This document shows positions 1 through 64,000 of a stretch of 64,000 nucleotides of DNA, in pieces. The stretch's first letter is position 1, and each line of letters starts with the position of its first letter. Source of the DNA: Amycolatopsis thermophila (lineage in GTDB: Bacteria; Actinomycetota; Actinomycetes; Mycobacteriales; Pseudonocardiaceae); contig NZ_JAUSUT010000001.1 of NCBI RefSeq assembly GCF_030814215.1, positions 4,526,001 through 4,590,000 of the forward strand, written 5' to 3'. The position numbers and the translations under genes are program-made. The notes under the pieces were generated by a model. The model ran no database searches and was not told the origin of the DNA. It worked only from the letters and a program-made list of their open reading frames with translations.

Positions 1-1
1 G

Positions 2-142
2 TTCAAATGGCCCGAACGCCTCGAACACCTCACCGAGATGCCCCGCACCCTCGTCGGGAAGCTCGACAAGAAGCGCCTGCACGCCGAGATCGCCGAGAAG
101 GTCACGGCCGAACTCGCGTCCACCACAGGAGGTAACCCGTGA
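2..142 (+). CDS. AMP-forming acyl/aryl ligase, C-terminal end (partial)
   Basis: Only the last 46 codons are in the window; the gene starts upstream. The peptide begins FKWPERLE, contains the stretch MPRTLVGKLDKKRL and ends at a TGA. MPRT-x-VGKLDK is the classic C-terminal A10 region of ANL-superfamily adenylating enzymes, most like the 2,3-dihydroxybenzoate-AMP ligase or aryl-CoA ligase branch, and carries the lysine (in GKLDK) that catalyses adenylate formation. The stop overlaps the GTG start of the maleate-isomerase-like gene (GTGA), so the two are translationally coupled. The likely role is activation of a carboxylic acid to its adenylate and then CoA ester at the head of the operon running to 3876. 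The substrate cannot be read from this fragment. Confidence 0.75.
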   Translation, partial: FKWPERLEHLTEMPRTLVGKLDKKRLHAEIAEKVTAELASTTGGNP

Positions 143-894
143 CCGCAGTCCACCGCATCGGCCTGATCGTGCCCAGCTCGAACGTCACCGTCGAGACCGA
201 GGTGCCGGCGCTGCTCGCCCGCCACCGCGGCGCCCGGTTCTCGTTCCACTCCAGCCGGATGCGGATGCACCGGGTCTCGCCGGAGGAGCTGCGGGCCATG
301 AACGCCCAGCGCGAGCGGTGTGTCGACGAACTCGCCGACGCCGGCGTGGACGCGCTGCTCTACGCCTGCCTGGTCGCGCTGATGGCGCAGGGACCGGGCG
401 AGCACCGGCGGACCGAGAAGGCGGTCACCGGCCGGCTCGCGCGCAGCGGCCGCCGCCCCGCGGTGCTCTCCAGTGCGGGTGCGCTCGTCGAAGGGCTGCA
501 GGCGCTCGGTGCCCGGCGCATCGCGCTGGTGACCCCGTACCTGCGGCCGCTGGCCGAGCAGGTCGTGGGCTACCTGCGGGCCGAGGGCTTCGACGTCGTC
601 GACTGGGCCGCCCTCGAGGTCGGCGACAACGCCGAGGTCGGCTGCATCCCGGGCGACCGCGTGATGGCCGCCGCCCGCGGTCTCGACCTCGACGGTGCCG
701 ACGCGCTGGTGATCTCCGCGTGCGTGCAGATGCCCTCGCTCGGGCTCATCACCGCCGCCGAGGAGGAGTTCGGCCTGCCGGTGCTGTCGGCGGCCACCGC
801 CGGTGCCTACAGCCTGCTGCGGCACCTCGGCCTGCCGCCCGAGCTTCCCGACGCCGGGCGGTTGCTCGCCGCGCCACTACCATCACATCCATGA
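139..894 (+). CDS. Maleate isomerase / Asp-Glu racemase-fold enzyme
   Basis: The 251-aa product matches the maleate cis-trans isomerase / arylmalonate decarboxylase branch of the Asp/Glu racemase superfamily in size and motifs. It has an N-terminal IGLIVPSSN segment (N15) and two cysteines at the expected places: C77 in YACLVA and C195 in SACVQMPS, the pair that performs nucleophile and acid/base roles in known maleate isomerases. In bacteria such enzymes turn maleate into fumarate at the end of nicotinate or gentisate-type breakdown, or act on malonate-type acids. The GTG start overlaps the stop of the upstream ligase, and the end overlaps the ATG of the TetR gene (ATGA), so it sits in a tightly coupled operon. 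Family membership is clear; maleate as the actual substrate is inference. Confidence 0.8.
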   Translation: MTAVHRIGLIVPSSNVTVETEVPALLARHRGARFSFHSSRMRMHRVSPEELRAMNAQRERCVDELADAGVDALLYACLVALMAQGPGEHRRTEKAVTGRLARSGRRPAVLSSAGALVEGLQALGARRIALVTPYLRPLAEQVVGYLRAEGFDVVDWAALEVGDNAEVGCIPGDRVMAAARGLDLDGADALVISACVQMPSLGLITAAEEEFGLPVLSAATAGAYSLLRHLGLPPELPDAGRLLAAPLPSHP

Positions 895-1610
895 CCCGCA
901 AGAAGACGGCGAACGTCGGCGAGGTGAAGACCGGGAGCACCGCGCGGCGCGAGCTGGTGGAGAACGAGCTCTACGAGCACGCCACCCGGCTGTTCGCCGA
1001 GCGCGGGTTCGCCGGCACCAGCCTGCAGGACATCGCCGACGCGCTGGGCATCACGCGGCCGGCGCTCTACTACTACGTCAAGAGCAAGGACGAGCTGCTC
1101 GCCAAGCTCGTCACCGAGGTCACCAACGGGCCGCTGGACGAGCTGAGCGAGCTGGTCGCGCGGGACGAGCTGGACCCGGTGCAGAAGCTGCGCGGGATCG
1201 TCGAGGTCATCGTCGGCCGCCGGGCGACGCAGCCGGCCCGGTTCCGGCTGCTGATCCGGTCGGAGGCCGAACTGCCCGCCGAGCTGACCGCGGCGTACGA
1301 CGACAGCCGCCGCGCCGTGCTCAAGACCATCGCGGGGGTGATCGAGGACGGGGTGCGCGCGGGCCGGTTCCGCCCGGTCGACCCGCGCGTCGCGGCGCTC
1401 GGCGTGCTGGGCATGTGCAACTGGGTCGCCTGGTGGTTCCACCCCGGCGGCCGCGACACGGCCGAGGACGTCATCGAACAGCTCGCCGACATGGCCGTGG
1501 GCGCGTTGCAGCGTCCCGACCACCACGTGCTCGACGGGGAGGGGCCGGCGGCGGCGCTGAAGATGCTGCGGCAGGACCTCGACTACCTGGAGCGCATCCT
1601 GGACCGCTGA
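891..1610 (+). CDS. TetR family transcriptional regulator
   Basis: This 239-aa protein begins at the ATG overlapping the upstream stop. It has an N-terminal extension of about 20 residues and then a standard TetR helix-turn-helix: ELYEHATRLFAERGFAGTS, LQDIADALGITRPALYYYVKSKDELL. The C-terminal half is helical and would bind a ligand, as in QacR/FadR-like members. It lies inside the operon, between the isomerase and VOC genes, and is followed by a terminator-like hairpin and a gap that holds repeated motifs (1661-1690), so it probably controls the downstream VOC-hydrolase genes or its own operon. Ligand unknown. Confidence 0.9.
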   Translation: MTRKKTANVGEVKTGSTARRELVENELYEHATRLFAERGFAGTSLQDIADALGITRPALYYYVKSKDELLAKLVTEVTNGPLDELSELVARDELDPVQKLRGIVEVIVGRRATQPARFRLLIRSEAELPAELTAAYDDSRRAVLKTIAGVIEDGVRAGRFRPVDPRVAALGVLGMCNWVAWWFHPGGRDTAEDVIEQLADMAVGALQRPDHHVLDGEGPAAALKMLRQDLDYLERILDR

Positions 1611-1615
1611 TCCCG

Positions 1616-1643
1616 CCCCTCCGCCGCCGGTGGAGGGGTCTTT
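1616..1643 (+). terminator. Hairpin after the TetR gene
   Basis: CCCCTCC (1616-1622) pairs with GGAGGGG (1632-1638) across a 9-nt loop, and the 3' side runs into TCTTT. It begins 6 nt after the TetR stop, so it probably ends or attenuates the first transcript before the VOC gene. Confidence 0.55.
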
Positions 1644-1660
1644 CCGGCCCTGCGATTCGT

Positions 1661-1690
1661 CTCAACCGTCAAACTGTTGACTCAAGCGTC
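1661..1690 (+). promoter_or_regulatory. Candidate operator/promoter of the VOC operon
   Basis: CTCAACCGTC (1661-1670) recurs as CTCAAGCGTC (1681-1690), exactly 20 nt later, and the stretch between forms a small inverted repeat GTCAA/TTGAC (1668-1681). This lies in the gap between the TetR terminator and the VOC start at 1743. Repeats spaced by two helical turns upstream of a transcription unit, right next to a TetR gene, suggest an operator; no binding data exist. Confidence 0.35.
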
Positions 1691-1742
1691 GAGAGCGGCG
1701 TACCGTCCGGGTACGAGCACTCGCCCAGGGGAAGGACATGCC

Positions 1743-2384
1743 ATGACCGAGCTGGACCACCGGGTACAGGGGGTCGACCACGTCGCGTTCCCGACGTTCG
1801 ACCCCGCGGCGACGGTGCGCTTCTACCGGGACGTGCTGGGTTTCCCGGTCGTGCACTCGATCTGCGCGGCCGGCTGGGGGCCCGAGGACCACCCGGACTT
1901 CATCCACTTCTTCTTCGACATCGGCAACGGCGACCGGATCGCGTTCTTCTACTACTTCGGCGCCGACCCCGCGATCGGCGGCGCACCGGGCGAGAAGGGC
2001 GACGTCTACGCCCGGTTCGGCGCGGGCGTGCCGGAGTTCTTCGTGCGGTCGCGGCACCTGGCCATCCACGTGGAGAACGAGGACGACCTGCTGGAGTACC
2101 GGCGGCGCCTGGACGCCAGCGACTGGCCGGTGGAGATGCAGATCCAGCACGAGACCATCGAGTCGATCTACACCCACGACCCGAACGGGTACATGTTCGA
2201 GATCACCCGTGCCATGCGGCCGGTGACGCCCCAGGAGGACCTGGACGCGAACCTCACCATCGACGCGCTGCTCGACGTGGTGGGCGAGCCGGAGCCGACG
2301 TTCGGCAAACTGCTGGCCCGCAAGGCCGAGCTCATCGTCGAGCGGGCCGCGGAGTGGGAACTGGCGCGGGGGAGCGACCGGTGA
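1743..2384 (+). CDS. VOC-superfamily (glyoxalase/extradiol dioxygenase-like) protein
   Basis: The 213-aa product contains a vicinal-oxygen-chelate fold: VDHVAFPTFDPAATVRFYRDVLGF at the N-terminus (first metal-ligand histidine in VDHVAF), a middle segment rich in aromatic residues (IHFFFDIGNGDRIAFFYYFG), a second module with HLAIHVENEDDL, and IYTHDPNGYMFEI near residue 150, the usual place for the last ligand (glutamate in FEI). Start chosen at the ATG preceded by AGGGGAAGG. It heads the VOC / 82-aa / hydrolase set, with its stop overlapping the next GTG. In aromatic catabolic operons such proteins are often extradiol dioxygenases or isomerases; which applies here cannot be told. Confidence 0.8.
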   Translation: MTELDHRVQGVDHVAFPTFDPAATVRFYRDVLGFPVVHSICAAGWGPEDHPDFIHFFFDIGNGDRIAFFYYFGADPAIGGAPGEKGDVYARFGAGVPEFFVRSRHLAIHVENEDDLLEYRRRLDASDWPVEMQIQHETIESIYTHDPNGYMFEITRAMRPVTPQEDLDANLTIDALLDVVGEPEPTFGKLLARKAELIVERAAEWELARGSDR

Positions 2385-2629
2385 CCACGCTCTACGTCCT
2401 CGACGTCCCCGAAAACACCCCGATGGCGAAGGTCGCCGCCGAGGACCCGGCGGTCACCGTCGGCCGCATCGGCCCGTACTTCGAGATCAGCGCGGCGGGC
2501 CCGATCGTGATCGACCGGCGCGCCACCGGCTGCCGTCACGCGGTCTGGTACTCCGCCGTCGGCGGCGTGGCCCGCGACAGCCGCATCACGCAGCACGACA
2601 AGAACGCGCTGCGGGTGGAACCGGCGTGA
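2381..2629 (+). CDS. Conserved-looking small protein of unknown function (82 aa)
   Basis: The short reading frame starts with GTG overlapping the VOC stop (GTGA) and ends overlapping the GTG of the alpha/beta hydrolase, so it is a coupled member of the operon. The 82-aa product has no signal peptide or membrane segment. Visible features are a central hydrophobic stretch (VTVGRIGPYFEISAAGPIVI) and a C-terminal GCRHAVWYSAVGG with one cysteine and one histidine. I do not recognise the family. Its position between a metal-dependent VOC protein and a hydrolase suggests an accessory or second enzyme component of that step; this is inference from context only. Confidence 0.6.
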   Translation: MTTLYVLDVPENTPMAKVAAEDPAVTVGRIGPYFEISAAGPIVIDRRATGCRHAVWYSAVGGVARDSRITQHDKNALRVEPA

Positions 2630-3876
2630 GCGCGAGCGCGTCCCGGCTCGGCGTCGGCCGGTACCTGCCGGCCGGCCGCCGCCCGGAGAACACCAGCACC
2701 ACGGTCCACGAGCTGACCACAGTGGACGGTGCCGGCGTCCGTGGTGTCCTCACCACGACGCCGGGCGCGTCGACGGTCGTGTGCCTGACCCACCCCCGCC
2801 AGGACGTCACCCACCACCCGCTGGTCCCGCTGCTGCTGCGGGCCGGGGCGGCGGTGTGGACCCAGCACACGCGGTCGGTCAACAACGACCTCACCCTGGT
2901 GCACGAGCAGGCGCTGCTCGACGTCGCCGCGGGCCTGGTGTTCCTGCGGGAGCGGGGTTTCCGGTCCATCGTGACGCTCGGCCATTCCGGTGGCGGCACG
3001 CTCTACGCCTTCTACCTGGAGCAGGCCGCGCTGCCGGCCACCCGTCGCCTCGCCACCACCCCGGGCGGCCGCCCCGTCCCGCTGGCCGAGGCCGAGATGC
3101 CCCTCGCGGACGGCGCGGTCTTCCTCGCCCCGCACCCGGGACAGGGACAGCTCTTGCTCGCGTGCATCGACCCGTCGGTGGCCGACGAGCGGGACCCGAT
3201 GTCCGTGGTGCCCGAACTCGACCCGTTCAGCCCGGCGAACGGTTTCGCCGATCCGCCCGCGAGCTCGTCCTACCCGCCCGAGTTCCTGGCCCGCTACCGC
3301 GCCGCGCAGCGCGAACGGGTCGCCCGGATCGACGCCGTCGCCCGGCAGCACCTCGCTCGTGCGGCCGAGGCGCGGGCGGCGTTCAAGGCCGGCGGCGACC
3401 CGGTGCACCGGCGCCGCGCGCTCGCACCGCGGATCATCCCGGTGTACCGCACCGACGCCGATCCCCGGAACGTCGATCTGTCGCTCGACCCCAGCGAACG
3501 CCCCTACGGCTCGCTGTTCGGCACGCGCCCCGACCTCATCAACTACGGCCTGACCGGCTTCGGCCGCCTCACCACCCCCGAGGCGTGGCTGTCGACGTGG
3601 TCCGGGCTCAGCTCGAACGCCGACTTCGTCCGGTGCGCGCCGGGCGTCACCGTGCCGACCCTGTTCGTCGAGCTCACCGGCGACCAGGCCGCCTTCCCGG
3701 CCGATTCCCGCCGGATGATCGACGCGCTCGGCGCGGACGACCTCAGCACGGCCACCGTGCGCGGCCTGCACTTCGGCGGCGCCATCGCCGAGGGCGAACC
3801 CACCGGCAACGAACTGGCCGCCGCGGAAATCGTGCGCTGGCTGGACGAACGCTACGAACTCGCCGCGCGGGCCTGA
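2626..3876 (+). CDS. Alpha/beta hydrolase
   Basis: The 416-aa product has an alpha/beta-hydrolase core: a strand and oxyanion region VVCLTHPRQDVTHHPL, the nucleophile elbow GHSGGG (Ser near residue 122), a long lid insertion, VPTLFVELTGDQAAFP carrying a candidate acid residue, and a late LHFGGAIAEGE histidine. It is larger than typical 270-aa hydrolases because of the insertion after the nucleophile. The GTG start overlaps the preceding stop. As the last gene of the operon it would hydrolyse the product of the VOC/ligase steps (ester, lactone or C-C bond). Substrate not predictable. Confidence 0.75.
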   Translation: MSASASRLGVGRYLPAGRRPENTSTTVHELTTVDGAGVRGVLTTTPGASTVVCLTHPRQDVTHHPLVPLLLRAGAAVWTQHTRSVNNDLTLVHEQALLDVAAGLVFLRERGFRSIVTLGHSGGGTLYAFYLEQAALPATRRLATTPGGRPVPLAEAEMPLADGAVFLAPHPGQGQLLLACIDPSVADERDPMSVVPELDPFSPANGFADPPASSSYPPEFLARYRAAQRERVARIDAVARQHLARAAEARAAFKAGGDPVHRRRALAPRIIPVYRTDADPRNVDLSLDPSERPYGSLFGTRPDLINYGLTGFGRLTTPEAWLSTWSGLSSNADFVRCAPGVTVPTLFVELTGDQAAFPADSRRMIDALGADDLSTATVRGLHFGGAIAEGEPTGNELAAAEIVRWLDERYELAARA

Positions 3877-3932
3877 CGCCCGCGGATCCGGCGCCAGGGC
3901 TCGCAGTCGCTGCCGCAGTCGCCGGCCGGCCG

Positions 3933-4601
3933 TCAGGCCGGGGCGAGCAGTGACACGGTGAGCAGCTCGATCATGCGGCTGTAGCGGCCGGCGAAGTCCA
4001 CGTGGGCGGCGTGCAGTGCGGGGTCTTCCACGGCCGCGGTGACGGCGGGCCCGGGGTGGGCGAACGGCCACAGGCCCGCGATGAGCACGATGGTCGACGA
4101 GGCCAGTTCCCCCGCCGCCGCCCGGTCCAGGCCGGCCACCCGCGCGTGCAGGATGTCGGCGAGCCGCTCGTTGTTGGCCAGTGCCCGGCGTTTGTAGGTG
4201 CGCACCGTCTCCACCGACAGCGTGCGTTCCAGCACGCTGGCCAGCACGCTCGCGAGCTCGCACAGGACGGGCCGGGCGTTGAGCGAGGCGGCGTAGGCGT
4301 CGGCGAAGGCGCGCACCGGCTCGGTGCTGTCGCCGTCCGGCGCCAGGTCGGCCGGGAGCGCGTCCAGCCAGGCGCCGTACTCCCGGTTGAGGAGCTCCAG
4401 GAAGACCGCTTCGCGGTTCTCGAAGTACCGCAGCACGTTCGAGGTGGCGATCCCGGCCTGCCGGCCGATGTCGCGCAGGGTGATGTCGGCCACCTGCGCC
4501 CCGGACAGCAGCTGCGCGGCCGCGTTCAGGATCGACTGCCTGCGCAGCTCCCGGTTCTCCGGGCGGCGGGCGCGGATGAACCCCTGCGTGGTCTCGCTCA
4601 T
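3933..4601 (-). CDS. TetR family regulator divergent from aldehyde dehydrogenase
   Basis: This 222-aa TetR protein has an N-terminal HTH (RRQSILNAAAQLLSGAQVADITLRDIGRQAGIATSNVLRYFENREAVFLELL) and a helical ligand domain. I chose the ATG at 4601 because an AGGAGG-like site (GAGGAGGGTG) lies directly upstream; a start 13 codons earlier would run through the promoter side. It is transcribed away from the aldehyde dehydrogenase at 4721, and the gap holds two copies of a 21-bp palindrome, so it most likely represses that gene and possibly itself. The inducer is unknown, perhaps an aldehyde or its precursor. Confidence 0.9.
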   Translation of the reverse strand: MSETTQGFIRARRPENRELRRQSILNAAAQLLSGAQVADITLRDIGRQAGIATSNVLRYFENREAVFLELLNREYGAWLDALPADLAPDGDSTEPVRAFADAYAASLNARPVLCELASVLASVLERTLSVETVRTYKRRALANNERLADILHARVAGLDRAAAGELASSTIVLIAGLWPFAHPGPAVTAAVEDPALHAAHVDFAGRYSRMIELLTVSLLAPA

Positions 4602-4658
4602 CACCCTCCTCGTGCTCGCCCCGCTCGCGCCGCCCGCCACGATACAGCCACCCCTGGA

Positions 4659-4679
4659 TAAGAGAACGACATTCTGTTA
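4659..4679. promoter_or_regulatory. TetR operator copy 1
   Basis: A 21-bp palindrome: arm TAAGAGAA, 5-nt spacer, arm TTCTGTTA, with one mismatch between the arms. It is a near copy of the site at 4687-4707, start-to-start spacing 28 bp, in the divergent gap between the TetR gene and the aldehyde dehydrogenase gene. The AT-rich character stands out against the surrounding DNA. Confidence 0.75.
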
Positions 4680-4686
4680 CGGTCGT

Positions 4687-4707
4687 TAAGAGAACAGGAT
4701 TCTCTTA
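4687..4707. promoter_or_regulatory. TetR operator copy 2
   Basis: A perfect palindrome: TAAGAGAA, 5-nt spacer, TTCTCTTA. It ends 13 nt before the GTG start of the aldehyde dehydrogenase, just before its AAGGAG ribosome site, so a bound repressor would block transcription or early elongation. Confidence 0.8.
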
Positions 4708-4720
4708 CGAAGGAGACATC

Positions 4721-6160
4721 GTGATCACGTACGACAAACTGCTGGTGGGCGGCGAGTGGACCACCCCGGCCACGACCGGCGTCCTGCGGGTCCGCTCGCC
4801 GCACGACCAGTCCCTGGTGGGCGTCGTGCCGGAGGCGTCCGTCGCCGACGTCGACCGCGCCGTCACCGCCGCCCGCGAGGCCTTCGACCACGGCCCCTGG
4901 CCGCGCCTGGCGCCCGCGGAACGACAGCGGGTGGTGGCGCGGTTCACCGAGCTGCACTCGGCGCGCGCCGACGAACTGGCCGCCCTCATCACCTCGGAGA
5001 ACGGCTCGCCGATCTGGTTCACCACCTGGCTGCAGCGCAGTCTGCGGGGCTACAACGACGATTTCCTCGAGACCGCGGCGGGGTTCGACTGGGAGACCGA
5101 GCTGCCCGGGGAGGACGGCCACCGCACCGTGGTGCGCCGTGCCCCGGTGGGGGTCGTCGCCGCGGTGATCCCGTGGAACGCACCGCACCAGTCCGCGCTG
5201 GTCAAGATGATCCCGGCGCTGCTGGCCGGATGCCCGGTCATCCTCAAGCCCTCGCCGGAGACAGCCGTGGACGCCCTGCGACTCGCCGGGATCCTGGCCG
5301 AGGCCGGCTTTCCCGAGGGCGTGGTCAGCGTGCTCCCCGCCGACCGCGCGGTCAGCGAGTACCTGATCGCCCACCCCGGCGTGGACAAGGTCGCCTTCAC
5401 CGGTTCGACCACCGCCGGGCGCCGCATCGCCGCCCTCGCCGGTGAGCGGTTCAAGCGCGTCAGCCTGGAGCTCGGCGGGAAGTCCGCCTCCCTCGTCCTG
5501 CCCGACGCCGACCTGACCCAGCTGGCCGAGGGCCTCAAGGGCCTGGCGCTCGGCAACAACGGCGAGGCGTGCGTGGCCCACACCCGCATCCTGGCGCCGC
5601 GCAGCCGCTACCGGGAGGTCGTGGACGCGATCGCCGGGATGATGGAGGGCATCACCGTGGGCGACCCGGCCGACCCCGCCACCTGGATCGGGCCCATGGT
5701 CAAGGAAGCCCAGCAGCAGCGCGTCCAGTCCTACATCGAGGCGGGCCTCGCCGAAGGCGCCCGCCTGGTGCTCGGTGGGCCCGGCGCACCGGACGTCCCG
5801 GGGCTGGAGAAGGGCTTCTACGTGCGCCCGACCCTCTTCGCCGATGTCGCCAACACCATGCGGATCGCCCGTGAGGAGATCTTCGGCCCGGTCCTGGCCG
5901 TCATCCCGTTCGGCACCGAGGACGAGGCCGTCGCCATCGCCAACGATTCCCCCTACGGCCTGGCCGGCGGCGTGTGGACCGCCGACCCGGAACACGGTCT
6001 CGAGGTGGCGCGCCGCATCCGCACCGGCACGTTCACCGTCAACGGCGCGCCCCGCGACATGCGGTCCCCGTTCGGCGGCTTCAAGGCGAGCGGCTTCGGC
6101 CGCGAGTACGGCCCCGCGGGGCTGAGCGCCTACACCGAATACCAGTCCATCGGCGTGTGA
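4721..6160 (+). CDS. NAD(P)-dependent aldehyde dehydrogenase
   Basis: The 479-aa product is a full-length ALDH. Seen: PWN (N153) and K176 of the cofactor site, FTGST Rossmann-loop segment, the general base E250 in SLELGGKS, the nucleophile C284 in NNGEACVAHTR, and EEIFGPVL plus the C-terminal SPFGGFKASGFGRE. It should oxidise an aldehyde to its acid in the cytoplasm. GTG start preceded by AAGGAG. The tandem operators immediately upstream and the divergent TetR gene indicate specific, inducible expression rather than housekeeping use. The sequence is closest in style to the broad betaine/benzaldehyde-type ALDHs; substrate not assignable. Confidence 0.93.
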   Translation: MITYDKLLVGGEWTTPATTGVLRVRSPHDQSLVGVVPEASVADVDRAVTAAREAFDHGPWPRLAPAERQRVVARFTELHSARADELAALITSENGSPIWFTTWLQRSLRGYNDDFLETAAGFDWETELPGEDGHRTVVRRAPVGVVAAVIPWNAPHQSALVKMIPALLAGCPVILKPSPETAVDALRLAGILAEAGFPEGVVSVLPADRAVSEYLIAHPGVDKVAFTGSTTAGRRIAALAGERFKRVSLELGGKSASLVLPDADLTQLAEGLKGLALGNNGEACVAHTRILAPRSRYREVVDAIAGMMEGITVGDPADPATWIGPMVKEAQQQRVQSYIEAGLAEGARLVLGGPGAPDVPGLEKGFYVRPTLFADVANTMRIAREEIFGPVLAVIPFGTEDEAVAIANDSPYGLAGGVWTADPEHGLEVARRIRTGTFTVNGAPRDMRSPFGGFKASGFGREYGPAGLSAYTEYQSIGV

Positions 6161-6188
6161 TCCGCGCGGGCGCCGGCCCGGCTCGGTG

Positions 6189-7664
6189 CTACGGCGGCCA
6201 GGTGTGCACCGGCTCGTTGGTGTGCATGTGGTGCCGGTAGTCGGCGACCAGGGTGCGCAGGGTGTCGAACCGGTCCATCGTGGTGGTGTCGAACAGCCGG
6301 TGGAACCGCCGCTGCTGCCAGGTCGCGCCGGTGGTGGCGGTGAGGCAGCGCTGCTCGATGACGCCCAGCAGCCGGTCCCGTTCGCCGGCGTCGACCCCCC
6401 ACTCGCGCAGTCCCTCGTCGGCCATCGGTAGCAGCCTGCGCAGGACCAGCTCGGCGACCGGGACGGTGCCCAGGCCGGGCCAGTAGATCGAGGCGTCGAT
6501 GCCCATCCTGGCGCAGGTGTGGAAGTTCTCCTCCGCCGCGCTGAACGACATCCGGGTCCAGATGGGGCGTTCGTGCTCGGCGAGCGTCCGCACGAGTCCG
6601 AAGTAGAACGCGCCGTTGGCCATCGTGTCGACCACGGTGGGTCCGGCCGGGAGGACGCGGTTCTCCACGCGCAGGTGGGCGCGGCCGCGGGTGACCGCGT
6701 AGATCGGCCGGTTCCAGCGGTAGATCGTGCCGTTGTGCAACCGCAGTTCGGCGAGCGAGGGTGTGTCGCCGCGGTCGAGCACCTCGAAGGGGTCCTCCTC
6801 GGAGCAGATCGGCAGCAGCGCCGAGAAGTACCGGGCGTTCTCCTCGAACAGGTCGAAGATCGAGGTGATCCACCGCTCGCCGAACCACACCCGCGGCCGC
6901 ACCCCCTGGGCCTTGAGTTCCTCGCTGCGCGTGTCGGTCGCCTGCTCGAACAGGGCGATCCGGGTCTCGGCCCACAGGTGCTTGCCGAGCAGGAACGGCG
7001 AGTTCGCGCCGACCGCGACCTGCACCCCGGCAATCGCCTGGGCGGCGTTCCAGTACGCCGGGAACTGCGCGGGGCTCACCTGCAGGTGGAACTGGGTGCT
7101 GGTGCACGCCGCCTCGGGCACGATCGTGTCGCAGGTGGCCCGCAGCCGTTCGGCGCCGTCGATGGCGATGTGCAGGTCCTCGCCCCGCGCGGCCAGGATC
7201 TGGTCGTTGAGCAGCGCGTACCGCGGGTTCAGCGACAGCGACGCGCCGGTCAGGTGGTCCTGCCGCAGGGTGGGCAGGATCCCGACCATGATCAGGTGCG
7301 CGCCGATCCGGTTCGCCTTCGCCTCGGCGGCGTTGAGGCTGGCCCGCACGTCGTCCTCGAACGTCTTCGCGCCCGCTCCGCTCAAGCGGCGGGGCGAGAC
7401 GTTGATCTCCAGGTTCCACTGGCCCAGCTCGGTCTGGAAGTCCGGATCGGCGACCGCCTCCAGCGTCCGGGCGTTGCACATGGTGGGCTCGCCGCGCTCG
7501 TCGACCAGGTTGAGCTCGATCTCCAGCCCGGTCATCGGCCGTTCGAACTCGAAGTGCGACTCGCGCAGCATGCGCGCGAAGGCGTCCAGGCAGCGGCGCA
7601 ACCGGACCCGGTACCGGGTGCGGTCGGCTCCGGTGAACGTGTGCTGCTCGACGTCCTCGCCCAT
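6189..7664 (-). CDS. Glutamate-cysteine ligase family (GCS2) ATP-dependent ligase
   Basis: The 491-aa product resembles the GCS2 family: an early TGLEIELNLVD metal/ATP-binding glutamate strand, LGQWNLEINVSPRR, a middle STQFHLQVSP segment and RVWFGERW. Family members join glutamate to cysteine or other amines (EgtA, GshA-like, YbdK). Start at the ATG (7664) preceded by GGAGG. It lies 50 nt downstream of, and co-directional with, the 2OG-Fe(II) oxygenase gene, so the two likely form one operon. A redox-thiol role fits the catalase next door, but the amine substrate is not known, and it may make a gamma-glutamyl product other than gamma-glutamylcysteine. Confidence 0.8.
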   Translation of the reverse strand: MGEDVEQHTFTGADRTRYRVRLRRCLDAFARMLRESHFEFERPMTGLEIELNLVDERGEPTMCNARTLEAVADPDFQTELGQWNLEINVSPRRLSGAGAKTFEDDVRASLNAAEAKANRIGAHLIMVGILPTLRQDHLTGASLSLNPRYALLNDQILAARGEDLHIAIDGAERLRATCDTIVPEAACTSTQFHLQVSPAQFPAYWNAAQAIAGVQVAVGANSPFLLGKHLWAETRIALFEQATDTRSEELKAQGVRPRVWFGERWITSIFDLFEENARYFSALLPICSEEDPFEVLDRGDTPSLAELRLHNGTIYRWNRPIYAVTRGRAHLRVENRVLPAGPTVVDTMANGAFYFGLVRTLAEHERPIWTRMSFSAAEENFHTCARMGIDASIYWPGLGTVPVAELVLRRLLPMADEGLREWGVDAGERDRLLGVIEQRCLTATTGATWQQRRFHRLFDTTTMDRFDTLRTLVADYRHHMHTNEPVHTWPP

Positions 7665-7714
7665 GTGGCCTCCGGCAGGATCGTCTGTAGTGTCCCACCG
7701 ATCCGCCGGTGGTG

Positions 7715-8698
7715 TCAGTCCGCCGGCGCGCCCAGCCCGAGTGTCCGCAGCCGGGCTTCGAAGAACGCCGCCGCGGTGATCGACCGGTACTTCCGCTCGC
7801 CGCCCGCCCAGCGCTCGTCCGGCCGGAGATCGACGTCGGCGCGGGGGTAGATGAACAGCGGGCTGGAGTAGCGGCTCCGCCCGGTCGGCGCGCCGGGGGC
7901 GTCGATGCGGTGGACGGCCGAGCGCAGGTGGCCGCCGGTGAGGTGCTGCAACATGTCGCCGACCTGCACGATGGTGTGACCTTCCGGCGCGGTGCCGTCG
8001 ATCCAGCCGCCGCCGCGGAGCTTGACCTTGAGGCCCTTGCCCGTGGACGGCGGGAGGACCGACACGAGGTTGCCGTCGGTGTGCCGGCAGCCCCACACGA
8101 CCCGCCCGGTCTGTTCCGCGGTGAGCGGCGGGTAGCACAAGGGTCGCAGCGCCGTGCTCCCGTCACGGGTGAGGTCGTCGAAGAATCCGTCGCCATAACC
8201 GAGCCGCTGCTCGAGAGCGCGCAGAACCGCCATGCCGACGGCGTTCAGGGCGTCGAACACGGCGAGTGCGTTGTCGCGGAAGTTGGGCGCGTCCACCGGC
8301 CACACGTTGTCGGCGTAGAAGGCGGGGAAGCGGTCCCTGAGCGTGGTGTCGGCGACGGACTCGGGGCCGATGAGCCAGCACGAGCGCTGGTCGGGCTGCG
8401 ATGCGCCGTCCGCGCCGGAACGCCGGCACGCGGCCGCGGTCTCGACGCCGAGCGGGGTGTAGCCGCGCAGGTGGTGGATCCCGGGCCGCCGGTACCGTTC
8501 GAGCTCGTCCGCGGGGCGGGCGAACACCTCGGCGTAGGACGCATACGCGGCGGGCAGCATGCGCGCGACGTCCGGGGTCCGGACGAACACGAAGCCGATC
8601 TCGCGCAGCCCCCGCTCGACGGTTTCGGTGAACTCACGTCGCCGGGCCGCTGGCGCCGCCGCGTCCGCCAGGTCGACCCGGGGTATTTCCCGCATCAT
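7715..8698 (-). CDS. 2-oxoglutarate-Fe(II) oxygenase (isopenicillin-N-synthase-like)
   Basis: The 327-aa product matches the IPNS-like 2OG-Fe(II) dioxygenase family in length and layout: N-terminal IPRVDLADA and GFVFVRTPDV, the iron ligands HTD (in CRHTDGNL) and the distal histidine in RSAVHRIDAP, then RYS (in RSRYSSPLF) which binds the 2-oxoglutarate carboxylate. Both MM codons at 8698 and 8695 are possible starts; no strong ribosome site is seen. It is followed 50 nt later by the GCS2 ligase on the same strand. It probably hydroxylates a small molecule made or used by that ligase; this is inference. Confidence 0.85.
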   Translation of the reverse strand: MMREIPRVDLADAAAPAARRREFTETVERGLREIGFVFVRTPDVARMLPAAYASYAEVFARPADELERYRRPGIHHLRGYTPLGVETAAACRRSGADGASQPDQRSCWLIGPESVADTTLRDRFPAFYADNVWPVDAPNFRDNALAVFDALNAVGMAVLRALEQRLGYGDGFFDDLTRDGSTALRPLCYPPLTAEQTGRVVWGCRHTDGNLVSVLPPSTGKGLKVKLRGGGWIDGTAPEGHTIVQVGDMLQHLTGGHLRSAVHRIDAPGAPTGRSRYSSPLFIYPRADVDLRPDERWAGGERKYRSITAAAFFEARLRTLGLGAPAD

Positions 8699-8869
8699 GC
8701 CGGGACGGTAAGCGCGCCTGGCCCGCGCGGGCAATGGCCCGCGAGGCGGTTCACGACACCGGCACGATTCGTCACGCAAGGCCACCCCGGATGACCGCGC
8801 TGCCGGTGTCCGGATCTGTGGGGTAGCGGTCGGAATCTCGGGAGCACCCACCACCCGCGGTCGGCAAAA

Positions 8870-8884
8870 CTGGATTCAGTCCAG
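8870..8884. promoter_or_regulatory. Small palindrome upstream of the catalase gene
   Basis: CTGGA-TTCAG-TCCAG forms a 5-bp inverted repeat 27 nt before the catalase ATG, within the 213-nt divergent gap shared with the oxygenase gene. Catalase genes of actinomycetes are often controlled by Fur-family repressors binding such sites; here this is only a candidate. Confidence 0.3.
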
Positions 8885-8911
8885 ATCACGTCCGACCGTC
8901 GAGGAGACGAC

Positions 8912-10378
8912 ATGGCGTTCGCCGAGAACACCGAACCGCTGACCACCGCGGCGGGAGCGCCCGTCGCGGACAACCAGAACAGCATGAGCGCAGGCCCGCG
9001 CGGCCCTCTGCTGTTGCAGGACCTGTGGCTGATCGAAAAGCTCGCCCACTTCGACCGCGAGGTCATCCCCGAGCGGCGCATGCACGCGAAGGGATCCGGG
9101 GCGTTCGGCACCTTCCGGGTCACGCACGACATCACCCGCTACACCAAGGCCGCGATCTTCAGCGAGGTCGGCAAGGAATGCGAGGTGTTCGCCAGGTTCT
9201 CCACCGTCGCCGGTGAGCGGGGCGCGGCCGACGCCGAACGCGACATCCGCGGTTTCGCCGTGCGGTTCTACACCGAGGAAGGCAACTGGGACGTCGTCGG
9301 CAACAACACCCCGGTGTTCTTCCACCGCGACCCGCTGAAGTTCCCGGACCTCAACCGGGCCGTCAAGCGCGATCCGCGGACCAACCTGCGCAACCCGGAG
9401 AACAACTGGGGTTACTGGACGAACCTGCCGGAGGCGCTGCACCAGGTCACCATCGTGATGAGCGACCGGGGGATCCCGAAGTCCTACCGGCACATGCACG
9501 GGTTCGGGTCGCACACCTTCAGCTTCATCAACGCCGAGGGCGAACGGCACTGGGTCAAGTTCCACTTCCGCACGCAGCAGGGCATCCAGAACCTGACCGA
9601 CGAGGAGGCGGCGAACGTCATCGCCGGCGACCGCGAGTCGCACGGGCGTGACCTGTTCGAGGCGATCGAGCGCGGCGACTTCCCGAAGTGGACGCTGTTC
9701 GTGCAGATCATGCCGGAGGCCGACGCGGAGACCTACCGCTTCCACCCGTTCGATCTGACGAAGGTGTGGAGCAAGAAGGACTACCCGCTGATCGAGGTCG
9801 GGGAGTTCGAGCTCAACCGCAACCCGGACAACTACTTCGCCGATGTGGAGCAGGCCGCGTTCACCCCGGCCAACCTGGTCCCCGGTATCTCCTACAGTCC
9901 CGACAAGATGCTGCAGGGCCGGCTGTTCTCCTACGGTGACGCCGCGCGCTACCGGCTGGGCGTCAACCACCACCAGATCCCGGTGAACCACCCGCGCGCC
10001 GCGAAGCTGGTCAACACCTACCACCGCGACGGGGCGATGCGGGTCGACGGCAACCAGGGTGGCGTGCCGGGGGTGGAGCCCAACAACTTCGGCCGCTGGG
10101 CCGAGCAGCCGGCCTACGCCGAGCCGGCGCAGAAGATCGGTTCGACGGCCGACCGGTTCGATTTCCGCGAGGACGACGACGACTACTTCACCCAGCCCGG
10201 CGACCTGTTCCGGTTGATGAGCACGGAGCAGCAGCAGGCGCTGTTCGACAACACGGCGCGGGCGATCAAGGGCGCGCGGCGGGAAACCGTGGAAAGGCAC
10301 ATCGAGAACTGCACCAAAGCCGACCCGGATTACGGAGCGGGCGTGCGAAAGGCCTGCGAGAAATTCGGCGCGCTCTGA
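8912..10378 (+). CDS. katA: Monofunctional haem catalase (clade 3 type)
   Basis: The 488-aa product is a typical small-subunit catalase that disproportionates hydrogen peroxide. Seen: the distal histidine H58 in [13 protein letters not shown], the asparagine in [10 protein letters not shown], haem-pocket segments [15 protein letters not shown], and the proximal tyrosine in [13 protein letters not shown]. It begins [24 protein letters not shown], the usual lead of this group, with GAGGAG upstream. There is no secretion signal, so it is cytoplasmic. It converges with the ankyrin-repeat gene across a strong bidirectional terminator; catalase plus a small ankyrin protein is a recurrent pair in bacteria, the ankyrin protein being needed for full catalase activity in Pseudomonas. 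Confidence 0.97.
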
Positions 10379-10404
10379 TCCCTCGTGCCGGACCGAACAA
10401 TGTG

Positions 10405-10441
10405 AAATGCCTTCCCGCCGGGCGCGGCGGGAAGGCATTTT
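10405..10441. terminator. Bidirectional terminator between catalase and ankyrin genes
   Basis: A perfect 15-bp stem: AAATGCCTTCCCGCC pairs with GGCGGGAAGGCATTT around a 6-nt loop (GGGCGC). A-rich on the left and T-rich on the right, it can terminate both converging genes. Confidence 0.9.
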
Positions 10442-10451
10442 CGTCGGACGA

Positions 10452-10850
10452 TCACAGCGTGCGGCCGAACATCTCCGCCGCCTGGCGCGCGGTGGGCGTG
10501 CCGAGGTCGAGGTTCGCGCCCGACCGCTTGAGCAGCTCGACGATCTCGCTCTCGCCCTTGAACAGCGCCCCGGCTATGGGGGTCTGGTCACGATCGTTGG
10601 TCACATCGGGATCGGCCCCGCGGCGCAGCAAGAGCTCCACCGTTCCGGCCCGGCCGTGGTAGGCCGCGAGCATGAGCAGCGAATTCCCCGACTCGTCCCG
10701 CGCGTCGACATCCAGTCCGTGGTCGAGGAAATCGGCCAGCTCGGCGGAATTCCCCTCCCGGGCGAGATCCATCGCGATCGCGCGTATCTTGCGGTACTGC
10801 TCGCTGTCCTCGTCCAACCGGGACAGGACATTTTCGTCATTCGAGGGCAT
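10452..10850 (-). CDS. Small ankyrin-repeat protein
   Basis: The 132-aa cytoplasmic protein has a short helical N-terminus and about three ankyrin repeats; clear repeat cores are SGNSLLMLAAYHGRAGTVELLLRRGADPD and the following DQTPIAGALFKGESEIVELLKRSGANLD. It converges with the catalase gene. Known homologues next to catalase genes help protect or mature the catalase; the same role is inferred here. Its upstream region contains the large hairpin at 10864-10905. Confidence 0.85.
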   Translation of the reverse strand: MPSNDENVLSRLDEDSEQYRKIRAIAMDLAREGNSAELADFLDHGLDVDARDESGNSLLMLAAYHGRAGTVELLLRRGADPDVTNDRDQTPIAGALFKGESEIVELLKRSGANLDLGTPTARQAAEMFGRTL

Positions 10851-10863
10851 GACCGCAGTGTAC

Positions 10864-10905
10864 CGGAAATTGATGCACGAAATGGCTTTCGCGCATCAAT
10901 TTCCG
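10864..10905. other. Long inverted repeat upstream of the ankyrin gene
   Basis: A 19-nt arm (CGGAAATTGATGCACGAAA) at 10864-10882 and its complement at 10887-10905 pair with a single mismatch around the loop TGGC. It is AT-rich compared with its surroundings. It lies downstream of the acyl-CoA synthetase (minus strand) and 14 nt upstream of the ankyrin start (minus strand), so it can serve as a terminator of the first and/or an operator for the second. Confidence 0.65.
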
Positions 10906-10942
10906 AAATGCCCGGCAGCCGGTGGTCGCGGCGGTCGCGCGC

Positions 10943-12569
10943 TCAGCGGTCCCGCCGGACGGCGCCCCGCTGTCCTTCCCGGTCCCGCAGGGCCTTGCGC
11001 AGGATCTTCCCGGCCGGGGACTTGGGGATCGCGTCGACGAACTCGACGGCGCGGACCTTCTTGTGGGGCGCCACGCGCGGCTACGAATTCGATCACTTCG
11101 CTCGCGCCGAGCCCGGGGTGGGTGTCGCGGCGGGTGACGAAGGCCTTCGGCACCTCCTCGCCGTCCCGGTCGGGCACACCGATGACCGCCGCGTCCGCGA
11201 TGCCCTCGTGCGTGAGGAGCACGGCTTCCAGCTCGGCGGGCGCGACCTGGTACCCCTTGTACTTGATCAGTTCCTTCAGCCGGTCGACCACGTGGAAGAC
11301 CCCGCCGTCGTCGACGGTGACCAGGTCGCCGGTGTGCAGGAACCCGTCGGCGTCCACAGTGGCCGCGGTGGCCTCCGGATTGCCGAGGTAGCCGCGCATG
11401 ATGTTCGGACCGCGGACCCACAACTCGCCCGGCTGCCCGGGCGGGGTGTCCGCGCCGCCGCGCGGGTCGACGACCCGTGCCTCCACCCCGGGCAGCACGA
11501 CGCCGATCGAGCCGCGGTCGATGTCCGGCCGGTCGGCGGGAATGCCGTGCGTGGCGGGGCCGGCCTCCGTCATGCCGTAACCCTGCGCGACGGTCGTGTT
11601 CAGGCGCCGGCCGAGCGCGGTGGCCAGTTCCCCGTCCAGTGGTGCGGCGGCCGAGATCACCATCTCGAGCGCGCTGAGGTCGTAGTCGTCCACGAGCGGG
11701 CTCTTCGCGAGGGCGAGAGCGATGGGCGGGGCGATGAACACGTGGTCGATCCGGTGGTCCTGCAGCGCACGGAGGAAGCCGGCGAGGTCGAACCGCGCCA
11801 TCGTGACCAGGGTGCCCCGGCTGTGCAGGGTCAGGTTCATGATCGAGTTGAGGCCGTAGATGTGGAAGAACGGCAGCACGGCCAGCACCCGCGAGCCGGT
11901 GCGCACGCGGTGCACCGGGTGCAGCTGCAGCAGGTTGGCGACCAGGTTGCGGTGGGTGAGCTCGACGCCCTTGGGCAGGCCGGTGGTCCCCGACGAGTAC
12001 GGCAGTGCGGCCAGATCGCCGCCGGAGACCGGCGCGACCGGTGGTATGAGCGGGCCGGCCAGGAAGTCGGTGAACGCGGTGGCACCGTCCGGGCCGTCGT
12101 CGCCGAGCACGACGATCTCCCGCACGTCCGTCCCGGCGGCGGCGCGGACGCGGTCGAGTTCGGACGGTGTGGTGAACACCAGCCGCACGCCCGCGTCGCG
12201 GAACTGGTGGGCCATCTCGTGCGCCGTGTACAGCGGGTTGACCGGGGACACGACCGCACCGGCCCGGAGCACCCCGTGGAAGAGCGCCGGGTACTCACCG
12301 CGGTTGGGCGTGACGAGCGCGGCGACGTCGCCGGGCCCGAGCCCGCGCCGCGTCACGGCCGAGGCGACCCGCTCGACCGCCTCGGCCAGCGCGGCGTAGC
12401 TGTACTCGCGGCCGGTGGTGGTGTCGATCACCGCGGGCCGGCCGGCCACCTCGGCGGGGACGCTGCCGGAGAGGAACTCCGGGAGCGTGCTGTCGGGGAC
12501 GGTGATGCCGGGGTAGGTGCTGCGGATGATCACGGGGTCTCCGGAGCGGCCGGACGGGGCGGTGGTCAC
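10943..12569 (-). pseudogene. Acyl-CoA synthetase with a frameshift near the C-terminus
   Basis: Most of an AMP-forming acyl-CoA ligase is intact: the P-loop YSSGTTGLPKGV, ISAAAPLDGELA, YGMTEAGP, GELWVRGPNIMRGYLG, DGFLHTGDLV and the hinge DRLKELIKYKGYQVAPAELE. After EVIEFVAAR the frame changes at about 11073-11078. The other frame continues with [27 protein letters not shown] and stops at 10943, exactly as the family should; as read without correction, translation instead runs to 10896 and loses the A10 lysine needed for adenylation. The shift is best explained by loss of two bases from a GCGCGC run, a mutation or a sequencing error. GTG at 12569 overlaps the upstream stop (GTGA); GTG at 12533 is an alternative start. 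Confidence 0.8.
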
Positions 12570-13894
12570 CGGGCGCGGACGTCCTCGTGCTCGGCCTGCC
12601 ACTGGCGCCGCAAGCGTTCGCGGTCCACGACGCGTCCGTGGAGGACCACGTCGGAGATGCGGCGGGTGTTGGTGATGTCGTCACGCGGATCGGCGTCGAG
12701 CACCAGCAGGTCGGCGCGACGGCCGGCCTCGATGACGCCGCGGTCGGTCAGCCCGAGCAGCCGGGACGACCGGCGGGTGGCGAACTCGATGGCCTCCAGC
12801 GGCGACAGGCCCGCCTCGACCAGCGCTTCGAGCTCGCGGTGTTCGGCCACGCCGGGCAGCTGCGCGAAGACCCCGGTGTCCGGCGAGTACACCAGCCGGA
12901 CGCCCGCCTGGTGCAGGGTGGCGAAGTTCTGCTGCAGCCGGCGGAACGTTTCGCCGGTGTCGAACAACGGCTCCGGCTCCCGGGCCCGCATCCGCGTGCG
13001 CAGGTCCTCGATCGCCGCGTCCGGCAGGGTCTCGCGCACGAACGGGTCGTCCAGCCACCCGGTGCGGGCCGGCCCCTGCACGCTCATCGAGGTGAACACC
13101 GCGATGTCGCGGTCCACGAGCCGGTCGATGAGCTCCTGGTCGGGTTCCGGGCTGCGCGGCATGTGCGCGAGGATGTCGGCGCCGGCGTCCAGCGCGGTCT
13201 TGGCGTCCTCGACCGTGTAGATGTGCGCGGCGGCCTTGATGCCGTGCCGGTGCGCCTCGTCGACGATCTCCCGGCAGGCTTCGGGGGACAGCTTGGCCGC
13301 GGCACCACCGCGGTCGTCGATCCAGAACTTGACGGCGTCGACGCCCTGCCCGGCGAGCTCGCGCACGAAGGCCCGGCCGTCGGCGGGATCGGTGACCTGG
13401 TGCACGGCGTCGACGGCGAAGAACGGGGCGCCGCTGGCCTGCCCGGCCGTCGGTGCCGCGACCAGGCCCGAGCCCGCGGTGAACAAGGTCGCCAGGTCGG
13501 GGTCGGCGAGGGCGCCGGAGCGCTGCTCGTCGCGGATCGCGACCTCGGTGCCGTTCCAGTCGGTGCCCAGGCACTGGAAGGTGCTGACGCCGTGGTAGAC
13601 GAACCGGCGCAGGTGGTCGAGGATGTTGTCGCGCGAGTAGAAGGCCGGGTCGCACACCGTGCCGCGCATGTAGCCGATGTGCCCGTGCGGGTTGACGAGT
13701 GCGGGCATCACAGTCTTGCCGCGCAACGAAACCACGTTCGCGGCACCGAGGTCGCCGGCCGGGGCCCGGGTGACGCCGGTGATCAGTCCGTCGTGGACGG
13801 TGATCACGGCGTCGTCGAGGACGGTGGTCCCGTCACCGACGATCACCCGCGCATCGGTGAACGCGGTCGTGCCGGCAGGGTGGTGGTGGGTCAT
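12566..13894 (-). CDS. Metal-dependent amidohydrolase
   Basis: The 442-aa product is an amidohydrolase-superfamily enzyme with the imidazolonepropionase/prolidase-like layout: N-terminal VIVGDGTTVLDDAVITVHDGLI beta-sandwich, the HxH metal motif NPHGHIGY, a lysine candidate in DAVKFWIDD, histidines in KAAAHIYT and ILAHMPRS, an aspartate in VYSPDTGV, and the closing DLLVLDADPRDDI. It should hydrolyse a C-N or related bond using one or two metals. It lies between an isocitrate-lyase-family gene and the acyl-CoA synthetase on the same strand and overlaps the latter's start, so the three are one operon. No secretion signal. Substrate unknown. Confidence 0.85.
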   Translation of the reverse strand: MTHHHPAGTTAFTDARVIVGDGTTVLDDAVITVHDGLITGVTRAPAGDLGAANVVSLRGKTVMPALVNPHGHIGYMRGTVCDPAFYSRDNILDHLRRFVYHGVSTFQCLGTDWNGTEVAIRDEQRSGALADPDLATLFTAGSGLVAAPTAGQASGAPFFAVDAVHQVTDPADGRAFVRELAGQGVDAVKFWIDDRGGAAAKLSPEACREIVDEAHRHGIKAAAHIYTVEDAKTALDAGADILAHMPRSPEPDQELIDRLVDRDIAVFTSMSVQGPARTGWLDDPFVRETLPDAAIEDLRTRMRAREPEPLFDTGETFRRLQQNFATLHQAGVRLVYSPDTGVFAQLPGVAEHRELEALVEAGLSPLEAIEFATRRSSRLLGLTDRGVIEAGRRADLLVLDADPRDDITNTRRISDVVLHGRVVDRERLRRQWQAEHEDVRAR

Positions 13895-13928
13895 CGGCGT
13901 TGCCGTCTTTCCGTGTGGGACGGGTGGA

Positions 13929-14810
13929 TCACTGGTAGCGGGCGGCGCGTGCTTCGTAGTCGGCGTAGCCCATGAGGGATTCGAAGGCGTGCTGGCCCAG
14001 CATCAGGTCGCGGATGTCGGCGACCTCGCGGCCCTGGCCGAGCGCGTCGAGCGCCGCGAGGACGTTCTTCGCCGCCGCGCCGATGAGGCTGTACCACAGC
14101 AGCAGGACGTCCGCTCCCGCTTCGGCGTACTCGGCGAGCGTGCTGCCGGGCCGGTCGCCGTCCGGAGCGTCGAACAGGTCCGCCGCCACCACGACCGGGG
14201 CGTCGATCCGCGACCGGACCTCCTTGAGCTTCGCCGCGGGGATCGCCGGGGCGAACACCGCGTCGGCACCGGCCGCGACGTAGCTCCGCAGCCGGCTGAC
14301 CGCCTCGTCGACGTCCCGGTACACCCACGCGGCGTCCGAGCGGGCGATGATCAGGAAGTCCGGATCGGTGCGGGCGTCGAGCGCGGCGCGGATCCGGTTG
14401 GTCATCCGTTCGCGCGTCATCAGCCCCGCCGGCCGTGACGTGTGCTTGCCGCCGAGGTTGTCCTCGATGTGGATGCCGGCGACGCCCGCGCCTTCGAACG
14501 CCTGCACCGTGCGCCAGATGTTCTCGGCGTCGTAGAAGCCGTTCTCGCCGTCGGCGAGCACCGGCAGCCCGGTCGCCTCGACGATCCGGCGCGAGGCCTC
14601 CACCATGTCGTTCAGGGTGATCAGTCCCACGTCGGGGTGACCGAACGTGCTGGCCGCGGCGGCGAAGCTGCCCAGGTAGGCCGCGGGGAACCCGGCGCGC
14701 TCGACGAGCCGTGCGGTGAAGGCGTCGTAGGCGCCCGGGAGGACGAGCGGTTCGGACGCCCGGACGAGCTCGCGGAACGCCACGCGGCGCTGCGCTGGGG
14801 TTGCGGACAT
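13929..14810 (-). CDS. Isocitrate lyase / PEP mutase family enzyme
   Basis: The 293-aa product matches the small ICL/PEP-mutase (oxaloacetate decarboxylase, methylisocitrate-lyase-like) family: LPGAYDAFTARLVERAGFPAAYLGSFA, LADGENGFYDAENI, GVAGIHIEDNLGGKHTS, DFLIIARSDAAW. The usual lyase cysteine motif (KKCGH) is replaced by the EDNLGGKHT stretch, so it is more likely a C-C lyase or decarboxylase than a true isocitrate lyase. Start at ATG 14810 with GGAGG upstream. It is first in the minus-strand operon that continues into the amidohydrolase and ligase, and is divergent from the HxlR regulator. Confidence 0.82.
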   Translation of the reverse strand: MSATPAQRRVAFRELVRASEPLVLPGAYDAFTARLVERAGFPAAYLGSFAAAASTFGHPDVGLITLNDMVEASRRIVEATGLPVLADGENGFYDAENIWRTVQAFEGAGVAGIHIEDNLGGKHTSRPAGLMTRERMTNRIRAALDARTDPDFLIIARSDAAWVYRDVDEAVSRLRSYVAAGADAVFAPAIPAAKLKEVRSRIDAPVVVAADLFDAPDGDRPGSTLAEYAEAGADVLLLWYSLIGAAAKNVLAALDALGQGREVADIRDLMLGQHAFESLMGYADYEARAARYQ

Positions 14811-14888
14811 GGCTGCGCCTCCGTGCTGGGAATCCCCGCACCGCGTGGTGGGTGCCGGGCCGGGCCGCCGGTGCGTACCCCGGCCGCT

Positions 14889-14954
14889 GACTTGTTTTCC
14901 GCAACTTAGCAGGCTGGGTTTCGAACCGCAAGTCATCCGGGTAGCATCCGGGTA
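14889..14954. promoter_or_regulatory. Divergent regulatory region of the HxlR gene
   Basis: GACTTG (14889-14894) and CAAGTC (14929-14934) form an inverted pair. CCGCAACTT (14899-14907) is echoed by CCGCAAGTC (14926-14934). CATCCGGGTA occurs twice in a row (14934-14943 and 14945-14954), the second copy running into the HxlR start codon. The gap is the only one shared by the regulator and the lyase operon, so HxlR binding here is likely but not shown. Confidence 0.4.
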
Positions 14955-15427
14955 TGCCCAAGACGCTCGGCAAGGACTCGACCTGCTCCATCGCCCGGAG
15001 CCTCGACGTGCTCGGCGACAGCTGGACGCTGCTGATCGTCCGGGAGGCGATGCTGGCCGATTCCACGCGCTTCCAGGAATTCCGCGACGCGCTGGGCATC
15101 GCGCCGAACATCCTCGCCAAGCGGCTGGCGGTGCTGGTGGACGAGGGCCTGATGGAACGGCGGACCTACCGGGAGCCGGGGCTGCGCGCGCGCGACGAGT
15201 ACGTCCTCACCGAGGCCGGCCGGGGGATGAGCGTGATCATCGCGGCGCTGGCCACCTGGGGGCGCACCTACCGGCCCCGCGCCGACGGCACGTCACCGCG
15301 GTTCGTGCTGGAGGACTCGGACACGGCGGCGCGGCTCGCGTTCGTCACGCCGGACGGTGACGTCGTGCCGCCCGCGCGGCTGATCGCCCACCGCACACCC
15401 GACGAGGTGCTCGACCGCACCGCCTGA
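14954..15427 (+). CDS. HxlR family winged-helix regulator
   Basis: The 157-aa product has the HxlR core: CSIARSLDVLGDSWTLLIVREAMLADSTRFQEFRDALGIAPNILAKRLAVLVDEGLMERRTY, with the cysteine and tryptophan positions typical of the family. The C-terminal 50 residues form an extra tail (RPRADGTSPRFVLEDSDTAARLAFVTPDG). It is divergent from the lyase/amidohydrolase/ligase operon and probably regulates it; HxlR proteins often sense reactive electrophiles or aromatic compounds. It converges with the JAMM protease gene. Confidence 0.9.
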   Translation: MPKTLGKDSTCSIARSLDVLGDSWTLLIVREAMLADSTRFQEFRDALGIAPNILAKRLAVLVDEGLMERRTYREPGLRARDEYVLTEAGRGMSVIIAALATWGRTYRPRADGTSPRFVLEDSDTAARLAFVTPDGDVVPPARLIAHRTPDEVLDRTA

Positions 15428-15440
15428 CGACGGCGCCCGG

Positions 15441-15896
15441 TCACCAGGAGCGCACGTGCACGTCCGCCTCGGTGACCTCGCCGCCGGTGATCCGGTAGGC
15501 GCGCACCGAGCGGGTCCACGGTGGACCGGTCGCCACGATGACGTGCCAGATCGACGGGTCGTCCGCGTGCTCGACGTCCAGTGTGGACGGACACGCGGGT
15601 CCGGCCGTGTGCGAGTGGTAGATCGCCAGCGGGACCTCACCGCGCTCGTCCATCGCGCGGAACTGCGCGAGCAGTTCGGCCGGGTCGGCACGGTGCCGGT
15701 GCGGCTCGCGGGCCACGTTGCGCAGTGGCACGGCGCGCTGCCGGGTGTGGTCCTCGGCGAGCGCGGCGATCAGGCCGTTCGCCTCGACCGGGTGGTCGGA
15801 CTGCGCGTGGGCGAGCACCGTGGCGTAGACGTCCGCCCGCAGGACGAGCCCGCAGAGATCCGGGCCCGTTGCGGGCGGACGCGCGGGGGAGCTCAT
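15441..15896 (-). CDS. JAMM/MPN+ zinc metalloprotease-like protein
   Basis: The 151-aa product contains a complete JAMM motif: E38 (VEANG), H94-S-H96, then seven residues to S104 and D107 (HSHTAGPACPSTLD). These residues bind zinc and perform hydrolysis in Rad25/Mec+-type proteases and isopeptidases. Stand-alone bacterial JAMM proteins of this size often cut sulfur-carrier ubiquitin-like proteins (as Mec+ releases cysteine from CysO). No ThiS/CysO partner gene is present in the window. ATG overlaps the stop of the HD gene (ATGA), so the two are coupled. Confidence 0.8.
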   Translation of the reverse strand: MSSPARPPATGPDLCGLVLRADVYATVLAHAQSDHPVEANGLIAALAEDHTRQRAVPLRNVAREPHRHRADPAELLAQFRAMDERGEVPLAIYHSHTAGPACPSTLDVEHADDPSIWHVIVATGPPWTRSVRAYRITGGEVTEADVHVRSW

Positions 15897-16531
15897 TCCG
15901 GCCAGGCGTTGCCGCGGATGATCTCCACGAAGTCCGCCCGGGTGAACCCCGGGTCGAACGCGGCGAGCACGTCGTCGTTCATGGTGCCGAACGTGGTGTC
16001 CGGGCGGTCCTTCATCCCGGTGTAGAAGGCGTGCAGGATGCCGTTCTTGAAATCGGGGCGCGGGTGCGCGGCCACGACCGCGTCACGCTGCTCCGCGGTG
16101 ATCTGGTCCAGCTCCAGGCCGAGCACGTCGGTCTCGACGCCGAGGGTGACGACGTGGACCTCGGGCTCCAGGTGGTCCGGGATCCCCGGCGTGGTGTGCA
16201 GCGCGATCGCCAGCCACACCGTGCGCGCCTCGGCCTCGCTCCAGCCGTGCCCGAGCAGGAAGTCGCGGGCCAGGTCGGCGCCGTCCACCTCGAACCGCTG
16301 CTTGGTGCTGCGGTACTTCTCGGTCAGGCCGAGGTCGTGGAACAGGGCGCCCACGTAGGCGGCCTCCGGGTCGACGGTCAGGCCGCGGTGGCGGGCCTTG
16401 AGGCTGCCCCACAGGAACACCCGTCGGGAGTGGTGGAACAGCAGGTCGTCCTCGGCGGCCCGGACGAGGTCGGTGGCTTCCCTCGCGAGGGCGGAGTCGG
16501 GAACGGCTATCCCGGCGATGGTCTCGGTCAC
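15893..16531 (-). CDS. HD-domain hydrolase, cyanamide-hydratase-like
   Basis: The 212-aa product carries an HD metal site: H33/H34 (FHHSRR), H65-D66 (ALFHDLGL), the later segments FEVDGADLARDFL and AIALHTTPGI, laid out as in the DDI/cyanamide hydratase subgroup. I chose the GTG at 16531 because GGGAGG sits 9 nt upstream; a longer start would begin inside a proline- and arginine-rich non-family stretch. It precedes and overlaps the JAMM gene. The reaction is unknown; hydration or hydrolysis of a small nitrogen compound would fit the subgroup. Confidence 0.78.
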   Translation of the reverse strand: MTETIAGIAVPDSALAREATDLVRAAEDDLLFHHSRRVFLWGSLKARHRGLTVDPEAAYVGALFHDLGLTEKYRSTKQRFEVDGADLARDFLLGHGWSEAEARTVWLAIALHTTPGIPDHLEPEVHVVTLGVETDVLGLELDQITAEQRDAVVAAHPRPDFKNGILHAFYTGMKDRPDTTFGTMNDDVLAAFDPGFTRADFVEIIRGNAWPE

Positions 16532-16664
16532 GGTCGGTGCCTCCCGGTTCGGCGGAATTCGGACTTCACCACCGATACTCCGCCGCCGGGTACCCAGGCG
16601 CCGCCCGATGACGGACACGTTCCCCTCGATTTCGGACATGCCGCCGGGTTCGCCGGAGGCGCGG

Positions 16665-17906
16665 TCAGCCCACGTGCCGTCCCAGATCGAGCGTGTGGCC
16701 CATGCGCTCCTGCTTGGTCCGCAGGTAGCGCAGGTTGTGCGGGGTCGGCGCGGTGGGCAGTGCGACCGAACCGGCGATCTGCACGCCGTGGCCCGCCAGA
16801 TCGCCGTGTTTGCCGGGGTTGTTCGTCACGAGCCGGATCCTCGTGATCCCGAGTTCGCCGAGGATGTGCGCCGCCGTGCCGTAGGAGCGGGCATCGACCG
16901 GGAGGCCCTGTGCGAGGTTGGCTTCGATCGTGTCGAGACCGCTGTCCTGGAGGGCGTACGCGCGGATCTTGCCGGCCAGGCCGATCCCGCGGCCTTCGTG
17001 ACCCCGCAGGTACACCACGGCTCCGGCACCTTCGGCGGCGATCGCCCTGAGCGCCTGCTCGAGCTGGGCGCCGCAGTCGCAGCGCAGCGATCCGAGGATG
17101 TCGCCGGTGAGGCATTCGCTGTGCACCCGGACCAGCGCACCGCCCGGGGTGCGGGCCGCCGCGGCGGCGTCACCGTGGACGAGCGCGAGGTGTTCGGTCC
17201 CGTCCGGAAGGGACCGGAACGCCAGCGCCCGGAACTCGCCGAACACGGTCGGCATGGCCGCCGTCGCGACGAGCTCCACGCGGCGTTCGGTGGTCTGCCG
17301 GTACCGGACCAGGTCGGCGATGGCGAGCACCGGCAGGTCGTGCTCCCGGGCGAACGCCCCGAGCGCTTCGCCGCGAAGCATGGACCCGTCCGGTCCGACG
17401 AGCTCCCCGATCACGCCGACCGGCTCCTGCCCGGCGAGGCGGAGCAAATCCACCGCGGCCTCGGTGTGGCCGGGACGCTGCAGCACGCCACCGGGCCGGG
17501 CCCGCAAGGGGAAGACGTGGCCGGGCCGGCGCAGGTGCTCGGGACGGGTGGCGGGGTCGGCCAGGGACCGCAGCGTCGCCGCGCGGTCCGCCGCGGAGAC
17601 GCCGGTGCCGGTGCCGGCGTGGTCGACGGTCACGGTGAACGCGGTCCCGTGCGGGTCGGTGTTGTCCGGGACCATCGGCGGCAGCCGCAGCGCATCGGCG
17701 CGCTCGGCGGACATCGGGGCGCAGACGATCCCCGTCGTGTGCCGGACGACGAACGCCACCTGCTCGGCGGTGGCGGTCGCGGCGGCCAGGACCAGATCGC
17801 CCTCGTCCTCACGGTCGGCGTCGTCGGTCACGACGATCATCCGGCCCTCGGCGAGAGCGGTGACCGCCCCACGCACGGACTCCGGCTGTGACCGCGCGGC
17901 CCTCAC
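16665..17906 (-). CDS. ribBA: Bifunctional RibBA (DHBP synthase / GTP cyclohydrolase II)
   Basis: The 413-aa product has both halves of the first riboflavin-pathway enzymes. RibB part: DREDEGDLVLAA (Mg2+ and substrate site) and RPGHTEAAVDLLRLAG. RibA part from about residue 205: RVHSECLTGDILGSLRCDCG with the three zinc cysteines, YLRGHEGRGIGL, and TNNPGKH. All catalytic residues seem present. It converts GTP to the diaminopyrimidine precursor and ribulose-5-P to DHBP. The GTG start overlaps the stop of the 98-aa gene (GTGA), so the two are coupled. It is not next to other rib genes (ribH, ribE, ribD), so it may be an extra copy feeding flavin, prenyl-FMN or another pterin/pyrimidine product. 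Confidence 0.93.
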   Translation of the reverse strand: MRAARSQPESVRGAVTALAEGRMIVVTDDADREDEGDLVLAAATATAEQVAFVVRHTTGIVCAPMSAERADALRLPPMVPDNTDPHGTAFTVTVDHAGTGTGVSAADRAATLRSLADPATRPEHLRRPGHVFPLRARPGGVLQRPGHTEAAVDLLRLAGQEPVGVIGELVGPDGSMLRGEALGAFAREHDLPVLAIADLVRYRQTTERRVELVATAAMPTVFGEFRALAFRSLPDGTEHLALVHGDAAAAARTPGGALVRVHSECLTGDILGSLRCDCGAQLEQALRAIAAEGAGAVVYLRGHEGRGIGLAGKIRAYALQDSGLDTIEANLAQGLPVDARSYGTAAHILGELGITRIRLVTNNPGKHGDLAGHGVQIAGSVALPTAPTPHNLRYLRTKQERMGHTLDLGRHVG

Positions 17907-18199
17907 GCCGCCGCCTCGAGCGTCTCGTGCCAGCCGAGAACTCCGCACGCGACGTTGAGGGCCCGGGACAGCGCCAGCGCGTGCTGCCGGGCCTGGTGCA
18001 AGTGCGGGGCGACGGCGGCGCGGCGGCGCAGTCCGCCTTCGTAGTCGCCGACCAGCTGCCCGGCCAGGGCGGCGATCGCGGACAGGTCGGACAGCGCGAT
18101 GAGGGCGTCGCAGTCGCCGTACGCGCGGTCGGGGTGGGCGAACACTGCGGACAGCGCGTCGACCGCGTGCGCGATGTGGTCCTGCGGAGCGTGCGTCAT
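17903..18199 (-). CDS. Small helical protein of unknown function (98 aa)
   Basis: This gene starts at ATG 18199 with GGAAGGAGGAAC upstream and ends in a 4-base overlap with ribBA. The 98-aa product is rich in alanine and histidine (HAVDALSAVFAH, YGDCDALIALSDLSAIAALAGQLVGDYEGGLRRRAAVAPHLHQARQHALALSRAL) and predicted to be almost all helical. No signal peptide or membrane segment. I do not recognise the family. Coupling to ribBA suggests a partner or regulator of that enzyme; this is inference. Confidence 0.65.
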   Translation of the reverse strand: MTHAPQDHIAHAVDALSAVFAHPDRAYGDCDALIALSDLSAIAALAGQLVGDYEGGLRRRAAVAPHLHQARQHALALSRALNVACGVLGWHETLEAAA

Positions 18200-18455
18200 A
18201 CCGTTCCTCCTTCCGCGAGAACGTCTGCCCAGCGAGGCTACGAGCATCCCGCCGGGTGCGGCTATCCGCTTTCCGCCCGCCGCTGTCCGCCGGACGACAC
18301 CTTTCGACGCGACCCCGGCCAGGCTCAGTCAGCGGGTTGTGGTCATTCGCTTCCGGCCGCGTGCCGGTGGGCACGCACGGATCGGTCCCGCCACGGCGAC
18401 CCGGTCCGGAAACCGCCACCAGCTCCCACAACTCTTCCGAGATCTCGGGACCCGC

Positions 18456-19898
18456 CTAGGCCAGCTGATCACCCCACTTGCGCTCGATCTCGCGCAGGAA
18501 CTCCGGTTCGCTGCGGGCCACGCGCGGGAACGAGCCCAGTCGTTCGAAGGGGCGGCACGCGTCGATGATCGCGCGGGTGTTGCGGGCCGGCGTGCCCTCG
18601 GTCCACAGTGGATCCAGCCGGCTGCCCCACGTCTGCCGCAGCACCTCGATGTCCTGCCCCGGGTCGCTGCGGGTGGACATCGCCCAGATCACCTCGTCCG
18701 GGTCGGCCGGGTTGATGTCGGCGTCCACGACCACCACGTAGCGGTTCATGTAGGCCGCGGCGGGGCAGTGCGCGGCCAGGTGCGCCACCTGCCGCGCGTG
18801 CCCGGGGTAGCGCTGCTCCACCGACACCGCGATGAACAGCCGCCCGCCGCCGGACTCGTGCGCCCACGCCTTGACCACGCCCGGCACGCCGGTCGCGGCC
18901 AGCTCGTCGTGGATCATCGCCGACTTCATCACCGTGCGCATGTACGAGTAGTCGTGCGGCGGCTTGCCCGGCGGCGCGCCGAGCAGGACCGGGTCGTCCC
19001 GGTGCCACAGGCGCGTGATCTCCACGGCCAGGTTGGGGCGCCGCCGCCCCGAGTAGTACCCGGTCCACTCACCGAACGGGCCCTCGTCGCGCAGGTGGTC
19101 CGGGCGCAGCCAGCCCTCGATCGCGATCTCGCTGCCCGCCGGGATCGGCAGCCCGGTGTCCGGCCCGGACACCACCGGCACGCGCTCGCCGAGCACCGCG
19201 CCCGCGTACTCCAGTTCCGAGATCCCGCCCGGCACCTCGGTGCCGCCGAGCACCAGCAGCAGCGGGTCGTGCCCGAAGGAGACGGTCACCGGCGCCCGGC
19301 CCTCCCGCTCGAACCAGCGCTGGATGTTCTGCGCCCCGTGCTTGCCCGGGACCGCCGCGACCGTGACCGTGCGGCCGTCGTCGGCGACCTCCATCCGGTA
19401 ACAGCCGCCATTGTGGACACCGGTCTCCGGATCGCTGGTCACGACGAAGCAGCCGGTGCCGATGAAGCGGCCACCGTCGTGCTCGTGCCAGCGCGGCACC
19501 GGGAACTCCAGCAGGTTCACCTCCTCCCCGGGCACCTCGTTGGCCAGCAGGGGAGCGTCGTCGACCGGGCGCACCGGGAAGTCCCGCGCGGCGGCCGCCC
19601 ACCGCGACGGTTTGCCGCGCAGCGCGGCGACGACCCCGGCGTCGTCGAGGTCGTCGCCCAGGCGCAGGGTCCGCCCGAGACGCCGGGGCGAGCCCGTGCT
19701 GCCGGTCAGCACACGCATGCCGGCCGGATAGCCGGGGATCTCGTCGAACAGCACCGCCGGTGGGGCCGCCAGCCGGTAGCTCAGCTCGGCGATCCCGCCC
19801 AGTTCGAGGTCCCAGTGCGCACCGCGCACGTGCCGCAGCTCGCCGAAGCGTTCCACGGCGTCGAGGTGGGTGCGCAGGCTCAACAACGGTTCGTCCAT
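18456..19898 (-). CDS. UbiD-family prenylated-FMN decarboxylase
   Basis: The 480-aa product is a UbiD-like reversible (de)carboxylase. Seen: VHNGGCYRMEV (Asn and Arg around the prenyl-FMN/metal site), the hallmark EGPFGEWTGYYSG with the catalytic glutamates, NLAVEITRLWHRDDPVL, and a C-terminal VVVVDADINPADPDEVIWAM stretch. The enzyme needs prenylated FMN, made by UbiX, whose gene lies at 28618 in the other arm of the same locus. Start at ATG 19898, 7 nt from GGGAG; GTG 19901 is also possible. Expected role: decarboxylation of an aromatic, heteroaromatic or unsaturated acid after action of the molybdenum hydroxylase encoded upstream. Confidence 0.92.
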   Translation of the reverse strand: MDEPLLSLRTHLDAVERFGELRHVRGAHWDLELGGIAELSYRLAAPPAVLFDEIPGYPAGMRVLTGSTGSPRRLGRTLRLGDDLDDAGVVAALRGKPSRWAAAARDFPVRPVDDAPLLANEVPGEEVNLLEFPVPRWHEHDGGRFIGTGCFVVTSDPETGVHNGGCYRMEVADDGRTVTVAAVPGKHGAQNIQRWFEREGRAPVTVSFGHDPLLLVLGGTEVPGGISELEYAGAVLGERVPVVSGPDTGLPIPAGSEIAIEGWLRPDHLRDEGPFGEWTGYYSGRRRPNLAVEITRLWHRDDPVLLGAPPGKPPHDYSYMRTVMKSAMIHDELAATGVPGVVKAWAHESGGGRLFIAVSVEQRYPGHARQVAHLAAHCPAAAYMNRYVVVVDADINPADPDEVIWAMSTRSDPGQDIEVLRQTWGSRLDPLWTEGTPARNTRAIIDACRPFERLGSFPRVARSEPEFLREIERKWGDQLA

Positions 19899-19911
19899 CA
19901 CCCGGCTCCCG

Positions 19912-20670
19912 TCAGCCGGCCAGGTGCGCGGCCACGGCCGGCCACAGGTCCGGGCGTTCCAGCAGGCTCAGGTGCCGGGTGCGGGCCAGCACCTCCAGCC
20001 GGGAGCCGGGGATGCCGGCCGCCAGCGCCTCGGCCATCGCCGGGGGAGTGGCGTAGTCCTCCTCGCCGACCAGGATCAGCGTCTCCGCCCGCACCTGGGG
20101 CACGAGGCCGGTCGCGTCGAGCGCGCCCAGGGCCCGGCAGGCGGCGGCGTGCGCCGCCGAGTCCGTGGCGAGGAAGATGTCGCACACCCGCTCGACCTCC
20201 TCGGGGTGCTGCGCCCGGAACTCCTCGGCGAACCACCGGTCGCGCTGGAAGGTCAGCTGCTGCGCCCGCGGCACCCGCTCGGCGCGCTCGGCGCGTTCGG
20301 CCCACTCGGCGACCCGGTTGGGGCCGTAGCAGGCGGTCGCGTCGGCCAGCACCAGGCGGTGCACCAGCTCCGGCCGGGTGGCGGCGAGGACGAGCGCCGT
20401 GCTGCCGCCCATCGACAACCCGATCACGTCGGCCGGGCCGTCACCGGCCTCCTCGATGACCGCCGCCGCGTCCGCCGCCATGTCGGCCACGGTGAACTCC
20501 GCACCGTCCCAACCGGACTTGCCGTGGCCGCGCGCGTCCGGGGCGAGCACCCGCTGCCGGGTACCCAGGTAGGCCGCCACCGGGTCCCACACCGCGCCGC
20601 TGAGCGCGAGCGGGTGCAGCAGGACGACGGGACGGCCGTGCTCGCCCGTCCGGTGCACGTACCGGGTCAT
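19912..20670 (-). CDS. Alpha/beta hydrolase (enol-lactonase-like)
   Basis: The 252-aa product is a classic small alpha/beta hydrolase: VVLLHPLALSGAVWDPVAAYL, DARGHGKSGWDG, the nucleophile elbow GLSMGG, LILVGEEDYATPP with the acid, and TRHLSLLERP with the histidine. It is close in style to 3-oxoadipate enol-lactone hydrolases of aromatic catabolism. Its start overlaps the stop of the [2Fe-2S] subunit gene (ATGA). It likely opens a lactone or cleaves a thioester formed after hydroxylation/decarboxylation; the exact substrate is unknown. Confidence 0.85.
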   Translation of the reverse strand: MTRYVHRTGEHGRPVVLLHPLALSGAVWDPVAAYLGTRQRVLAPDARGHGKSGWDGAEFTVADMAADAAAVIEEAGDGPADVIGLSMGGSTALVLAATRPELVHRLVLADATACYGPNRVAEWAERAERAERVPRAQQLTFQRDRWFAEEFRAQHPEEVERVCDIFLATDSAAHAAACRALGALDATGLVPQVRAETLILVGEEDYATPPAMAEALAAGIPGSRLEVLARTRHLSLLERPDLWPAVAAHLAG

Positions 20671-21146
20671 GCCGTTTTCCTTTCCCCAGCGGCCTGCCGG
20701 CGGGCGGCGGTGGCCTTGATCGCCGCGCGGATCTCGCCGTAAGTGCCGCACCGGCAGATGTTGCCCTCGAGGTGCGCGGTCACGTCCTCGTCGGTCGGCC
20801 GCGGGTTCTCGCCGAGCAGTTCGTGAGCCATCAGCACGAACCCGGGGATGCAGTAGCCGCACTGCATCGCCCGCGCCGCGACGAACTCGTCGACGACGTC
20901 GTCGTCCTCCGGCAGGCCGTCCGCGGTCGTGACCTCGGCGCCGTCGTAGCGCGCGGCACGTGCCAGGCAACTGGACACGCTGCGCCCGGACACCAGGACC
21001 GTGCAGGCCCCGCACGCGCCGACGCCGCAGCCCTCGCGGACGCTGGTGGTGCCGAACTCGCGGCGCAGCACGTCCAGCAGCAGCTCGTCGTCGGCGACCG
21101 CCACGCGGCGGCGCAGGCCGTTGACGGCCAGTTCGATCTCCCTCAT
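20667..21146 (-). CDS. Molybdenum hydroxylase, [2Fe-2S] subunit
   Basis: The 159-aa product has both iron-sulfur motifs of xanthine-dehydrogenase-family small subunits: the plant-ferredoxin-like CGVGACGACTVL with a later C (SSCLARA), and the C-terminal four-cysteine set CGYCIPG plus CRCGTY. It passes electrons from the molybdenum centre to FAD. It overlaps the large-subunit gene before it and the hydrolase after it, in the order CoxG, FAD, Mo, 2Fe-2S. Confidence 0.95.
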   Translation of the reverse strand: MREIELAVNGLRRRVAVADDELLLDVLRREFGTTSVREGCGVGACGACTVLVSGRSVSSCLARAARYDGAEVTTADGLPEDDDVVDEFVAARAMQCGYCIPGFVLMAHELLGENPRPTDEDVTAHLEGNICRCGTYGEIRAAIKATAARRQAAGERKTA

Positions 21147-23461
21147 GCTCGCTCCTGCTCGGTGATCGCGGTGAGAATCCGTTCCGGCGTCAGGGGCAGC
21201 CGGGTCAGCCGGACGCCCGTGGCGTCGCGCACCGCGTTGGCGATCGCGGGCGCCAGCGGGATGATCGTGGTCTCGCCGACCCCCTTCGCGCCGAACGGCC
21301 CGGTGCGGTGGGGGCTTTCGACGATGATCGGCGTGAGCCGGTCCGGCATGTCCTTGATCGAGGGCAGCTGGTAGTCCAGCAGCGTGCCGTTGACGATCTG
21401 GCCCTCGTCGAACACGAGCTGGTCGAACAGCGCGTGGCCGAGACCCATGATCGCCGCCCCGGACAGCTGCTGCTCGACCAGTGCCGGGTTGATGGCGCGG
21501 CCGACGTCACCGGCGACCGCGAGGTGCTCGACGTGCACGCGGCCCGTCGCGGTGTCCACGGTCAGCTGGACGGCGGCGGCGCCGGCGAACCAGTGCTCGG
21601 TGACCTGCGGCGACCGCCCGGTCTCCGGGTCGTAGGGCTGCCAGGACGTGGCGAACTCGGCTTCCGTGGTCAGCGTCGTGCCGCGCGCGCCGAAGTGCGC
21701 GTGCAGCAGGTCGGGGATGCTGACGGTCTCCTGGGTCTGGGCGCTGACCAGGCCGTCGCCGGTCAGCTTGAGGTCGGTGGCCGCGACGCCGAAGTGCCGC
21801 GCCGCGAGCTCGATCAGCTTGTCCCGCATGGATTCCGCGGCCAGCCGGACCGCGTTGCCGGTGTGGTAGGTCGACCGGCTGCCCGCGGTGATCGTGTCGT
21901 AGGGCGTCACGTCGGTGTCCGCGCCGACCACCCGCACCCGGCCCTCGCCCAGGCACAGCACCTCGGCGGCGATCTGGGCCATGATCGTGTCGCTGCCCTG
22001 CCCCATGTCCACGGTGCTGATCAGCAGGGTGGCCGAGCCGTCCTGGTTGAGCTGCAAGGTCGCGTTGGAGATCGTCGGCGTGAGCACCGCCTTGACCCCG
22101 ACGGCGACGCCGCGCCCGCGCAGCAGACGGCCCTCCTGGCGGGTCAGCGGCGTGTTCCAGCCGATCGCTTCGGTGACCGCGTCCAGGCAGCCCACGAAGT
22201 CCGCGCTGTGCATGGCGGTGCCGACCGGCGACACGTCCCCGTCGCGCAGCAGGTTGCGCCTGCGGAACTCGGCGGGGTCCTCGCCGAGCTCGCGGGCCAG
22301 TTCGTCGACCAGGGACTCGTGGGCCCACGTCACCTGCGGGACGCCGAAACCGCGGAACGGCCCGGCGGACGGTTTGTTCGTGTAGACGCAGCGGGACCGG
22401 ATGCGCACGTTGTCCGCTTTGTACGGTCCACTGGCGACCATGCCCGACTTCGCGGTGATGCGGGGCCCGACGTCGGCGTAGGCGCCGGTGTCGTAGCGGA
22501 TGTCCGCGGTGACGGCGGTGATGCGGCCGTCGTCACCCGCGGTCATGCTCCCGGTGACCGCGGCGCCGTGCCGCGTGGTGAGCAGGAACGACTCCTCGCG
22601 CGTCGCCGTCATCCGGACCGGCTTGCGCTGGGTCCAGGCCAGCGCGGCGATCAGCGGTTCGAGCCGGTCGTACATCTTCGCGCCGAAGCTGCCGCCGAGG
22701 GGGGCGGTGCGGACGCGGACGTGGTTGAGCGGCAGGCCGAGCAGATCGGCCAGGCTCTGCCGGACGTAGGAGGGGGTTTGCGTGGTGGCCAGGATCTCCA
22801 GCCGGTCGCCCTCGCACCAGGCCGCCGCGTAGGGCAGTTCGATGGGCACGTGGTGGGTGGGCGGTGCCCAGAACTCGGCGCTGACCGTCGTGCCCTCGGC
22901 CGTGCCCGGGTCGCCGTGCCGCAGGTTGAACTCGTAGTTGACGTTGGTGTCGCGCTTGCCGCGCAGGTGCTTGAGGTCGCCGAACACCGCGGAAGGCCGC
23001 AGTTCCTCGTGCACGAAGGACTGCCCGAGGGTGGCCTCGTCCACGTCGTGCACGCCGGGCAGGTCGGCGTAGGAGACCTCGATCGCGCCCGCCGCGGCGC
23101 GCGCGATGGCCACGCCGTGCGCGATCACGGCGGCGACCGGCTCGCCGACGTAGCGCACCTTGTCCACGGCCAGGCAGGGCTGGTCGGAGAACGCCGGGCC
23201 GGTCATCATCCGGTCACCCAGCAGGGCGTACAGGTCGGCGCCGGTCACGACCGCGACGACACCGTCCATCGCCAGCGCAGACGCGGTGTCGACGGACTCG
23301 ATCCGGGCGTGCGGGCGGGTGCTGCGGTGCACCGCGACGTCGAGGCACGGCCGCACCGGCTGCTCGGCCGCGTACCGGAACTCGCCGCGGACCTTCGCCC
23401 GCGCGTCGGTCCGGGACCAGCGTTCACCGACGGCGGCGCCAGAACGGGGTTCGCCGTTCAT
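21143..23461 (-). CDS. Molybdenum hydroxylase, catalytic Mo-cofactor subunit
   Basis: The 772-aa product is a xanthine dehydrogenase/CO dehydrogenase-family large subunit: VRGEFRYAAEQPVRPCLDVAV at the N-terminus, APLGGSFGAKMYDRLEPLIAALAW, SAGPFRGFGVPQ (Mo-cofactor binding), STVDMGQGSDT, and the active-site glutamate in FGAKGVGETTIIPLAPAIANAV. The CO-dehydrogenase signature AYRCSFR is absent, so it is not a CO dehydrogenase; hydroxylation of an aromatic or heteroaromatic ring next to a ring nitrogen or carbonyl is more likely. Start at ATG 23461 with AAGGAGG upstream; it overlaps the FAD-subunit gene by 38 nt. Confidence 0.93.
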   Translation of the reverse strand: MNGEPRSGAAVGERWSRTDARAKVRGEFRYAAEQPVRPCLDVAVHRSTRPHARIESVDTASALAMDGVVAVVTGADLYALLGDRMMTGPAFSDQPCLAVDKVRYVGEPVAAVIAHGVAIARAAAGAIEVSYADLPGVHDVDEATLGQSFVHEELRPSAVFGDLKHLRGKRDTNVNYEFNLRHGDPGTAEGTTVSAEFWAPPTHHVPIELPYAAAWCEGDRLEILATTQTPSYVRQSLADLLGLPLNHVRVRTAPLGGSFGAKMYDRLEPLIAALAWTQRKPVRMTATREESFLLTTRHGAAVTGSMTAGDDGRITAVTADIRYDTGAYADVGPRITAKSGMVASGPYKADNVRIRSRCVYTNKPSAGPFRGFGVPQVTWAHESLVDELARELGEDPAEFRRRNLLRDGDVSPVGTAMHSADFVGCLDAVTEAIGWNTPLTRQEGRLLRGRGVAVGVKAVLTPTISNATLQLNQDGSATLLISTVDMGQGSDTIMAQIAAEVLCLGEGRVRVVGADTDVTPYDTITAGSRSTYHTGNAVRLAAESMRDKLIELAARHFGVAATDLKLTGDGLVSAQTQETVSIPDLLHAHFGARGTTLTTEAEFATSWQPYDPETGRSPQVTEHWFAGAAAVQLTVDTATGRVHVEHLAVAGDVGRAINPALVEQQLSGAAIMGLGHALFDQLVFDEGQIVNGTLLDYQLPSIKDMPDRLTPIIVESPHRTGPFGAKGVGETTIIPLAPAIANAVRDATGVRLTRLPLTPERILTAITEQERA

Positions 23462-24302
23462 CGTCACCCTCCTTCCAGGAGGCTCGTACGGCTTCGCCGA
23501 CCGCGACGAGGCCGAGCCGTTTCTTGTGGTCACGTCCGCCGCGAACGTCGGGGATCGGGTCGATGACCGCTTCGGCGGCCGCGCAGGCGGTGGCGACGAC
23601 CTCGTCGGCCGTGCTGCCGGCGTCGGCCTCGAACTGCACGTACAGCGGGATGTGGGAGAGCGCGCCGAGGCCGAGCCGGACCTCGCGCCGCCGTCGTGAG
23701 CCGTCCACGACCAGGGCGGCCGCGGAGGCGCACGGCCAGTCGTTGGCGGCCAGGCTGCTGAGCTTGACGAAGTGCGTGCCCGCGCTCCCGGGCTGGTGCG
23801 GGATCTCGATCGCGGTCACGATCTCGCCCGGCTCCAGCGCCGTTTTCTGGAAGTCCACGAAGAACTCCCGCGCGGCGACGGTCCGCTTGCCGCGGGAGGA
23901 GGTCAGCTCGACCGATGCATCCAGCACCATGAGCGCGGTGGGCGGGTCCAGCCGGTAGTCGCCGTGGGCGATGTTGCCGCCGACGCTGGCCGTGTTGCGG
24001 ACCCGCGGGTTGGCGACGTGGCCGTAGACCGTGGCGGCCAGCGGCGCGACTTCGCGGACGAGGGGGCTCGTCTCCATCTGGCGCAGCGTCACCAGCGGTC
24101 CGACCCGCAGCCCGGACCGGGTGCGCGTGATGTCGGTGAGCCCGGGGACGCGGCCGATGTCGACGAGGTCGGAGGCGAACAGCACGTCCTGTTTGAGCAG
24201 GATCTGCACGGCGGTGCCGCCGCCGTAGACCATGCCGTCGTCGGCGGCGGCGAGGATCGAGCAGGCCTCGGCGAGGGTGTCCGGGTAGTGGTAGGCGGGC
24301 AT
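23424..24302 (-). CDS. Molybdenum hydroxylase, FAD-binding subunit
   Basis: The 292-aa product matches the FAD subunit of xanthine dehydrogenase/CoxM type: YHYPDTLAEACSILAAADDGMVYGGGTAVQILLKQ (FAD pyrophosphate loop), ANPRVRNTASVGGNIAHGDYRLD, and the C-terminal CO-dehydrogenase flavoprotein domain. Start ATG at 24302 overlaps the CoxG stop by one base (TGATG). It accepts electrons from the [2Fe-2S] subunit. Confidence 0.93.
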   Translation of the reverse strand: MPAYHYPDTLAEACSILAAADDGMVYGGGTAVQILLKQDVLFASDLVDIGRVPGLTDITRTRSGLRVGPLVTLRQMETSPLVREVAPLAATVYGHVANPRVRNTASVGGNIAHGDYRLDPPTALMVLDASVELTSSRGKRTVAAREFFVDFQKTALEPGEIVTAIEIPHQPGSAGTHFVKLSSLAANDWPCASAAALVVDGSRRRREVRLGLGALSHIPLYVQFEADAGSTADEVVATACAAAEAVIDPIPDVRGGRDHKKRLGLVAVGEAVRASWKEGDDERRTPFWRRRR

Positions 24303-24889
24303 CAGCGCCGCTTTCCGAACAGGCGGGTGAGCAGTCGGCGCCACCACGGGACGCGCGCGCTGACGGCCGGCTCGTCGACGGCGGCGCCCTGGCCGCGCCG
24401 GTCGAGCACGCGCTGCAGCCCGGGGTTGCCGGGACCGGGCGGCCCGGCGGCGCAGATCTCGGCGAACGCGGCGACGAACTCGCGCTCGACCTCCTGGGAC
24501 CGGCGCCGCACGATCGACTCGCCGAGCCGGCCGATCTTGCCCCAGATGGCGACGTCGAGGCTGTAGCCGACCTTGGCGGAGTCGGGGCCGTCGGGCTCGA
24601 CCGCGAGCGTGGCGTCGATCTTGATCGAGCTGCCGAGCCGGTGGTCCTCGCCCTTGAGCAGGGCGCGGACCTGTTCCGGTTCGCGCAGTTCGACGATCTC
24701 GGCGCTGAACCCGGCGCTGAACCGGACGTGCGCGATCTCGTTGACCAGGCGGCCGCGGTAGTGGGTGTCGTCGGACCGGACCAGCTCCGCGCAGCCGGGA
24801 ACCGCGACCCGCATGGAGTCCGGATCCAGGAAGTGCGCGAACACGCGGTCGTGCCCGGCGGGGACGAGGAACGAGGACGTCAACTTCAT
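24302..24889 (-). CDS. CoxG-like SRPBCC protein with basic C-terminal tail
   Basis: The 195-aa product has a START/SRPBCC fold typical of CoxG: MKLTSSFLVPAGHDRVFAHFLDPDSMRVAVPGCAEL, GLGSS-type core and LDVAIWGKIGRLGE. The C-terminus ends VPWWRRLLTRLFGKRR, a basic amphipathic helix suited to membrane contact. CoxG proteins accompany molybdenum hydroxylases and help couple them to the membrane quinone pool. It is the first gene of the minus arm, directly facing the IclR gene across a gap with an operator-like palindrome. Confidence 0.9.
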   Translation of the reverse strand: MKLTSSFLVPAGHDRVFAHFLDPDSMRVAVPGCAELVRSDDTHYRGRLVNEIAHVRFSAGFSAEIVELREPEQVRALLKGEDHRLGSSIKIDATLAVEPDGPDSAKVGYSLDVAIWGKIGRLGESIVRRRSQEVEREFVAAFAEICAAGPPGPGNPGLQRVLDRRGQGAAVDEPAVSARVPWWRRLLTRLFGKRR

Positions 24890-24911
24890 ATGACCACCAT
24901 TGAGGACTTGG

Positions 24912-24929
24912 TGTCTGATATGGAGGACA
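24912..24929. promoter_or_regulatory. IclR operator-like site 1
   Basis: An 18-bp site with TGTC at one end and GGACA at the other (TGTC-TGATATGGA-GGACA). Read on the minus strand it starts TGTCCTC and matches the perfect palindrome at 25867-25888 in 7 leading bases, a central AT and the closing GACA. It sits in the divergent gap between CoxG and IclR, 23 nt upstream of the CoxG start. Confidence 0.5.
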
Positions 24930-25000
24930 GTAGCACGTTCCTGGCGACCCCGGAACCCGCTCGGCTACGGTCGCGGGAACGGAAACGATGAGGGGTGACC

Positions 25001-25771
25001 ATGGCGAGCGAGGTGCCAGCCGTGCTCAGCGCGGTGCGGATTCTCGAGCGGATCGCGCGCGACTGGCCGGAACCGGTGGCATCGGGGGCCTTGATCGACG
25101 AGCTCGGTCTCAACCGCAGCACCTGCTACAACATCCTCGGCACACTCCAGCGCGCCGGCTGGGCGGCCAGCCGCGGCGATCGCGGCGGGTGGTCGCTCGG
25201 GCCGCGGCTGCTGGCCATGGCGCGGGTGTCCGAGGACTGGATGTCCGAGATCGTCGAGCAGGAGCTGGACGCCTACAGCCGGCGCCTCGGCTGCATCGTC
25301 TTCGCCGTGCAGCGGCAGGGGCAGGGGCAGTACTCCGTGCTGGCCAAGGGGGACCGCGGCCAGGGGGTCCGCATCACCGTCGGCGTCGGCGACACGTTCC
25401 CGTTCTCCGCGCCGGCCATCATGCGCGCCTTCCACGCCTGGTCGGACCCGGCCGAGGTGGACCAGCTCATCGGGCGGCACGGGCTCGAGGCGTTCACGCC
25501 GGAAACCGTGGTGGATCCGGGGAAACTGCACGACGTGCTGCGCGAGACCCGGGAGCGGGGGTACAGCGCGAGCATCCGCGAGTTCGACCTCGGCCAGTCC
25601 GGGGTGGCCGCGCCGGTGTTCGACACGCAGGGGCGGGTGTCGATGGTCGTGTGCTCGCTCGCCTTCTCCTCCGAGCTCAACGAGTCCACTCTGGACCGAT
25701 ACGGCGCCCTGATCCGCGAATGCGGTCTGCGCATCACCGAGCGCACCGGAGGTACGGCGCGAATCGGGTGA
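25001..25771 (+). CDS. IclR family transcriptional regulator
   Basis: The 256-aa product has the IclR winged helix at the N-terminus (VLSAVRILERIARDWPEPVASGALIDELGLNRSTCYNILGTLQRAGWAA) and the effector-binding domain with SILREFDLGQSGVAAPVFD-like segment near residue 195. I chose ATG 25001, 5 nt after GAGGGG; GTG 24995 is possible. It lies between the two arms of the UbiD/UbiX locus and is the obvious regulator, with matching palindromes on both sides of its gene. The effector is probably the aromatic acid substrate. Confidence 0.92.
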   Translation: MASEVPAVLSAVRILERIARDWPEPVASGALIDELGLNRSTCYNILGTLQRAGWAASRGDRGGWSLGPRLLAMARVSEDWMSEIVEQELDAYSRRLGCIVFAVQRQGQGQYSVLAKGDRGQGVRITVGVGDTFPFSAPAIMRAFHAWSDPAEVDQLIGRHGLEAFTPETVVDPGKLHDVLRETRERGYSASIREFDLGQSGVAAPVFDTQGRVSMVVCSLAFSSELNESTLDRYGALIRECGLRITERTGGTARIG

Positions 25772-25866
25772 CGGTTCCGCGAATGCCGGCGTTCCCCGTG
25801 CCGTCGCCGGCGGGACGTCCTTGACCTGCGGGGCCACTTCTGCCTACTGTGCCGCATGCAGGACCC

Positions 25867-25888
25867 GATGTCCTCGATGCAGGACATC
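25867..25888. promoter_or_regulatory. IclR operator-like site 2 (perfect palindrome)
   Basis: GATGTCCT (25867-25874) and AGGACATC (25881-25888) form a perfect 8-bp inverted repeat with a 6-nt spacer (CGATGC), 54 nt before the first MFS transporter start. ATGCAGGAC also occurs as a direct repeat at 25856-25864. The same half-site TGTCCTC is present in site 1 at 24912-24929. Confidence 0.65.
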
Positions 25889-25941
25889 ACTCCTGCGGCC
25901 CTCCCGCGTCCGGCCCACGGCGGCCCGGAAAGGAGACATCC

Positions 25942-27267
25942 ATGGCAGAGGTCGCCGCCGCCCGGAGCTCGTGGACGAAGACACTGGACCGGACCCAGCG
26001 CCGGTCCCTGTTCGCCGCCAACCTCGGGTGGCTCTTCGACGGGTTCGAGACCTACGCACTCATCCTCACCGCCGGCATCGTGCTGCGTCAGCTCGACCCG
26101 TCCGCGCCGGCGGGGCGGGTCTCCTTCCTCACCGGTGCCACCATTTCCCTCACCCTCCTCGGGTGGGGTCTCGGCGGGATCCTCGGCGGGGTGTTCGCCG
26201 ACTACTTCGGACGGCGCCGCGCGCTGCTGACGTCGATGGTCCTGTACGCGACCTTCACCGGGCTCACCGCCCTGTCCTGGTCCTGGACCTCGTTCCTGGT
26301 GCTGCGGTTCATCACCGGGTTCGCGCTCGGATCGGAATGGGGGACCGGCACCGCCCTGGTCGCCGAAACCTGGCCGAAGCACGCACGCGCCAAGGCCGCC
26401 GGGCTCATGCAGTGCGGGCTCGGGCTCGGGTTCTTCGTGGCCTCGGCGTGCTGGTACTTCATCGCCCCGCTGGGCGGGAGCTCCTGGCGCTACCTGTTCC
26501 TCATCGGCGTCCTGCCCGCGCTGTTCGCCCTGTGGCTGCGGCGCAAGGTGCCCGAGTCGGAGCAGTGGAGCGCCGCGCACCGGCGCCGCCGCGAACTGCG
26601 CGAGCGCGGTGACGCCGAGCTGACCGCGCGGGAGCGGTCGTTCACCCGGCTGACCCTGCGCGAGATCATGGTGGACCCCAAGCTGCGCAAGCTCACGATC
26701 CTCGGCTCGCTCATGTCGCTGGTCACCACGCTGGGCTGGTGGGGGATCTCGACCTGGGTCCCGGCCTACGTCGCCTCCCGCGCGTCCGGCTCCGGCCAGT
26801 CCGCCACCGCGTGGGCCAGCTGGGCGGGCATGATCTACAACGCCGGTGCCATCGCCGGGTACGTCGCGTTCGGTTTCCTCGCCGACCGGTTCGGCCGCAA
26901 ACCCGCCGTGCTGCTGTACTTCGGCGCGTCGCTGGTGCTCACCCCGGTGCTGTTCCTGTGGACGCACAACCTGGGGCTGATCGTCGTCGTCCTCGTCGTC
27001 AACGGGTTCTTCACGCTGGGCCAGTACACCTGGATGCCGGTGTGGCTGCCCGAGTTCTACCCGACGCACCTGCGCGCGACCGGCGCGGCGTTCGTGTTCA
27101 ACGCCGCGCGGTTCGTCGCGTTCCTCGGCCCGCTGACCGCGGGCGCCATCATCTCCCGGCTCGGCGGCTACGGGATCGCGGCCTCCACCGTCGGTCTGAT
27201 CTACGTGCTCGGACTCGTCGTCGCGCCGTTCTGCCCCGAGACCAAGGGCCAGACCCTCCCCGAGTGA
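25942..27267 (+). CDS. MFS transporter, aromatic-acid/sugar-type
   Basis: The 441-aa product is a 12-TM major facilitator. Seen: GFETYALIL at TM1, the loop 2-3 motif GVFADYFGRRRALL, FITGFALGSEWGTGTALVAE, EFYPTHLRATGAAF between TM10 and 11 side, and WWGISTWVPAY. These match acid:H+ symporters of the aromatic acid and metabolite families. ATG preceded by AAAGGAGACATCC. First gene of the plus arm after IclR; it probably imports the substrate of the Mo-hydroxylase/UbiD route. Confidence 0.9.
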   Translation: MAEVAAARSSWTKTLDRTQRRSLFAANLGWLFDGFETYALILTAGIVLRQLDPSAPAGRVSFLTGATISLTLLGWGLGGILGGVFADYFGRRRALLTSMVLYATFTGLTALSWSWTSFLVLRFITGFALGSEWGTGTALVAETWPKHARAKAAGLMQCGLGLGFFVASACWYFIAPLGGSSWRYLFLIGVLPALFALWLRRKVPESEQWSAAHRRRRELRERGDAELTARERSFTRLTLREIMVDPKLRKLTILGSLMSLVTTLGWWGISTWVPAYVASRASGSGQSATAWASWAGMIYNAGAIAGYVAFGFLADRFGRKPAVLLYFGASLVLTPVLFLWTHNLGLIVVVLVVNGFFTLGQYTWMPVWLPEFYPTHLRATGAAFVFNAARFVAFLGPLTAGAIISRLGGYGIAASTVGLIYVLGLVVAPFCPETKGQTLPE

Positions 27268-27293
27268 GCTCTTCCGCGAAAGGAAGCCACCCC

Positions 27294-28604
27294 GTGTCGA
27301 TCGTCCGCCATCCCGCCCGCACGGGCGGGAGCACCGCCACGCGCGCCTTCACCGCCCGCGTCCTGTTCTTCGCCTTCCTCGGCACCCTGTTCGACGGTGC
27401 CGAACTCAACCTCGTCGGCTACCCGATGGCCTACATCTCCCAGAGCCTGGACGTGAGCACCCTGCAGATCGTGCAGGTGGCGACGCTGCAGGGGTTCGCG
27501 TCGATCGCCGGCGGGATCCTGTGCGGATGGCTCGGCGACATCGTGGGCCGCCGCTGGACCTACACCGGTTCGGTGCTGATGTTCGGCATCGCCGCCCTGC
27601 TCGGCGGGCTGGCACCCACCTACCTGCTCTTCCTGCTCACCCGGCTGCTCGCGGGCGTCGGGATGGGCGGCCTGTTCGGGTTGTCGTTCTCGATGTTCGC
27701 CGAGTGCTGGAAGACGCGCAAACGCGGCATGATGGGCGGCTCGATCCAGGCGATGTACTTCGTCGGCCAGATCCTCACCGAGGGCGTCCTCTACTTCTGC
27801 CTGGTCCGCTTCGGCGAGCACACCGGATGGCGCACCGGGTACATCCTGATCGGCGTCGCGACCCTGGTCATCGGCGCGGCCGCGGCCGTCCTCCTGCCCG
27901 AGTCCGAGCAGTGGCGCACCTACCAGCGCGAGCTGACGGAGGGCCGCATCCCGGAGAACCTGCGCCGCACCAAGGTTCCGCTGCTCGACCTGTTCCGCGG
28001 AGGGTACGCGCGCGGCACGTTCCTGTTCATGGGACTGGCCACGGCGCTGTTCCTCACGACCAACTCCCTGATCTCCTACCTGTCCACGTTCCTGATCAAG
28101 GTGGAGAAGGTGCCGCTGGGCACGGCCAGCCTGATCGTGCTGCTCGGGCTGATCGTCACCGCCGTCACCTACCCGGTGGCCGGGCTGCTGTCGGACGTGC
28201 TGAAGCGCAAGTGGGCCTTCTTCGCCTCCAGCGCGTTCGGGCTGATCGGGTTCGTGTGGTTCCTGACCCTGGTGCTGACCCACTCGACGGCGATCGGTGC
28301 CGATTTCTGGGCGTCGCCGACGTTCTGGGCGCTGATGATGTGCGCGGGCGCCAGCGGCGGGTTCGGTGTGCTCGGCGTGTGGATGGCGGAGTTCTTCCCG
28401 ACGCGGATCCGCTCCAGCGGCTCCAACCTCGGCTACTACGCCGGGCGCGGCCTCGGCGCGGGCCTGTTCCCGCTGATCGCCCTGTCGCTCGCCGGGACCG
28501 TGCCGCTGGCGCTCGCCCTCGGCATCGTCGGGCCCTTCCTCGGCGCCTTCCTGGCGGTGGCCGCGCCGGACTCGACGGGACGGCACATCGAGGCGATCGA
28601 ATAG
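27294..28604 (+). CDS. Second MFS transporter
   Basis: The 436-aa 12-TM product is related to, but distinct from, the preceding transporter: GTLFDGAELNLVGYPMAYIS, GWLGDIVGRRWTYTGS (loop 2-3 motif), LLAGVGMGGLFGLSFSMFAECWKTRKRGMMGG, and EFFPTRIRSSGSNLGYYAGRG. GTG start with AAAGGAAG upstream, 26 nt after the previous stop. Two tandem importers suggest two related substrates, or an importer and an exporter for an intermediate. Confidence 0.9.
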   Translation: MSIVRHPARTGGSTATRAFTARVLFFAFLGTLFDGAELNLVGYPMAYISQSLDVSTLQIVQVATLQGFASIAGGILCGWLGDIVGRRWTYTGSVLMFGIAALLGGLAPTYLLFLLTRLLAGVGMGGLFGLSFSMFAECWKTRKRGMMGGSIQAMYFVGQILTEGVLYFCLVRFGEHTGWRTGYILIGVATLVIGAAAAVLLPESEQWRTYQRELTEGRIPENLRRTKVPLLDLFRGGYARGTFLFMGLATALFLTTNSLISYLSTFLIKVEKVPLGTASLIVLLGLIVTAVTYPVAGLLSDVLKRKWAFFASSAFGLIGFVWFLTLVLTHSTAIGADFWASPTFWALMMCAGASGGFGVLGVWMAEFFPTRIRSSGSNLGYYAGRGLGAGLFPLIALSLAGTVPLALALGIVGPFLGAFLAVAAPDSTGRHIEAIE

Positions 28605-28617
28605 CGGGGAGAGGCGG

Positions 28618-29238
28618 ATGCGGATCGTCGTGGCGATCACCGGGGCGAGCGGCGCCGTGTACGGGGTGCGGATCCTCGACCTGTTGCGGGGCCGCCCGGA
28701 CGTCGAGGTCCACCTGGTGGTGACGCGCGCCGGGATGATGACGCTGCGGCACGAGTGCGGTCTGACCCCGGCCGCGGTGCGGGACCTGGCCGCGGTGGTG
28801 CACCCGCCCGGCGACATCGGGGCGACCATCGCGTCCGGGTCCTACCCCGTCCACGGGATGCTCGTGGCGCCCTGCTCGGTCAAGACGCTGTCCGCAATCG
28901 CCTACTGCCACGCCGACGACCTGGTCAGCCGGGCCGCCGACGTGTGCCTCAAGGAGGGGCGGCCGCTGCTGCTGATGGTGCGGGAGACGCCGTTGCACCT
29001 GGGGCACCTGCGGGCGATGACCGCGGCCGCCGAAGCCGGCGCGATCATCGCCCCACCGGTGCCCGCCTTCTACGCCGGGCCGTCCTCTGTGGACGAACTG
29101 GTGGACCACACCGCCCGGCGGGCGCTCGCCCGCATCGGCCTTTCCGGCCTCGCACCCGCCGAATGGGCCGGCGAGATCGGCCGGGCGACCGAAGCGGACC
29201 CGGCGGTCGTGGCGCCCGCGCGGCGAACGCTTCGTTGA
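28618..29238 (+). CDS. ubiX: UbiX-like flavin prenyltransferase
   Basis: The 206-aa product is a UbiX/Pad1 flavoprotein that attaches dimethylallyl phosphate to FMN to make prenyl-FMN. Seen: the N-terminal FMN loop VAITGASGAVYGVRIL, VHLVVTRAGMMTL, the region GSYPVHGMLVAPCSVKTLSAIAYCHADDLVSRAADVCLKEGRPLLLMVRETPL, and a C-terminal helical tail. It is needed by the UbiD enzyme at 18456, which lies in the opposite arm of the same locus. GGGGAGAGG lies upstream of the ATG. Confidence 0.95.
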   Translation: MRIVVAITGASGAVYGVRILDLLRGRPDVEVHLVVTRAGMMTLRHECGLTPAAVRDLAAVVHPPGDIGATIASGSYPVHGMLVAPCSVKTLSAIAYCHADDLVSRAADVCLKEGRPLLLMVRETPLHLGHLRAMTAAAEAGAIIAPPVPAFYAGPSSVDELVDHTARRALARIGLSGLAPAEWAGEIGRATEADPAVVAPARRTLR

Positions 29239-29240
29239 GC

Positions 29241-30263
29241 TCAGAGTTTCGTCCGCTCGGCGCGGTACAGCGATCCGCCGATGATCAGACGCTGGATCTC
29301 GCTGGTGCCCTCGTAGAGGCGCAGCAGCCGGACCTCGCGGTAGATCCGCTCGACCGGGACCTCGCGCATGTAGCCGGTGCCGCCGTGCACCTGCACCGCC
29401 AGATCGGCCACGCGCCCGGCCATCTCGGTGCAGAACAGCTTCGCCGCCGAGGGAGCGACGCGGCGGTCGGCGCCGCTGTCGTAGGCCGCCGCGGCGTCGC
29501 GGACGAGTGCCCGGCCCGCGGCGACGCCGGTGTAGGAGTCGGCCAGCATCGCCTGCACCAGCTGGTGCTCACCGATCGGGACCCCGCCCTGGGTGTTCGC
29601 GGCGGCGTAGGCGACCGACTCGTCCAGCGCACGCTGGGCGCACCCGACGGCGAGGGCCGCGATGTGCACCCGCCCGCGCGCGAGTGAGGTCATCGCCGCC
29701 CGGTAGCCGACCTCCTCCGAGCCGCCCACGAGCGCGGAGTCCGGGACGCGCACCGAGTCGAAGTGCACGTCGGCGGTCCAGGCGCCCTCCTGGCCCATCT
29801 TGGCGTCGTGGGGGCCGACACTCAGCCCAGGCGTGTCCGCGGGCACCAGGAACACCGCGATGCCCGGGTCCTTCGGTGCCGCCTCCCGGGTGCGGGCGAA
29901 CACGAGGAACAGGCCGGCCACCGGCGCGTTGGTGATGAACCGCTTCTGCCCGTCGATCACCCAGGCGGCACCGTCGCGGTGGGCGCGGGTGCGCAGGCCG
30001 GCCGGGTTCGAGCCCGCGCCGGGCTCGGTGAGTGCGAAGGAGGCGACCACCTCACCCGAGGCGATGCGCTCCAGCCACTGCTTCTTCTGCTCGTCGGTGC
30101 CGAAGTTGACCAGCACCTGCCCGGCGATGCCGTTGTTGGTGCCGAACATCGACCGCAGCGCGAGCGTGGTGTACCCGAACTCCATGGCGAGCTCGACGTC
30201 CTGCCGCAGGTCGAGCCCGAGCCCGCCCCACTCCTGCGGGATGGCGTACCCGAACAGGCCCAT
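29241..30263 (-). CDS. Acyl-CoA dehydrogenase lacking its N-terminal helices
   Basis: The 340-aa product matches acyl-CoA dehydrogenase from the GLFGYAIPQEWGGLGL motif onward: SFALTEPGAGSNPAG (FAD/substrate), DGQKRFITNAP, VHGGTGYMREVPVERIYREVRLLRLYEGTSEIQR with the likely catalytic glutamate. Family members usually have about 40-50 residues before the GLFG segment forming the first helices; here the first usable start is the ATG immediately before GLFGY, with GAGAAGG upstream, and no matching peptide is found further out. Either a truncated gene or an unusual short form. It is divergent from the CaiB gene at 30382 and probably forms a functional pair with it. Confidence 0.8.
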   Translation of the reverse strand: MGLFGYAIPQEWGGLGLDLRQDVELAMEFGYTTLALRSMFGTNNGIAGQVLVNFGTDEQKKQWLERIASGEVVASFALTEPGAGSNPAGLRTRAHRDGAAWVIDGQKRFITNAPVAGLFLVFARTREAAPKDPGIAVFLVPADTPGLSVGPHDAKMGQEGAWTADVHFDSVRVPDSALVGGSEEVGYRAAMTSLARGRVHIAALAVGCAQRALDESVAYAAANTQGGVPIGEHQLVQAMLADSYTGVAAGRALVRDAAAAYDSGADRRVAPSAAKLFCTEMAGRVADLAVQVHGGTGYMREVPVERIYREVRLLRLYEGTSEIQRLIIGGSLYRAERTKL

Positions 30264-30381
30264 CGTCGCTGACCTTCTCGTTCCCTCGATTCTCGGCCCC
30301 CGTCCGGTGCGGTGTCCAAGGTCCGGAACAGCCGGTGCGAGCACCGCCGATACCATCGTCGTCGACTGAGAGGGGTCTCCC

Positions 30382-31626
30382 ATGTCCGAGCCCGATCCCG
30401 CACCGCGTCCGCTGGCCGGCCTGGAGATCGTCGAATGCGCGAGTTTCGTCGCCGGGCCCACCGGCGGGATGACCCTGGCCCAGCTGGGCGCGCGGGTCGT
30501 GCGCATCGACCCGATCGGCGGTGGCAGCGACCAGTACCGCTGGCCCGTGGTGGGTGGCGGGAACGGGGCCCCGGACGCGCGGTCCTACTACTGGGCCTCG
30601 CTCAACAAGGGCAAGCGGTCGGTCGCGGTGGACATGCGGTCCGGCGAGGGGCGGGAACTGGTCACCGCCCTGATCACGGCGCCCGGGGAGAACCGCGGCA
30701 TCCTGGTGGACAACGTCGTGGGCCGCCGGTGGATGGCGCACGACGCGCTCGTGGCACGCCGGCCCGATCTGATCCACCTGCGGGTGCAGGGCTACCCCGA
30801 CGGCCGACCCGCGGTGGACTACACGGTCAACGCCGAGGTCGGCATCCCGGACATCACCGGCCCGGAGATCGGTGGGGCACCGGTCAACCACGTCCTGCCC
30901 GCCTGGGACCTGGTGACCGGCCTGACCGTGTCGACCGGTGTGCTCGCGGCGCTGCGCGAGCGGTCGCGGACCGGTCGCGGTGCCTTCGTCGAGCTCGCGC
31001 TCTCCGACGTGGCGCTGGCCGGCGTGGCGAACCTCGGCTGGCTGTCCGAGGCCGCGGAGCGGGGCAGCGAGCGGCCCCGGCACGGCAACCACGTCTACGG
31101 CAGCTTCGGGGTCGACTTCGCCTGTTCCGACGGGCACCGCGTGATGGTCGTGGCGCTGACCGAGGGCCAGTGGTCGGCGTTGTGCGAGGTGACCGGGACC
31201 GCCGAGGTGTTCGCGGCCCTGGAGGCGGCGATGGGAGCGGATCTGGCGAAGGAGGCCGACCGCTACCGGCTGCGGGAGACGATCGCGGCGATCCTCAAAC
31301 CGTGGTTCGCCGCGCGTGATCTCAAGCAGGTGCGCGACGAGCTCGACGCCGCGAAGGTGCTGTGGGGCCGCTACCAGGGCATGCGTGACGTCGTCGCCGC
31401 CCACCGCGACGGACGGCACCCCGTGCTCGCCGACGTCACCCTCCCCGGCGGCACGGCCGCCATCACGGGCCGGTCCCCGTTGCGGTGGAACGGAAACCAC
31501 GGCGACGCGGGCGCGGCACCGCTCCTGGGCCGGGAGACCGACGAGGTGCTCGCCGAGTGGCTCGGGCTGACCCAGGCGGAGATCGGCGCGTTGCGGGCGC
31601 GGGGTGTCGTCGCCGGTCCGTCATGA
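30382..31626 (+). CDS. CaiB/BaiF family (class III) CoA-transferase
   Basis: The 414-aa product has the class III CoA-transferase layout: LAGLEIVECASFVAGPTGGMTLAQLGARVVRIDP, NKGKRSVAVDM, and VDYTVNAEVGIPDITGPE, the region holding the catalytic aspartate, plus the C-terminal ETDEVLAEWLGLTQAEIGALRARGVV. It moves CoA between acids, forming an acyl-CoA thioester by an aspartyl-CoA anhydride. It is divergent from the truncated acyl-CoA dehydrogenase. Confidence 0.88.
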   Translation: MSEPDPAPRPLAGLEIVECASFVAGPTGGMTLAQLGARVVRIDPIGGGSDQYRWPVVGGGNGAPDARSYYWASLNKGKRSVAVDMRSGEGRELVTALITAPGENRGILVDNVVGRRWMAHDALVARRPDLIHLRVQGYPDGRPAVDYTVNAEVGIPDITGPEIGGAPVNHVLPAWDLVTGLTVSTGVLAALRERSRTGRGAFVELALSDVALAGVANLGWLSEAAERGSERPRHGNHVYGSFGVDFACSDGHRVMVVALTEGQWSALCEVTGTAEVFAALEAAMGADLAKEADRYRLRETIAAILKPWFAARDLKQVRDELDAAKVLWGRYQGMRDVVAAHRDGRHPVLADVTLPGGTAAITGRSPLRWNGNHGDAGAAPLLGRETDEVLAEWLGLTQAEIGALRARGVVAGPS

Positions 31627-31684
31627 CCTGCGAGCCGCCCCCGCTTTCGGGGCGGCGTCCACAGTGGATCGTGGCGTGCGCCGT

Positions 31685-32137
31685 TCACCGGACGGTGGCG
31701 GCAGCCCGGCGGCGTGCGGTGGCCAGTCCGAGAGCGATCATGCCGGCGCCGAGGCCGAGGTGCAGCCAGTTGTCGGCGCTGTTCACCGGGACGAAGTTGG
31801 CCGTGGAGTCGTGGCCGATGGCGAGGCCGTAGAGCCACAGCACCAGGTAGATCACCCCGCCCGCGATGAGGAAGGTTCGGGCGCCGCCCGGGGTGCGCGC
31901 GAGCGCCAGACCCGCGACGCCGAACGCCAGGTGCACGATGTTGTGCAGGATCGACACGGCGAACACGCCAAGCAGCATCGCGCCCGAGTGGTGCCCGGCG
32001 AAGCTGAGCATGTCGTAGTGGGTGGTCAGGCCGGGGATGAAACCGGCGACACCGACGAGCAGGAACACGACGGCCACAGTCGCCGCGATGACTTGACCGG
32101 CGGTGCGTGAGCCGGTGACAGTGGTGGATCGGGACAT
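31685..32137 (-). CDS. DUF4383 four-helix membrane protein
   Basis: The 150-aa product has four predicted membrane helices: IAATVAVVFLLVGVAGFIPGL, MLLGVFAVSILHNIVHLAFGVAGLAL, FLIAGGVIYLVLWLYGLAIG and WLHLGLGAGMIALGLATAR, with the HNIVHLAFG and NWLHLGLG signatures of the DUF4383 family common in actinobacteria. Start ATG with AAGGGG upstream. Function unknown; it faces the DUF2382 gene across a gap with a stress-type promoter. Confidence 0.85.
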   Translation of the reverse strand: MSRSTTVTGSRTAGQVIAATVAVVFLLVGVAGFIPGLTTHYDMLSFAGHHSGAMLLGVFAVSILHNIVHLAFGVAGLALARTPGGARTFLIAGGVIYLVLWLYGLAIGHDSTANFVPVNSADNWLHLGLGAGMIALGLATARRRAAATVR

Positions 32138-32244
32138 CGGTTTTCCCCTTCGACAAGTGGCAGCGCGGTGGTCCTCGGCCGCATTGGCTCCCACATACCC
32201 CGGCGCAGCCGCGTTCAAAGACGGGAACGCCTCGTTTTTGCAAC

Positions 32245-32269
32245 GTTTGGCTGTCACCGGATCGGGTAA
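32245..32269 (+). promoter_or_regulatory. Candidate SigB/SigF-type stress promoter
   Basis: GTTTGG (32245-32250) and GGGTAA (32264-32269) with 13 nt between them match the GTTT-N(14-16)-GGGTA pattern of actinobacterial general-stress sigma factors. It is 91 nt upstream of the DUF2382 gene, a family usually induced by osmotic and oxidative stress. Confidence 0.5.
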
Positions 32270-32359
32270 CTGCGGTGGACCGGACTGCCTCCTCGTCCAG
32301 AGCGGGGCGCGGTACGGCGCCGAGCGCAGCTGGGCGCCCCTCGAAGGGAATGAACTCCG

Positions 32360-33136
32360 ATGACGCAGAGCCAGCAGAACTACGCCCGCTGGAGCGGGCG
32401 CACCCTCTACGACAGCAACGGTGAGAAGGTCGGTCAGGTCGGCCGGCTGTGGACCGACGACGAGGACGGCCACCCCACCTGGCTGACCGCCCGCACCGGG
32501 ATGTTCGGCACCGGCGAATCGTTCGTGCCGGTGCAGGGTGTCCGCGACCGCGAGGACGGGAACCTGGAAAGCCGCTACAGCAAGGAAATGATCAAAGACG
32601 CCCCGCGCGTCGACCCGGACTCGACACCGCGGGGCGAGCACATCGACCGCGCGGAGGAGGACCGGCTCTACCGCCACTACCAGCTCACCGGCACCGGGCA
32701 GAGCGGCACGGCGAGTGGCGGGGACGGGCACGACACGTCCGGGCCGACGACGGACGAGGCGATGACCCGTTCCGAGGAGCGGTTGCGGGTGGGTACCCAG
32801 CAGCGCGAGCGTGGCCGCGCCCGTCTGCGCAAGTACGTGGTCACCGAGACCGAACAGGTCGAGGTCCCCGTCAGCCGGGAAGAGGTGCGCGTCGAGCGGG
32901 AACCGATCACCGACGCCAACCGCGAGCGGGCGGTCGACGGGCCGGCCATCTCCGACGAGGAACACGAGATGACCCTGCACGAGGAACGCCCCGTCGTGGA
33001 CACCGAAGCCGTCCCCGTCGAACGGGTCCGGCTGGCCAAGGAGCGGGTCCAGGACACCGAAACCGTCAGCGGCGAAGTCCGCAAGGAGCACATCGAAACC
33101 GACACCGACAGCGGCCTCGAAGGCCGCCGCGGATGA
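32360..33136 (+). CDS. PRC-barrel and DUF2382 stress protein
   Basis: The 258-aa product has an N-terminal PRC-barrel-like domain (residues ~10-75: GRTLYDSNGEKVGQVGRLWTDDEDGHPTWLTARTGMFGTGESFVPVQG) and a C-terminal charged DUF2382 domain (residues ~135-245: RSEERLRVGTQQRERGRARLRKYVVTETEQVEVPVSREEVRVEREPI). Such YsnF/AvaK-like proteins are associated with general stress. No signal or TM segment. The SigB/F-like promoter upstream fits stress control. Confidence 0.9.
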   Translation: MTQSQQNYARWSGRTLYDSNGEKVGQVGRLWTDDEDGHPTWLTARTGMFGTGESFVPVQGVRDREDGNLESRYSKEMIKDAPRVDPDSTPRGEHIDRAEEDRLYRHYQLTGTGQSGTASGGDGHDTSGPTTDEAMTRSEERLRVGTQQRERGRARLRKYVVTETEQVEVPVSREEVRVEREPITDANRERAVDGPAISDEEHEMTLHEERPVVDTEAVPVERVRLAKERVQDTETVSGEVRKEHIETDTDSGLEGRRG

Positions 33137-33680
33137 TCCCGCGTCACGGCGGCCCACCCGGTACCCCGGCCCGATGCGCGGCCGGGGTACCGCCCCGCTT
33201 GCCGAGGCCGGTCGGCGATCGAGCGGCGCACACTCAAAGGTTCTTGATATCCGCCAGTCATCCCCGAACGGGGCAACGGAGGGTGAAGACCTTGACAGGT
33301 GGACAGAGGTGTGTCTGCGGCATCAGGGGCGAGGGATGGGGTTCTGCCACGTCGAGCGCGCGAGATCGCGCTGTGCGGTCGTGTGCTCGCGACCTGCGAC
33401 GAACCTAGTTCAACTATTCGTGCCGTGGTGGAGTGGGCGGCGGTGACCGATCGCCGGGGAGGCCGGTTGCAGCCGAAGTGATCGGCCGGGCTAGTTACCC
33501 TCGGTCAATTCTGCCGTTCACCCGACCGCTGAGCGCTCCGGTTGAACCGCTCGGCGCGAAGCGCCCGGAGTTGCGAGAGGGGAGCGGTGTAGAGCGGTCA
33601 GAATGGGTCCAATCGCACCAGCGCTTGCGCGCTGGTGGAGGAAAGGACGTGGCCCCCTGCGCCAACAGGGGGCCACGTGA
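33137..33680. other. Gene-poor stretch
   Basis: About 540 nt without a convincing gene. The composition looks less coding-like than its neighbours. A short frame (33299-33481) exists but has no ribosome site or recognisable motif. The small CAGCGC/GCGCTG hairpin near 33619-33634 and the larger hairpin at 33647-33678 are the only structures seen. Confidence 0.4.
33647..33678. other. Strong 13-bp hairpin
   Basis: ACGTGGCCCCCTG pairs perfectly with CAGGGGGCCACGT around the loop CGCCAA. No T-run follows. It lies 42 nt before the small membrane-protein gene at 33720, so it may be a terminator without U-tail, as common in actinobacteria, or a leader structure. Confidence 0.55.
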
Positions 33681-33719
33681 GTGTCCATGAATGTCCGCCT
33701 AGACAAACGTGAGGACTCG

Positions 33720-34109
33720 ATGACTGTACCGCCCGCTGCTGGCACTCCGCCAGAGAAGGTCCCGCCCCCACGCGTTCGCGTCGTCCTGAACCACACGGAC
33801 GAGAGCCCTCGGCGTCCGCTGCCGGCGCCTTACCGTCCAGTCGGCTCGAACAAGCAGTCCGGTCCTGGGCGCCATCGCCGGCAGCCCGTGCGCGACGGGT
33901 GGTTCTGCCTGGCCGCTCAGGTGTTGAGTGGCTGGTCGACGACCTTGCGGGCCTGTGTCCTGCTGTCGGTCTTCGGGGCGCTGATCGCCGCGATCGTTCT
34001 GATGACCGCTCCGGCCATCGGCGCATCCCTGGGAACCGTTGTGGCAGGCCTCGGCGCGCTGACCTTCTGGACAGCTCAGGCTCGTCGGAGCCCGCAGCCG
34101 CGCCTGTGA
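33720..34109 (+). CDS. Small membrane protein of unknown function (129 aa)
   Basis: The ATG at 33720 has GAGG upstream; an in-frame GTG at 33681 would add 13 residues. The product has a proline- and basic-rich cytoplasmic half (PPAAGTPPEKVPPPRVRVV, PLPAPYRPVGSNK) followed by a hydrophobic segment (RACVLLSVFGALIAAIVLMTAPAIGASLGTVVAGLGALTFW) that would form two membrane helices. I do not recognise the family. It is isolated between the gene-poor stretch and the MreB-like gene. Confidence 0.5.
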   Translation: MTVPPAAGTPPEKVPPPRVRVVLNHTDESPRRPLPAPYRPVGSNKQSGPGRHRRQPVRDGWFCLAAQVLSGWSTTLRACVLLSVFGALIAAIVLMTAPAIGASLGTVVAGLGALTFWTAQARRSPQPRL

Positions 34110-34330
34110 CGGCGGGGCGCGGTTCGACCCTCTTCGTGGGACTGGGGCCGGACCGCGCTCCAGTCACGGCGAGCATGTCTGTTTGCCTGCCTGGCGCCAG
34201 AAATTGGGGTTCGTCCACTCGGGGGTCTCGGCGCAGTGGCCCCTGGACGGTGACCGGGCCATCTGCGAGGCTGGAAGGTCACGGTGCTCCAGGGGGAGCA
34301 TGCGCGTCTGCTTCGGGGCAGGAGTCGGCG

Positions 34331-35326
34331 ATGGGTGAACTGGGCATCGATCTGGGCAACTCGAACACCGTCGTCTGCACTCCGAACGACGGGCTGGTCT
34401 TCGAAGAACCGTCGGTGATGCTGCTGCGCGACAGCGGCGGACGACGGCCCCGGGTCGCCGCCATCGGGCACGAGGCGCGGGTGATGCTGGGGCGCGCCCC
34501 CGCGTCGTTGACGGCGACGAGACCGTTGCGGGACGGCGTGATCACCGACCTGGACACCGCCCACGAGTTCATCCGGGCGATCCTGCGCAAGGTCGCCCGG
34601 CACCGCTGGCAGCGGTGGCGCACCCGGGCGGTGATCGGTGTCCCGGTGGGCGCGACCGCGCTCGAGCGCCGGGCCCTGCTGGAGGCGGCGGAGGAGGCCG
34701 GGCTGCGCCGGCCGGCGCTGCTGGCGGAACCGATCGCGGGCGCCATCGGGTGCGGGGTCGACCCGCTGGACCGCCGCACCCACCTCGTGGTCGACGTGGG
34801 CGGCGGCACGGCGGAGGTCACCGCGTTCTGCTTCGGCGGTGTCCTCGCGCACCGGTCCTGCCGCGTCGCCGGGGACGAGATGACCCTCGCGGTCTACCAC
34901 CACATCCGCGACGCCCACGGGATCCTCGTCGGTGAGGTGGATGCCGAGGAGATCAAGATCCGGTGCAGCGCGGAGGAGGGGCCGGCGATCGCGGTGTCGG
35001 GGCGGGACGCGGCCACGGGACGGCCGCGGGTCGCTTCGGTCCCCGTCGCCGAGATCGAGGCCGCCGTGCGCCCGGTGACGGACTCGATCATCCGGACGCT
35101 GGCGTCCTGTCTGGACGACCTCCCGCCGCAGAGCGTGGGGGACGTCCTGTCCGAAGGACTGCTGGCCTTCGGCGGCGGCTCCCTGCAACGCGGCTTCCCC
35201 GAGCGGCTCGACGACGCGCTCGGGTTCTCCGTGAAGCCCGCGGAACGGCCGTTGACGTGCGTGGCCGAAGGCGCGGTCGTCGCGTTGCGCAACCGCGCCG
35301 TGCTCGACGCCTTCCGGGGCTGGTGA
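34331..35326 (+). CDS. MreB-like bacterial actin
   Basis: The 331-aa product follows the MreB pattern: phosphate-1 GIDLGNSNTVVC with VFEEPSVMLL, PLRDGVITDLDTAHEFIRAIL, VIGVPVGATALERRAL, AEPIAGAIGCGV, phosphate-2 VVDVGGGTAEV, and the adenosine motif LLAFGGGSL. The protein should polymerise with ATP and guide cell-wall synthesis. The second residue of phosphate-1 varies (GNSNT instead of GTANT), marking it as a divergent paralogue. AGGAG sits 6 nt before the ATG. It converges, with a 4-nt gap, on the SEDS-PBP fusion gene, a natural functional partner. Confidence 0.88.
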   Translation: MGELGIDLGNSNTVVCTPNDGLVFEEPSVMLLRDSGGRRPRVAAIGHEARVMLGRAPASLTATRPLRDGVITDLDTAHEFIRAILRKVARHRWQRWRTRAVIGVPVGATALERRALLEAAEEAGLRRPALLAEPIAGAIGCGVDPLDRRTHLVVDVGGGTAEVTAFCFGGVLAHRSCRVAGDEMTLAVYHHIRDAHGILVGEVDAEEIKIRCSAEEGPAIAVSGRDAATGRPRVASVPVAEIEAAVRPVTDSIIRTLASCLDDLPPQSVGDVLSEGLLAFGGGSLQRGFPERLDDALGFSVKPAERPLTCVAEGAVVALRNRAVLDAFRGW

Positions 35327-35330
35327 CGGG

Positions 35331-38282
35331 TCAGCCGCCGGCGACCTGCTGCACCGGCGGCGTGGCCAGGATGTCCTGCTGGTGGGCGAAGTAGTAGTCC
35401 AGCGCCTGGCGCACCACGGGGCCGGTCCGGGAAGCGCCGTCCCCGTGACCCTGCACCATCGCGGTCACCACGATCGAGGGGGAGTCGAACGGCGCGGCGG
35501 CGGTCATCCAGTCGTCGAGCCCGCTGCCCCCGGCGGACGGGTCCTGGGCCGTGCCGGTCTTCGCGCCCACGGGCACGGGCAACGAGTTCAGCTGCGTCGC
35601 GGTGCCGGAGGTGACCGCGGCGCGCATGCCCTCGCGGACCGGGCCGAGCAGGCCGGCGAACGGTAGCGGGGTGGTCCGCGGTGCCGGCAGGGCGGTGTAG
35701 GTGCCGGACCCGGTCGCCATCCCCAGCCGCGGCGTCACGAGGTTCCCGGTCGCCGCGGCCGCGGTCCACCGGGCGTTCTGCAGCGGGGTCACGGTCAGGT
35801 ACCCCTGGCCGATGCCGAGGATGACGGTCGACCCGCCGTACCAGGTCCCGCCGGCCTGTGTCACCGACTGGGGCGTGCCGAGGTAGCCCGCGCTCTCGCC
35901 GGGCAGGTCGATCCCCGTCGGCTGCCCGACCCCGAACTCGCCGGCGGTGCCCGTCAGCGCGTCCGGTCCGAGTGCGGCGGCGAGCTTGTAGAAGTAGACG
36001 TCGTTGGACCACGCGATGGCCTGCACGAGGTTCTGCGGGGGCAGCACCCGCCAGTTGTTGAACGTGTGCCCGCCGAGGGTGAACGAGCCACCGGTCGGGA
36101 TCACCGCACCGGGGTCCCAGGGGGGAGCCCGCAGGTCCGCAGCGGCGACCACCAGCTTGAAGGTCGACCCGGGCGGCGCGGCGAGCTGGGTGACGTGTTC
36201 CAGCGTGGGCTGTCCCGGTGCGCGGGCCGCCGCCTGCAGCGCGGCGGAGTCCACGGGCGGGCCGTAGGCGTTGTTGTCGAACGAGGGCAGGCTCGCCATG
36301 GCGAGCACGGCGCCGGTGCGCGGATCCATCGCCACCGCACCGCCGACGGCGCCGTGTGGCTCGGTGGCCAGCGCCCCGGCGAGCGTGCTGGTGAGGTACC
36401 GCTGCAACGGCAGGTCCAGCGACAGCCGCAGGTCCGCTCCCGGTACCGGTGCCCGGATCGTGCTCTGGGCGACCGGTTCGCCGACGGGGTCGACCGTGAA
36501 GCAGTCCTGGCCGTCGACGCCGCGCAGGACGGCGTCGTAGGACTGCTCGAGTCCCGCGCGGCCGACGATCGCGGTGGGGGAGAGCCCGGGCCAGCGGCGC
36601 AGTTCGGTGGGCGTGGCGATGCCGGCGAACCCGAGCATCGGGCCGAGCAGCGCGCCCTCGGGGTAGCGGCGGGCCGGCTTCGGCACGAGCACGACGCCGG
36701 GGAGCCCGGCGGCCGCGATCTGCCCCGCGGTCGCGGGCGGCACGTCGGCCAGCGGGGTGGACAGCGTGGTGGCGGGCAGGGTGTCGAGCGTGTGCTGGAC
36801 GGCGTCGGCGGGCTGCCCGGTCAGGGCGGCCAGGCGGTCCACGTCGGCCGGGCGGCCCCGCAGCAGCGCGGGCACGGCGAGCACGGTCTGGGTGTCGACG
36901 CCGGTCGCCAGCGGTGTGCCGTGCCGGTCGGTGATCGTGCCCCGCGGCGCGGGCAGGGTGATGCAGCGGGTCATCTGGGACTGGCCGGCCAGCCGCAGCG
37001 CGGCGCCCTGCGTGTTCTGCAGGTTCCACGCGTAGCCGGCGAAGACCAGCAGGAGGCAGGTCAGCGCCAGCGCGGCGAAACGGCCCAGCCGTGGCCGGGC
37101 GTGCCGCCACGACGGTGCCGACCACAGCCGCCGCCGGGCGCCGTCACGGCGCACGGCGAGCACGATCCCGAGCGCCACCAGGTGCACGAACACCGCGGTG
37201 CCCCCGTAGCTCACGAGCGGGAACGGCACGCCCGCCACCGGCAGCAGGCCGAGGTTGCCCCCCAGCGACACGGCCGCCTCCACACCGATGAGCACGGCGA
37301 GCCCGGCGGCGACCAGACCGCCGGCCCGCTCCCGCGGTACGCGCGCGGCCACCGCGAGCCGCCACACCAGCACCAGCGCGGCCGCCACCGCCGCGGCCGC
37401 GGCCACCAGGCCCCACTGCTCGGCAAGGCTCGCCAGGGCCAGGTCGGTCTCCCGCTCCGGCAGGTACTCCGCGAGCAGCTGGCGCATCGGGTTGCCCGCC
37501 TGACCCAACAGCCCGCCGGAGGCGAGGGCGATGTGGGCCTGGTACACGGCCCAGCCGGTGCCGGAGTTCGCGGGGGTCGCGGCGAGGAACGCCGTGAGGC
37601 GGTCGATCTGGTAGGGCCGGAGCAGCCCGACGGCCAGCGGCGCGATCACCAGGGCCCCGCCGAACAGCGGCACCAGGAAGCGCGCCGGGATGCGGCCGAG
37701 GATCATCATGGTCGCGGTGAGCACGACCAGCAGCGTGGCCGTGCTCAGGTCCGGTTCCAGCACGGTCAGCCCGATCGGGATGGCCGCGAGGACGAGGGAG
37801 AACAGGAACCGCTGCCAGTCCGGGCGGTTCGACCCGGCCACACCGGCCAGCACGATCAGCAGGCCCAGTTTCGCCAGCTCCGAGGGCTGGAAGGTGAATC
37901 CGGACAGGGCGATCCAGCGTTGCGCCCCGTTGGCCTCGGAGCCCACCACGAGCACGGCGGCCAGCGCCACGACGGCCACGCCGTAGCAGGCCCAGCCCAG
38001 CAGGGTGAGCAGCCGCGCCCGGATGCGCCAGAACACCACCAGCCCGGCCACCCCGGCGAGCACGACGACGGCCTGGTGGTCGGCCAGGGGCAGGCCGCCG
38101 ACCGCGTAGAGGTTGAGGATGCCCAGCCCGGCCAGGACGAGCAGCGCGAGGACCGCGGCCAGGTCGAACGCCCCCGCCGGCACCCGGGGCAGGCGCAGCC
38201 GGGGCCAGGGACGGCGCCGGCGCAGGCGATGGCGCCGGGAGCGTCCCGGTCCGTTGGGCCCGCCTCCTTCGAGTGTCAGCAC
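35331..38282 (-). CDS. SEDS (RodA/FtsW) glycosyltransferase fused to a class B PBP
   Basis: One uninterrupted 983-aa frame. Residues ~38-378 are a multi-pass SEDS domain: GSEANGAQRWIALSGFTFQPSELAKLG, LEPDLSTA with the putative catalytic D178, GGLLGQAG and FPLVSYGGTA. After a basic linker, residues ~400-420 give one more helix (RFAALALTCLLLVFAGYAW), then PRGTITDRHGTPLAT (class B PBP pedestal), and a transpeptidase domain: S706-T-F-K709, S759-N-D761 (SxD as in PBP2) and K908-T-G910. RodA and PbpA are normally separate partner proteins that make glycan strands and cross-link them; here both are in one chain. GTG 38282 overlaps the stop of the upstream membrane-protein gene by 7 nt; no frame break is seen between domains. 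Confidence 0.9.
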   Translation of the reverse strand: MLTLEGGGPNGPGRSRRHRLRRRRPWPRLRLPRVPAGAFDLAAVLALLVLAGLGILNLYAVGGLPLADHQAVVVLAGVAGLVVFWRIRARLLTLLGWACYGVAVVALAAVLVVGSEANGAQRWIALSGFTFQPSELAKLGLLIVLAGVAGSNRPDWQRFLFSLVLAAIPIGLTVLEPDLSTATLLVVLTATMMILGRIPARFLVPLFGGALVIAPLAVGLLRPYQIDRLTAFLAATPANSGTGWAVYQAHIALASGGLLGQAGNPMRQLLAEYLPERETDLALASLAEQWGLVAAAAAVAAALVLVWRLAVAARVPRERAGGLVAAGLAVLIGVEAAVSLGGNLGLLPVAGVPFPLVSYGGTAVFVHLVALGIVLAVRRDGARRRLWSAPSWRHARPRLGRFAALALTCLLLVFAGYAWNLQNTQGAALRLAGQSQMTRCITLPAPRGTITDRHGTPLATGVDTQTVLAVPALLRGRPADVDRLAALTGQPADAVQHTLDTLPATTLSTPLADVPPATAGQIAAAGLPGVVLVPKPARRYPEGALLGPMLGFAGIATPTELRRWPGLSPTAIVGRAGLEQSYDAVLRGVDGQDCFTVDPVGEPVAQSTIRAPVPGADLRLSLDLPLQRYLTSTLAGALATEPHGAVGGAVAMDPRTGAVLAMASLPSFDNNAYGPPVDSAALQAAARAPGQPTLEHVTQLAAPPGSTFKLVVAAADLRAPPWDPGAVIPTGGSFTLGGHTFNNWRVLPPQNLVQAIAWSNDVYFYKLAAALGPDALTGTAGEFGVGQPTGIDLPGESAGYLGTPQSVTQAGGTWYGGSTVILGIGQGYLTVTPLQNARWTAAAATGNLVTPRLGMATGSGTYTALPAPRTTPLPFAGLLGPVREGMRAAVTSGTATQLNSLPVPVGAKTGTAQDPSAGGSGLDDWMTAAAPFDSPSIVVTAMVQGHGDGASRTGPVVRQALDYYFAHQQDILATPPVQQVAGG

Positions 38283-39277
38283 GACGGACTCCCCACGATC
38301 AAGGGTGGGCTGCTCGCGCGCCCCGGCGAGCCGGTCACCGCGAACACCGCGACCGTCCGCGCGGCCGGCAGGGGCACTTCGGTGACCACGTTGAGCCGCG
38401 TGTCCTGGGCGGCGGCGGCGAGTTTCCCGCCCGGCGCGGTGGTTTGCGCCCCGGTGCAGCGGTCGACGATCATGACGTCCCAGGCGAGCGTGAGGGCGTC
38501 GTGCGGGGGCGTGAGGTCCACCTGCAACCGGACCTGGCAGGACTGTCCGGGCGCGCAGAGCACGAGCGGGCGGAGGTCGAGGCCGCCCACCGGGGTGGAC
38601 GACGGCGGCGCCGGCGCGGCGACCGGTCGCGGCGGGACGGTGGTCGGCGCGGACGCCTCGGGCGCGGCACGACCGGCGTCGAGCAGAACGCGCAGGTCGT
38701 TGCTGAGCCGGTCGTGCAGCAGCAGCCATTCGAGCAGGACGGCGGCGGCCAGCGCGGCCAGCGCGGCCAGACCGCGCCACAGCGGCCGCAGGCCCGCTCG
38801 CGGGCGGCGGGGCACGGGCACCAGGGGTGCGCGTGCCGGCGGGGTCGCGGCGGGCTCGGGCCGTCGCCCCAGGGCGGCGTTCACGAGGACCGCGACCTCG
38901 GCGGCCACGCGCTCCGGATCGGGCCCGGCCAGCCGGGAAGCCACCTCGGGCGCCGCCGCGCCCGCCGCGATGTCCCGGGCCGCGTCACGCAGGGTACGGC
39001 GAGCCCGTTCGTCGCTTCGGACGTTGTCCGCCAACAAGGTCAGCAGTGCGGCGAGGCCGGAGCGGTCGAGCGGGCCGGGCGGACCGGTGGTCAGCACCTC
39101 GCCGTGGTGGTCGACCAGGACCGATGCCGCCGGCCCGGCGACCGGTGCCCGGCCGAGTGCTGTGACGATTCCGTGGGCGAGGAAGAGCGCCTGCTCGCCC
39201 GTGACATCACCGACGCGCAGCAGCCGCCGCACCGTGAGAGTCCCCGTGGGGTGCGCGATCTCCGCCCGCTGGACCAT
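38276..39277 (-). CDS. One-TM protein coupled to the SEDS-PBP fusion
   Basis: The 333-aa product has a cytoplasmic N-terminal domain (~1-140) with segments LFLAHGIVTALGRA and SVLVDHHGEVLTTGPP that faintly recall the C-lobe of a degenerate protein kinase, a membrane helix at ~168-188 (RGLAALAALAAAVLLEWLLL), a proline/alanine-rich linker and an extracytoplasmic domain with paired cysteines (LVLCAPGQSCQ, DRCTGAQ). It overlaps the SEDS-PBP start by 7 nt, so the two are made together. I do not recognise the family; a pseudokinase-like sensor or scaffold for the wall synthase is a guess. Start ATG with GGAGGTAA upstream. Confidence 0.75.
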   Translation of the reverse strand: MVQRAEIAHPTGTLTVRRLLRVGDVTGEQALFLAHGIVTALGRAPVAGPAASVLVDHHGEVLTTGPPGPLDRSGLAALLTLLADNVRSDERARRTLRDAARDIAAGAAAPEVASRLAGPDPERVAAEVAVLVNAALGRRPEPAATPPARAPLVPVPRRPRAGLRPLWRGLAALAALAAAVLLEWLLLHDRLSNDLRVLLDAGRAAPEASAPTTVPPRPVAAPAPPSSTPVGGLDLRPLVLCAPGQSCQVRLQVDLTPPHDALTLAWDVMIVDRCTGAQTTAPGGKLAAAAQDTRLNVVTEVPLPAARTVAVFAVTGSPGRASSPPLIVGSPSC

Positions 39278-39644
39278 CCCCGTTACCTCCCCGCACCGTC
39301 CAGTTTCGCCCGGATGCCGCAGAGGGCAAGGCTTTCGGGGGCCAGCGGCGCCCGATCGTTATTGAGGAGGCCGGCGAGTGCTCCCTGATCAAGGCGCGGG
39401 GCGGTCGTCCACCCGCTCGCCGATCACCAGTGTGGGGGACAGGCGGCGGACGTCCTTTCCGGACGGTGCGGGCCGTGCGCGGGCGAGGTCAGCCGCAGTG
39501 TGATCAGCTCCGGCTCGGCCGGTGCTGGGCAGCATCCCCCGGCGCGGCCCCCGTGACCCACTGCTGCACGCCGTCGCGACCGGCCCGGTCCTGCACCACT
39601 CCGCACCGGGCACGACACCGTCTTCCTCGAGCGTCGCTCACCGG
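39278..39644. other. 367-nt gap without recognisable gene
   Basis: Between the divergent-to-codirectional membrane-protein gene and the M20 peptidase. Short minus-strand frames here end in peptides such as SPTLVIGERVDD that could be the decayed end of an older gene, but no family is recognisable. It must contain the promoter of the 38276-39277 gene. Confidence 0.35.
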
Positions 39645-40907
39645 TCAACCGGCCGCTCCGGGCTCGGGCGCCCCGTCCGTTCCCAGCCAGGCGAGCGCGG
39701 CGACGGTCATCGCGCTGACGCCGGTGTCGAGCGTCGGCTGGATGACGGGTGCGAACCTCGGGCTGTGGTTGACCGGGATGTCGCGGGCGAGCGTGCCCCG
39801 CTTCTCGGCGTCGGCGTACTCGGCCGGGTCGATGCCGCCGAACCCCCAGTAGGTGAACGGCGCGCCGAACGCCCGCGGGATCTGGCTCATGTCCTCGCTC
39901 GCGGTCTGCCGCTCGATGGTGTGGGACTCGTCGAAGTACCGGGCGAACGCGGCCGCGACCCGCGCGGTGGGTTCCTCGTCGTTGATCGTCGGCGGGAAGG
40001 AGGTGATCCGCTTGATCTCCGGGGGTTGCGGGGACCCGGACGCCGCGCATTCGGCTCGCACGATCCGCTCGACGGCCTCCAGCACGTGGGTGCGCGTCGC
40101 GTCGTCGTAGGTGCGCACGTTGAGCTGGATCACCGCGCTGTCCGGGATGATGTTGGGCCCGGACCCGGCGTGGATGCTGCCGACGGTGAGCACCGCGGGG
40201 GTGGTGGCGGCCAGCTCCCGGGCGACGACGGTCTGCAGGCGCACGACGATCATCGCGGCCATTACCACGGGATCCACGGCCGCTTCGGGCTTCGAGCCGT
40301 GCGCGCCGCGGCCGTGGACGGTCACCTCGAGACTGTCCGCGGCCGACAGGAACGAGCCCGCGCGGGTGCCGACGTACCCGGCGGGGTAGGGCAGGACGTG
40401 CTGGGCCAGCACGACATCGGGCGTGGGTGCCCGGCCGGTCAGCCCGTCGCCGATCATGGTGTCGGCGCCGTCGCCGTTCTCCTCCGACGGCTGGAACAGC
40501 GCCACGAACGTGCCCCGCCAGGCGTCCCCGGCTCCGGCGAGCAGCCGCGCGCACCCGGTCAGCGCGGCCACGTGCATGTCGTGCCCGCAGGCGTGCATGA
40601 CCGGCTGGTCGCCGTCGGTGACCGTCGACGCGTACGGCAACCCGGTCGCTTCCCGCACGGGCAGGGCGTCCATGTCCGCACGGGCCATCACCACCGGCCC
40701 GGCGCCGTTGGCCAGGACCCCGACCACCCCGGTGCCGCCGATGCCCTCGGTGACGTCGTAGCCGGACTCGCGCAACGCCCGGGCGGCCTTGGCGGCGGTG
40801 CGGTGCTCCCGCAGGCCCAGTTCCGGGTGCCGGTGCAGATCCCGGTAGAGCTCCTCGAGATCGTCCCGGACGTCGGCCAGGCCGGCGAGGACCTGATGAA
40901 CGCTCAT
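39645..40907 (-). CDS. M20 family amidohydrolase/peptidase
   Basis: The 420-aa product is an M20D-type metallo-amidohydrolase (hippurate hydrolase / N-acyl amino acid deacylase group): HRHPELGLREH, ARADMDALPVREATGLPYAS, the metal ligands C107-G-H109-D-M-H112, PSEEN with the catalytic glutamate, GAHGSKPEAAVDPV in the dimerisation domain, and a late GFGGIDP region. ATG 40907 is favoured by GAGGAG 5 nt upstream. Cytoplasmic; would release an amino acid from an acylated form. Confidence 0.9.
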   Translation of the reverse strand: MSVHQVLAGLADVRDDLEELYRDLHRHPELGLREHRTAAKAARALRESGYDVTEGIGGTGVVGVLANGAGPVVMARADMDALPVREATGLPYASTVTDGDQPVMHACGHDMHVAALTGCARLLAGAGDAWRGTFVALFQPSEENGDGADTMIGDGLTGRAPTPDVVLAQHVLPYPAGYVGTRAGSFLSAADSLEVTVHGRGAHGSKPEAAVDPVVMAAMIVVRLQTVVARELAATTPAVLTVGSIHAGSGPNIIPDSAVIQLNVRTYDDATRTHVLEAVERIVRAECAASGSPQPPEIKRITSFPPTINDEEPTARVAAAFARYFDESHTIERQTASEDMSQIPRAFGAPFTYWGFGGIDPAEYADAEKRGTLARDIPVNHSPRFAPVIQPTLDTGVSAMTVAALAWLGTDGAPEPGAAG

Positions 40908-40996
40908 CACGACTCCTCGGCCGGTGTCAACCGGTATCGAGTCTAGGAGGGTCTCGGCGCGGCCGCCCGGTGGCCGTCCTGCGTAGGGTGCCGGGT

Positions 40997-41701
40997 ATGG
41001 CGGCGATCGAGACGATCACCCAGGTGACGCGCTACCTCGACCTGGCGGGGGTGTTCGCGTGCGCGATGCTCGGCGGGGCCATCGCGCGCGTCGAGCGGCT
41101 GGACCTGTTCGGGTTCCTCGTGGTGGGCAGCGTGTCCGGGCTCGGCGGCGGCGTCATCCGCGACACGCTCCTGCAACACGGCACGCCGGTCGCGCTGACC
41201 GACTACGCCTACCTGACGACCGCGCTGGCCGGCGCGCTGCTGTCGTTCGTGATCTCGATCAGCGAGAGCGCGTGGGACAAGCTGTTCACGGCTCTGGACG
41301 CGGCGGTGATCGGGTTCTGGGCGGTCACCGGGGCGCAGAAGACGCTCGCCGCCGGGTTGGGCTGGCTGCCGGCGATCCTGCTGGGCACGACGTCGGCCGT
41401 GGGCGGCGGGGCGCTGCGGGACATCTTGTTGCGGCGGGTGCCGGCCGTGTTCGGCGGCACCCCGCTGTACGGCACGGTCGCGGCGGCCGTCGCGGCCACC
41501 ATGGTGATCTGCACCGACCTGGGCGTCCCGCTGGTGGGCATCGTGGTCGGCGTCGTGGGCGCCCTGCTGTTCCGCGTGGCCGCCGTCAGGTTCGGGTGGA
41601 ACCTGCCCAACGGGCTGGAGTGGCAGCCGCACTCCCGGCTGGCGAGCGCGTGGCGCAACCGCCGCCAGCGCCGCAACCCGCCCCAGGACGGCACCAGCTG
41701 A
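40997..41701 (+). CDS. UPF0126/TRIC-family membrane protein
   Basis: The 234-aa product has seven predicted membrane helices and the duplicated family motif: LGGGVIRDTLLQ in the first half and VGGGALRDILLRR in the second, each beside a glycine-rich helix. Family members are TRIC-like cation channels or, in some bacteria, glycine-related transporters. ATG at 40997, no strong ribosome site. Divergent from the M20 gene. Confidence 0.88.
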   Translation: MAAIETITQVTRYLDLAGVFACAMLGGAIARVERLDLFGFLVVGSVSGLGGGVIRDTLLQHGTPVALTDYAYLTTALAGALLSFVISISESAWDKLFTALDAAVIGFWAVTGAQKTLAAGLGWLPAILLGTTSAVGGGALRDILLRRVPAVFGGTPLYGTVAAAVAATMVICTDLGVPLVGIVVGVVGALLFRVAAVRFGWNLPNGLEWQPHSRLASAWRNRRQRRNPPQDGTS

Positions 41702-41724
41702 CCGGGGGTGCCAGGCGGCGCCCG

Positions 41725-41982
41725 TCACCGCTCGGAGGCGTTGTCCCTGCGGTGATCACCGGGGATGATCACCTCCTCGGTGCCCAGCCGGTGCTGGACC
41801 ACGAGGGCCACCTGCCCCGTGCGCAGTGTGTTGAACCCCTTCCCGACGGAAACCTGGCGGGCCCGGCGTGCGGCGATCTCCTCTGCGGCCGACGACCCCG
41901 GCCGGGTACCCGCCGGAGGCCGGGTGCTGGAACCGGCGCCCCCGGTGGCGGGGGCGCCGTGTCGCCCGCCGACGATGGTCAC
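41725..41982 (-). CDS. Possible small protein (85 aa), unproven
   Basis: A minus-strand frame from GTG 41982 to the stop at 41725. Its second half (AAEEIAARRARQVSVGKGFN, LRTGQVALVVQHRLGTEEVIIPG) reads like real protein, with normal amino-acid balance, whereas the first half is low-complexity. No clear ribosome site. It lies between the TRIC-like gene and the intradiol dioxygenase on the same strand as the latter, in an otherwise empty 366-nt gap; could also be a fragment of an older gene. Family not recognised. Confidence 0.35.
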   Translation of the reverse strand: MTIVGGRHGAPATGGAGSSTRPPAGTRPGSSAAEEIAARRARQVSVGKGFNTLRTGQVALVVQHRLGTEEVIIPGDHRRDNASER

Positions 41983-42067
41983 TGTCGTCGTCGCAATCTC
42001 CGGTGTGCCCGACCGGTTCCGCGATGTGCGGGAACCGGCAGCACCGCCGGCAACGCGGCGCTCGGAC

Positions 42068-42925
42068 CTACCGCGCGCGTTCGAGGACGAAGTCGTACCG
42101 GGCCAGCAGGCCACCGTCGCCCCGCGGCTGCGGGTCGAGGACGAGCTCGGGTTTGGTGGCGCGGGCCACGTCGTCATCGAGCCAGTCGCCGCCTTCGAAG
42201 TACAACTGGGTGGTGATCCGGCGATAACCCGGGGCGCGCACGATCAGGTGCAGGTGCGCCGGCCGCCAGGGGTGCCAGCCCGCCGCCTCGATGAGCTCGC
42301 CGGTCGGACCGTCGGTCGGGATCTGGTACGGGGCCGGCTTGATCGTGCTGATCTCGAACCGGCCCTGTCCGTCGCAGACCACGACCCCGCGCAGGTTCCC
42401 CTCCGGGACGTGCGCGGCGAACCCGCTGTAGTACCCCTCGTCGTCGGCGTGCCAGATGTCCAGCTCGGCTCCCGGGACCGGGTCGCCGTCGAGGTCCCGA
42501 ACCTGACCGGTGAACACGAGCGGAACGCCCTTCTCGCCGGGGCGCATGGGCAGCTGCGTCACCGACGGCAGCTTCGGCCGGCCGGGCAGGTAGTACGGCC
42601 CCAGGATGCTTCCCTTGGTGCCGTTGCGCTCCTCCGATGCGACCTCCTCCACGACGTGCTCGACGAACACGTCCAGCAGCAGCGGCCACTCGCCGCCCTC
42701 GCCGACCTCGATCAGCCACTGCTTGGCGGCCTGGAACTCCGGGTAGGTCACCTTCTTCGCGCGGATGGCGGCGTGTACCCCGTCGAGCACCGCCGACACG
42801 ACATCGCTGGTCCGTTCCGCGGAGACCGCCGGCGTGGCGTGGTCCTCGGTGCGTGCGGAACGGAAGACCTGCGTGGCGGAGGCGCCGGCGCCGGCGGCGG
42901 TCGGCGGGTGTTCGGTGGCGGTCAT
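42068..42925 (-). CDS. Intradiol ring-cleavage dioxygenase (hydroxyquinol/catechol 1,2-type)
   Basis: The 285-aa product is a non-haem Fe(III) intradiol dioxygenase: a helical N-terminal dimerisation part, then GPYYLPGRP with the first tyrosine ligand, LDIWHADDEGYYSG with the second, and PAHLHLIVRAPGY with the two histidines. Length and sequence style match hydroxyquinol/chlorocatechol 1,2-dioxygenases, which open the ring to (hydroxy)cis,cis-muconate or maleylacetate. GGAGGGAG precedes the ATG. It is divergent from the flavin reductase gene, with a pair of 10-bp inverted half-sites in between. Confidence 0.9.
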   Translation of the reverse strand: MTATEHPPTAAGAGASATQVFRSARTEDHATPAVSAERTSDVVSAVLDGVHAAIRAKKVTYPEFQAAKQWLIEVGEGGEWPLLLDVFVEHVVEEVASEERNGTKGSILGPYYLPGRPKLPSVTQLPMRPGEKGVPLVFTGQVRDLDGDPVPGAELDIWHADDEGYYSGFAAHVPEGNLRGVVVCDGQGRFEISTIKPAPYQIPTDGPTGELIEAAGWHPWRPAHLHLIVRAPGYRRITTQLYFEGGDWLDDDVARATKPELVLDPQPRGDGGLLARYDFVLERAR

Positions 42926-42971
42926 CGGATGCTCCCTCCGTGGCGGGTTGTCCGCCGGACAGTCGCACGAC

Positions 42972-43026
42972 CCCGTGAACCCGGCGGAAACGCGCGACGG
43001 GCGGTGCTTTCGGTCCGGTTCACGGG
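42972..43026. promoter_or_regulatory. Perfect 10-bp inverted repeat in a divergent promoter
   Basis: CCCGTGAACC (42972-42981) and GGTTCACGGG (43017-43026) are exact complements, centres 45 nt apart, in the gap between the dioxygenase (minus) and flavin reductase (plus) genes. The arrangement suggests two half-sites for a single regulator serving both directions, perhaps the large BTAD regulator encoded next door. Confidence 0.6.
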
Positions 43027-43078
43027 AATGCCGGATTCTCGTGGGCGACCGGGCAGGGCCGGACGTGAGGAGTGCGTG

Positions 43079-43660
43079 ATGGACAGGACCGAGTTCCGGC
43101 GGGTGGCCGGCCACTTCGCCAGCGGTGTCACGGTGGTGACCGCGCGGCACGACGGTGCCGACTACGGCATCACCCTCAGTGCGATGTCCTCGTTGAGCCT
43201 GGATCCGCCGATGGCGCTCATCTGCGTGAACCGGTCGGTTCCCTCGCACGACGCGATCAAGGCCAGCGGCGTGTTCGTCGCGCACGTGCTGGCCCGGCAC
43301 CAGAAGGGTCTCGCGAGCCAGTTCTCCCGGCCCGCCACCGACAAGTTCTCGGGTGTCGAGTGCACCCGCAGCGCTGCCGGGCCGCTCGTCATCGCCCGGA
43401 CCCTCGCACATTTCGTGTGCCGGGTCGCGCACACCGTTCCCGGCGGCACGCACACCGTGTTCCTGAGCGACGTCCTGTCGGCGGAAACAGCGTCGGGGCT
43501 GGAGCCGTTGATCTACTACCGCGGCGGTTTCGGCCGCCTCACCGAGGAGGCGGACGTCACCGCCCCGCGGGCCTACGTTCCGGCCGAACACGAGGACGAT
43601 CTCGTCGGGGCCGGGGTCACGCCGGCGCCGTTCCGCCTCGGGTCCTTCTACCTCTCCTGA
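43079..43660 (+). CDS. Flavin reductase (HpaC-like)
   Basis: The 193-aa product has the flavin-reductase-like fold: FRRVAGHFASGVTVVTARHDGADYGITLSAMSSLSLDPPMALICVNRS, with the FMN/FAD-binding SxMSSxSxxPP segment, and late GTHTVFLSDVLSAE. It would supply reduced flavin to the HpaB-type monooxygenase at 47553 in the same cluster. Start at ATG 43079. Confidence 0.9.
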   Translation: MDRTEFRRVAGHFASGVTVVTARHDGADYGITLSAMSSLSLDPPMALICVNRSVPSHDAIKASGVFVAHVLARHQKGLASQFSRPATDKFSGVECTRSAAGPLVIARTLAHFVCRVAHTVPGGTHTVFLSDVLSAETASGLEPLIYYRGGFGRLTEEADVTAPRAYVPAEHEDDLVGAGVTPAPFRLGSFYLS

Positions 43661-43667
43661 CGCGCGA

Positions 43668-46600
43668 TCACCGGCGCAGGTCGTCCAGCAGCCTGCGGGT
43701 GCTGGACGCGGGTCTGGTGCCGAGCTGGCCGAGCGCCTGCTCGCAACCGCGGTACGTCGCGATCACCCGGTCGGTGTCACCGAGGGCGTCGGCTACCCGC
43801 ATCTTCAGGCGCCACATCGATTCCCGGAAGGGGTCCTCGGTCAGCACCTCCTCGGCCAGGGTGTTCGCCCGGGAGAAATCGCCCGTCGCGAAGGCCAGCT
43901 CCGCGGCTTCGCACCGGGTGTCGACGCACAGCACCGCCAGCTGTTCCCGCCGGTGCTCGACCCACGGCGACGACAGGTCCGGCAGGTATTCGCCACTGGC
44001 GATGGACAGCGCCGAGGACAAGGTCGCCAAGCGGTCCGCGCCGCGCAGGTCGGCCGCTTGCGAGATCAGACACTGCAGCCGGCCGGAATCGCTGCCCACC
44101 ACGACGTGCTCGCTCAGCCGGATGAGGCCGCCCTCGGCGCGCACGGAATCCTCCGGTAGCACTTCGCGGAGTTTGCGCAGCGCCTGCCTGAGGTAGGCAC
44201 CCGTCGAATCGTCGTGCCGCCCGGCGAAGAGGGCGTCGACGAGTTCCTCCTTCGTGGCTTCGCGCTGACGGCGAGCGGCGAGGTAGGCCAGCAGTTCGTA
44301 GCTCTTCTTGATCCGGGGCCGTACTTCACGCCCGTTGACGTGGATCGCCACCCGGCCGAATTCGGTCAGCCGGATCGTCGGCGCGAGCGGGCCCGCCAAA
44401 GCCACCCCACGGGACATCAGGGCCCGGCCCAGTTCGTGCCAGGGCGAGTCGGCGTCCGGTTCGGCGTCGAGACGCCGCGACAGCACGAGCGGAAAGCTGG
44501 TCAGGGCCTCGAGCAACAGGTGGTTCGAGCCCTGTCGCTCCGCCGCGGCGAGGGCCAGGTCGCTCGCGCGGTCGGATCGTTCTTCGTCGCCGGTGCGCCA
44601 TTCCGCCTCGGCCAGGTAGATCGCCGCGGCGGGGAGCGAGAGGATGCGATGCCCGCGCTGCATGCTCGACACGGCCTCACGCAGGCACTCCGTCGCCGCC
44701 CGGTCGTCCCCGTCGAGCAGCTGGGCCAGGCCCAGCCAGGTCGCGGCCTGCTCGGCCACGAACGCGTAGTCGCGTCCCACCGGGTGGCTGCGCACCCGTT
44801 CCAGCGCCGCCCGGGCGCTGGTGGTGTCCCGGTTGAACCGCAGTTCGAGCGCGGCCTCCTCGACGTAGCTCAGCAGCTCCAGCATCACCGATCCGCTCGC
44901 GCGCAGCCGTTCCCGTCCCTTGAGCAGGGCCCGCCAGGCCTGGTCCGGTTCGCCCAGCCGGCGCAGGAGCTCGACGCTGAACAGCGAGTACAACCACACC
45001 CCTGGGTCGCGCTCGGCGCAGATCGCCCGGTACAGGGTCGCCGCCTCGTCCACGTGACCCATCGCGAGGAGCGCGCCCAGGCGCCAGGATTCCGTCGCCT
45101 TGACGGCCCACGGAAGCGACGGCGGGTCGAGCAGCCGGGGGAAGTTGCCGTGGTAGTAGTGCACGCGCATGGTCAGCGCGTCGAGCGGCCCGCCGCTGAG
45201 CGCGCCACCGGCCCGCGGCTGCGGGACGTCGTCGAGCAGGGTCATGCAGTACCGCATGGCGTCGAGGTCGGCGCCGGCCCGGCCGGCGGCGAGGACGGCG
45301 CGGATGTCCTCGAGCCGTCCCGCGTGCAGATAGCACCAGGCCATCATGGCGGCGAGCTTGCTCGAGGACCCGGCGACCTCGTCGCGGCGGCCCGCCCGGG
45401 CGAGCCGGTCGGCGATCCGGACACCCAGGCGGTAGTTCTCGTCGGAGATGGCCAGCATCAACTCCGCTCCGGTGAGACGGACGTGCTCGTCGTCCCGTAC
45501 CGGTGCCAGCCGGTCCAGCCAGTGTTTCGCGACCGGGAAGTCCGCGCGTTCCATGACGGTGTCGATGACCTGCTCGGCCACGGCGGCCGCCGCGCGGAGC
45601 TCCCCGGCCTGCAGGTACTCCTCGACGGCTTCCTCCAGGTGCTTTTCGCCGGCCAGCAACCGGGCGTGCGCCGCGTGCCGGGCCCGCTGGGTCTCCGCGT
45701 CCAGACGCTCCAGGCGGGCCAGGAGGTATTCGCGGAACCGCGGGTGGCAGCGCAGCGCGAGGCCGTCCCACGCGGCCGGCAAGCGCTTGTGCCGCAGGCG
45801 GTGCATCCGCGCGGCGGCGTCGGTTACGCCGAGCGCCTCCGCCCGGGCCGGCGTGACCTCGTCGAGCAACGCGGTCTCGACCAGGAAGTCCCGTTCCTCC
45901 GCGGACAGCTGGGCGAGGATGTGCGTGGCCAGGTAGCCGTGCAGCGGATCCGCCTCGCCACCGAGGCCGCTGGCGTGATCGGCGGAGCGCCACGCCTCGA
46001 ACAGCACTCCGGTCACCCAGCCGCCGGTCACGGCGACGGCTTGCTCGGGGTCGACGTCGGGGAAGTCGGCGCGCGACAGCGCGACCGCCGCTTCTTCCGC
46101 GGTGAAGGCGAGATCCTGCTCGCCGAGCACCGGGAGCCAGGCGACCCGGCTGATTCCGTCCCGGACGAAAGCCAGTTCCTGACGGCTGATGAGCACGACT
46201 CGCGCGCCGGCGGGCGCGTACTCGAGGAAGGCCTCGACGACGGCCAGCGACGCGGGCACCCTCGCCAGGCATTCCATGTTGTCCAGGACCAGCAGCAACT
46301 CCCGGTCGCCGATCGCTTCGGCCAGCATCCCGGCGACCTCGGTGTGCGCGAGGCCCGCGGCGAGCGCCTTCCTGATCAGTCCCGCAACACTCGGCACGTG
46401 AACCGCGAGCGCGGCCTCGAGGTAGGTGAGCAGCCGCCCGGTCGCGGCCTCCGTCGTGTCCACCGACAACCAGCAGAGGGGCAGGCCGAGCCCGCGTACG
46501 GTCTGGGCGACCGCGGTCGTCTTCCCCGCACCCGCCGTGGCGTACACGCAGACGACACGGTTGTGCCGGATCAGGCGGGTGAGTTGCTCCTCCAGCCGCG

Positions 46601-46736
46601 GACGTGGCACCGCCGAGGCGGGAACCGGTGACGGCATGATCTTGCGGCGGATGATCCGCGAGGTCGCCGGCACAGGACCACCGGCGGCTTCCGGCGGGCG
46701 GGCATCGGGAAGGTCATGAGCCGCCATGGCCACCAT
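43668..46736 (-). CDS. Large AAA-ATPase regulator with C-terminal BTAD domain
   Basis: The 1022-aa product combines a MalT-like NTPase with a transcriptional activation module. N-terminal: VVCVYATAGAGKTTAVAQ (Walker A, about 69-74), LLLVLDNMECL (Walker B). Middle: a long helical-repeat region. C-terminal ~250 residues: an OmpR-like winged helix (IHVNGREVRPRIKKSYELLAYLAARRQREATKEELVDALF) then a bacterial transcriptional activation (BTAD) helical domain. This order is the reverse of AfsR/SARP proteins, which put the DNA-binding part first. Start uncertain: ATG 46736 or 46727. It sits inside the HpaB/dioxygenase cluster and is its likely activator. Confidence 0.85.
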   Translation of the reverse strand: MVAMAAHDLPDARPPEAAGGPVPATSRIIRRKIMPSPVPASAVPRPRLEEQLTRLIRHNRVVCVYATAGAGKTTAVAQTVRGLGLPLCWLSVDTTEAATGRLLTYLEAALAVHVPSVAGLIRKALAAGLAHTEVAGMLAEAIGDRELLLVLDNMECLARVPASLAVVEAFLEYAPAGARVVLISRQELAFVRDGISRVAWLPVLGEQDLAFTAEEAAVALSRADFPDVDPEQAVAVTGGWVTGVLFEAWRSADHASGLGGEADPLHGYLATHILAQLSAEERDFLVETALLDEVTPARAEALGVTDAAARMHRLRHKRLPAAWDGLALRCHPRFREYLLARLERLDAETQRARHAAHARLLAGEKHLEEAVEEYLQAGELRAAAAVAEQVIDTVMERADFPVAKHWLDRLAPVRDDEHVRLTGAELMLAISDENYRLGVRIADRLARAGRRDEVAGSSSKLAAMMAWCYLHAGRLEDIRAVLAAGRAGADLDAMRYCMTLLDDVPQPRAGGALSGGPLDALTMRVHYYHGNFPRLLDPPSLPWAVKATESWRLGALLAMGHVDEAATLYRAICAERDPGVWLYSLFSVELLRRLGEPDQAWRALLKGRERLRASGSVMLELLSYVEEAALELRFNRDTTSARAALERVRSHPVGRDYAFVAEQAATWLGLAQLLDGDDRAATECLREAVSSMQRGHRILSLPAAAIYLAEAEWRTGDEERSDRASDLALAAAERQGSNHLLLEALTSFPLVLSRRLDAEPDADSPWHELGRALMSRGVALAGPLAPTIRLTEFGRVAIHVNGREVRPRIKKSYELLAYLAARRQREATKEELVDALFAGRHDDSTGAYLRQALRKLREVLPEDSVRAEGGLIRLSEHVVVGSDSGRLQCLISQAADLRGADRLATLSSALSIASGEYLPDLSSPWVEHRREQLAVLCVDTRCEAAELAFATGDFSRANTLAEEVLTEDPFRESMWRLKMRVADALGDTDRVIATYRGCEQALGQLGTRPASSTRRLLDDLRR

Positions 46737-46788
46737 CCAACGCTTCGGAACCGGGACTGGGAAGTACACGATCGCGCCTGCCGGGCGG

Positions 46789-46813
46789 CCCGGAGGTCCG
46801 GGACCGCCCGGCA
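46789..46813 (-). terminator. GC-rich hairpin between reductase-like gene and regulator
   Basis: TGCCGGGCGG pairs with CCGCCCGGCA outside, and CCCGG with CCGGG inside, around AGGT with one bulged base. It starts 9 nt after the stop of the gene at 46822 and precedes the regulator gene on the same strand, so it likely ends the hpaB-side transcript. Confidence 0.65.
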
Positions 46814-46821
46814 AGCGTGCG

Positions 46822-47505
46822 TCAGGCGTGCGCCGCGGCCCGAGCCGGGAACGGCAGGGCCTGAGCGGCCAGCACCTTCAGGCCGGCCTGGAAGTTCAGG
46901 CCGTAGCGTCCCTGCAGTTCCACCATGAACAGCGCGTTCTGCTCGAGCACCCGCGAGTTGCGCAGGGCGCCCGCGTCGATCGGGCGCAGCCCGCTCGATT
47001 CCACCAGTTCGGCCACCCGCGCCTTGGCCTCGTCGGAGTCGGAGGCGAGGAAGACGTCCACGACCGTGCGGTCGAAGGCGTCGTCGGCGAGCACCGGCGC
47101 GAACGTGGTGTTGAACGCCTTGACCACGTGCGCCCCCGGGATCCGGCGCTGGATCTCCTCCCCGGCGCTGGTGTCGTAGTCGGTGATCAGCCCGTCGAAC
47201 GTCTCGTTGAACGGGTTGGCGATGTCCACCACGACCTTGCCGCGCAGCAGGTCGCTCAGTTCCACGGCGATGCGCGTCGACTGGGAGTACCAGGTCGCCA
47301 GTACCACGACGTCGCAGCCGCTCGCGACGGCGTCCTTCGTCGCGGCGGCCTCGATCGTCCCGGGCCCCTGGCCGCCCAGTTCCTGGGCCAGCGCGCGGCC
47401 CTTCTCCTGGCTGGATCCGGCGACGAAGACCTGGTGCCCGCCGTGGATCAGCCGCCGGGCGATGACCCGGCCCATGTTGCCGGTGCCGATGATGCCGACC
47501 TTCAT
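46822..47505 (-). CDS. NAD(P)/F420-dependent reductase-like protein
   Basis: The 227-aa product has an N-terminal Rossmann motif MKVGIIGTGNMGRVIARRLIHGGHQV, VVVLATWYSQST, KVVVDIANPFNE and VVKAFNTTFAPVL, the layout of NADPH:F420 oxidoreductase-like (NpdG) proteins. AAGGAAC precedes the ATG. Directly downstream of the HpaB-type gene on the same strand. It may reduce F420, or act on a small quinone-like intermediate; I cannot separate these. Confidence 0.85.
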   Translation of the reverse strand: MKVGIIGTGNMGRVIARRLIHGGHQVFVAGSSQEKGRALAQELGGQGPGTIEAAATKDAVASGCDVVVLATWYSQSTRIAVELSDLLRGKVVVDIANPFNETFDGLITDYDTSAGEEIQRRIPGAHVVKAFNTTFAPVLADDAFDRTVVDVFLASDSDEAKARVAELVESSGLRPIDAGALRNSRVLEQNALFMVELQGRYGLNFQAGLKVLAAQALPFPARAAAHA

Positions 47506-47552
47506 GATTGTTCCTTTCTTCCGAAGCCGTGGCAGGGAAAGACGCATGGCGC

Positions 47553-49142
47553 TCAGGTGTGGGCAGGTGCGCCCTCGACGGGCTGCCACCGCGGCCAGGC
47601 ATCGCCGGTCCAGCCGTCCAGGTCGTACTCGCTCATGCACTGGTCGACCATCGCGCGCAGCCGGTCGTTGTCGCCCAGCGCTTCCCCGGTGAAGTAGGTC
47701 TCGACGCGGTTGCCCTCGTAGCTGCCGGAGAAGTTGCGCTCGTGCACCTCGGCTCGCCCGGCGAACTCCGTCGCGAACTCGTCCCAGACCAGCCGGACCA
47801 GCTTGACCCGCTCCTCGGCCGAGAGGGTGGCCGACTTCCAGTAGCGGTCGAGCCAATGCCGGATCGCCGGGTTCTTGAAGTCCTGCGCGGAGGAGGGGAT
47901 CTGGATGAACCCGCCGGCCATCAGGTTGTGGAACACGGTGCGGACCTTGGTGAAGATGTCGCCGTAGCAGTTGCGCCACTGCAGCGCGTACCGGATGTTC
48001 GGGTGCACGTACGGCTCGCCGCTGGGCACCGGGTCCGGTTCCGCGGCCATCGCGCCGACGAGCGCCCACAACTGGTGGCGCAGTCCCAGAACCTCGCCGA
48101 TCGAGGCCTGCACCCCGCGGAAGGCGGAGATCTGGTTCATGTCGGTGACCTTCAGCAGCAGCCCGCACAGGAAGTCGAGCTTGACCGCCGTGCGGGTGCA
48201 GGCGTGGAAGCAGAACCGGGCGGCGAAGTCCCGCGGGAACAACCCGTTGACGACCTCGGGGTTGCGGTAGGCGGTGACGTTCTCCCACGGGATCAGCACG
48301 TCGTCGAGGATGATCGAGTAGTCGGTCTCGTCGAACCGGCTGGACAGCGGGTAGTCGAAGGGCGTCCCGACCTTCTTCGCGAGGTACTCGTAGGAGTACC
48401 GGCCGATCAGCTTCACGCCGGGGGCGTCGAAGGGTACGAAGAACCCGAGTGCGAAGTCCTTGTCGTCCGCGCCGAGACCGGCCGCCGGGATGTACTGGCT
48501 GACGTAGGTCACGTGGCTGAAGGCAGCGCCGGTGGAGATCATCCGCGCGCCGCGCACCACGATGCCGTCGTCGCGTTCCTTGACCACGTGCATGTAGGTG
48601 TCCCGCTGCTGCGCGATCGGCTTCATCCGGTCACCGGCCGGGTTCAGCAGGCTCAGGTTGACGAACATGACGTCGTCGGTGACCTTTTCGTACCACCGGC
48701 GGACGTTGCCGGCGAACTCCCCGTAGAAGTCGGCGTCGGCCGCCAGCCCGGCGACCAGCGCGGCCTTGTAGTCGGGCCCGCGGGACAGGCTGCCGTAGCT
48801 CATCCGCGCCCACTCGGCGATCGCGTTCCGCGCTTCGAACAGGTCCTGCGACGAGGTGGGGATCTTGTAGAACTTGTGCGAGCGCGTACCGCGTTCGGTC
48901 TCGAACGTCAGGACGTCCCGCTTCGCGGGGTCGTGCAGCGAGTCGTACATCCGCGCGACGGAGTGCGCCGCGTTGGTGAAGGCGGGGTGCCTGGTGACGT
49001 CGTCGACGCGCTTGCCGTCGAGGTAGAAGACGCGGCCGTCCCGCAGGCTCTCCAGGTACTGCGCGCCGGTGGGCGGTTCTTTCGCCAGGCGGGGTGGTGC
49101 GAGGTCCCGTGAGACTTCCGGCCGGTCGGCGATGGCTGTCAT
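47553..49142 (-). CDS. HpaB-family FADH2-dependent phenol monooxygenase
   Basis: The 529-aa product is a 4-hydroxyphenylacetate 3-monooxygenase (HpaB) family enzyme with the acyl-CoA-dehydrogenase-like fold: TGAQYLESLRDGRVFYLDGKRVDDV, HKFYKIPTSSQDLFEARNAIAEWARMSYG, ERDDGIVVRGARMISTGAAFSHVTYVSQY, DDVLIPWENVTAYRN. It uses reduced flavin from a partner reductase (43079) to hydroxylate a phenol. Close relatives include chlorophenol monooxygenases, which work with an intradiol dioxygenase as encoded here. AAGGAGAG precedes the ATG. Confidence 0.93.
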   Translation of the reverse strand: MTAIADRPEVSRDLAPPRLAKEPPTGAQYLESLRDGRVFYLDGKRVDDVTRHPAFTNAAHSVARMYDSLHDPAKRDVLTFETERGTRSHKFYKIPTSSQDLFEARNAIAEWARMSYGSLSRGPDYKAALVAGLAADADFYGEFAGNVRRWYEKVTDDVMFVNLSLLNPAGDRMKPIAQQRDTYMHVVKERDDGIVVRGARMISTGAAFSHVTYVSQYIPAAGLGADDKDFALGFFVPFDAPGVKLIGRYSYEYLAKKVGTPFDYPLSSRFDETDYSIILDDVLIPWENVTAYRNPEVVNGLFPRDFAARFCFHACTRTAVKLDFLCGLLLKVTDMNQISAFRGVQASIGEVLGLRHQLWALVGAMAAEPDPVPSGEPYVHPNIRYALQWRNCYGDIFTKVRTVFHNLMAGGFIQIPSSAQDFKNPAIRHWLDRYWKSATLSAEERVKLVRLVWDEFATEFAGRAEVHERNFSGSYEGNRVETYFTGEALGDNDRLRAMVDQCMSEYDLDGWTGDAWPRWQPVEGAPAHT

Positions 49143-49261
49143 CGGCTCTCTCCTTCTCCTGGTGGTGGCGCTCCCGAACCGGCGGGCGGCCGGGGTGCCG
49201 GAAAGAGTGCGATGGTGACGTGAACCACACCGAAATCCGCGGCGGCTGTGCGACGGCGCCG

Positions 49262-49750
49262 TCAGCGTGCGTAGTTCGCATCCAGCGCCGGGCGCGCCGG
49301 CTCCCAGCCGATCTTGCCGGCGTCCCAGCCCTCGGCCAGGGGAACCCACCAGAAGAAGGTGACCTTGCGTTCGGCGAACAGCCACCTCCCGTCCTGCCGC
49401 ACCAGTGAATCGGTGTACCGGCCGGCCGCGACGTGCGCCTCGCCCTCGACCACGCAGGGTTGGTACAACCAGGTTTCCCCGGAGGCGACGTCACCGTCCA
49501 CAGTGACCGTCTCATTGGCACTGAAGTGCCACCAGGCGGTGAGCGGTCCGCGCTGCAGCCCCGCGAAGAACGTCCGCAGCTCGGCGCGCCCGCTGGCGGT
49601 GGACAGGCCGACGAACCGGCCCTCCTCGGTGAACAGATCGGCCAACTGGTCCCAGCGCCCGTCATCCAGGTACTGGCAGTACCTCGCGCGCAGCTGACCG
49701 ATCTCGTGGACGTCTTCCAGCCGCCTGATCCGCGCCTCGAGGTCGGTCAT
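49262..49750 (-). CDS. NTF2-like (SnoaL/aromatic-dioxygenase-beta-fold) protein
   Basis: The 162-aa product has the NTF2/SnoaL fold: IRRLEDVHEIGQLRARYCQYLDDGRWDQLADLFTEEGRFVG, then strands SASGRAELRTFFAG and WWHFSANETVTVDGDVASGETW, and RYTDSLVRQDGRWLFAERKVTFFWWVPLAEGWD. Such proteins are small hydrolases, isomerases or dehydratases of ring compounds. It has GAGG upstream and the operator at 49766-49787, which is just ahead of its start, so the TetR at 49819 likely controls it. Confidence 0.85.
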   Translation of the reverse strand: MTDLEARIRRLEDVHEIGQLRARYCQYLDDGRWDQLADLFTEEGRFVGLSTASGRAELRTFFAGLQRGPLTAWWHFSANETVTVDGDVASGETWLYQPCVVEGEAHVAAGRYTDSLVRQDGRWLFAERKVTFFWWVPLAEGWDAGKIGWEPARPALDANYAR

Positions 49751-49765
49751 GCAGCGCCTCCTCGT

Positions 49766-49787
49766 TGAGTACGAACGATCGTTCTCA
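49766..49787. promoter_or_regulatory. TetR operator A
   Basis: A 22-bp near-palindrome beginning TGAG and ending CTCA, with the perfect core GAACGATCGTTC (49773-49784). It lies between the NTF2-like gene start and the TetR gene end, and matches operator B at 50607-50628. Confidence 0.7.
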
Positions 49788-49818
49788 GCGTAGGCCCGCG
49801 CTCCGGGCCCGGGCAAGG

Positions 49819-50442
49819 TCAGCCGTCGAGGCGGGTTTCCAGCAGGGCGAGCGCGTACCGGGCGTGCTGCTCGGCGAGGGCCTCCTTGGACAGCTGCCCC
49901 TCCGGGTGGTACCAGGTGGAGATCGCCGAGCACATCGAGACGATGTTGCGCGCCGCGCCGTCGGGGTAGGGCGTGGGGAACCGGTTCCCGGCCACGCCGT
50001 CGGCGATGATCTCACCGAAGATGGCCTGGGTGCTGTCCCGCGCGCGCACGACCCGTTCCCGGTGCTCGCCGTGCAGGTAGCGGATCTCGCTGATGGCGAC
50101 GAGTGCGGCCGTCTGGTGGTCGACGACGAACCCCACGTAGGCCTTGACGGCCTCCCGCAGCCGGTCGGCCGGGTCGTCCCCGGCGTCCCGGACCGCGGTG
50201 CTCGTGCGGTGGAGCAACTCGTCGTTGGCGCGCCGCAGCAGTTCGGCCAGCAGGTGCGATTTCGACGGGAAGTAGTTGTAGAGGTTGGACAGGCTGGTTC
50301 CGGCGCCGGCGGCGACATCACGCATCGAGGCGCCGTTGAAGCCCTTCTCCCCGAACGCCGCCAAGGCGGCGTTGAGGATCGCCGCCCTGGTGCCCCCACT
50401 CGACTCGCTGATCAGACCGGCGACGGGAGAACGACTGTTCAT
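49819..50442 (-). CDS. TetR family regulator of the MFS/CoA-catabolic operon
   Basis: The 207-aa product has the TetR HTH: GTRAAILNAALAAFGEKGFNGASMRDVAAGAGTSLSNLYNYFPSKSHLLAELL and a FadR-like C-terminal domain (VVDHQTAALVAISEIRYLHG). Members of this subgroup respond to acyl-CoA esters. It is divergent from the MFS/MaoC/ligase/thiolase operon. Matching palindromes before the NTF2-like gene and before the MFS gene indicate that it represses both. Confidence 0.92.
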   Translation of the reverse strand: MNSRSPVAGLISESSGGTRAAILNAALAAFGEKGFNGASMRDVAAGAGTSLSNLYNYFPSKSHLLAELLRRANDELLHRTSTAVRDAGDDPADRLREAVKAYVGFVVDHQTAALVAISEIRYLHGEHRERVVRARDSTQAIFGEIIADGVAGNRFPTPYPDGAARNIVSMCSAISTWYHPEGQLSKEALAEQHARYALALLETRLDG

Positions 50443-50606
50443 CCGGCGAGATTACCCGAGGGGAAGTCCGCATTCCGCGCGCGAGGTGCGCAGGTGGGGA
50501 GACGAAACCCGGCCGGGTGCCGGAGCTGTTCCCACGCGCAGCCGCCTCGGCGCACACGCCCGGCCGGGGCCGGGCCTTGACGGTGCCCGGGTCGGCTGCT
50601 TCACTA

Positions 50607-50628
50607 CCTGAACGGTCGTTCGTTCTCA
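50607..50628. promoter_or_regulatory. TetR operator B
   Basis: A 22-bp site containing GAACGGTCGTTC (50610-50621) and ending CGTTCTCA (50621-50628), in the divergent gap 36 nt before the MFS start. The opposite strand reads TGAGAACGAACG, sharing TGAGAACGA and CG..CGT with operator A. Confidence 0.65.
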
Positions 50629-50663
50629 CCCGGCCGTGTGGACGATCAACGAGGAGGTCCCCG

Positions 50664-52052
50664 GTGTCTACCGACCGTGACGTGTCCCCGCCGCCCCGAT
50701 CCGGCGCGGCTCACGGTGGTCCGGTCGTCGACGAGCGCAGGATGCGCAACCTCGCATTCGCCTCGATCGCGTCGACCGTGCTCGAGTGGTTCGACTTCCT
50801 GGTCTACTCGACCGCCGCGGCCCTGGTGTTCGGTCCGTTGTTCTTCCCGGCACTGGGCGGGGTGCAGGGCACGCTCGCTTCGTTCGCGACGCTCGCGGTC
50901 GGGTTCGTCTCCCGGCCGCTCGGCGGCGTGCTCGCCGGGCACATCGGCGACCGGTACGGGCGCAAGGTCCCGCTGGTCGGCTCGATGGTGCTGATGGGCG
51001 TCGCGACCTTCGTGGTGGGCCTGCTGCCGACGTACGCCGCCATCGGGATGTGGGCGCCGATCCTGCTCGTCGTCGCCCGCATCGTCCAGGGGCTCGGCGT
51101 GGGCGCGCAGTGGGGCGGCGCGGCGATGCTGCTGGTCGAGCACGCGCCGCTGGCCAAACGGGGATTCTACGGGTCGCTGGTCAACACCGGCACGATCCTG
51201 GGCGCGGTCCTGGGCAACGGCTTCTTCCTGGTTCTCACCGCGCTGGTGCCGGCGGGGTCGTTCGAGGCGTGGGGCTGGCGGATCCCGTTCCTGTCGGGGC
51301 TGCTCCTGGTGTTCGTCGGGATCTACGTCCAGCTCAAGATCGAGGAGAGCCCGGTGTTCAACGAACTCCGCCGGTCCTCCTCCGCCGCGGCGCGCCGGGC
51401 CGGTGTGCGCAAGGCCCCGGTCGGCCAGGCGATCCGCTTGTACTGGCGGCAGATCCTGCAGGCGGTCTGCGCGTTCTTCGTGGTCAACGGAACCTTCTAC
51501 ATCTTCATCTCGGGAATCCTGGACTACGGGACGAAAACGCTCGGCCTGGACCGCACGCCGATGCTGCTCGTGGTGATGCTCGCGGGGCTCACGCAGGTGG
51601 TGACCATCCCGGTGTTCGGCGCGTTGTCCGACCGGGTCGGGCGCAAGCGGATCTACCTCGCGGGCGCGGTGGCCATGGCCGTCGCCGCCTTCCCGATGTT
51701 CTGGCTCATCGACACCGGCAGCCTGCTGTGGCTCGGGGTCGCGCTGGTCGCCGGGTTCACGATCCACGCGGCGATGTACGGGTGCCAGACCGCGATGTAC
51801 GCGGAGATGTTCCCGGCCGACGTCCGCCTTTCCGGCGCGTCACTGGGTTTCCAGATCGCGTCGGTGCTCGCGGGCGGTCTGGCGCCGATGATCACGACCG
51901 CACTGGTGGCCACGTTCGGCGGGTCGTCGGCGGTGTCGGTGTACATCATCGCGATGGCCGCGGTGACCGTCCTCGGCGTGAGCACCATCCGGGAGCGGTT
52001 CCGGCGCGACCTCTACGAGGTGTCCGGCGACCGGGAAGCACGTGCGGCGTGA
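50664..52052 (+). CDS. MFS transporter (metabolite:H+ symporter family)
   Basis: The 462-aa product is a 12-TM MHS-type transporter: MRNLAFASIASTVLEWFDFLVYSTAAALVFGPLFF, the loop 2-3 motif GHIGDRYGRKVPL, ARIVQGLGVGAQWGGAAMLLVEHAPLAKRGFYGSL, KIEESPVF, and GALSDRVGRKRIYL. MHS members import shikimate, proline, dicarboxylates or aromatic acids with protons. GTG start with GAGGAGG upstream. First gene of the coupled catabolic operon. Confidence 0.92.
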   Translation: MSTDRDVSPPPRSGAAHGGPVVDERRMRNLAFASIASTVLEWFDFLVYSTAAALVFGPLFFPALGGVQGTLASFATLAVGFVSRPLGGVLAGHIGDRYGRKVPLVGSMVLMGVATFVVGLLPTYAAIGMWAPILLVVARIVQGLGVGAQWGGAAMLLVEHAPLAKRGFYGSLVNTGTILGAVLGNGFFLVLTALVPAGSFEAWGWRIPFLSGLLLVFVGIYVQLKIEESPVFNELRRSSSAAARRAGVRKAPVGQAIRLYWRQILQAVCAFFVVNGTFYIFISGILDYGTKTLGLDRTPMLLVVMLAGLTQVVTIPVFGALSDRVGRKRIYLAGAVAMAVAAFPMFWLIDTGSLLWLGVALVAGFTIHAAMYGCQTAMYAEMFPADVRLSGASLGFQIASVLAGGLAPMITTALVATFGGSSAVSVYIIAMAAVTVLGVSTIRERFRRDLYEVSGDREARAA

Positions 52053-52066
52053 ACGGTGGAGGTGGC

Positions 52067-52912
52067 GTGTACTTCGAGGAATTCCGGGTGGGCCGGCGGT
52101 TCACGGCGGGACCACGAGTGGTGACCGAGGAGGACCTGGTGCGGTTCACCGCGCTCAGCGGCGACGATCATCCGCTGCACACCAGCGCCGGATACGCCCG
52201 GTCCACGTCGTTCGGCGAGCCGGTCCTGCAGGGCTCCTTCGGTGCCGCGGTCGCGGCCGGGCTGTGGACCCGGCTCGGCCTGGTCGCCGAGTCGATCGTG
52301 GCCGCCGTGGGGGAGAGCTGGACCTACCACCACCCGATCAAGGTGGGCGACGAGCTCTCCCTCGCGGTGACGATCGTCCGCCTGCAGGACAGCCGCGGGG
52401 GCGGTAAGGGACTGGTGACCCGGTACAACGAACTGCTCGACGGCGACGGGACCGTGCTCCAGTCCGGCACGGCCACCGCGCTGGTGCGGGCCGGCGACGG
52501 CGGGGCCCGGCCGACCAACCGGGACGTGGGCACCGTGGCCTGGGGGAAAGCGCTTGCCGACACCCTCACCGCGAACCCGGCGTTCACGTCCGCGGTCGCG
52601 TCCTGGGACGGCACCATCGGCCTGCGCGGCGGCGAGCACGAAGTCCACCTGCGCGTCTACCGGGGGCGGATCATCGACGTGACCCGGCGGTCACCGCACG
52701 GCGCCACGTTCACCTTCGGCGCGAGCGACAAGACCTGGGCGGACCTGCTCACCGCGGAGGAGGGCCGGTTCGGCACCCGGCTGATGACCGGGGAGTTCGC
52801 CTCCACCGGTGACCCGTACGAGTACCTGCGGCTGACCAAGGCACTGGAGATCATCGTGGACGCCGCCCGGGAACTCGCCGCGAGGAGCGAGGACAGCGAG
52901 GTGCCCGCGTGA
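52067..52912 (+). CDS. MaoC-like hydratase fused to an SCP2-like domain
   Basis: The 281-aa product joins two folds. Residues ~1-140 are a MaoC hot-dog domain: FRVGRRFTAGPRVVTEEDLVRFTALSGDDHPLHTSAGYAR with the catalytic-type D and H, GEPVLQGSFGAAVAAGL, and HPIKVGDELSLAVTIVRL. Residues ~165-281 form a small alpha/beta domain (SWDGTIGLRGGEHEVHLRVYRGRIIDVTRRSP, GRFGTRLMTGEFASTGD) that resembles SCP2/sterol-carrier proteins used to bind acyl chains. GTG 52067 is favoured by GGAGG 5 nt upstream; GTG 52049 overlapping the MFS stop is the alternative. Likely role: hydration of an enoyl-CoA with the second domain holding the substrate. Confidence 0.75.
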   Translation: MYFEEFRVGRRFTAGPRVVTEEDLVRFTALSGDDHPLHTSAGYARSTSFGEPVLQGSFGAAVAAGLWTRLGLVAESIVAAVGESWTYHHPIKVGDELSLAVTIVRLQDSRGGGKGLVTRYNELLDGDGTVLQSGTATALVRAGDGGARPTNRDVGTVAWGKALADTLTANPAFTSAVASWDGTIGLRGGEHEVHLRVYRGRIIDVTRRSPHGATFTFGASDKTWADLLTAEEGRFGTRLMTGEFASTGDPYEYLRLTKALEIIVDAARELAARSEDSEVPA

Positions 52913-53730
52913 ACGTCACCGCCCACCACCTGACCCTGGACGGCCGCATCGGGTTCGTGCAGGACGCCGCACCGCGGGAGCCGAACGGAACCACGGTGGT
53001 GCTGGTCCACACGGCGGGGCAGAGCGGCGTGCAGTGGCGGCACGCGCTCCGGCCGTTGACCGACCTGGGATACCGGCTGATCGTGCCCGACCTGCCCGGC
53101 CACGGCCACTCCGAACCCCCGGCCGCCGGTGCGATCCGGGACCTGCGCGACTACGCGGACTGGCTCGTCCGGCTGCTGGACGTCCTGGCGGTGCCGCGGC
53201 CGGTCGTGGTCGGCTGCTCGATCGGCGGCAAGATCGCGCAGGACCTCGCCGCCCGGCACGGAGCCCGGTTCGCCGCGGCGGTGTCGATGTGCGCCGAGTC
53301 GGGACCCGGACGGGCGCAGCTGCACGCGCTGGAACGGGAGCTGGAGGACAGCGCCGCCGCCTCGCGCGCCGACCGCACCCACCTGGGCACCCGCGCCGTG
53401 GTGGGCCGGCGGGTGGACCGCGATCGCGCCGAACTCATCGCGCGCATGCACTGCCGCGAAGACCCGCTGGTGTCCACCAGCGACCTCATCGGCTGGGGCA
53501 CCCACGACGTGCGGCCGTTGCTGGCCGGCATCCCGTGCCCGGTCACGTTCGTCGCCGGCGAGGACGACCTCTGGGTGGACCCGCGATCGGTGGCCGACTC
53601 CGCCCGCCGGGTGCCCAACGGCCGGTTCGTCCTCCTGCCCGGGTACGGGCACTACCCGATGGAGGAGATGGACGACTTCGCGAAGGTCCTCGACGCTTGG
53701 CTGGCTGAGATGAAGGAGGGACGACAGTGA
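52909..53730 (+). CDS. Alpha/beta hydrolase
   Basis: The 273-aa product has the standard hydrolase motifs: VVLVHTAGQSGVQWRHAL, PDLPGHGHSEPP, nucleophile elbow GCSIGG, VTFVAGEDDLWVDP and GYGHYPMEEMD with the histidine. It resembles meta-cleavage-product and enol-lactone hydrolases. The GTG overlaps the stop of the MaoC-SCP2 gene and its end overlaps the ligase GTG, so all are coupled. Confidence 0.85.
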   Translation: MNVTAHHLTLDGRIGFVQDAAPREPNGTTVVLVHTAGQSGVQWRHALRPLTDLGYRLIVPDLPGHGHSEPPAAGAIRDLRDYADWLVRLLDVLAVPRPVVVGCSIGGKIAQDLAARHGARFAAAVSMCAESGPGRAQLHALERELEDSAAASRADRTHLGTRAVVGRRVDRDRAELIARMHCREDPLVSTSDLIGWGTHDVRPLLAGIPCPVTFVAGEDDLWVDPRSVADSARRVPNGRFVLLPGYGHYPMEEMDDFAKVLDAWLAEMKEGRQ

Positions 53731-55349
53731 CCGCGACACCGCGTCTGCTCGACGTCTTCGCCGGTCTGACCGCGGCCGACCCCGACGCCGTCGTGCTGTA
53801 CGACGCCCACGCCGGCCAGGCCCCGGCCCGCCCGGTCACCCGCCGGCAGCTGCGCGACCTGGCCGCAGGCATGGCCGAGGACCTGCGCGCCCACGGCGTC
53901 GGGACGGGCGACTGCGTGGCCGTGTGGCTGCCCAACTGGTCCCACACCGTCGCCGTGCAGTTCGCCGCCCTGGCCGTGGGCGCCCACGTCATCGGGATCA
54001 ACACCCGGTACAACGTCGACGAGGTGGCGCACGTGCTGCGCATGGCCCGGCCGCGGGCGGTGGTCGCCGCCCACGGCTTCCTGAACCTCGACCTGCGCGC
54101 GATCCTGCACGCCGCGCACGAAGCGGCCGCGACCGCGGCGCCGGTGTGCCTGGTGACGACCGCGCCGGGAACGCCTGGCGCCGCACCGGAGGAGGTGGCG
54201 AGCTACGACGTGGGCGGTGGGGCCTCGGCGTTTCCCCGCGCGAGCGGCGGCGGCGAGCTGCGGCCGTGCCCGGAGCCGGGACTCGCCACGGCGTTCACCA
54301 CTTCGGGATCGACCGGGCACCCGAAGCTGGCCGCCCACCGCGAACTCGGCCTGGGCGAGCACCTCCTGGCCGCCGCCGGGCGGATCGGGCTCGGACCCGG
54401 GCACGTCGTGCTCGGCGCGCTCCCGCTGTCCGGGGTCTTCGGGTTCGTCGCGGCGATGGCCGCCGTCGTGTCCGGCGCCGCCGTGGTGCTGGAGCCGGTG
54501 TTCGACGCCGGCGGGGTCCTCACCGACGTGGTGCGCCACCGGGTGACCCACGTGATCGGCGCCGACGACCTGATCGGCCGCCTCGAGCGGGCCTGGCGGG
54601 ACCATCCCGTGCCACTGCCGTGGCAGTGGATCGGGATCGCCGACTTCGAGGGTCGGTCCCGGCAGCTCGCGGAGTGGGCGGAGCGGGAGTTCGGCACGAC
54701 CGTCGCCGGCGTGTACGGCTCGTCGGAGCTGTTCGCGCTCACCGCGTTCTGGCCCCGGCACTACGCACCCGAGCTGCGCTGGACCGGTGGCGGCCAGGTG
54801 GTCACGGACTCGATCGAGGTGCGGGTCGCCGATCCCGCCACCGAGGAGGTCGTGCCGGACGGGGCCGAGGGCGAGATGCAGTTCCGCGGCCCCAACGTGG
54901 TCGACGCCTACCTCGGCGATCCCGCCGTCGCCGGTGAGGTGTTCACCCGGGACGGCTGGTTCCGCAGCGGCGACCTCGGGCGGCTGGTGGCTCCGGGGAC
55001 CGTGCAGTACCTCTGCCGGATCGGTGACGTCCTGCGGCTGCGGGGATTCCTGGTCGACCCGTCCGAGATCGAGGCCCGGCTGGCGGCGCACCCGGGGGTG
55101 GCGATGACGAAGGTCGTCGGCGTACCCGGGCGCGGCGGGGGCACGATCGCGGTCGCGTTCGTCGTGCCCTACGGGCCGACACCGCCGGCCGAGGACGAGC
55201 TCCGACAGTGGTGCGCCCAGACCCTGGCGAAGTTCAAGGTGCCGTCCCGGATTCGCCTGATCGACGAGATGCCCACGACGTCGGGCACGAACGGAACCAA
55301 GATCCGAGCCGCCGCGCTGCGCGAGCTGGCTCTTGCGGAGGGAATCTGA
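53727..55349 (+). CDS. AMP-dependent acyl-CoA ligase
   Basis: The 540-aa product has all adenylation motifs: the P-loop TTSGSTGHPKL, GIADFEG and VYGSSELFALTAF (A5), EGEMQFRGPNVVDAYLGD, WFRSGDLGRL, the hinge GDVLRLRGFLVDPSEIE, and at the end TSGTNGTKIRAAAL with the catalytic lysine. It should activate the acid imported by the MFS transporter. Starts with GTG in a 4-base overlap with the hydrolase. Confidence 0.9.
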   Translation: MTATPRLLDVFAGLTAADPDAVVLYDAHAGQAPARPVTRRQLRDLAAGMAEDLRAHGVGTGDCVAVWLPNWSHTVAVQFAALAVGAHVIGINTRYNVDEVAHVLRMARPRAVVAAHGFLNLDLRAILHAAHEAAATAAPVCLVTTAPGTPGAAPEEVASYDVGGGASAFPRASGGGELRPCPEPGLATAFTTSGSTGHPKLAAHRELGLGEHLLAAAGRIGLGPGHVVLGALPLSGVFGFVAAMAAVVSGAAVVLEPVFDAGGVLTDVVRHRVTHVIGADDLIGRLERAWRDHPVPLPWQWIGIADFEGRSRQLAEWAEREFGTTVAGVYGSSELFALTAFWPRHYAPELRWTGGGQVVTDSIEVRVADPATEEVVPDGAEGEMQFRGPNVVDAYLGDPAVAGEVFTRDGWFRSGDLGRLVAPGTVQYLCRIGDVLRLRGFLVDPSEIEARLAAHPGVAMTKVVGVPGRGGGTIAVAFVVPYGPTPPAEDELRQWCAQTLAKFKVPSRIRLIDEMPTTSGTNGTKIRAAALRELALAEGI

Positions 55350-55352
55350 ACC

Positions 55353-56570
55353 ATGGACGACGTCGTGATCTGCCACCCGCTGCGCACCCCGGTGGGCCGG
55401 TACGGCGGTGCCTTCCGGACCTTGTCGGCGACCGAGCTCGCCGCGCACACCCTGCGGCAGCTGATCGAGCGAACCGGCCTGCCCGCCGACCGGGTCGAGG
55501 ACGTGCGGCTGGGCCAGTGCTACCCGAGCGGTGAGAGCCCGGCGATCGGCCGCGTTGCCGCGCTGGACGCCGGCCTGCCGGTGACCGTGCCCGGCGCCCA
55601 GATCGACCGCCGCTGCGGATCCGGTCTGCAGGCCGTCATCGACGCCACCATGAGCGTCGCCACCGGGGCAGCCGGGCTGGTCATCGCCGGGGGCGCCGAG
55701 TCGATGAGCAACGTCGAGTTCTACACCGACCAGATCCGCTGGGGCGTCAAGGGCGACGGGCCCCGGTTGCACGACAGGCTCGCGCGGGCCCGGGTGACCG
55801 CCGGTGGAAAAGACCACCCGGTGCCGGGCGGCATGCTCGAGACGGCCGAGAACCTGCGGCGCGAGTACTCGATCTCGCGGCAGGAACAGGACGAATGGGC
55901 GTTGCGCTCCCACGAACGCGCGGTGAAAGCCGCCGCCGAAGGCCGCTTCGCGGAGGAGATCGTGCCGGTCACCGTGCCCGGCCGTCGCGGCGCGCCGGCC
56001 ACCGTCGTCGACACCGATGAGCACCCGCGGCCCGACGTCTCGCTCGACGCGCTGGGCACCCTGCGGCCGGTCATGCTCGCCAGTGACCCGGAGGCGACCG
56101 TCACCGCGGGCAACGCCAGCGGCCAGAACGACGGCGCGGCGGCCTGCATCGTCACCACCCGCGACACCGCCGGCGAGCTGGGCCTGACGCCGATCCTCCG
56201 CCTGGTCAGCTGGGCCGTGGCCGGGGTTCCGCCGCGCACCATGGGGATCGGGCCGGTGCCCGCCGTCGCCAAGGCACTGGACCGCGCCGGTCTCACGCTT
56301 TCGGACATCGACCTGCTGGAGGTCAACGAGGCCTTCGCCGCCCAGGTCATCGCCTGCTTCCGGGAATGGGATCTCACCGATCGCGACCTCGAGCGGGTCA
56401 ACGTCAGCGGATCGGGCATCTCGCTCGGCCACCCGGTCGGCGCCACCGGGGCGCGGATCCTGGCCACGCTGGCCTACGAAATGCGCCGGCGCGGGGCGCG
56501 CTACGGCCTGGAGACGATGTGCATCGGCGGCGGGCAGGGTCTGGCCGCCGTCCTGGAGCTGGTCGAGTGA
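55353..56570 (+). CDS. Thiolase (acetyl-CoA acyltransferase)
   Basis: The 405-aa product is a complete thiolase: nucleophile C88 in RRCGSGLQ, NEAFAAQ, the histidine in SGSGISLGHPVGATGARI, and the acid/base cysteine in MCIGGGQG. It would cleave a 3-ketoacyl-CoA to acetyl-CoA and a shortened acyl-CoA. It follows the ligase by 3 nt and overlaps the remnant of the CaiB gene. Confidence 0.95.
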   Translation: MDDVVICHPLRTPVGRYGGAFRTLSATELAAHTLRQLIERTGLPADRVEDVRLGQCYPSGESPAIGRVAALDAGLPVTVPGAQIDRRCGSGLQAVIDATMSVATGAAGLVIAGGAESMSNVEFYTDQIRWGVKGDGPRLHDRLARARVTAGGKDHPVPGGMLETAENLRREYSISRQEQDEWALRSHERAVKAAAEGRFAEEIVPVTVPGRRGAPATVVDTDEHPRPDVSLDALGTLRPVMLASDPEATVTAGNASGQNDGAAACIVTTRDTAGELGLTPILRLVSWAVAGVPPRTMGIGPVPAVAKALDRAGLTLSDIDLLEVNEAFAAQVIACFREWDLTDRDLERVNVSGSGISLGHPVGATGARILATLAYEMRRRGARYGLETMCIGGGQGLAAVLELVE

Positions 56571-56731
56571 CCACTGCGCTGCGCGGGCTGCGGGTCGTGG
56601 AGGTCATCAGCTTTATGGCCGGCCCGCTCGCTACGCGGTGAACCGCCGGCGGAGGTGCTCGGGCTGTCCGGCCGGGATCGGCCGGCTCGCCGACGACGGG
56701 CTGATCACGACGAGGAGAGAAGAGAGCAATG
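56567..56731 (+). pseudogene. Remnant of a CaiB/BaiF CoA-transferase
   Basis: GTG at 56567 overlaps the thiolase stop (GTGA) and encodes LRGLRVVEVISFMAGPLATR, the exact N-terminal pattern of class III CoA-transferases (compare LAGLEIVECASFVAGP in the intact gene at 30382), then stops at 56641. Just downstream, in other frames, come PAEVLGLSGRD and IGRLADDGLITTRR, typical of the last residues of the same family. So about 350 middle codons are missing. The start and end survive in place between thiolase and acyl-CoA dehydrogenase, which shows that an intact gene once filled this slot. Confidence 0.75.
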
Positions 56732-57925
56732 CCGCGTGAACTGTGCCGGACCGAGGGACTGACCGACGTCCAGGACGAAATCCTGAAGACCGTCCGCGCG
56801 TTCGTGGACGACAAGATCATCCCGGTCGCGACCGAGCTGGAGCACGCCGATCAGTACCCGGCCGCCATCGTCGACGGGATGGCGGAGCTGGGCCTGTTCG
56901 GGTTGACGATTCCCGAGGAGTACGGCGGGATCGGCGAGTCGCTGCTGACCTATGCGCTGGTGGTCGAGGAGATCGCCCGCGGCTGGATGAGCGTGTCGGG
57001 CATCGTCAACACCCATTTCATCGTGGCTTACCTGCTGATGCAGCACGGCACCGAGGAGCAGAAGCGCCGCTACCTGCCGAAGATGGCCACGGGTGAGGTC
57101 CGGGGCGCGTTCTCGATGTCCGAGCCCGGCTGCGGCTCCGACGTGTCCGCGATCCGCACGCGGGCCACGCCGCGCGGCGACGGGTACGTGATCAACGGGC
57201 AGAAGATGTGGCTGACCAACGGGGGATCGTCGACCCTGGTGGCGGTGCTGGTCAAAACGGATCTCGGCGCGCCGTCGGCGCACCGGAACCTGACCACGTT
57301 CCTGGTCGAGAAACCGGCCGGTTTCGGTGCGGTGGCGCCGGGCCTGACAGTGCCGGGCAAGATCGAGAAGATGGGGTACAAGGGCGTCGACACCACCGAA
57401 CTGGTCTTCGACGACCACGCGATCGGCGCGGCGCAGATCCTGGGCGGCGAGCCGGGGCGCGGGTTCTACCAGATGATGGACGGCGTCGAGGTCGGGCGGG
57501 TCAACGTCGCGGCCCGCGGGTGCGGGGTGGCCTGGCGCGCGTTCGAACTCGGCGTGGCGTATGCGCAGCAGCGGCAGACCTTCGGCCGTCCGATCGCCGA
57601 GCACCAGGCGGTGCTGTTCCGCCTGGCCGAAATGGGCACCAAGGTCGAGGCGGCGCACCAGATGATGGTGCGGGCGGCGCGGAAGAAGGACTCCGGGGAA
57701 CGCAACGACCTCGAGGCCGGGATGGCGAAGTACCTGGCCTCGGAGTACTGCGCCCGGGTGGTCGAGGACTCCTTCCGCATCCACGGCGGATACGGGTACT
57801 CCACCGAGTACGAGATCGAACGCCTCTACCGCGAGGCGCCGATGCTGCTGATCGGCGAGGGCACCGCCGACATCCAGCGGATGATCATCGGCCGCCGCCT
57901 GCTGGAGGACTACGCACTGCGGTGA
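56729..57925 (+). CDS. Acyl-CoA dehydrogenase
   Basis: The 398-aa product is full-length: N-terminal helices (DVQDEILKTVRAFVDDKIIPVA), GLFGLTIPEEYGGIG, FSMSEPGCGSDVSAIRT (FAD and substrate loop), GQKMWLTNGGSS, RQTFGRPIAEHQAV, and RIHGGYGYSTEYEIERLYREAPMLLIGEGTADIQR with the usual base region. It desaturates an acyl-CoA in the beta-oxidation-like route encoded by the operon. It is complete, unlike its paralogue at 29241. Confidence 0.95.
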   Translation: MPRELCRTEGLTDVQDEILKTVRAFVDDKIIPVATELEHADQYPAAIVDGMAELGLFGLTIPEEYGGIGESLLTYALVVEEIARGWMSVSGIVNTHFIVAYLLMQHGTEEQKRRYLPKMATGEVRGAFSMSEPGCGSDVSAIRTRATPRGDGYVINGQKMWLTNGGSSTLVAVLVKTDLGAPSAHRNLTTFLVEKPAGFGAVAPGLTVPGKIEKMGYKGVDTTELVFDDHAIGAAQILGGEPGRGFYQMMDGVEVGRVNVAARGCGVAWRAFELGVAYAQQRQTFGRPIAEHQAVLFRLAEMGTKVEAAHQMMVRAARKKDSGERNDLEAGMAKYLASEYCARVVEDSFRIHGGYGYSTEYEIERLYREAPMLLIGEGTADIQRMIIGRRLLEDYALR

Positions 57926-57938
57926 GGCGGCGGACCCG

Positions 57939-60251
57939 TCACACGGTCAGGTCCAGGGCGGCGCGGACGATGCTGTCGGTGTCCAGGCCGTGGTGGCGGT
58001 AGACGTCGTCGAGTGAGCCGGACTGCCCGAACCGGGTCACGCCGAGCGCGGTGGTCGGCACGCGGTTGATCGTGTCCAGGAACGACAGCGTGTGCGGGTG
58101 TCCATCGAGGACGGTCACCAGCGGGGTGGCGCGGTCGGCGGGGAAGACCTGGTCCAGGATCCAGGTGCCGGCCGCGTCGTGGCCCTGCCGGGCGCGGAGG
58201 GCGCGGTAGAGCAGGTCGGGGCTGGTCACGCACACCACGTCGGCCGGGATGCCGATCTGGCCGAGCCGGGCGGCGGCGTCGAGGGCCTCGGGGACGACGG
58301 CGCCCATCGCCGCGATCGTGACGGCCGCGTCAGGCGTCCGGCGCAGGGGGTAGGCGCCGGCGACGACCTGGCGGCGCCGGCGTTCGCGGGCGGCCGGGTC
58401 GGTCGGCACCGCGGCGAGGGTCTGGTCGACGGGCCGGGTGGACAGCCGCAGGTAGGCCGACGAACCGCCGGGTTTGCCCAGCTGGGCGAGTGCGGCGAGC
58501 AGGGTCCATTCGGCGTCGATCGCGAACGCCGGCTCGTAGGTGAGGCAGCCGGGTTGTTCCAGGCCGATCGAGGGGGTCTTGATCGACTGGTGCGCCCCGC
58601 CTTCGGGGGCCAGCGTCACCCCGGAGGGGGTGCCGATGAGGATGGACTGGCCGCCGGCGTAGATGCCGTAGGACCAGGGCTCGAGGGCGCGTTCGACGAA
58701 GGGGTCGTAGAGCACGCCGATGGGTAGCAGGGGCTGGCCCCAGCGGCTCCAGGTGGCGCCGAGCTCGCCGATCAGGCTGACCAGGTTGGTCTCGGCGATG
58801 CCGAGTTCGATGTGCTGCCCGGTGGGTTTTTCGCGCCAGTGCAGGATGGTTTCGGCGTCGTCGGCGAACCAGTCCGGTCGTTCCTGGACCGACCAGACGC
58901 CGACCTTGTTGACCCAGCCGCCGAGGTTGGTGGTGGAGCTGACATCGGGGCTGACGGTGACGACGCGGCGGGCGGTGCCGGGGGCTTCGCGGGTGAGGTC
59001 GAGCAGGGCGCGGCCGAGTGCGGCTTGGGTGGTGGCGGTGCCGGTGGGGGTGCGGCCGAAGTCGGCGGGGACCGCGGGCGGGGCGACCGCGGGGACGTCG
59101 GCGCGGCGCAGGCGTTCCGCGGTGGCCCGGCACAGTTCGGCTTCGGGGCTGCCGTCGGGGAAGGCGCGCCACGGGTCGTCGAGGTCGGCGCCCAGCCGGT
59201 CGGCCAGCTCGCGCATCTGGGCGTCGGTGAGCAGCGCGGAGTGGTTCTGCGGGTGGCCCTTGGTGGCCAGGCCGTAGCCCTTGATGGTGTAGGCGAAGAT
59301 GACCGTCGGGCGGGTGTCGTCGATCCGGGCGAACGCGTCGTCCAGCGCGGTCAGGTCGTGGCCGCCGAGGTTGGCTATCGCGTCGACCAGGGTGGTGTCG
59401 TCGAGGCCGGCGACGAGTCCGGCGACGGCGTCGGCGCCGGGACCGTCGCCGGGCAGGCGCCGGCGCAACTCGGCGGCGTCGCACCGCAGCAGCCGCTGGT
59501 ATTCCGGGTTGGTCATCGCGTCGATGCGCTGCCGCAACTCGGCCCCGCCGGGCCGGGTGAACAGGTCTTCGAGCAGGCGCCCGTACTTGAGCCGGATGAC
59601 CTGCCAGCCGGCGGCGGCGAACATGCCCTGCAGCTTGTCCGCGGCGATGTTGGGCACGATCCGGTCCAGGGACTGCCGGTTGAGGTCGACGATCCAGACG
59701 ATCTCGCCGAGTTCGGCGACGCCCGGGTCGAGCACGGCCTCCCACACCGCGCCCTCGTCCAGTTCGGCGTCGCCGACCAGGGAGTACTGGCGGCCGGTGC
59801 CGGCGCCGCCGAACGCCGTGTCGACATAGCGCCGCGCCACCGCGCCCCAGATCGGGGCGGTGGCGCCGATGCCGACCGAGCCGGTCGAGTAGTCGGCCGG
59901 GTCGGGGTCCTTGGTGCGGCTGGGATAGCTCTGCAGGCCGCCGAACTCGCGCAGTCGCGGCAGGTAGGACGCGTCCAGCTCGCCGAGCAGGTAGTTGATC
60001 GCGTGCAGCACGGGGGAGGCGTGCGGTTTGACCGAGACGCGGTCCTGCGGGCGGAGGTGGTTGAACCACAACGCGGTCATGATCGAGGCCATCGACGCCG
60101 ACGACGCCTGGTGGCCGCCGACCTTGAGCCCGGACGGGTTGGGCCGCACCCGGTTGGCGTGGTGGATGATCGCGCTGGACAGCCACAGCACGCGGTTCTC
60201 GAGCGCCCGCAGGACGTCGGTGCCGGGCGTGCTGACGACGGACTCGGTCAT
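57939..60251 (-). CDS. Transketolase/pyruvate dehydrogenase E1-like ThDP enzyme
   Basis: The 770-aa single-chain ThDP enzyme has the layout of homodimeric 2-oxoacid dehydrogenase E1 and transketolase: GLKVGGHQASSASMASIMTALWFNHL, GSVGIGATAPIWGAVARRYV, the ThDP-binding GDAELDEGAVWEAV with DLNRQ, then the pyrimidine domain GIAETNLVSLIGELGATWSRWGQPLLPIG and a C-terminal domain. It is shorter than typical AceE (about 900 aa) and no E2 or E3 gene is nearby. Divergent from the Lrp gene, with several inverted repeats between. Confidence 0.82.
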   Translation of the reverse strand: MTESVVSTPGTDVLRALENRVLWLSSAIIHHANRVRPNPSGLKVGGHQASSASMASIMTALWFNHLRPQDRVSVKPHASPVLHAINYLLGELDASYLPRLREFGGLQSYPSRTKDPDPADYSTGSVGIGATAPIWGAVARRYVDTAFGGAGTGRQYSLVGDAELDEGAVWEAVLDPGVAELGEIVWIVDLNRQSLDRIVPNIAADKLQGMFAAAGWQVIRLKYGRLLEDLFTRPGGAELRQRIDAMTNPEYQRLLRCDAAELRRRLPGDGPGADAVAGLVAGLDDTTLVDAIANLGGHDLTALDDAFARIDDTRPTVIFAYTIKGYGLATKGHPQNHSALLTDAQMRELADRLGADLDDPWRAFPDGSPEAELCRATAERLRRADVPAVAPPAVPADFGRTPTGTATTQAALGRALLDLTREAPGTARRVVTVSPDVSSTTNLGGWVNKVGVWSVQERPDWFADDAETILHWREKPTGQHIELGIAETNLVSLIGELGATWSRWGQPLLPIGVLYDPFVERALEPWSYGIYAGGQSILIGTPSGVTLAPEGGAHQSIKTPSIGLEQPGCLTYEPAFAIDAEWTLLAALAQLGKPGGSSAYLRLSTRPVDQTLAAVPTDPAARERRRRQVVAGAYPLRRTPDAAVTIAAMGAVVPEALDAAARLGQIGIPADVVCVTSPDLLYRALRARQGHDAAGTWILDQVFPADRATPLVTVLDGHPHTLSFLDTINRVPTTALGVTRFGQSGSLDDVYRHHGLDTDSIVRAALDLTV

Positions 60252-60270
60252 CGGGCCATCCTCGATCCAG

Positions 60271-60339
60271 GGGTGCAGGTTGCACCCAGTGAACCAACCT
60301 GCTGGACTGATGCTCAACACCCCGGCCCGAGATTGAGCA
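60271..60339. promoter_or_regulatory. Cluster of inverted repeats (Lrp-type control region)
   Basis: Three repeats in the divergent gap: GGGTGCA-GGT-TGCACCC (60271-60287), CAGGTTG/CAACCTG (60276-60282 and 60295-60301), and TGCTCAA/TTGAGCA (60311-60317 and 60333-60339). Lrp/AsnC regulators bind several spaced palindromes and this gap separates the Lrp gene from the ThDP-enzyme gene. Confidence 0.6.
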
Positions 60340-60384
60340 ATCTGCCCAATCCCTGGTGCGCAGATCGAAGGAGAGGCGAGCAGA

Positions 60385-60861
60385 ATGCCCCACGACGGAC
60401 CCGTCGACGCGGTCGACGCCCGGATCCTGCTGGAGCTGGCCCGGCACCCGCGCGCCACCACCCTCGCGATCGCCGACCGGGTCGGGATCTCGCGCAACAC
60501 CGCCCAGTCCCGGCTCGGGCGGCTGGAGCGGAGCGGGGCGCTGGAGTCGTTCGAGCACCGGATCTCCCCGGCCGCGCTGGGCTACCCGCTCACCGCGTTC
60601 ATCACCGCCCAGGTCACCCAGCGCCTGCTGGACGAGGTCGCCGCCGCGCTCGCCGACGTGCCCGAGGTGCTGCAGGTGCAGGGCATCTCCGGGCCGGTCG
60701 ACCTGATGATCCAGGTGGTCGCCCGTGACGCCGACGACCTCTACCGCATCGCCGGGCGCGTCCTCGCGATCCCCGGCGTGGAGCGCACCAACACCGCACT
60801 GGTCATGCGGCAGCTCGTCGGCTACCGCCTCACGCCGCTGCTCCACCTGACGACGGGATGA
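60385..60861 (+). CDS. Lrp/AsnC family regulator
   Basis: The 158-aa product has the Lrp layout: N-terminal HTH (VDARILLELARHPRATTLAIADRVGISRNTAQSRLGRLERSGALESF) and a RAM/ACT-like domain (ALGYPLTAFITAQVTQRL, VPEVLQVQGISGPVDLMIQVVARDADDLYRI). It is divergent from the ThDP enzyme gene and likely regulates it in response to an amino acid or 2-oxo acid. Confidence 0.93.
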   Translation: MPHDGPVDAVDARILLELARHPRATTLAIADRVGISRNTAQSRLGRLERSGALESFEHRISPAALGYPLTAFITAQVTQRLLDEVAAALADVPEVLQVQGISGPVDLMIQVVARDADDLYRIAGRVLAIPGVERTNTALVMRQLVGYRLTPLLHLTTG

Positions 60862-61026
60862 CACCGGGCCGGGACCTGTGGTGCCGCGGAAGTCACGGCC
60901 GGGAGCGGCGTGTCAGTGGCGGCGTCAGCGCGATGGCGGTCCGGTGTCAGGACGGCGGGCGATCGTGGCGACATCGACCACAGGGGTTCCCGGCCAGCGG
61001 GAACGCCCGATCCCGAGGAGAGCACG

Positions 61027-61692
61027 ATGCACACGTTCGACACCCCCGCCCCGATCTCCGTCGCCCTGGCCGTCCCCGCCGGCCGCATCCAGGTCGTCGC
61101 CACCAACCGTGCCGACACCACCGTCGAGGTCGCGCCCGCCGACCCCGGAAAGAAGCGCGACGTGCGGATCGCCGGGCAGATCACCGTCACCTACGCCGAC
61201 GGCGTCCTGCGGATCCAGGCGCCCGAGCCGGCGAACCAGATCTTCGGGCCGTCCGGGGAGGTGGCCGTCACCGTCGGGTTGCCCGCCGGCTCCCACATCC
61301 GGGCCACGACCGCGTGCGCGGAGTTCCGCGCCGCCGGCCGTCTCGGCGACGTCACCGTCGACGGCGCGTACCGCCACATCCGGATCGACGAGGCCGCGAC
61401 GGCCAGCCTCACCGCGGTCGACGGCGACGTCGAGGTCCGCAGGCTGGGCGGCCCCGCGGACATCCGCACCGCCCGGGGCGACATCCGGATCACCGAGGCC
61501 GTGCGCGGCAAGGTCGTGCTGAGCACCCGGTCCGGCGACATCGCGATCGCCGCCGCGGCGGGCGTCTCGGCTGCGCTGGACGCCGGCACCGGTCACGGGC
61601 GCATCAGCAACTCCGTCCGGAACACCGGCGAGCCCGGGCTCGACATCCGGGCCACGACCGCCCAGGGCGACATCACCGCCCGGAGCCTGTGA
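61027..61692 (+). CDS. DUF4097-like beta-solenoid adhesin-type protein
   Basis: The 221-aa product repeats short beta-strand motifs with DI-x-I and GDV/GDI turns (LGDVTVDGAYRHIRIDEAA, VDGDVEVRRLGGPADIRTARGDIRITEA, TRSGDIAIAAAAG), the mark of the DUF4097 family. It starts with MHTFDTPAPISVALAVPAGRI and lacks a signal peptide. GAGGAG precedes the ATG. Function unknown; ends before a strong terminator. Confidence 0.88.
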   Translation: MHTFDTPAPISVALAVPAGRIQVVATNRADTTVEVAPADPGKKRDVRIAGQITVTYADGVLRIQAPEPANQIFGPSGEVAVTVGLPAGSHIRATTACAEFRAAGRLGDVTVDGAYRHIRIDEAATASLTAVDGDVEVRRLGGPADIRTARGDIRITEAVRGKVVLSTRSGDIAIAAAAGVSAALDAGTGHGRISNSVRNTGEPGLDIRATTAQGDITARSL

Positions 61693-61851
61693 CCGGTGCG
61701 AAGCCAGGATCGGCGGTGCTGCCGCCGGTTCGGAGGGTGAGACGGGACGGGGTGCGCCCGGGGCCACCGCGGCCTCGTGAGCGCGCCCCCGGCCCGGCGG
61801 GGCGCTCCCGGTCCGTCATGGCCCTCCCGGCACCGCCGGTGACCCACGGCG

Positions 61852-61891
61852 AAGGCCGTGGACGGCCCCGTCACCACCGTCCACGGCCTTT
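61852..61891. terminator. Bidirectional terminator
   Basis: AAGGCCGTGGACGG pairs perfectly with CCGTCCACGGCCTT (14-bp stem, loop CCCCGTCACCA), followed by T. It sits between the DUF4097-like gene and the convergent binding-protein gene. Confidence 0.85.
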
Positions 61892-61899
61892 CCGCGCGG

Positions 61900-62868
61900 T
61901 CACTGGTAGAGCGCCGCCTGGATCTTCGGATCGTTGATGTTGGTCTTGTCGTACCAGTAGAAGGCCGTGTCGATCCGCTTGGGCAGCGGCTGGTGGTTGA
62001 TCGCCTTCAGCGCCGCGTCCACCAGCTGCCGGCCGATGTCCATCGGGTCCTGCGTGATCGCACCGGCCATCAGGCCGTTGTTGATCGCGTCGATCTGGGC
62101 CTTACCGGAGTCGAACCCGACGATCGTCAGGCCCTGCTTCCCGCTCTCCTGCACGCCCTTGATCACGCCGATGGCCGAACCCTCGTTGGAGGCGTAGATG
62201 CCCTTCAGGTCCGGGTTGGCCGCGATGATCGACTTGGTGATGTTGGCCGACTCCAGCTGGTCACCGCCGCCGTACTGGGGTGGCAGCACCGTGATGCCGG
62301 GCGCGTTCTTCGCCATCCAGTCCAGGAACCCGTCCCGCCGGTCCTTGCCGGACAGGCTCGTCTGGTCGTGCACCACCAGCGCGACCTTGCCCTGCCCGCC
62401 GATCTGCTGCGCCAGGTGCTTGGCCGCCTCGGCCGCCGCCGCCTTGTTGTCGGTGGCCACGGTGGTGACCGGGATGTCGCTGTCCACCCCGGAGTCGAAC
62501 GCCACGACCGGGATGTTCTGCGACTTCGCCTGCTGCAGCAGCGGGGCGGCGGCACGCGAGTCCAGCGCCGCGAACCCGAGCGCCTGCGGCGACTTGGCCA
62601 GCTCGTTGGTCAGCATGTTGACCTGCTGCTCGACGTCCTTCTCGGTCGCCGGGCCGACGAACGTGGTCCGCGCGCCCTTGGCGGCCGCCTCGTCCTCGGC
62701 GCCCTTCTTCACGGCCTGCCAGAACTGGTGCTGGAAGCCCTTGGACACGATCGAGATGAGCGGGCCGTTCCCGCCGCCACCGGCGGTGTTCCCGCCCTGG
62801 CCGCACGCGCCCAGCGCCAGCGCCAGCACGGCGGCGGCGGCCGCGGCGGCGAACTTTCTTGTCCTCAT
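61900..62868 (-). CDS. Ribose-type ABC substrate-binding lipoprotein
   Basis: The 322-aa product has a lipoprotein signal (KFAAAAAAAVLALALGAC, lipobox L19-G-A-C22), then a periplasmic-binding type 1 sugar fold: LISIVSKGFQHQFWQAVKKGAEDEA, GFAALDSRAAAPLLQQAKSQNIPVVAFDSGVDSD, ATDNKAAAAEAAKHLAQQIGG, GIYASNEGSAIGVIKGVQESGK, GAITQDPMDIGRQLVDAAL. AAAGGAG precedes the ATG. It hands a sugar or sugar-like ligand to the permease. Confidence 0.93.
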   Translation of the reverse strand: MRTRKFAAAAAAAVLALALGACGQGGNTAGGGGNGPLISIVSKGFQHQFWQAVKKGAEDEAAAKGARTTFVGPATEKDVEQQVNMLTNELAKSPQALGFAALDSRAAAPLLQQAKSQNIPVVAFDSGVDSDIPVTTVATDNKAAAAEAAKHLAQQIGGQGKVALVVHDQTSLSGKDRRDGFLDWMAKNAPGITVLPPQYGGGDQLESANITKSIIAANPDLKGIYASNEGSAIGVIKGVQESGKQGLTIVGFDSGKAQIDAINNGLMAGAITQDPMDIGRQLVDAALKAINHQPLPKRIDTAFYWYDKTNINDPKIQAALYQ

Positions 62869-62888
62869 CAAGAACTCCTTTGTTCTTT

Positions 62889-63884
62889 TCAGGCTTCCCG
62901 TTTCCGGATCCGGTCGGTGTAGACGGCCACGAGGATGACGCATCCGAGGATGACGTTCTGCCACTCCTGCGGGATCGACATGATCTGCAGGCCGTTGTTG
63001 AGCACCGAGATGATCAGCGCGCCGATCAGGGTGCCGAGGATCGATCCCTTACCACCCGACAGCGACGTCCCGCCGATCACCACGGCGGCGATCGCCTGCA
63101 GCTCGTATCCCATGCCGGTGGCCGGCTGCGCCGACCCCAGCCGGGCCGAGATCATCACCCCGGCCAAGCCGGTGAACAGCCCCGCGAAGGCGTAGATCCC
63201 GAGCTTCCACCGGCGCACGTCGATGCCGGACAGGGCGGTGGCCTCCTCGTTGCTGCCGATCGAGTATGTGTAGCGGCCGAGGACGCTCTTGGTCAGCAGC
63301 ACGCCCGCGATGATCGCGATCGCCAGCAGGATCAGCACCGCGTTGGGCACGTTCGGGATCAGGTTGCCGGCCGAGATCTCGATGTAGCCGGGCGAGTTGC
63401 TGAAGTAGATGGGGGTGCTGTGGGACAGCACCAGCGCCAGCCCCTCGGCGACGAGCATCATCGCCAGCGTCGCGATGAACGGCGGGATCTTCAGCAGCGC
63501 CACGTTGATCCCGTTGACCAGCCCCATCAGCCCGCCGAACAGGATCGCCAGCGGCACCCCGAGCGCCAGCGGCAGCCCGATGTTCACGATGAACACCCCG
63601 GACATCACCGCGCACAGCGCCATCCCGGTGCCGATGGACAGGTCGATCCCGCCCGTGATGATGACGAACGTGGTGCCGATCGCGAGCGTGCCGATGACCA
63701 CCGTGGAGAACAGGATGGCGATGAAGTTGCCGTAGGAGAAGAAGAACGGGCTCACGATCGAGAAGAACGCGTAGATCACGATGAGGCTCGCGAACGCCAG
63801 CAGTTGCTGGAGCCTGCTCTTGATCGCACCGGCCATCCCGCCGGCCTGCTGCCGCTCCGCCGTCGGAGCCTTGACCGTCGTCAT
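62889..63884 (-). CDS. Ribose-type ABC permease
   Basis: The 331-aa multi-pass product is an RbsC-like permease: GTTFVIITGGIDLSIGTGMALCAVMSG, GLMGLVNGINVALLKIPPFIATLAMM, SIGSNEEATALSGIDVRRWKLGIYAFAGLFTGLAGVM, VVIGGTSLSGGKGSILGTLIGALIISVLNNGL. It forms the membrane channel with the ATPase gene, whose stop overlaps its start (ATGA). Confidence 0.95.
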   Translation of the reverse strand: MTTVKAPTAERQQAGGMAGAIKSRLQQLLAFASLIVIYAFFSIVSPFFFSYGNFIAILFSTVVIGTLAIGTTFVIITGGIDLSIGTGMALCAVMSGVFIVNIGLPLALGVPLAILFGGLMGLVNGINVALLKIPPFIATLAMMLVAEGLALVLSHSTPIYFSNSPGYIEISAGNLIPNVPNAVLILLAIAIIAGVLLTKSVLGRYTYSIGSNEEATALSGIDVRRWKLGIYAFAGLFTGLAGVMISARLGSAQPATGMGYELQAIAAVVIGGTSLSGGKGSILGTLIGALIISVLNNGLQIMSIPQEWQNVILGCVILVAVYTDRIRKREA

Positions 63885-64000
63885 GCCTGTCCTGCCTTCT
63901 CTTCGGCCGTCCCGGGGATGAGGCCGAGCTCGGCGGCGTCGGCCGGGTTCTCGTCCGGCCGTAGGGTCGCGAAGTGCATGATGTTCTCCTGGGTCGCCTC
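63881..64000 (-). CDS. ABC ATPase of the sugar transporter, C-terminal end (partial)
   Basis: The final 39 codons are visible (EATQENIMHFATLRPDENP...), matching the C-terminus of duplicated RbsA/XylG-type ATPases. The stop overlaps the permease start, so the order on this strand is ATPase, permease, binding protein. Confidence 0.8.
   Translation of the reverse strand, partial: EATQENIMHFATLRPDENPADAAELGLIPGTAEEKAGQA

Follow-up and report, generated by a model that had tools for sequence, protein, structure and literature searches.

Introduction

In E. coli and T. thermophilus, the Rod complex (elongasome) builds cell wall with a RodA-PBP2 synthase, which combines a SEDS glycosyltransferase with a class B penicillin-binding protein (PBP). 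The canonical MreBCD form of the complex contains MreC and MreD and keeps RodA and PBP2 as separate chains. MreC is a usual companion of the bacterial actin MreB, while RodZ is built from a cytoplasmic helix-turn-helix domain, a transmembrane (TM) helix and an outer beta-sandwich.

RodA and PBP2 have been joined artificially, and such engineered fusions were used in one cryo-EM and one biochemical study (PMC10449877, PMC6207328). The catalytic role of the SEDS aspartate derives from the E. coli variant D262A (PMC6207328). A natural SEDS-PBP fusion ORF has also been mentioned, with reference to the Rhodococcus RHA1 genome paper (PMC10449877); the sections of that source available to us cover the existence of the ORF, and MreB linkage, a third protein and distribution are absent from them. 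In actinobacteria, growth is described as MreB-independent in the consulted part of a review (PMC3296230), and an excerpt of a research paper gives M. tuberculosis and its relatives as lacking all Rod components except RodA-PBP2 (PMC8262863).

Here we analyse a stretch of 64,000 nucleotides from the soil actinobacterium Amycolatopsis thermophila (NZ_JAUSUT010000001.1, positions 4,526,001 to 4,590,000; hereafter the window), which encodes a SEDS-PBP fusion between an MreB gene and a gene for a 333-aa membrane protein. Our literature search found no description of this conserved trio. The published RHA1 ORF very likely belongs to the same family, since R. jostii NBRC 16295 carries the fusion (locus L113).

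Results

A RodA-type and a PBP2-type enzyme in one chain

The fusion runs from a RodA-type SEDS glycosyltransferase through a short linker to a class B transpeptidase (Table 1). An earlier, sequence-only reading claimed an unbroken 983-aa frame that overlaps the 333-aa gene by 7 nt and ends 4 nt from mreB, and all of this is borne out; the same reading rightly had fusion and mreB converging, tail to tail, and wrongly called mreB divergent. Separately sequenced relatives at 73-74% identity keep the same frame unbroken. Instead of the separate chains of the canonical complex, a single ORF holds both halves at 78 of 80 loci, which are the best-scoring ones among 98 related stretches; the exceptions are one cut by a contig end (L134) and one with broken frames (L138). 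A further relative, G088, matches over residues 88-969 and was set aside because an internal stop divides it into two adjoining genes.

Table 1. Features of the trio, in window coordinates.
Feature	Position	Strand	Basis or remark
MreB (331 aa), tail to tail with the fusion	34331-35326	+	PF06723, 281 bits
SEDS-PBP fusion CDS, 983 aa	35331-38282	-	GTG start, no internal stop
Class B transpeptidase domain, residues 647-961	35400-36344	-	PF00905 (Transpeptidase), E 1e-49
PBP pedestal/dimerisation domain, residues 443-606	36465-36956	-	PF03717 (PBP_dimer), E 1e-23
PBP-half TM helix, about residues 399-420	37023-37088	-	hydropathy; model helix 398-436
Basic linker, residues 380-398	37089-37145	-	surrounding consensus RRDGarRrLW...RPRl; model pLDDT about 65
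RodA-type SEDS glycosyltransferase domain, residues 41-379	37146-38162	-	PF01098 (FTSW_RODA_SPOVE), E 9e-69
Codon of catalytic D280	37443-37445	-	alignment with 6pl5_A / 6pl6_A
333-aa protein, one predicted TM helix	38276-39277	-	upstream of the fusion, 7-nt overlap
333-aa protein: beta-sandwich (residues 230-333)	38279-38590	-	model pLDDT about 97
333-aa protein: TM helix (residues 169-187)	38717-38773	-	hydropathy; model helix 165-201
333-aa protein: decayed kinase C-lobe fragment (residues 11-67), from helix alpha-E via the catalytic loop to beta8	39077-39247	-	hhalign

Alignments comprised the window proteins with 69 fusions, 74 MreBs and 54 third proteins from the 80 loci, after length and HMM-coverage filters. 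Two further removals were made by hand: L138 (broken frames) from the alignments of the third protein and of MreB, and L087 (contig end) from that of the fusions.

Over its 10-TM domain the SEDS half scores 232.6 bits on PF01098 (cut-off 26.4), and its closest solved structures are RodA 6pl5_A (2e-39) and MrdB 8tj3_B (3e-35). The sequence-only reading had placed the catalytic aspartate at D178 of LEPDLSTA. This assignment is wrong: position 178 is asparagine in 5 of 70 fusion sequences, and the catalytic residue is D280 (YLPERETDLA), which is aspartate in all 70. Aligned to T. thermophilus RodA, D280 falls on the residue that reads Asp in 6pl5_A and Ala in 6pl6_A, and by this alignment provides the catalytic aspartate of the large extracytoplasmic loop; we take it to be equivalent by numbering to E. 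coli D262.

The PBP half has the pedestal and transpeptidase domains of a class B PBP, both above their Pfam cut-offs, and the SxxK, SxN and KTG motifs reported earlier are indeed intact (S706TFK709, S759ND, K908TG). S706, K709, S759, K908 and G910 are invariant, so that six catalytic residues of the synthase, D280 included, show no variation among the 70 sequences. Neighbouring motif positions vary: at 760, 51 sequences have N and 19 have D (the window protein reads SND); at 761, 50 have D and 20 have N; and at 909, 63 have T and 7 have S. Cysteines C440 and C594 go together: 60 sequences have both, 10 have neither and none has just one.

The linker would be cytoplasmic by the known topology of RodA and PBP2. 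Its region (residues 377-398) has a mean column entropy of 1.25 bits across the 70 sequences, against 1.31 for the SEDS domain. An AlphaFold2 model of the fusion (pLDDT 89.9, pTM 0.78), a check suggested by the earlier reading, predicts a PBP2-like fold that matches PBP2 structures, among them PBP2-MreC and RodA-PBP2 complexes.

Compared with the RodA-PBP2 synthase, the fusion has the same two domains and catalytic residues, in one chain rather than two, and its halves give higher scores against RodA/PBP2 than against FtsW/FtsI. They do not reach the NCBIfam equivalog thresholds of RodA (TIGR02210, 247.0 bits against 336.7) and PBP2 (TIGR03423, 373.3 against 455).

The MreB neighbour

The convergent gene encodes an MreB that scores 281.2 bits on PF06723 over residues 3-322 (cut-off 27) and matches T. 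maritima MreB (1jce) along residues 3-327 with E 2e-64; on TIGR00904 it reaches 268.4 bits, below the cut-off of 365.75. It retains the ATP-site residues E133 and D155, which we presume to be catalytic. Among 75 aligned module MreBs, E133 is present in 58 and D155 in 66. In 24 of them a putative ATPase residue is gone, and filament dynamics may therefore be unimportant there; canonical MreBs have both equivalents in six of six cases. A small ORF ahead of mreB (33681-34109) was rejected as a member of the set, as tblastn gave no match at E<=1e-3 in 17 loci.

A third protein with an apparent kinase remnant

The 333-aa protein resembles RodZ in its layout of a cytoplasmic domain, a TM helix and a beta-sandwich, the last of which would be extracytoplasmic provided that the N-terminus faces the cytoplasm. 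It differs from RodZ and MreC in lacking a Pfam match to either at E<=1 in any of 55 members, in its apparently kinase-derived cytoplasmic part, and in four beta-sandwich cysteines that are invariant in 55/55 sequences. Without Pfam support, we did not retain it as an ordinary member of either family. The 50 Foldseek matches listed of 1957 are generic beta-sandwiches and unrelated proteins, with no MreC or RodZ.

With PknB/PkaI-type receptor Ser/Thr kinases the protein shares the order of kinase-homologous cytoplasmic part, TM helix and outer domain; the difference is that its profile match covers a C-lobe fragment only. Alignment of this fragment by hhalign to a profile of six kinase sequences from two genomes, which includes the same gene more than once, gave E 6e-5 and probability 65, against E 0.19 and probability 0.3 for the reversed control. 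The window protein itself has no PF00069 match. Kinase models match 2 of the 55 members, L128 below the cut-off and L136 above that of PF07714; the latter, a longer relative, in its longer reading also matches PF00069 (E 3e-10, 40.3 bits against a cut-off of 31.7) with altered HRD and DFG motifs. As an HRD-type or DFG motif occurs in none of 74 homologous third-protein ORFs, kinase activity is not expected.

The three genes travel together

The search for single-chain fusions and their neighbours that the sequence-only reading had called for was run on 84,980 species genomes and picked out loci through their PBP motifs, independently of MreB. The 80 best of the 98 stretches it gave are fusion loci of Pseudonocardiaceae, Geodermatophilaceae, Rhodococcus and Dormibacterota. 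With first HMMs built on six loci, five of which recur among the 80, MreB was found in 75/80 and the third gene in 71/80. In the 59 loci that have at least 2.5 kb on both flanks of the fusion ORF, the third gene is present in 58 and the full trio in 57, as counted with HMMs trained on these same families and over loci that are not independent, many being from congeners. L092 lacks the third gene, and L104 has no MreB within 6 kb. The trio appears in four gene orders among the 80 loci, and the earlier view of the three genes as a unit is supported; from the protein families, its role may lie in morphogenesis. A fourth conserved gene was rejected: no neighbour cluster extends beyond 11 of the 80 loci, the widest may be an antisense ORF, and the others are mostly confined to one lineage.

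Presence is patchy. Within the genus, 3 of 19 genomes have the fusion; a sample of 121 genomes from the order likewise contains 3 carriers, the source genome being one of them. Among 60 genomes of the same family, MreB (E<=1e-30) is found in exactly the six fusion carriers and in 0 of 54 fusion-free genomes, a coincidence with a chance of 1/C(60,6)=2e-8, kinship not corrected for. Three Rhodococcus plasmids carry the fusion without MreB in 7 kb on each side, and only one of them has a third-gene remnant.

Distance matrices of the trio correlate at 0.58-0.94 over 65 sets (shuffle maximum 0.19), which partly mirrors shared ancestry. In trees built on chosen subsets, the fusion SEDS (22 rows), the fusion PBP (15) and the module MreB (27) are each separated from the canonical proteins by a supported branch, the SEDS half being set apart from pkn-type RodA, FtsW and mre-type RodA by a 100/100 branch.

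An additional synthase in genomes without detectable MreC

The source genome encodes two further SEDS proteins, each near a PBP: FtsW at 6.43 Mb, and a RodA-type SEDS at 2.18 Mb beside a PBP and kinase-like ORFs. Six further PF00905 places were found. Given these separate SEDS/PBP pairs, the fusion is an extra synthase distinct from the housekeeping rodA-pbpA, as first proposed, and we rejected it as the only rodA/pbpA copy, an outcome that would have refuted the sequence-only reading.

Neither MreC (PF04085) nor MreD (PF04093) has a match in the source genome, a further difference from the canonical Rod complex. MreC was found in none of 32 fusion genomes (8 relatives and 24 genomes of the 80 loci), though a divergent MreC could escape detection, and in three of three canonical control genomes. 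An MreB match without a PF04085 match is not unique to this family, as the Thermotoga maritima control shows the same.

Canonical mreB ... pbp2-rodA clusters of the order (L051, L052, L053, L055, L057, L058) likewise place MreB beside RodA and PBP2. They differ in that pbp2 and rodA are separate genes, with PBP2 preceding RodA, the reverse of the fusion; in having MreC in the three genomes checked; and in the separate branches of their MreB, RodA and PBP2.

Discussion

The explanation we favour, at a probability of roughly 0.6, is that the trio is an MreC-free, MreB-linked single-chain wall synthase, with a pseudokinase-derived partner that would take the place of RodZ or MreC. In its favour are the invariant catalytic residues, the recurrence of the trio through several gene orders with no other constant neighbour, the joint occurrence of MreB and fusion, the missing MreC, the separate branches, the correlated distances and the PBP2-like predicted fold. 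Counting against it are the plasmid copies with no MreB nearby, loci L104 and L092, the MreBs short of a putative catalytic residue, the Foldseek listing without MreC or RodZ, and the Thermotoga maritima control with an MreB but no MreC match. Having both activities in one chain implies a fixed 1:1 ratio of polymerase to crosslinker. Mechanistically, MreB filaments on the inner membrane face would position the synthase, and the third protein would connect the inside with the outside of the cell. Its decayed kinase lobe, in the cytoplasm, may contact MreB and/or the linker, in the place of RodZ, while its outer beta-sandwich, probably stabilised by disulfides, may contact the PBP pedestal and switch on polymerisation, in the place of MreC. 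The fusion would act alongside the polar RodA/PbpA machinery, not replace it, probably at a particular stage of growth or of the resting cell.

A rival hypothesis, possible at clearly less than even odds, makes the trio a wall module of spores or resting cells. It would correspond to the mre spore-wall complex of Streptomyces and serve exclusively during sporulation, fragmentation or a rod-coccus cycle. Carriers such as Rhodococcus, which to our knowledge form no Streptomyces-type spores, speak against it. In its favour, the sections seen of two sources report that Streptomyces MreB serves sporulation (PMC3296230) and that a Ser/Thr kinase of the Streptomyces complex phosphorylates MreC and PBP2 (PMC4416010), a parallel to the kinase-derived partner. 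The spore or resting-cell reading is a matter of timing and is compatible with an MreB-linked, MreC-free synthase.

Rather unlikely, in our view, is an autonomous accessory enzyme, in which the fusion alone would be a spare or stress synthase (for beta-lactams or other wall stress, for example) merely tuned by MreB and the third protein. The plasmid copies, the patchy presence and the retention of separate SEDS/PBP pairs would fit such an enzyme. However, the trio persists through several gene orders in nearly all testable loci, the 54 fusion-free genomes of the family show no MreB at E<=1e-30, and the plasmid fusions could draw on chromosomal partners.

That the fusion is simply the lineage's housekeeping rodA/pbpA, merely fused, is very improbable: its SEDS-then-PBP order equals that of the genome's own pair at 2.18 Mb, but the other SEDS proteins and PF00905 places and the 100/100 branch led us to reject it. 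An assembly or frameshift artefact fusing two genes, in favour of which nothing was found, is ruled out in practice by the unbroken frame of separately sequenced relatives and the single ORF of 78/80 loci, besides the conserved linker and the 102 invariant and 124 nearly invariant of 983 columns in 70 sequences, leaving it a virtually nil probability.

Going beyond the MreB-linked, MreC-free synthase, we suggest tentatively, and with the odds against it, that the trio may be a second kind of MreB-guided, MreC-free machine, in which the synthase is covalent and former regulators have decayed to scaffolds. This reading draws on the HRD/DFG motifs missing from all 74 third proteins and on the putative ATP-hydrolysis residue lost in 24 of 75 MreBs. 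If true, non-hydrolysing actin filaments would organise wall synthesis in some carriers, contrary to the E. coli/Bacillus model.

In Rhodococcus and Pseudonocardiaceae, MreB has been kept beside a wall synthase, in checked genomes without detectable MreC, despite the MreB-independent growth described for actinobacteria (PMC3296230) and the reduced Rod complex described for M. tuberculosis and its relatives (PMC8262863). A large natural fusion family with a conserved linker could yield stable, stoichiometric complexes of the RodA-PBP2 type. The trio also offers a test of what in the work of MreC and RodZ is indispensable, and of whether ATP hydrolysis is a requirement for MreB.

A single-chain synthase separate from the housekeeping genes

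The coordinates reported by the sequence-only reading for the SEDS–PBP fusion and its neighbours are correct; the MreB gene, called divergent there, is in fact convergent with the fusion. In comparisons with NCBIfam profiles the SEDS half reached 247 bits for TIGR02210 against 204 for TIGR02614, and the PBP half 373 bits for TIGR03423. Both halves score below the equivalog cut-offs and, judged by sequence, are nearer to the elongasome proteins RodA and PBP2 than to FtsW and FtsI. The AlphaFold2 model of the fusion (pLDDT 89.9, pTM 0.78) had PBP2 structures as its top Foldseek matches, including a PBP2–MreC complex and the RodA–PBP2 complex of T. thermophilus.

The catalytic aspartate of the SEDS half, previously placed at D178, is instead D280, which aligns with the Asp of T. 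thermophilus RodA (6pl5_A) that is Ala in 6pl6_A. D280, S706, K709, S759, K908 and G910 are invariant in 70/70 sequences. The linker (residues 377–398) is conserved to the same degree as the SEDS domain (entropy 1.25 versus 1.31 bits), beyond the needs of a passive tether, which makes it an obvious candidate for a cytoplasmic contact. The pedestal cysteines C440 and C594 are both present in 60 sequences, both absent in 10 and mixed in none, the ten loci without the pair belonging to the Dormibacterota-type group; this joint retention or loss suggests a disulfide.

The genome itself (7.3 Mb, one contig, 99.7% complete) encodes three SEDS proteins and has seven PF00905 places, the fusion included in both counts. 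One SEDS protein exceeds the NCBIfam FtsW cut-off and lies about 6 kb from a PBP, at 6.43–6.44 Mb. Another, at 2.18 Mb, likewise has a better score for FtsW than for RodA; it was taken as the actinobacterial RodA/PbpA by genomic position, because a PBP and kinase-like ORFs adjoin it. With these two further SEDS proteins and their PBPs, the earlier proposal that the fusion is distinct from the housekeeping rodA/pbpA stands. The only clear MreB is that of the window, a second PF06723 match at 2.53 Mb reaching 60.6 bits, and neither MreC nor MreD was found in this genome.

Features of the window and loci of the fusion family
Feature	Position	Strand	Description
Fusion CDS	35331–38282	(-)	GTG start, 983 codons, stop-free
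SEDS domain	residues 41–379		first in the fusion, followed by linker and membrane helix
PBP pedestal	residues 443–606		after the membrane helix
Transpeptidase	residues 647–961		last in the fusion
MreB gene	34331–35326	(+)	downstream of the fusion, 4-nt gap, other strand
Third gene	upstream of the fusion, 7-nt overlap		333 aa; TM helix, then seven-stranded sandwich (model pLDDT ~97 for the sandwich)
Small ORF before mreB	33681–34109		hydrophobic C-terminal half; weak SLATT_1 similarity (E 0.34); no tblastn match in 17 loci
ORF	43668–46814		1048 aa; translation resembles a large ATP-binding transcriptional regulator
ORF	28618–29238		presumably flavin prenyltransferase-like, from its translation
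ORF	42068–43591		presumably ring-cleaving dioxygenase-like, from its translation
MreB E133 lost			L063, L066, L072–L074, L078, L079, L081, L085, L088, L090, L093, L094, L096, L129, L130, L133
MreB D155 lost			L100, L102, L103, L108, L109, L111, L114, L129, L133
Plasmid fusions			L154, L155, L156 (Rhodococcus NZ_CP046575, NZ_CP070615, NZ_CP021356)

A conserved trio of genes

Of 100 relatives, 6 have a full-length fusion, as do 3 of the 19 genomes in the genus and 3 of 121 sampled genomes of the order, the window's own genome counted each time. In a census of 84,980 species genomes, two conserved PBP peptides used as queries picked out 98 related stretches, and the best 80 of the 98 were kept; these come from Amycolatopsis, Pseudonocardia, Actinomycetospora, Haloechinothrix, Actinophytocola, Geodermatophilaceae, Rhodococcus/Prescottella, Skermania and Dormibacterota, and from MAGs with other labels, such as Chloroflexi or Bacillota.

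HMMs built from six loci detected MreB in 75 of the 80 loci and the third gene in 71; with wider HMMs the counts were 75 and 74. Flanks of 2.5 kb or more on each side are available for 59 loci, which are non-independent since many are congeners; of these, MreB is present in 58, the third gene in 58 and both in 57, the exceptions being L092 (third gene absent) and L104 (MreB absent). With the third gene denoted P, the fusion F and mreB M, complete trios are ordered P>F>M< (47 loci), F>M<P> (9), M>P>F> (6) or P>F>M> (4), and 14 loci are incomplete. That the genes stay joined across rearrangements argues that their products are likely functional partners. No further conserved neighbour was found, other clusters spanning at most 11 of the 80 loci. 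Distance matrices of the trio correlate at 0.58 to 0.94, to which shared species history may contribute.

Among 72,556 plasmid records, three large Rhodococcus plasmids have a fusion gene that looks intact but lack MreB within 7 kb on either side; one of them retains a remnant of the third gene. The fusion can thus be retained without local partners, which the chromosome might supply.

Two local irregularities were observed. In six Actinomycetospora loci (L083, L088, L090, L094, L096, L130) the order changes: all three genes lie on one strand, mreB first, the third gene next and the fusion last. The third protein of five of these loci aligns to the first profile only from position ~180 onward, its N-terminal region being either lost or divergent. 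In the complete genome of Prescottella defluvii CP121458 (L138, 5833–9883) the fusion and MreB frames are broken, through either sequencing error or decay; in L133, also from P. defluvii, each matches as one ORF.

MreB without detectable MreC

Across 60 genomes of the same family, those with MreB at E<=1e-30 are precisely the six fusion carriers, against 0 of the 54 others. Three of the carriers belong to one genus and the other three to a further genus each, which leaves fewer than six underlying events. In the remaining 13 MreB genomes among the 100 relatives, MreB scores more strongly and a full-length fusion is absent.

MreC was found in none of 32 fusion genomes (eight relatives and 24 genomes of the 80 loci, of which these 24 may be incomplete) and in 3/3 canonical controls. 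Eight named controls have MreB at E<=1e-30; MreC was detected in seven and was absent in Thermotoga maritima, which means that either some MreC proteins escape the model or MreB also exists elsewhere without MreC.

Residues E133 and D155 of MreB, which from MreB work we take to be those that hydrolyse ATP, are lost in 17/75 and 9/75 members, respectively. In all, one or both of these putative catalytic residues are missing in 24/75 module MreBs, whereas the six synthase residues are constant. On inspection of the alignment, the losses fall mainly in Actinomycetospora, Geodermatophilaceae and Rhodococcus/Prescottella. The window's MreB retains both residues, as do 6/6 canonical MreBs.

The third protein

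The third protein of the window has no Pfam match above cut-off. Its N-terminus can be aligned to Ser/Thr kinases across helix alpha-E, the catalytic loop and beta8: hhalign gave E 6e-5 and probability 65 when the two most kinase-like members were excluded, against E 0.19 and probability 0.3 for the reversed control. When solved structures were searched with a profile that did include those two members, PAK4 and PknE came up at E ~1e-4 to 1e-3, the top match, 8cws_A, covering another stretch. The relative at L136 reads as longer and kinase-like (PF00069, E 3e-10), having HGA for HRD and DAG for DFG, and an HRD-type or DFG motif is found in 0/74 homologous ORFs.

Four cysteines of the sandwich are invariant in 55/55 members. 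By crude hydropathy 30 of the 55 have one hydrophobic stretch and 25 have two or three, the extra one lying mostly inside the C-terminal sandwich; a single TM helix is therefore firm for the window's protein and likely for the family. The domain arrangement of RodZ is similar, but no Pfam match links the two.

Relation to the elongasome

In phylogenetic trees a 100/100 branch separates the fusion SEDS domains (22 rows) from 14 mre-type RodAs (13 with a PF06723 gene within ~6 kb), two pkn-type RodAs and the FtsW group. The fusion PBPs (15 rows, quick tree) separate likewise from canonical ones, and 27 module MreBs from six canonical MreBs. A quick fusion tree of 73 rows has mostly coherent family-level groups, with two changes each for Pseudonocardiaceae and Nocardiaceae.

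According to the cited papers, engineered RodA–PBP2 fusions are active and E. coli RodA D262A blocks polymerisation (PMC6207328); a review presents actinobacterial growth as MreB-independent, Streptomyces using MreB for sporulation (PMC3296230); M. tuberculosis and its relatives have no Rod component other than RodA–PBP2 (PMC8262863); the mre cluster is absent from most simple actinobacteria (PMC4255298); and a Streptomyces Ser/Thr kinase phosphorylates MreC and PBP2 (PMC4416010).

The SEDS–PBP fusion is already known as an example. Among the open-licence papers listed, no title concerned the set of MreB, fusion and third gene, and as far as searched the module, the kinase ancestry of the partner and the partial loss of putative MreB ATPase residues are undescribed. 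Taken together, the trio is a real, conserved module with an MreB-linked, single-chain synthase, free of MreC in the genomes checked, and represents a variant form of the elongasome.
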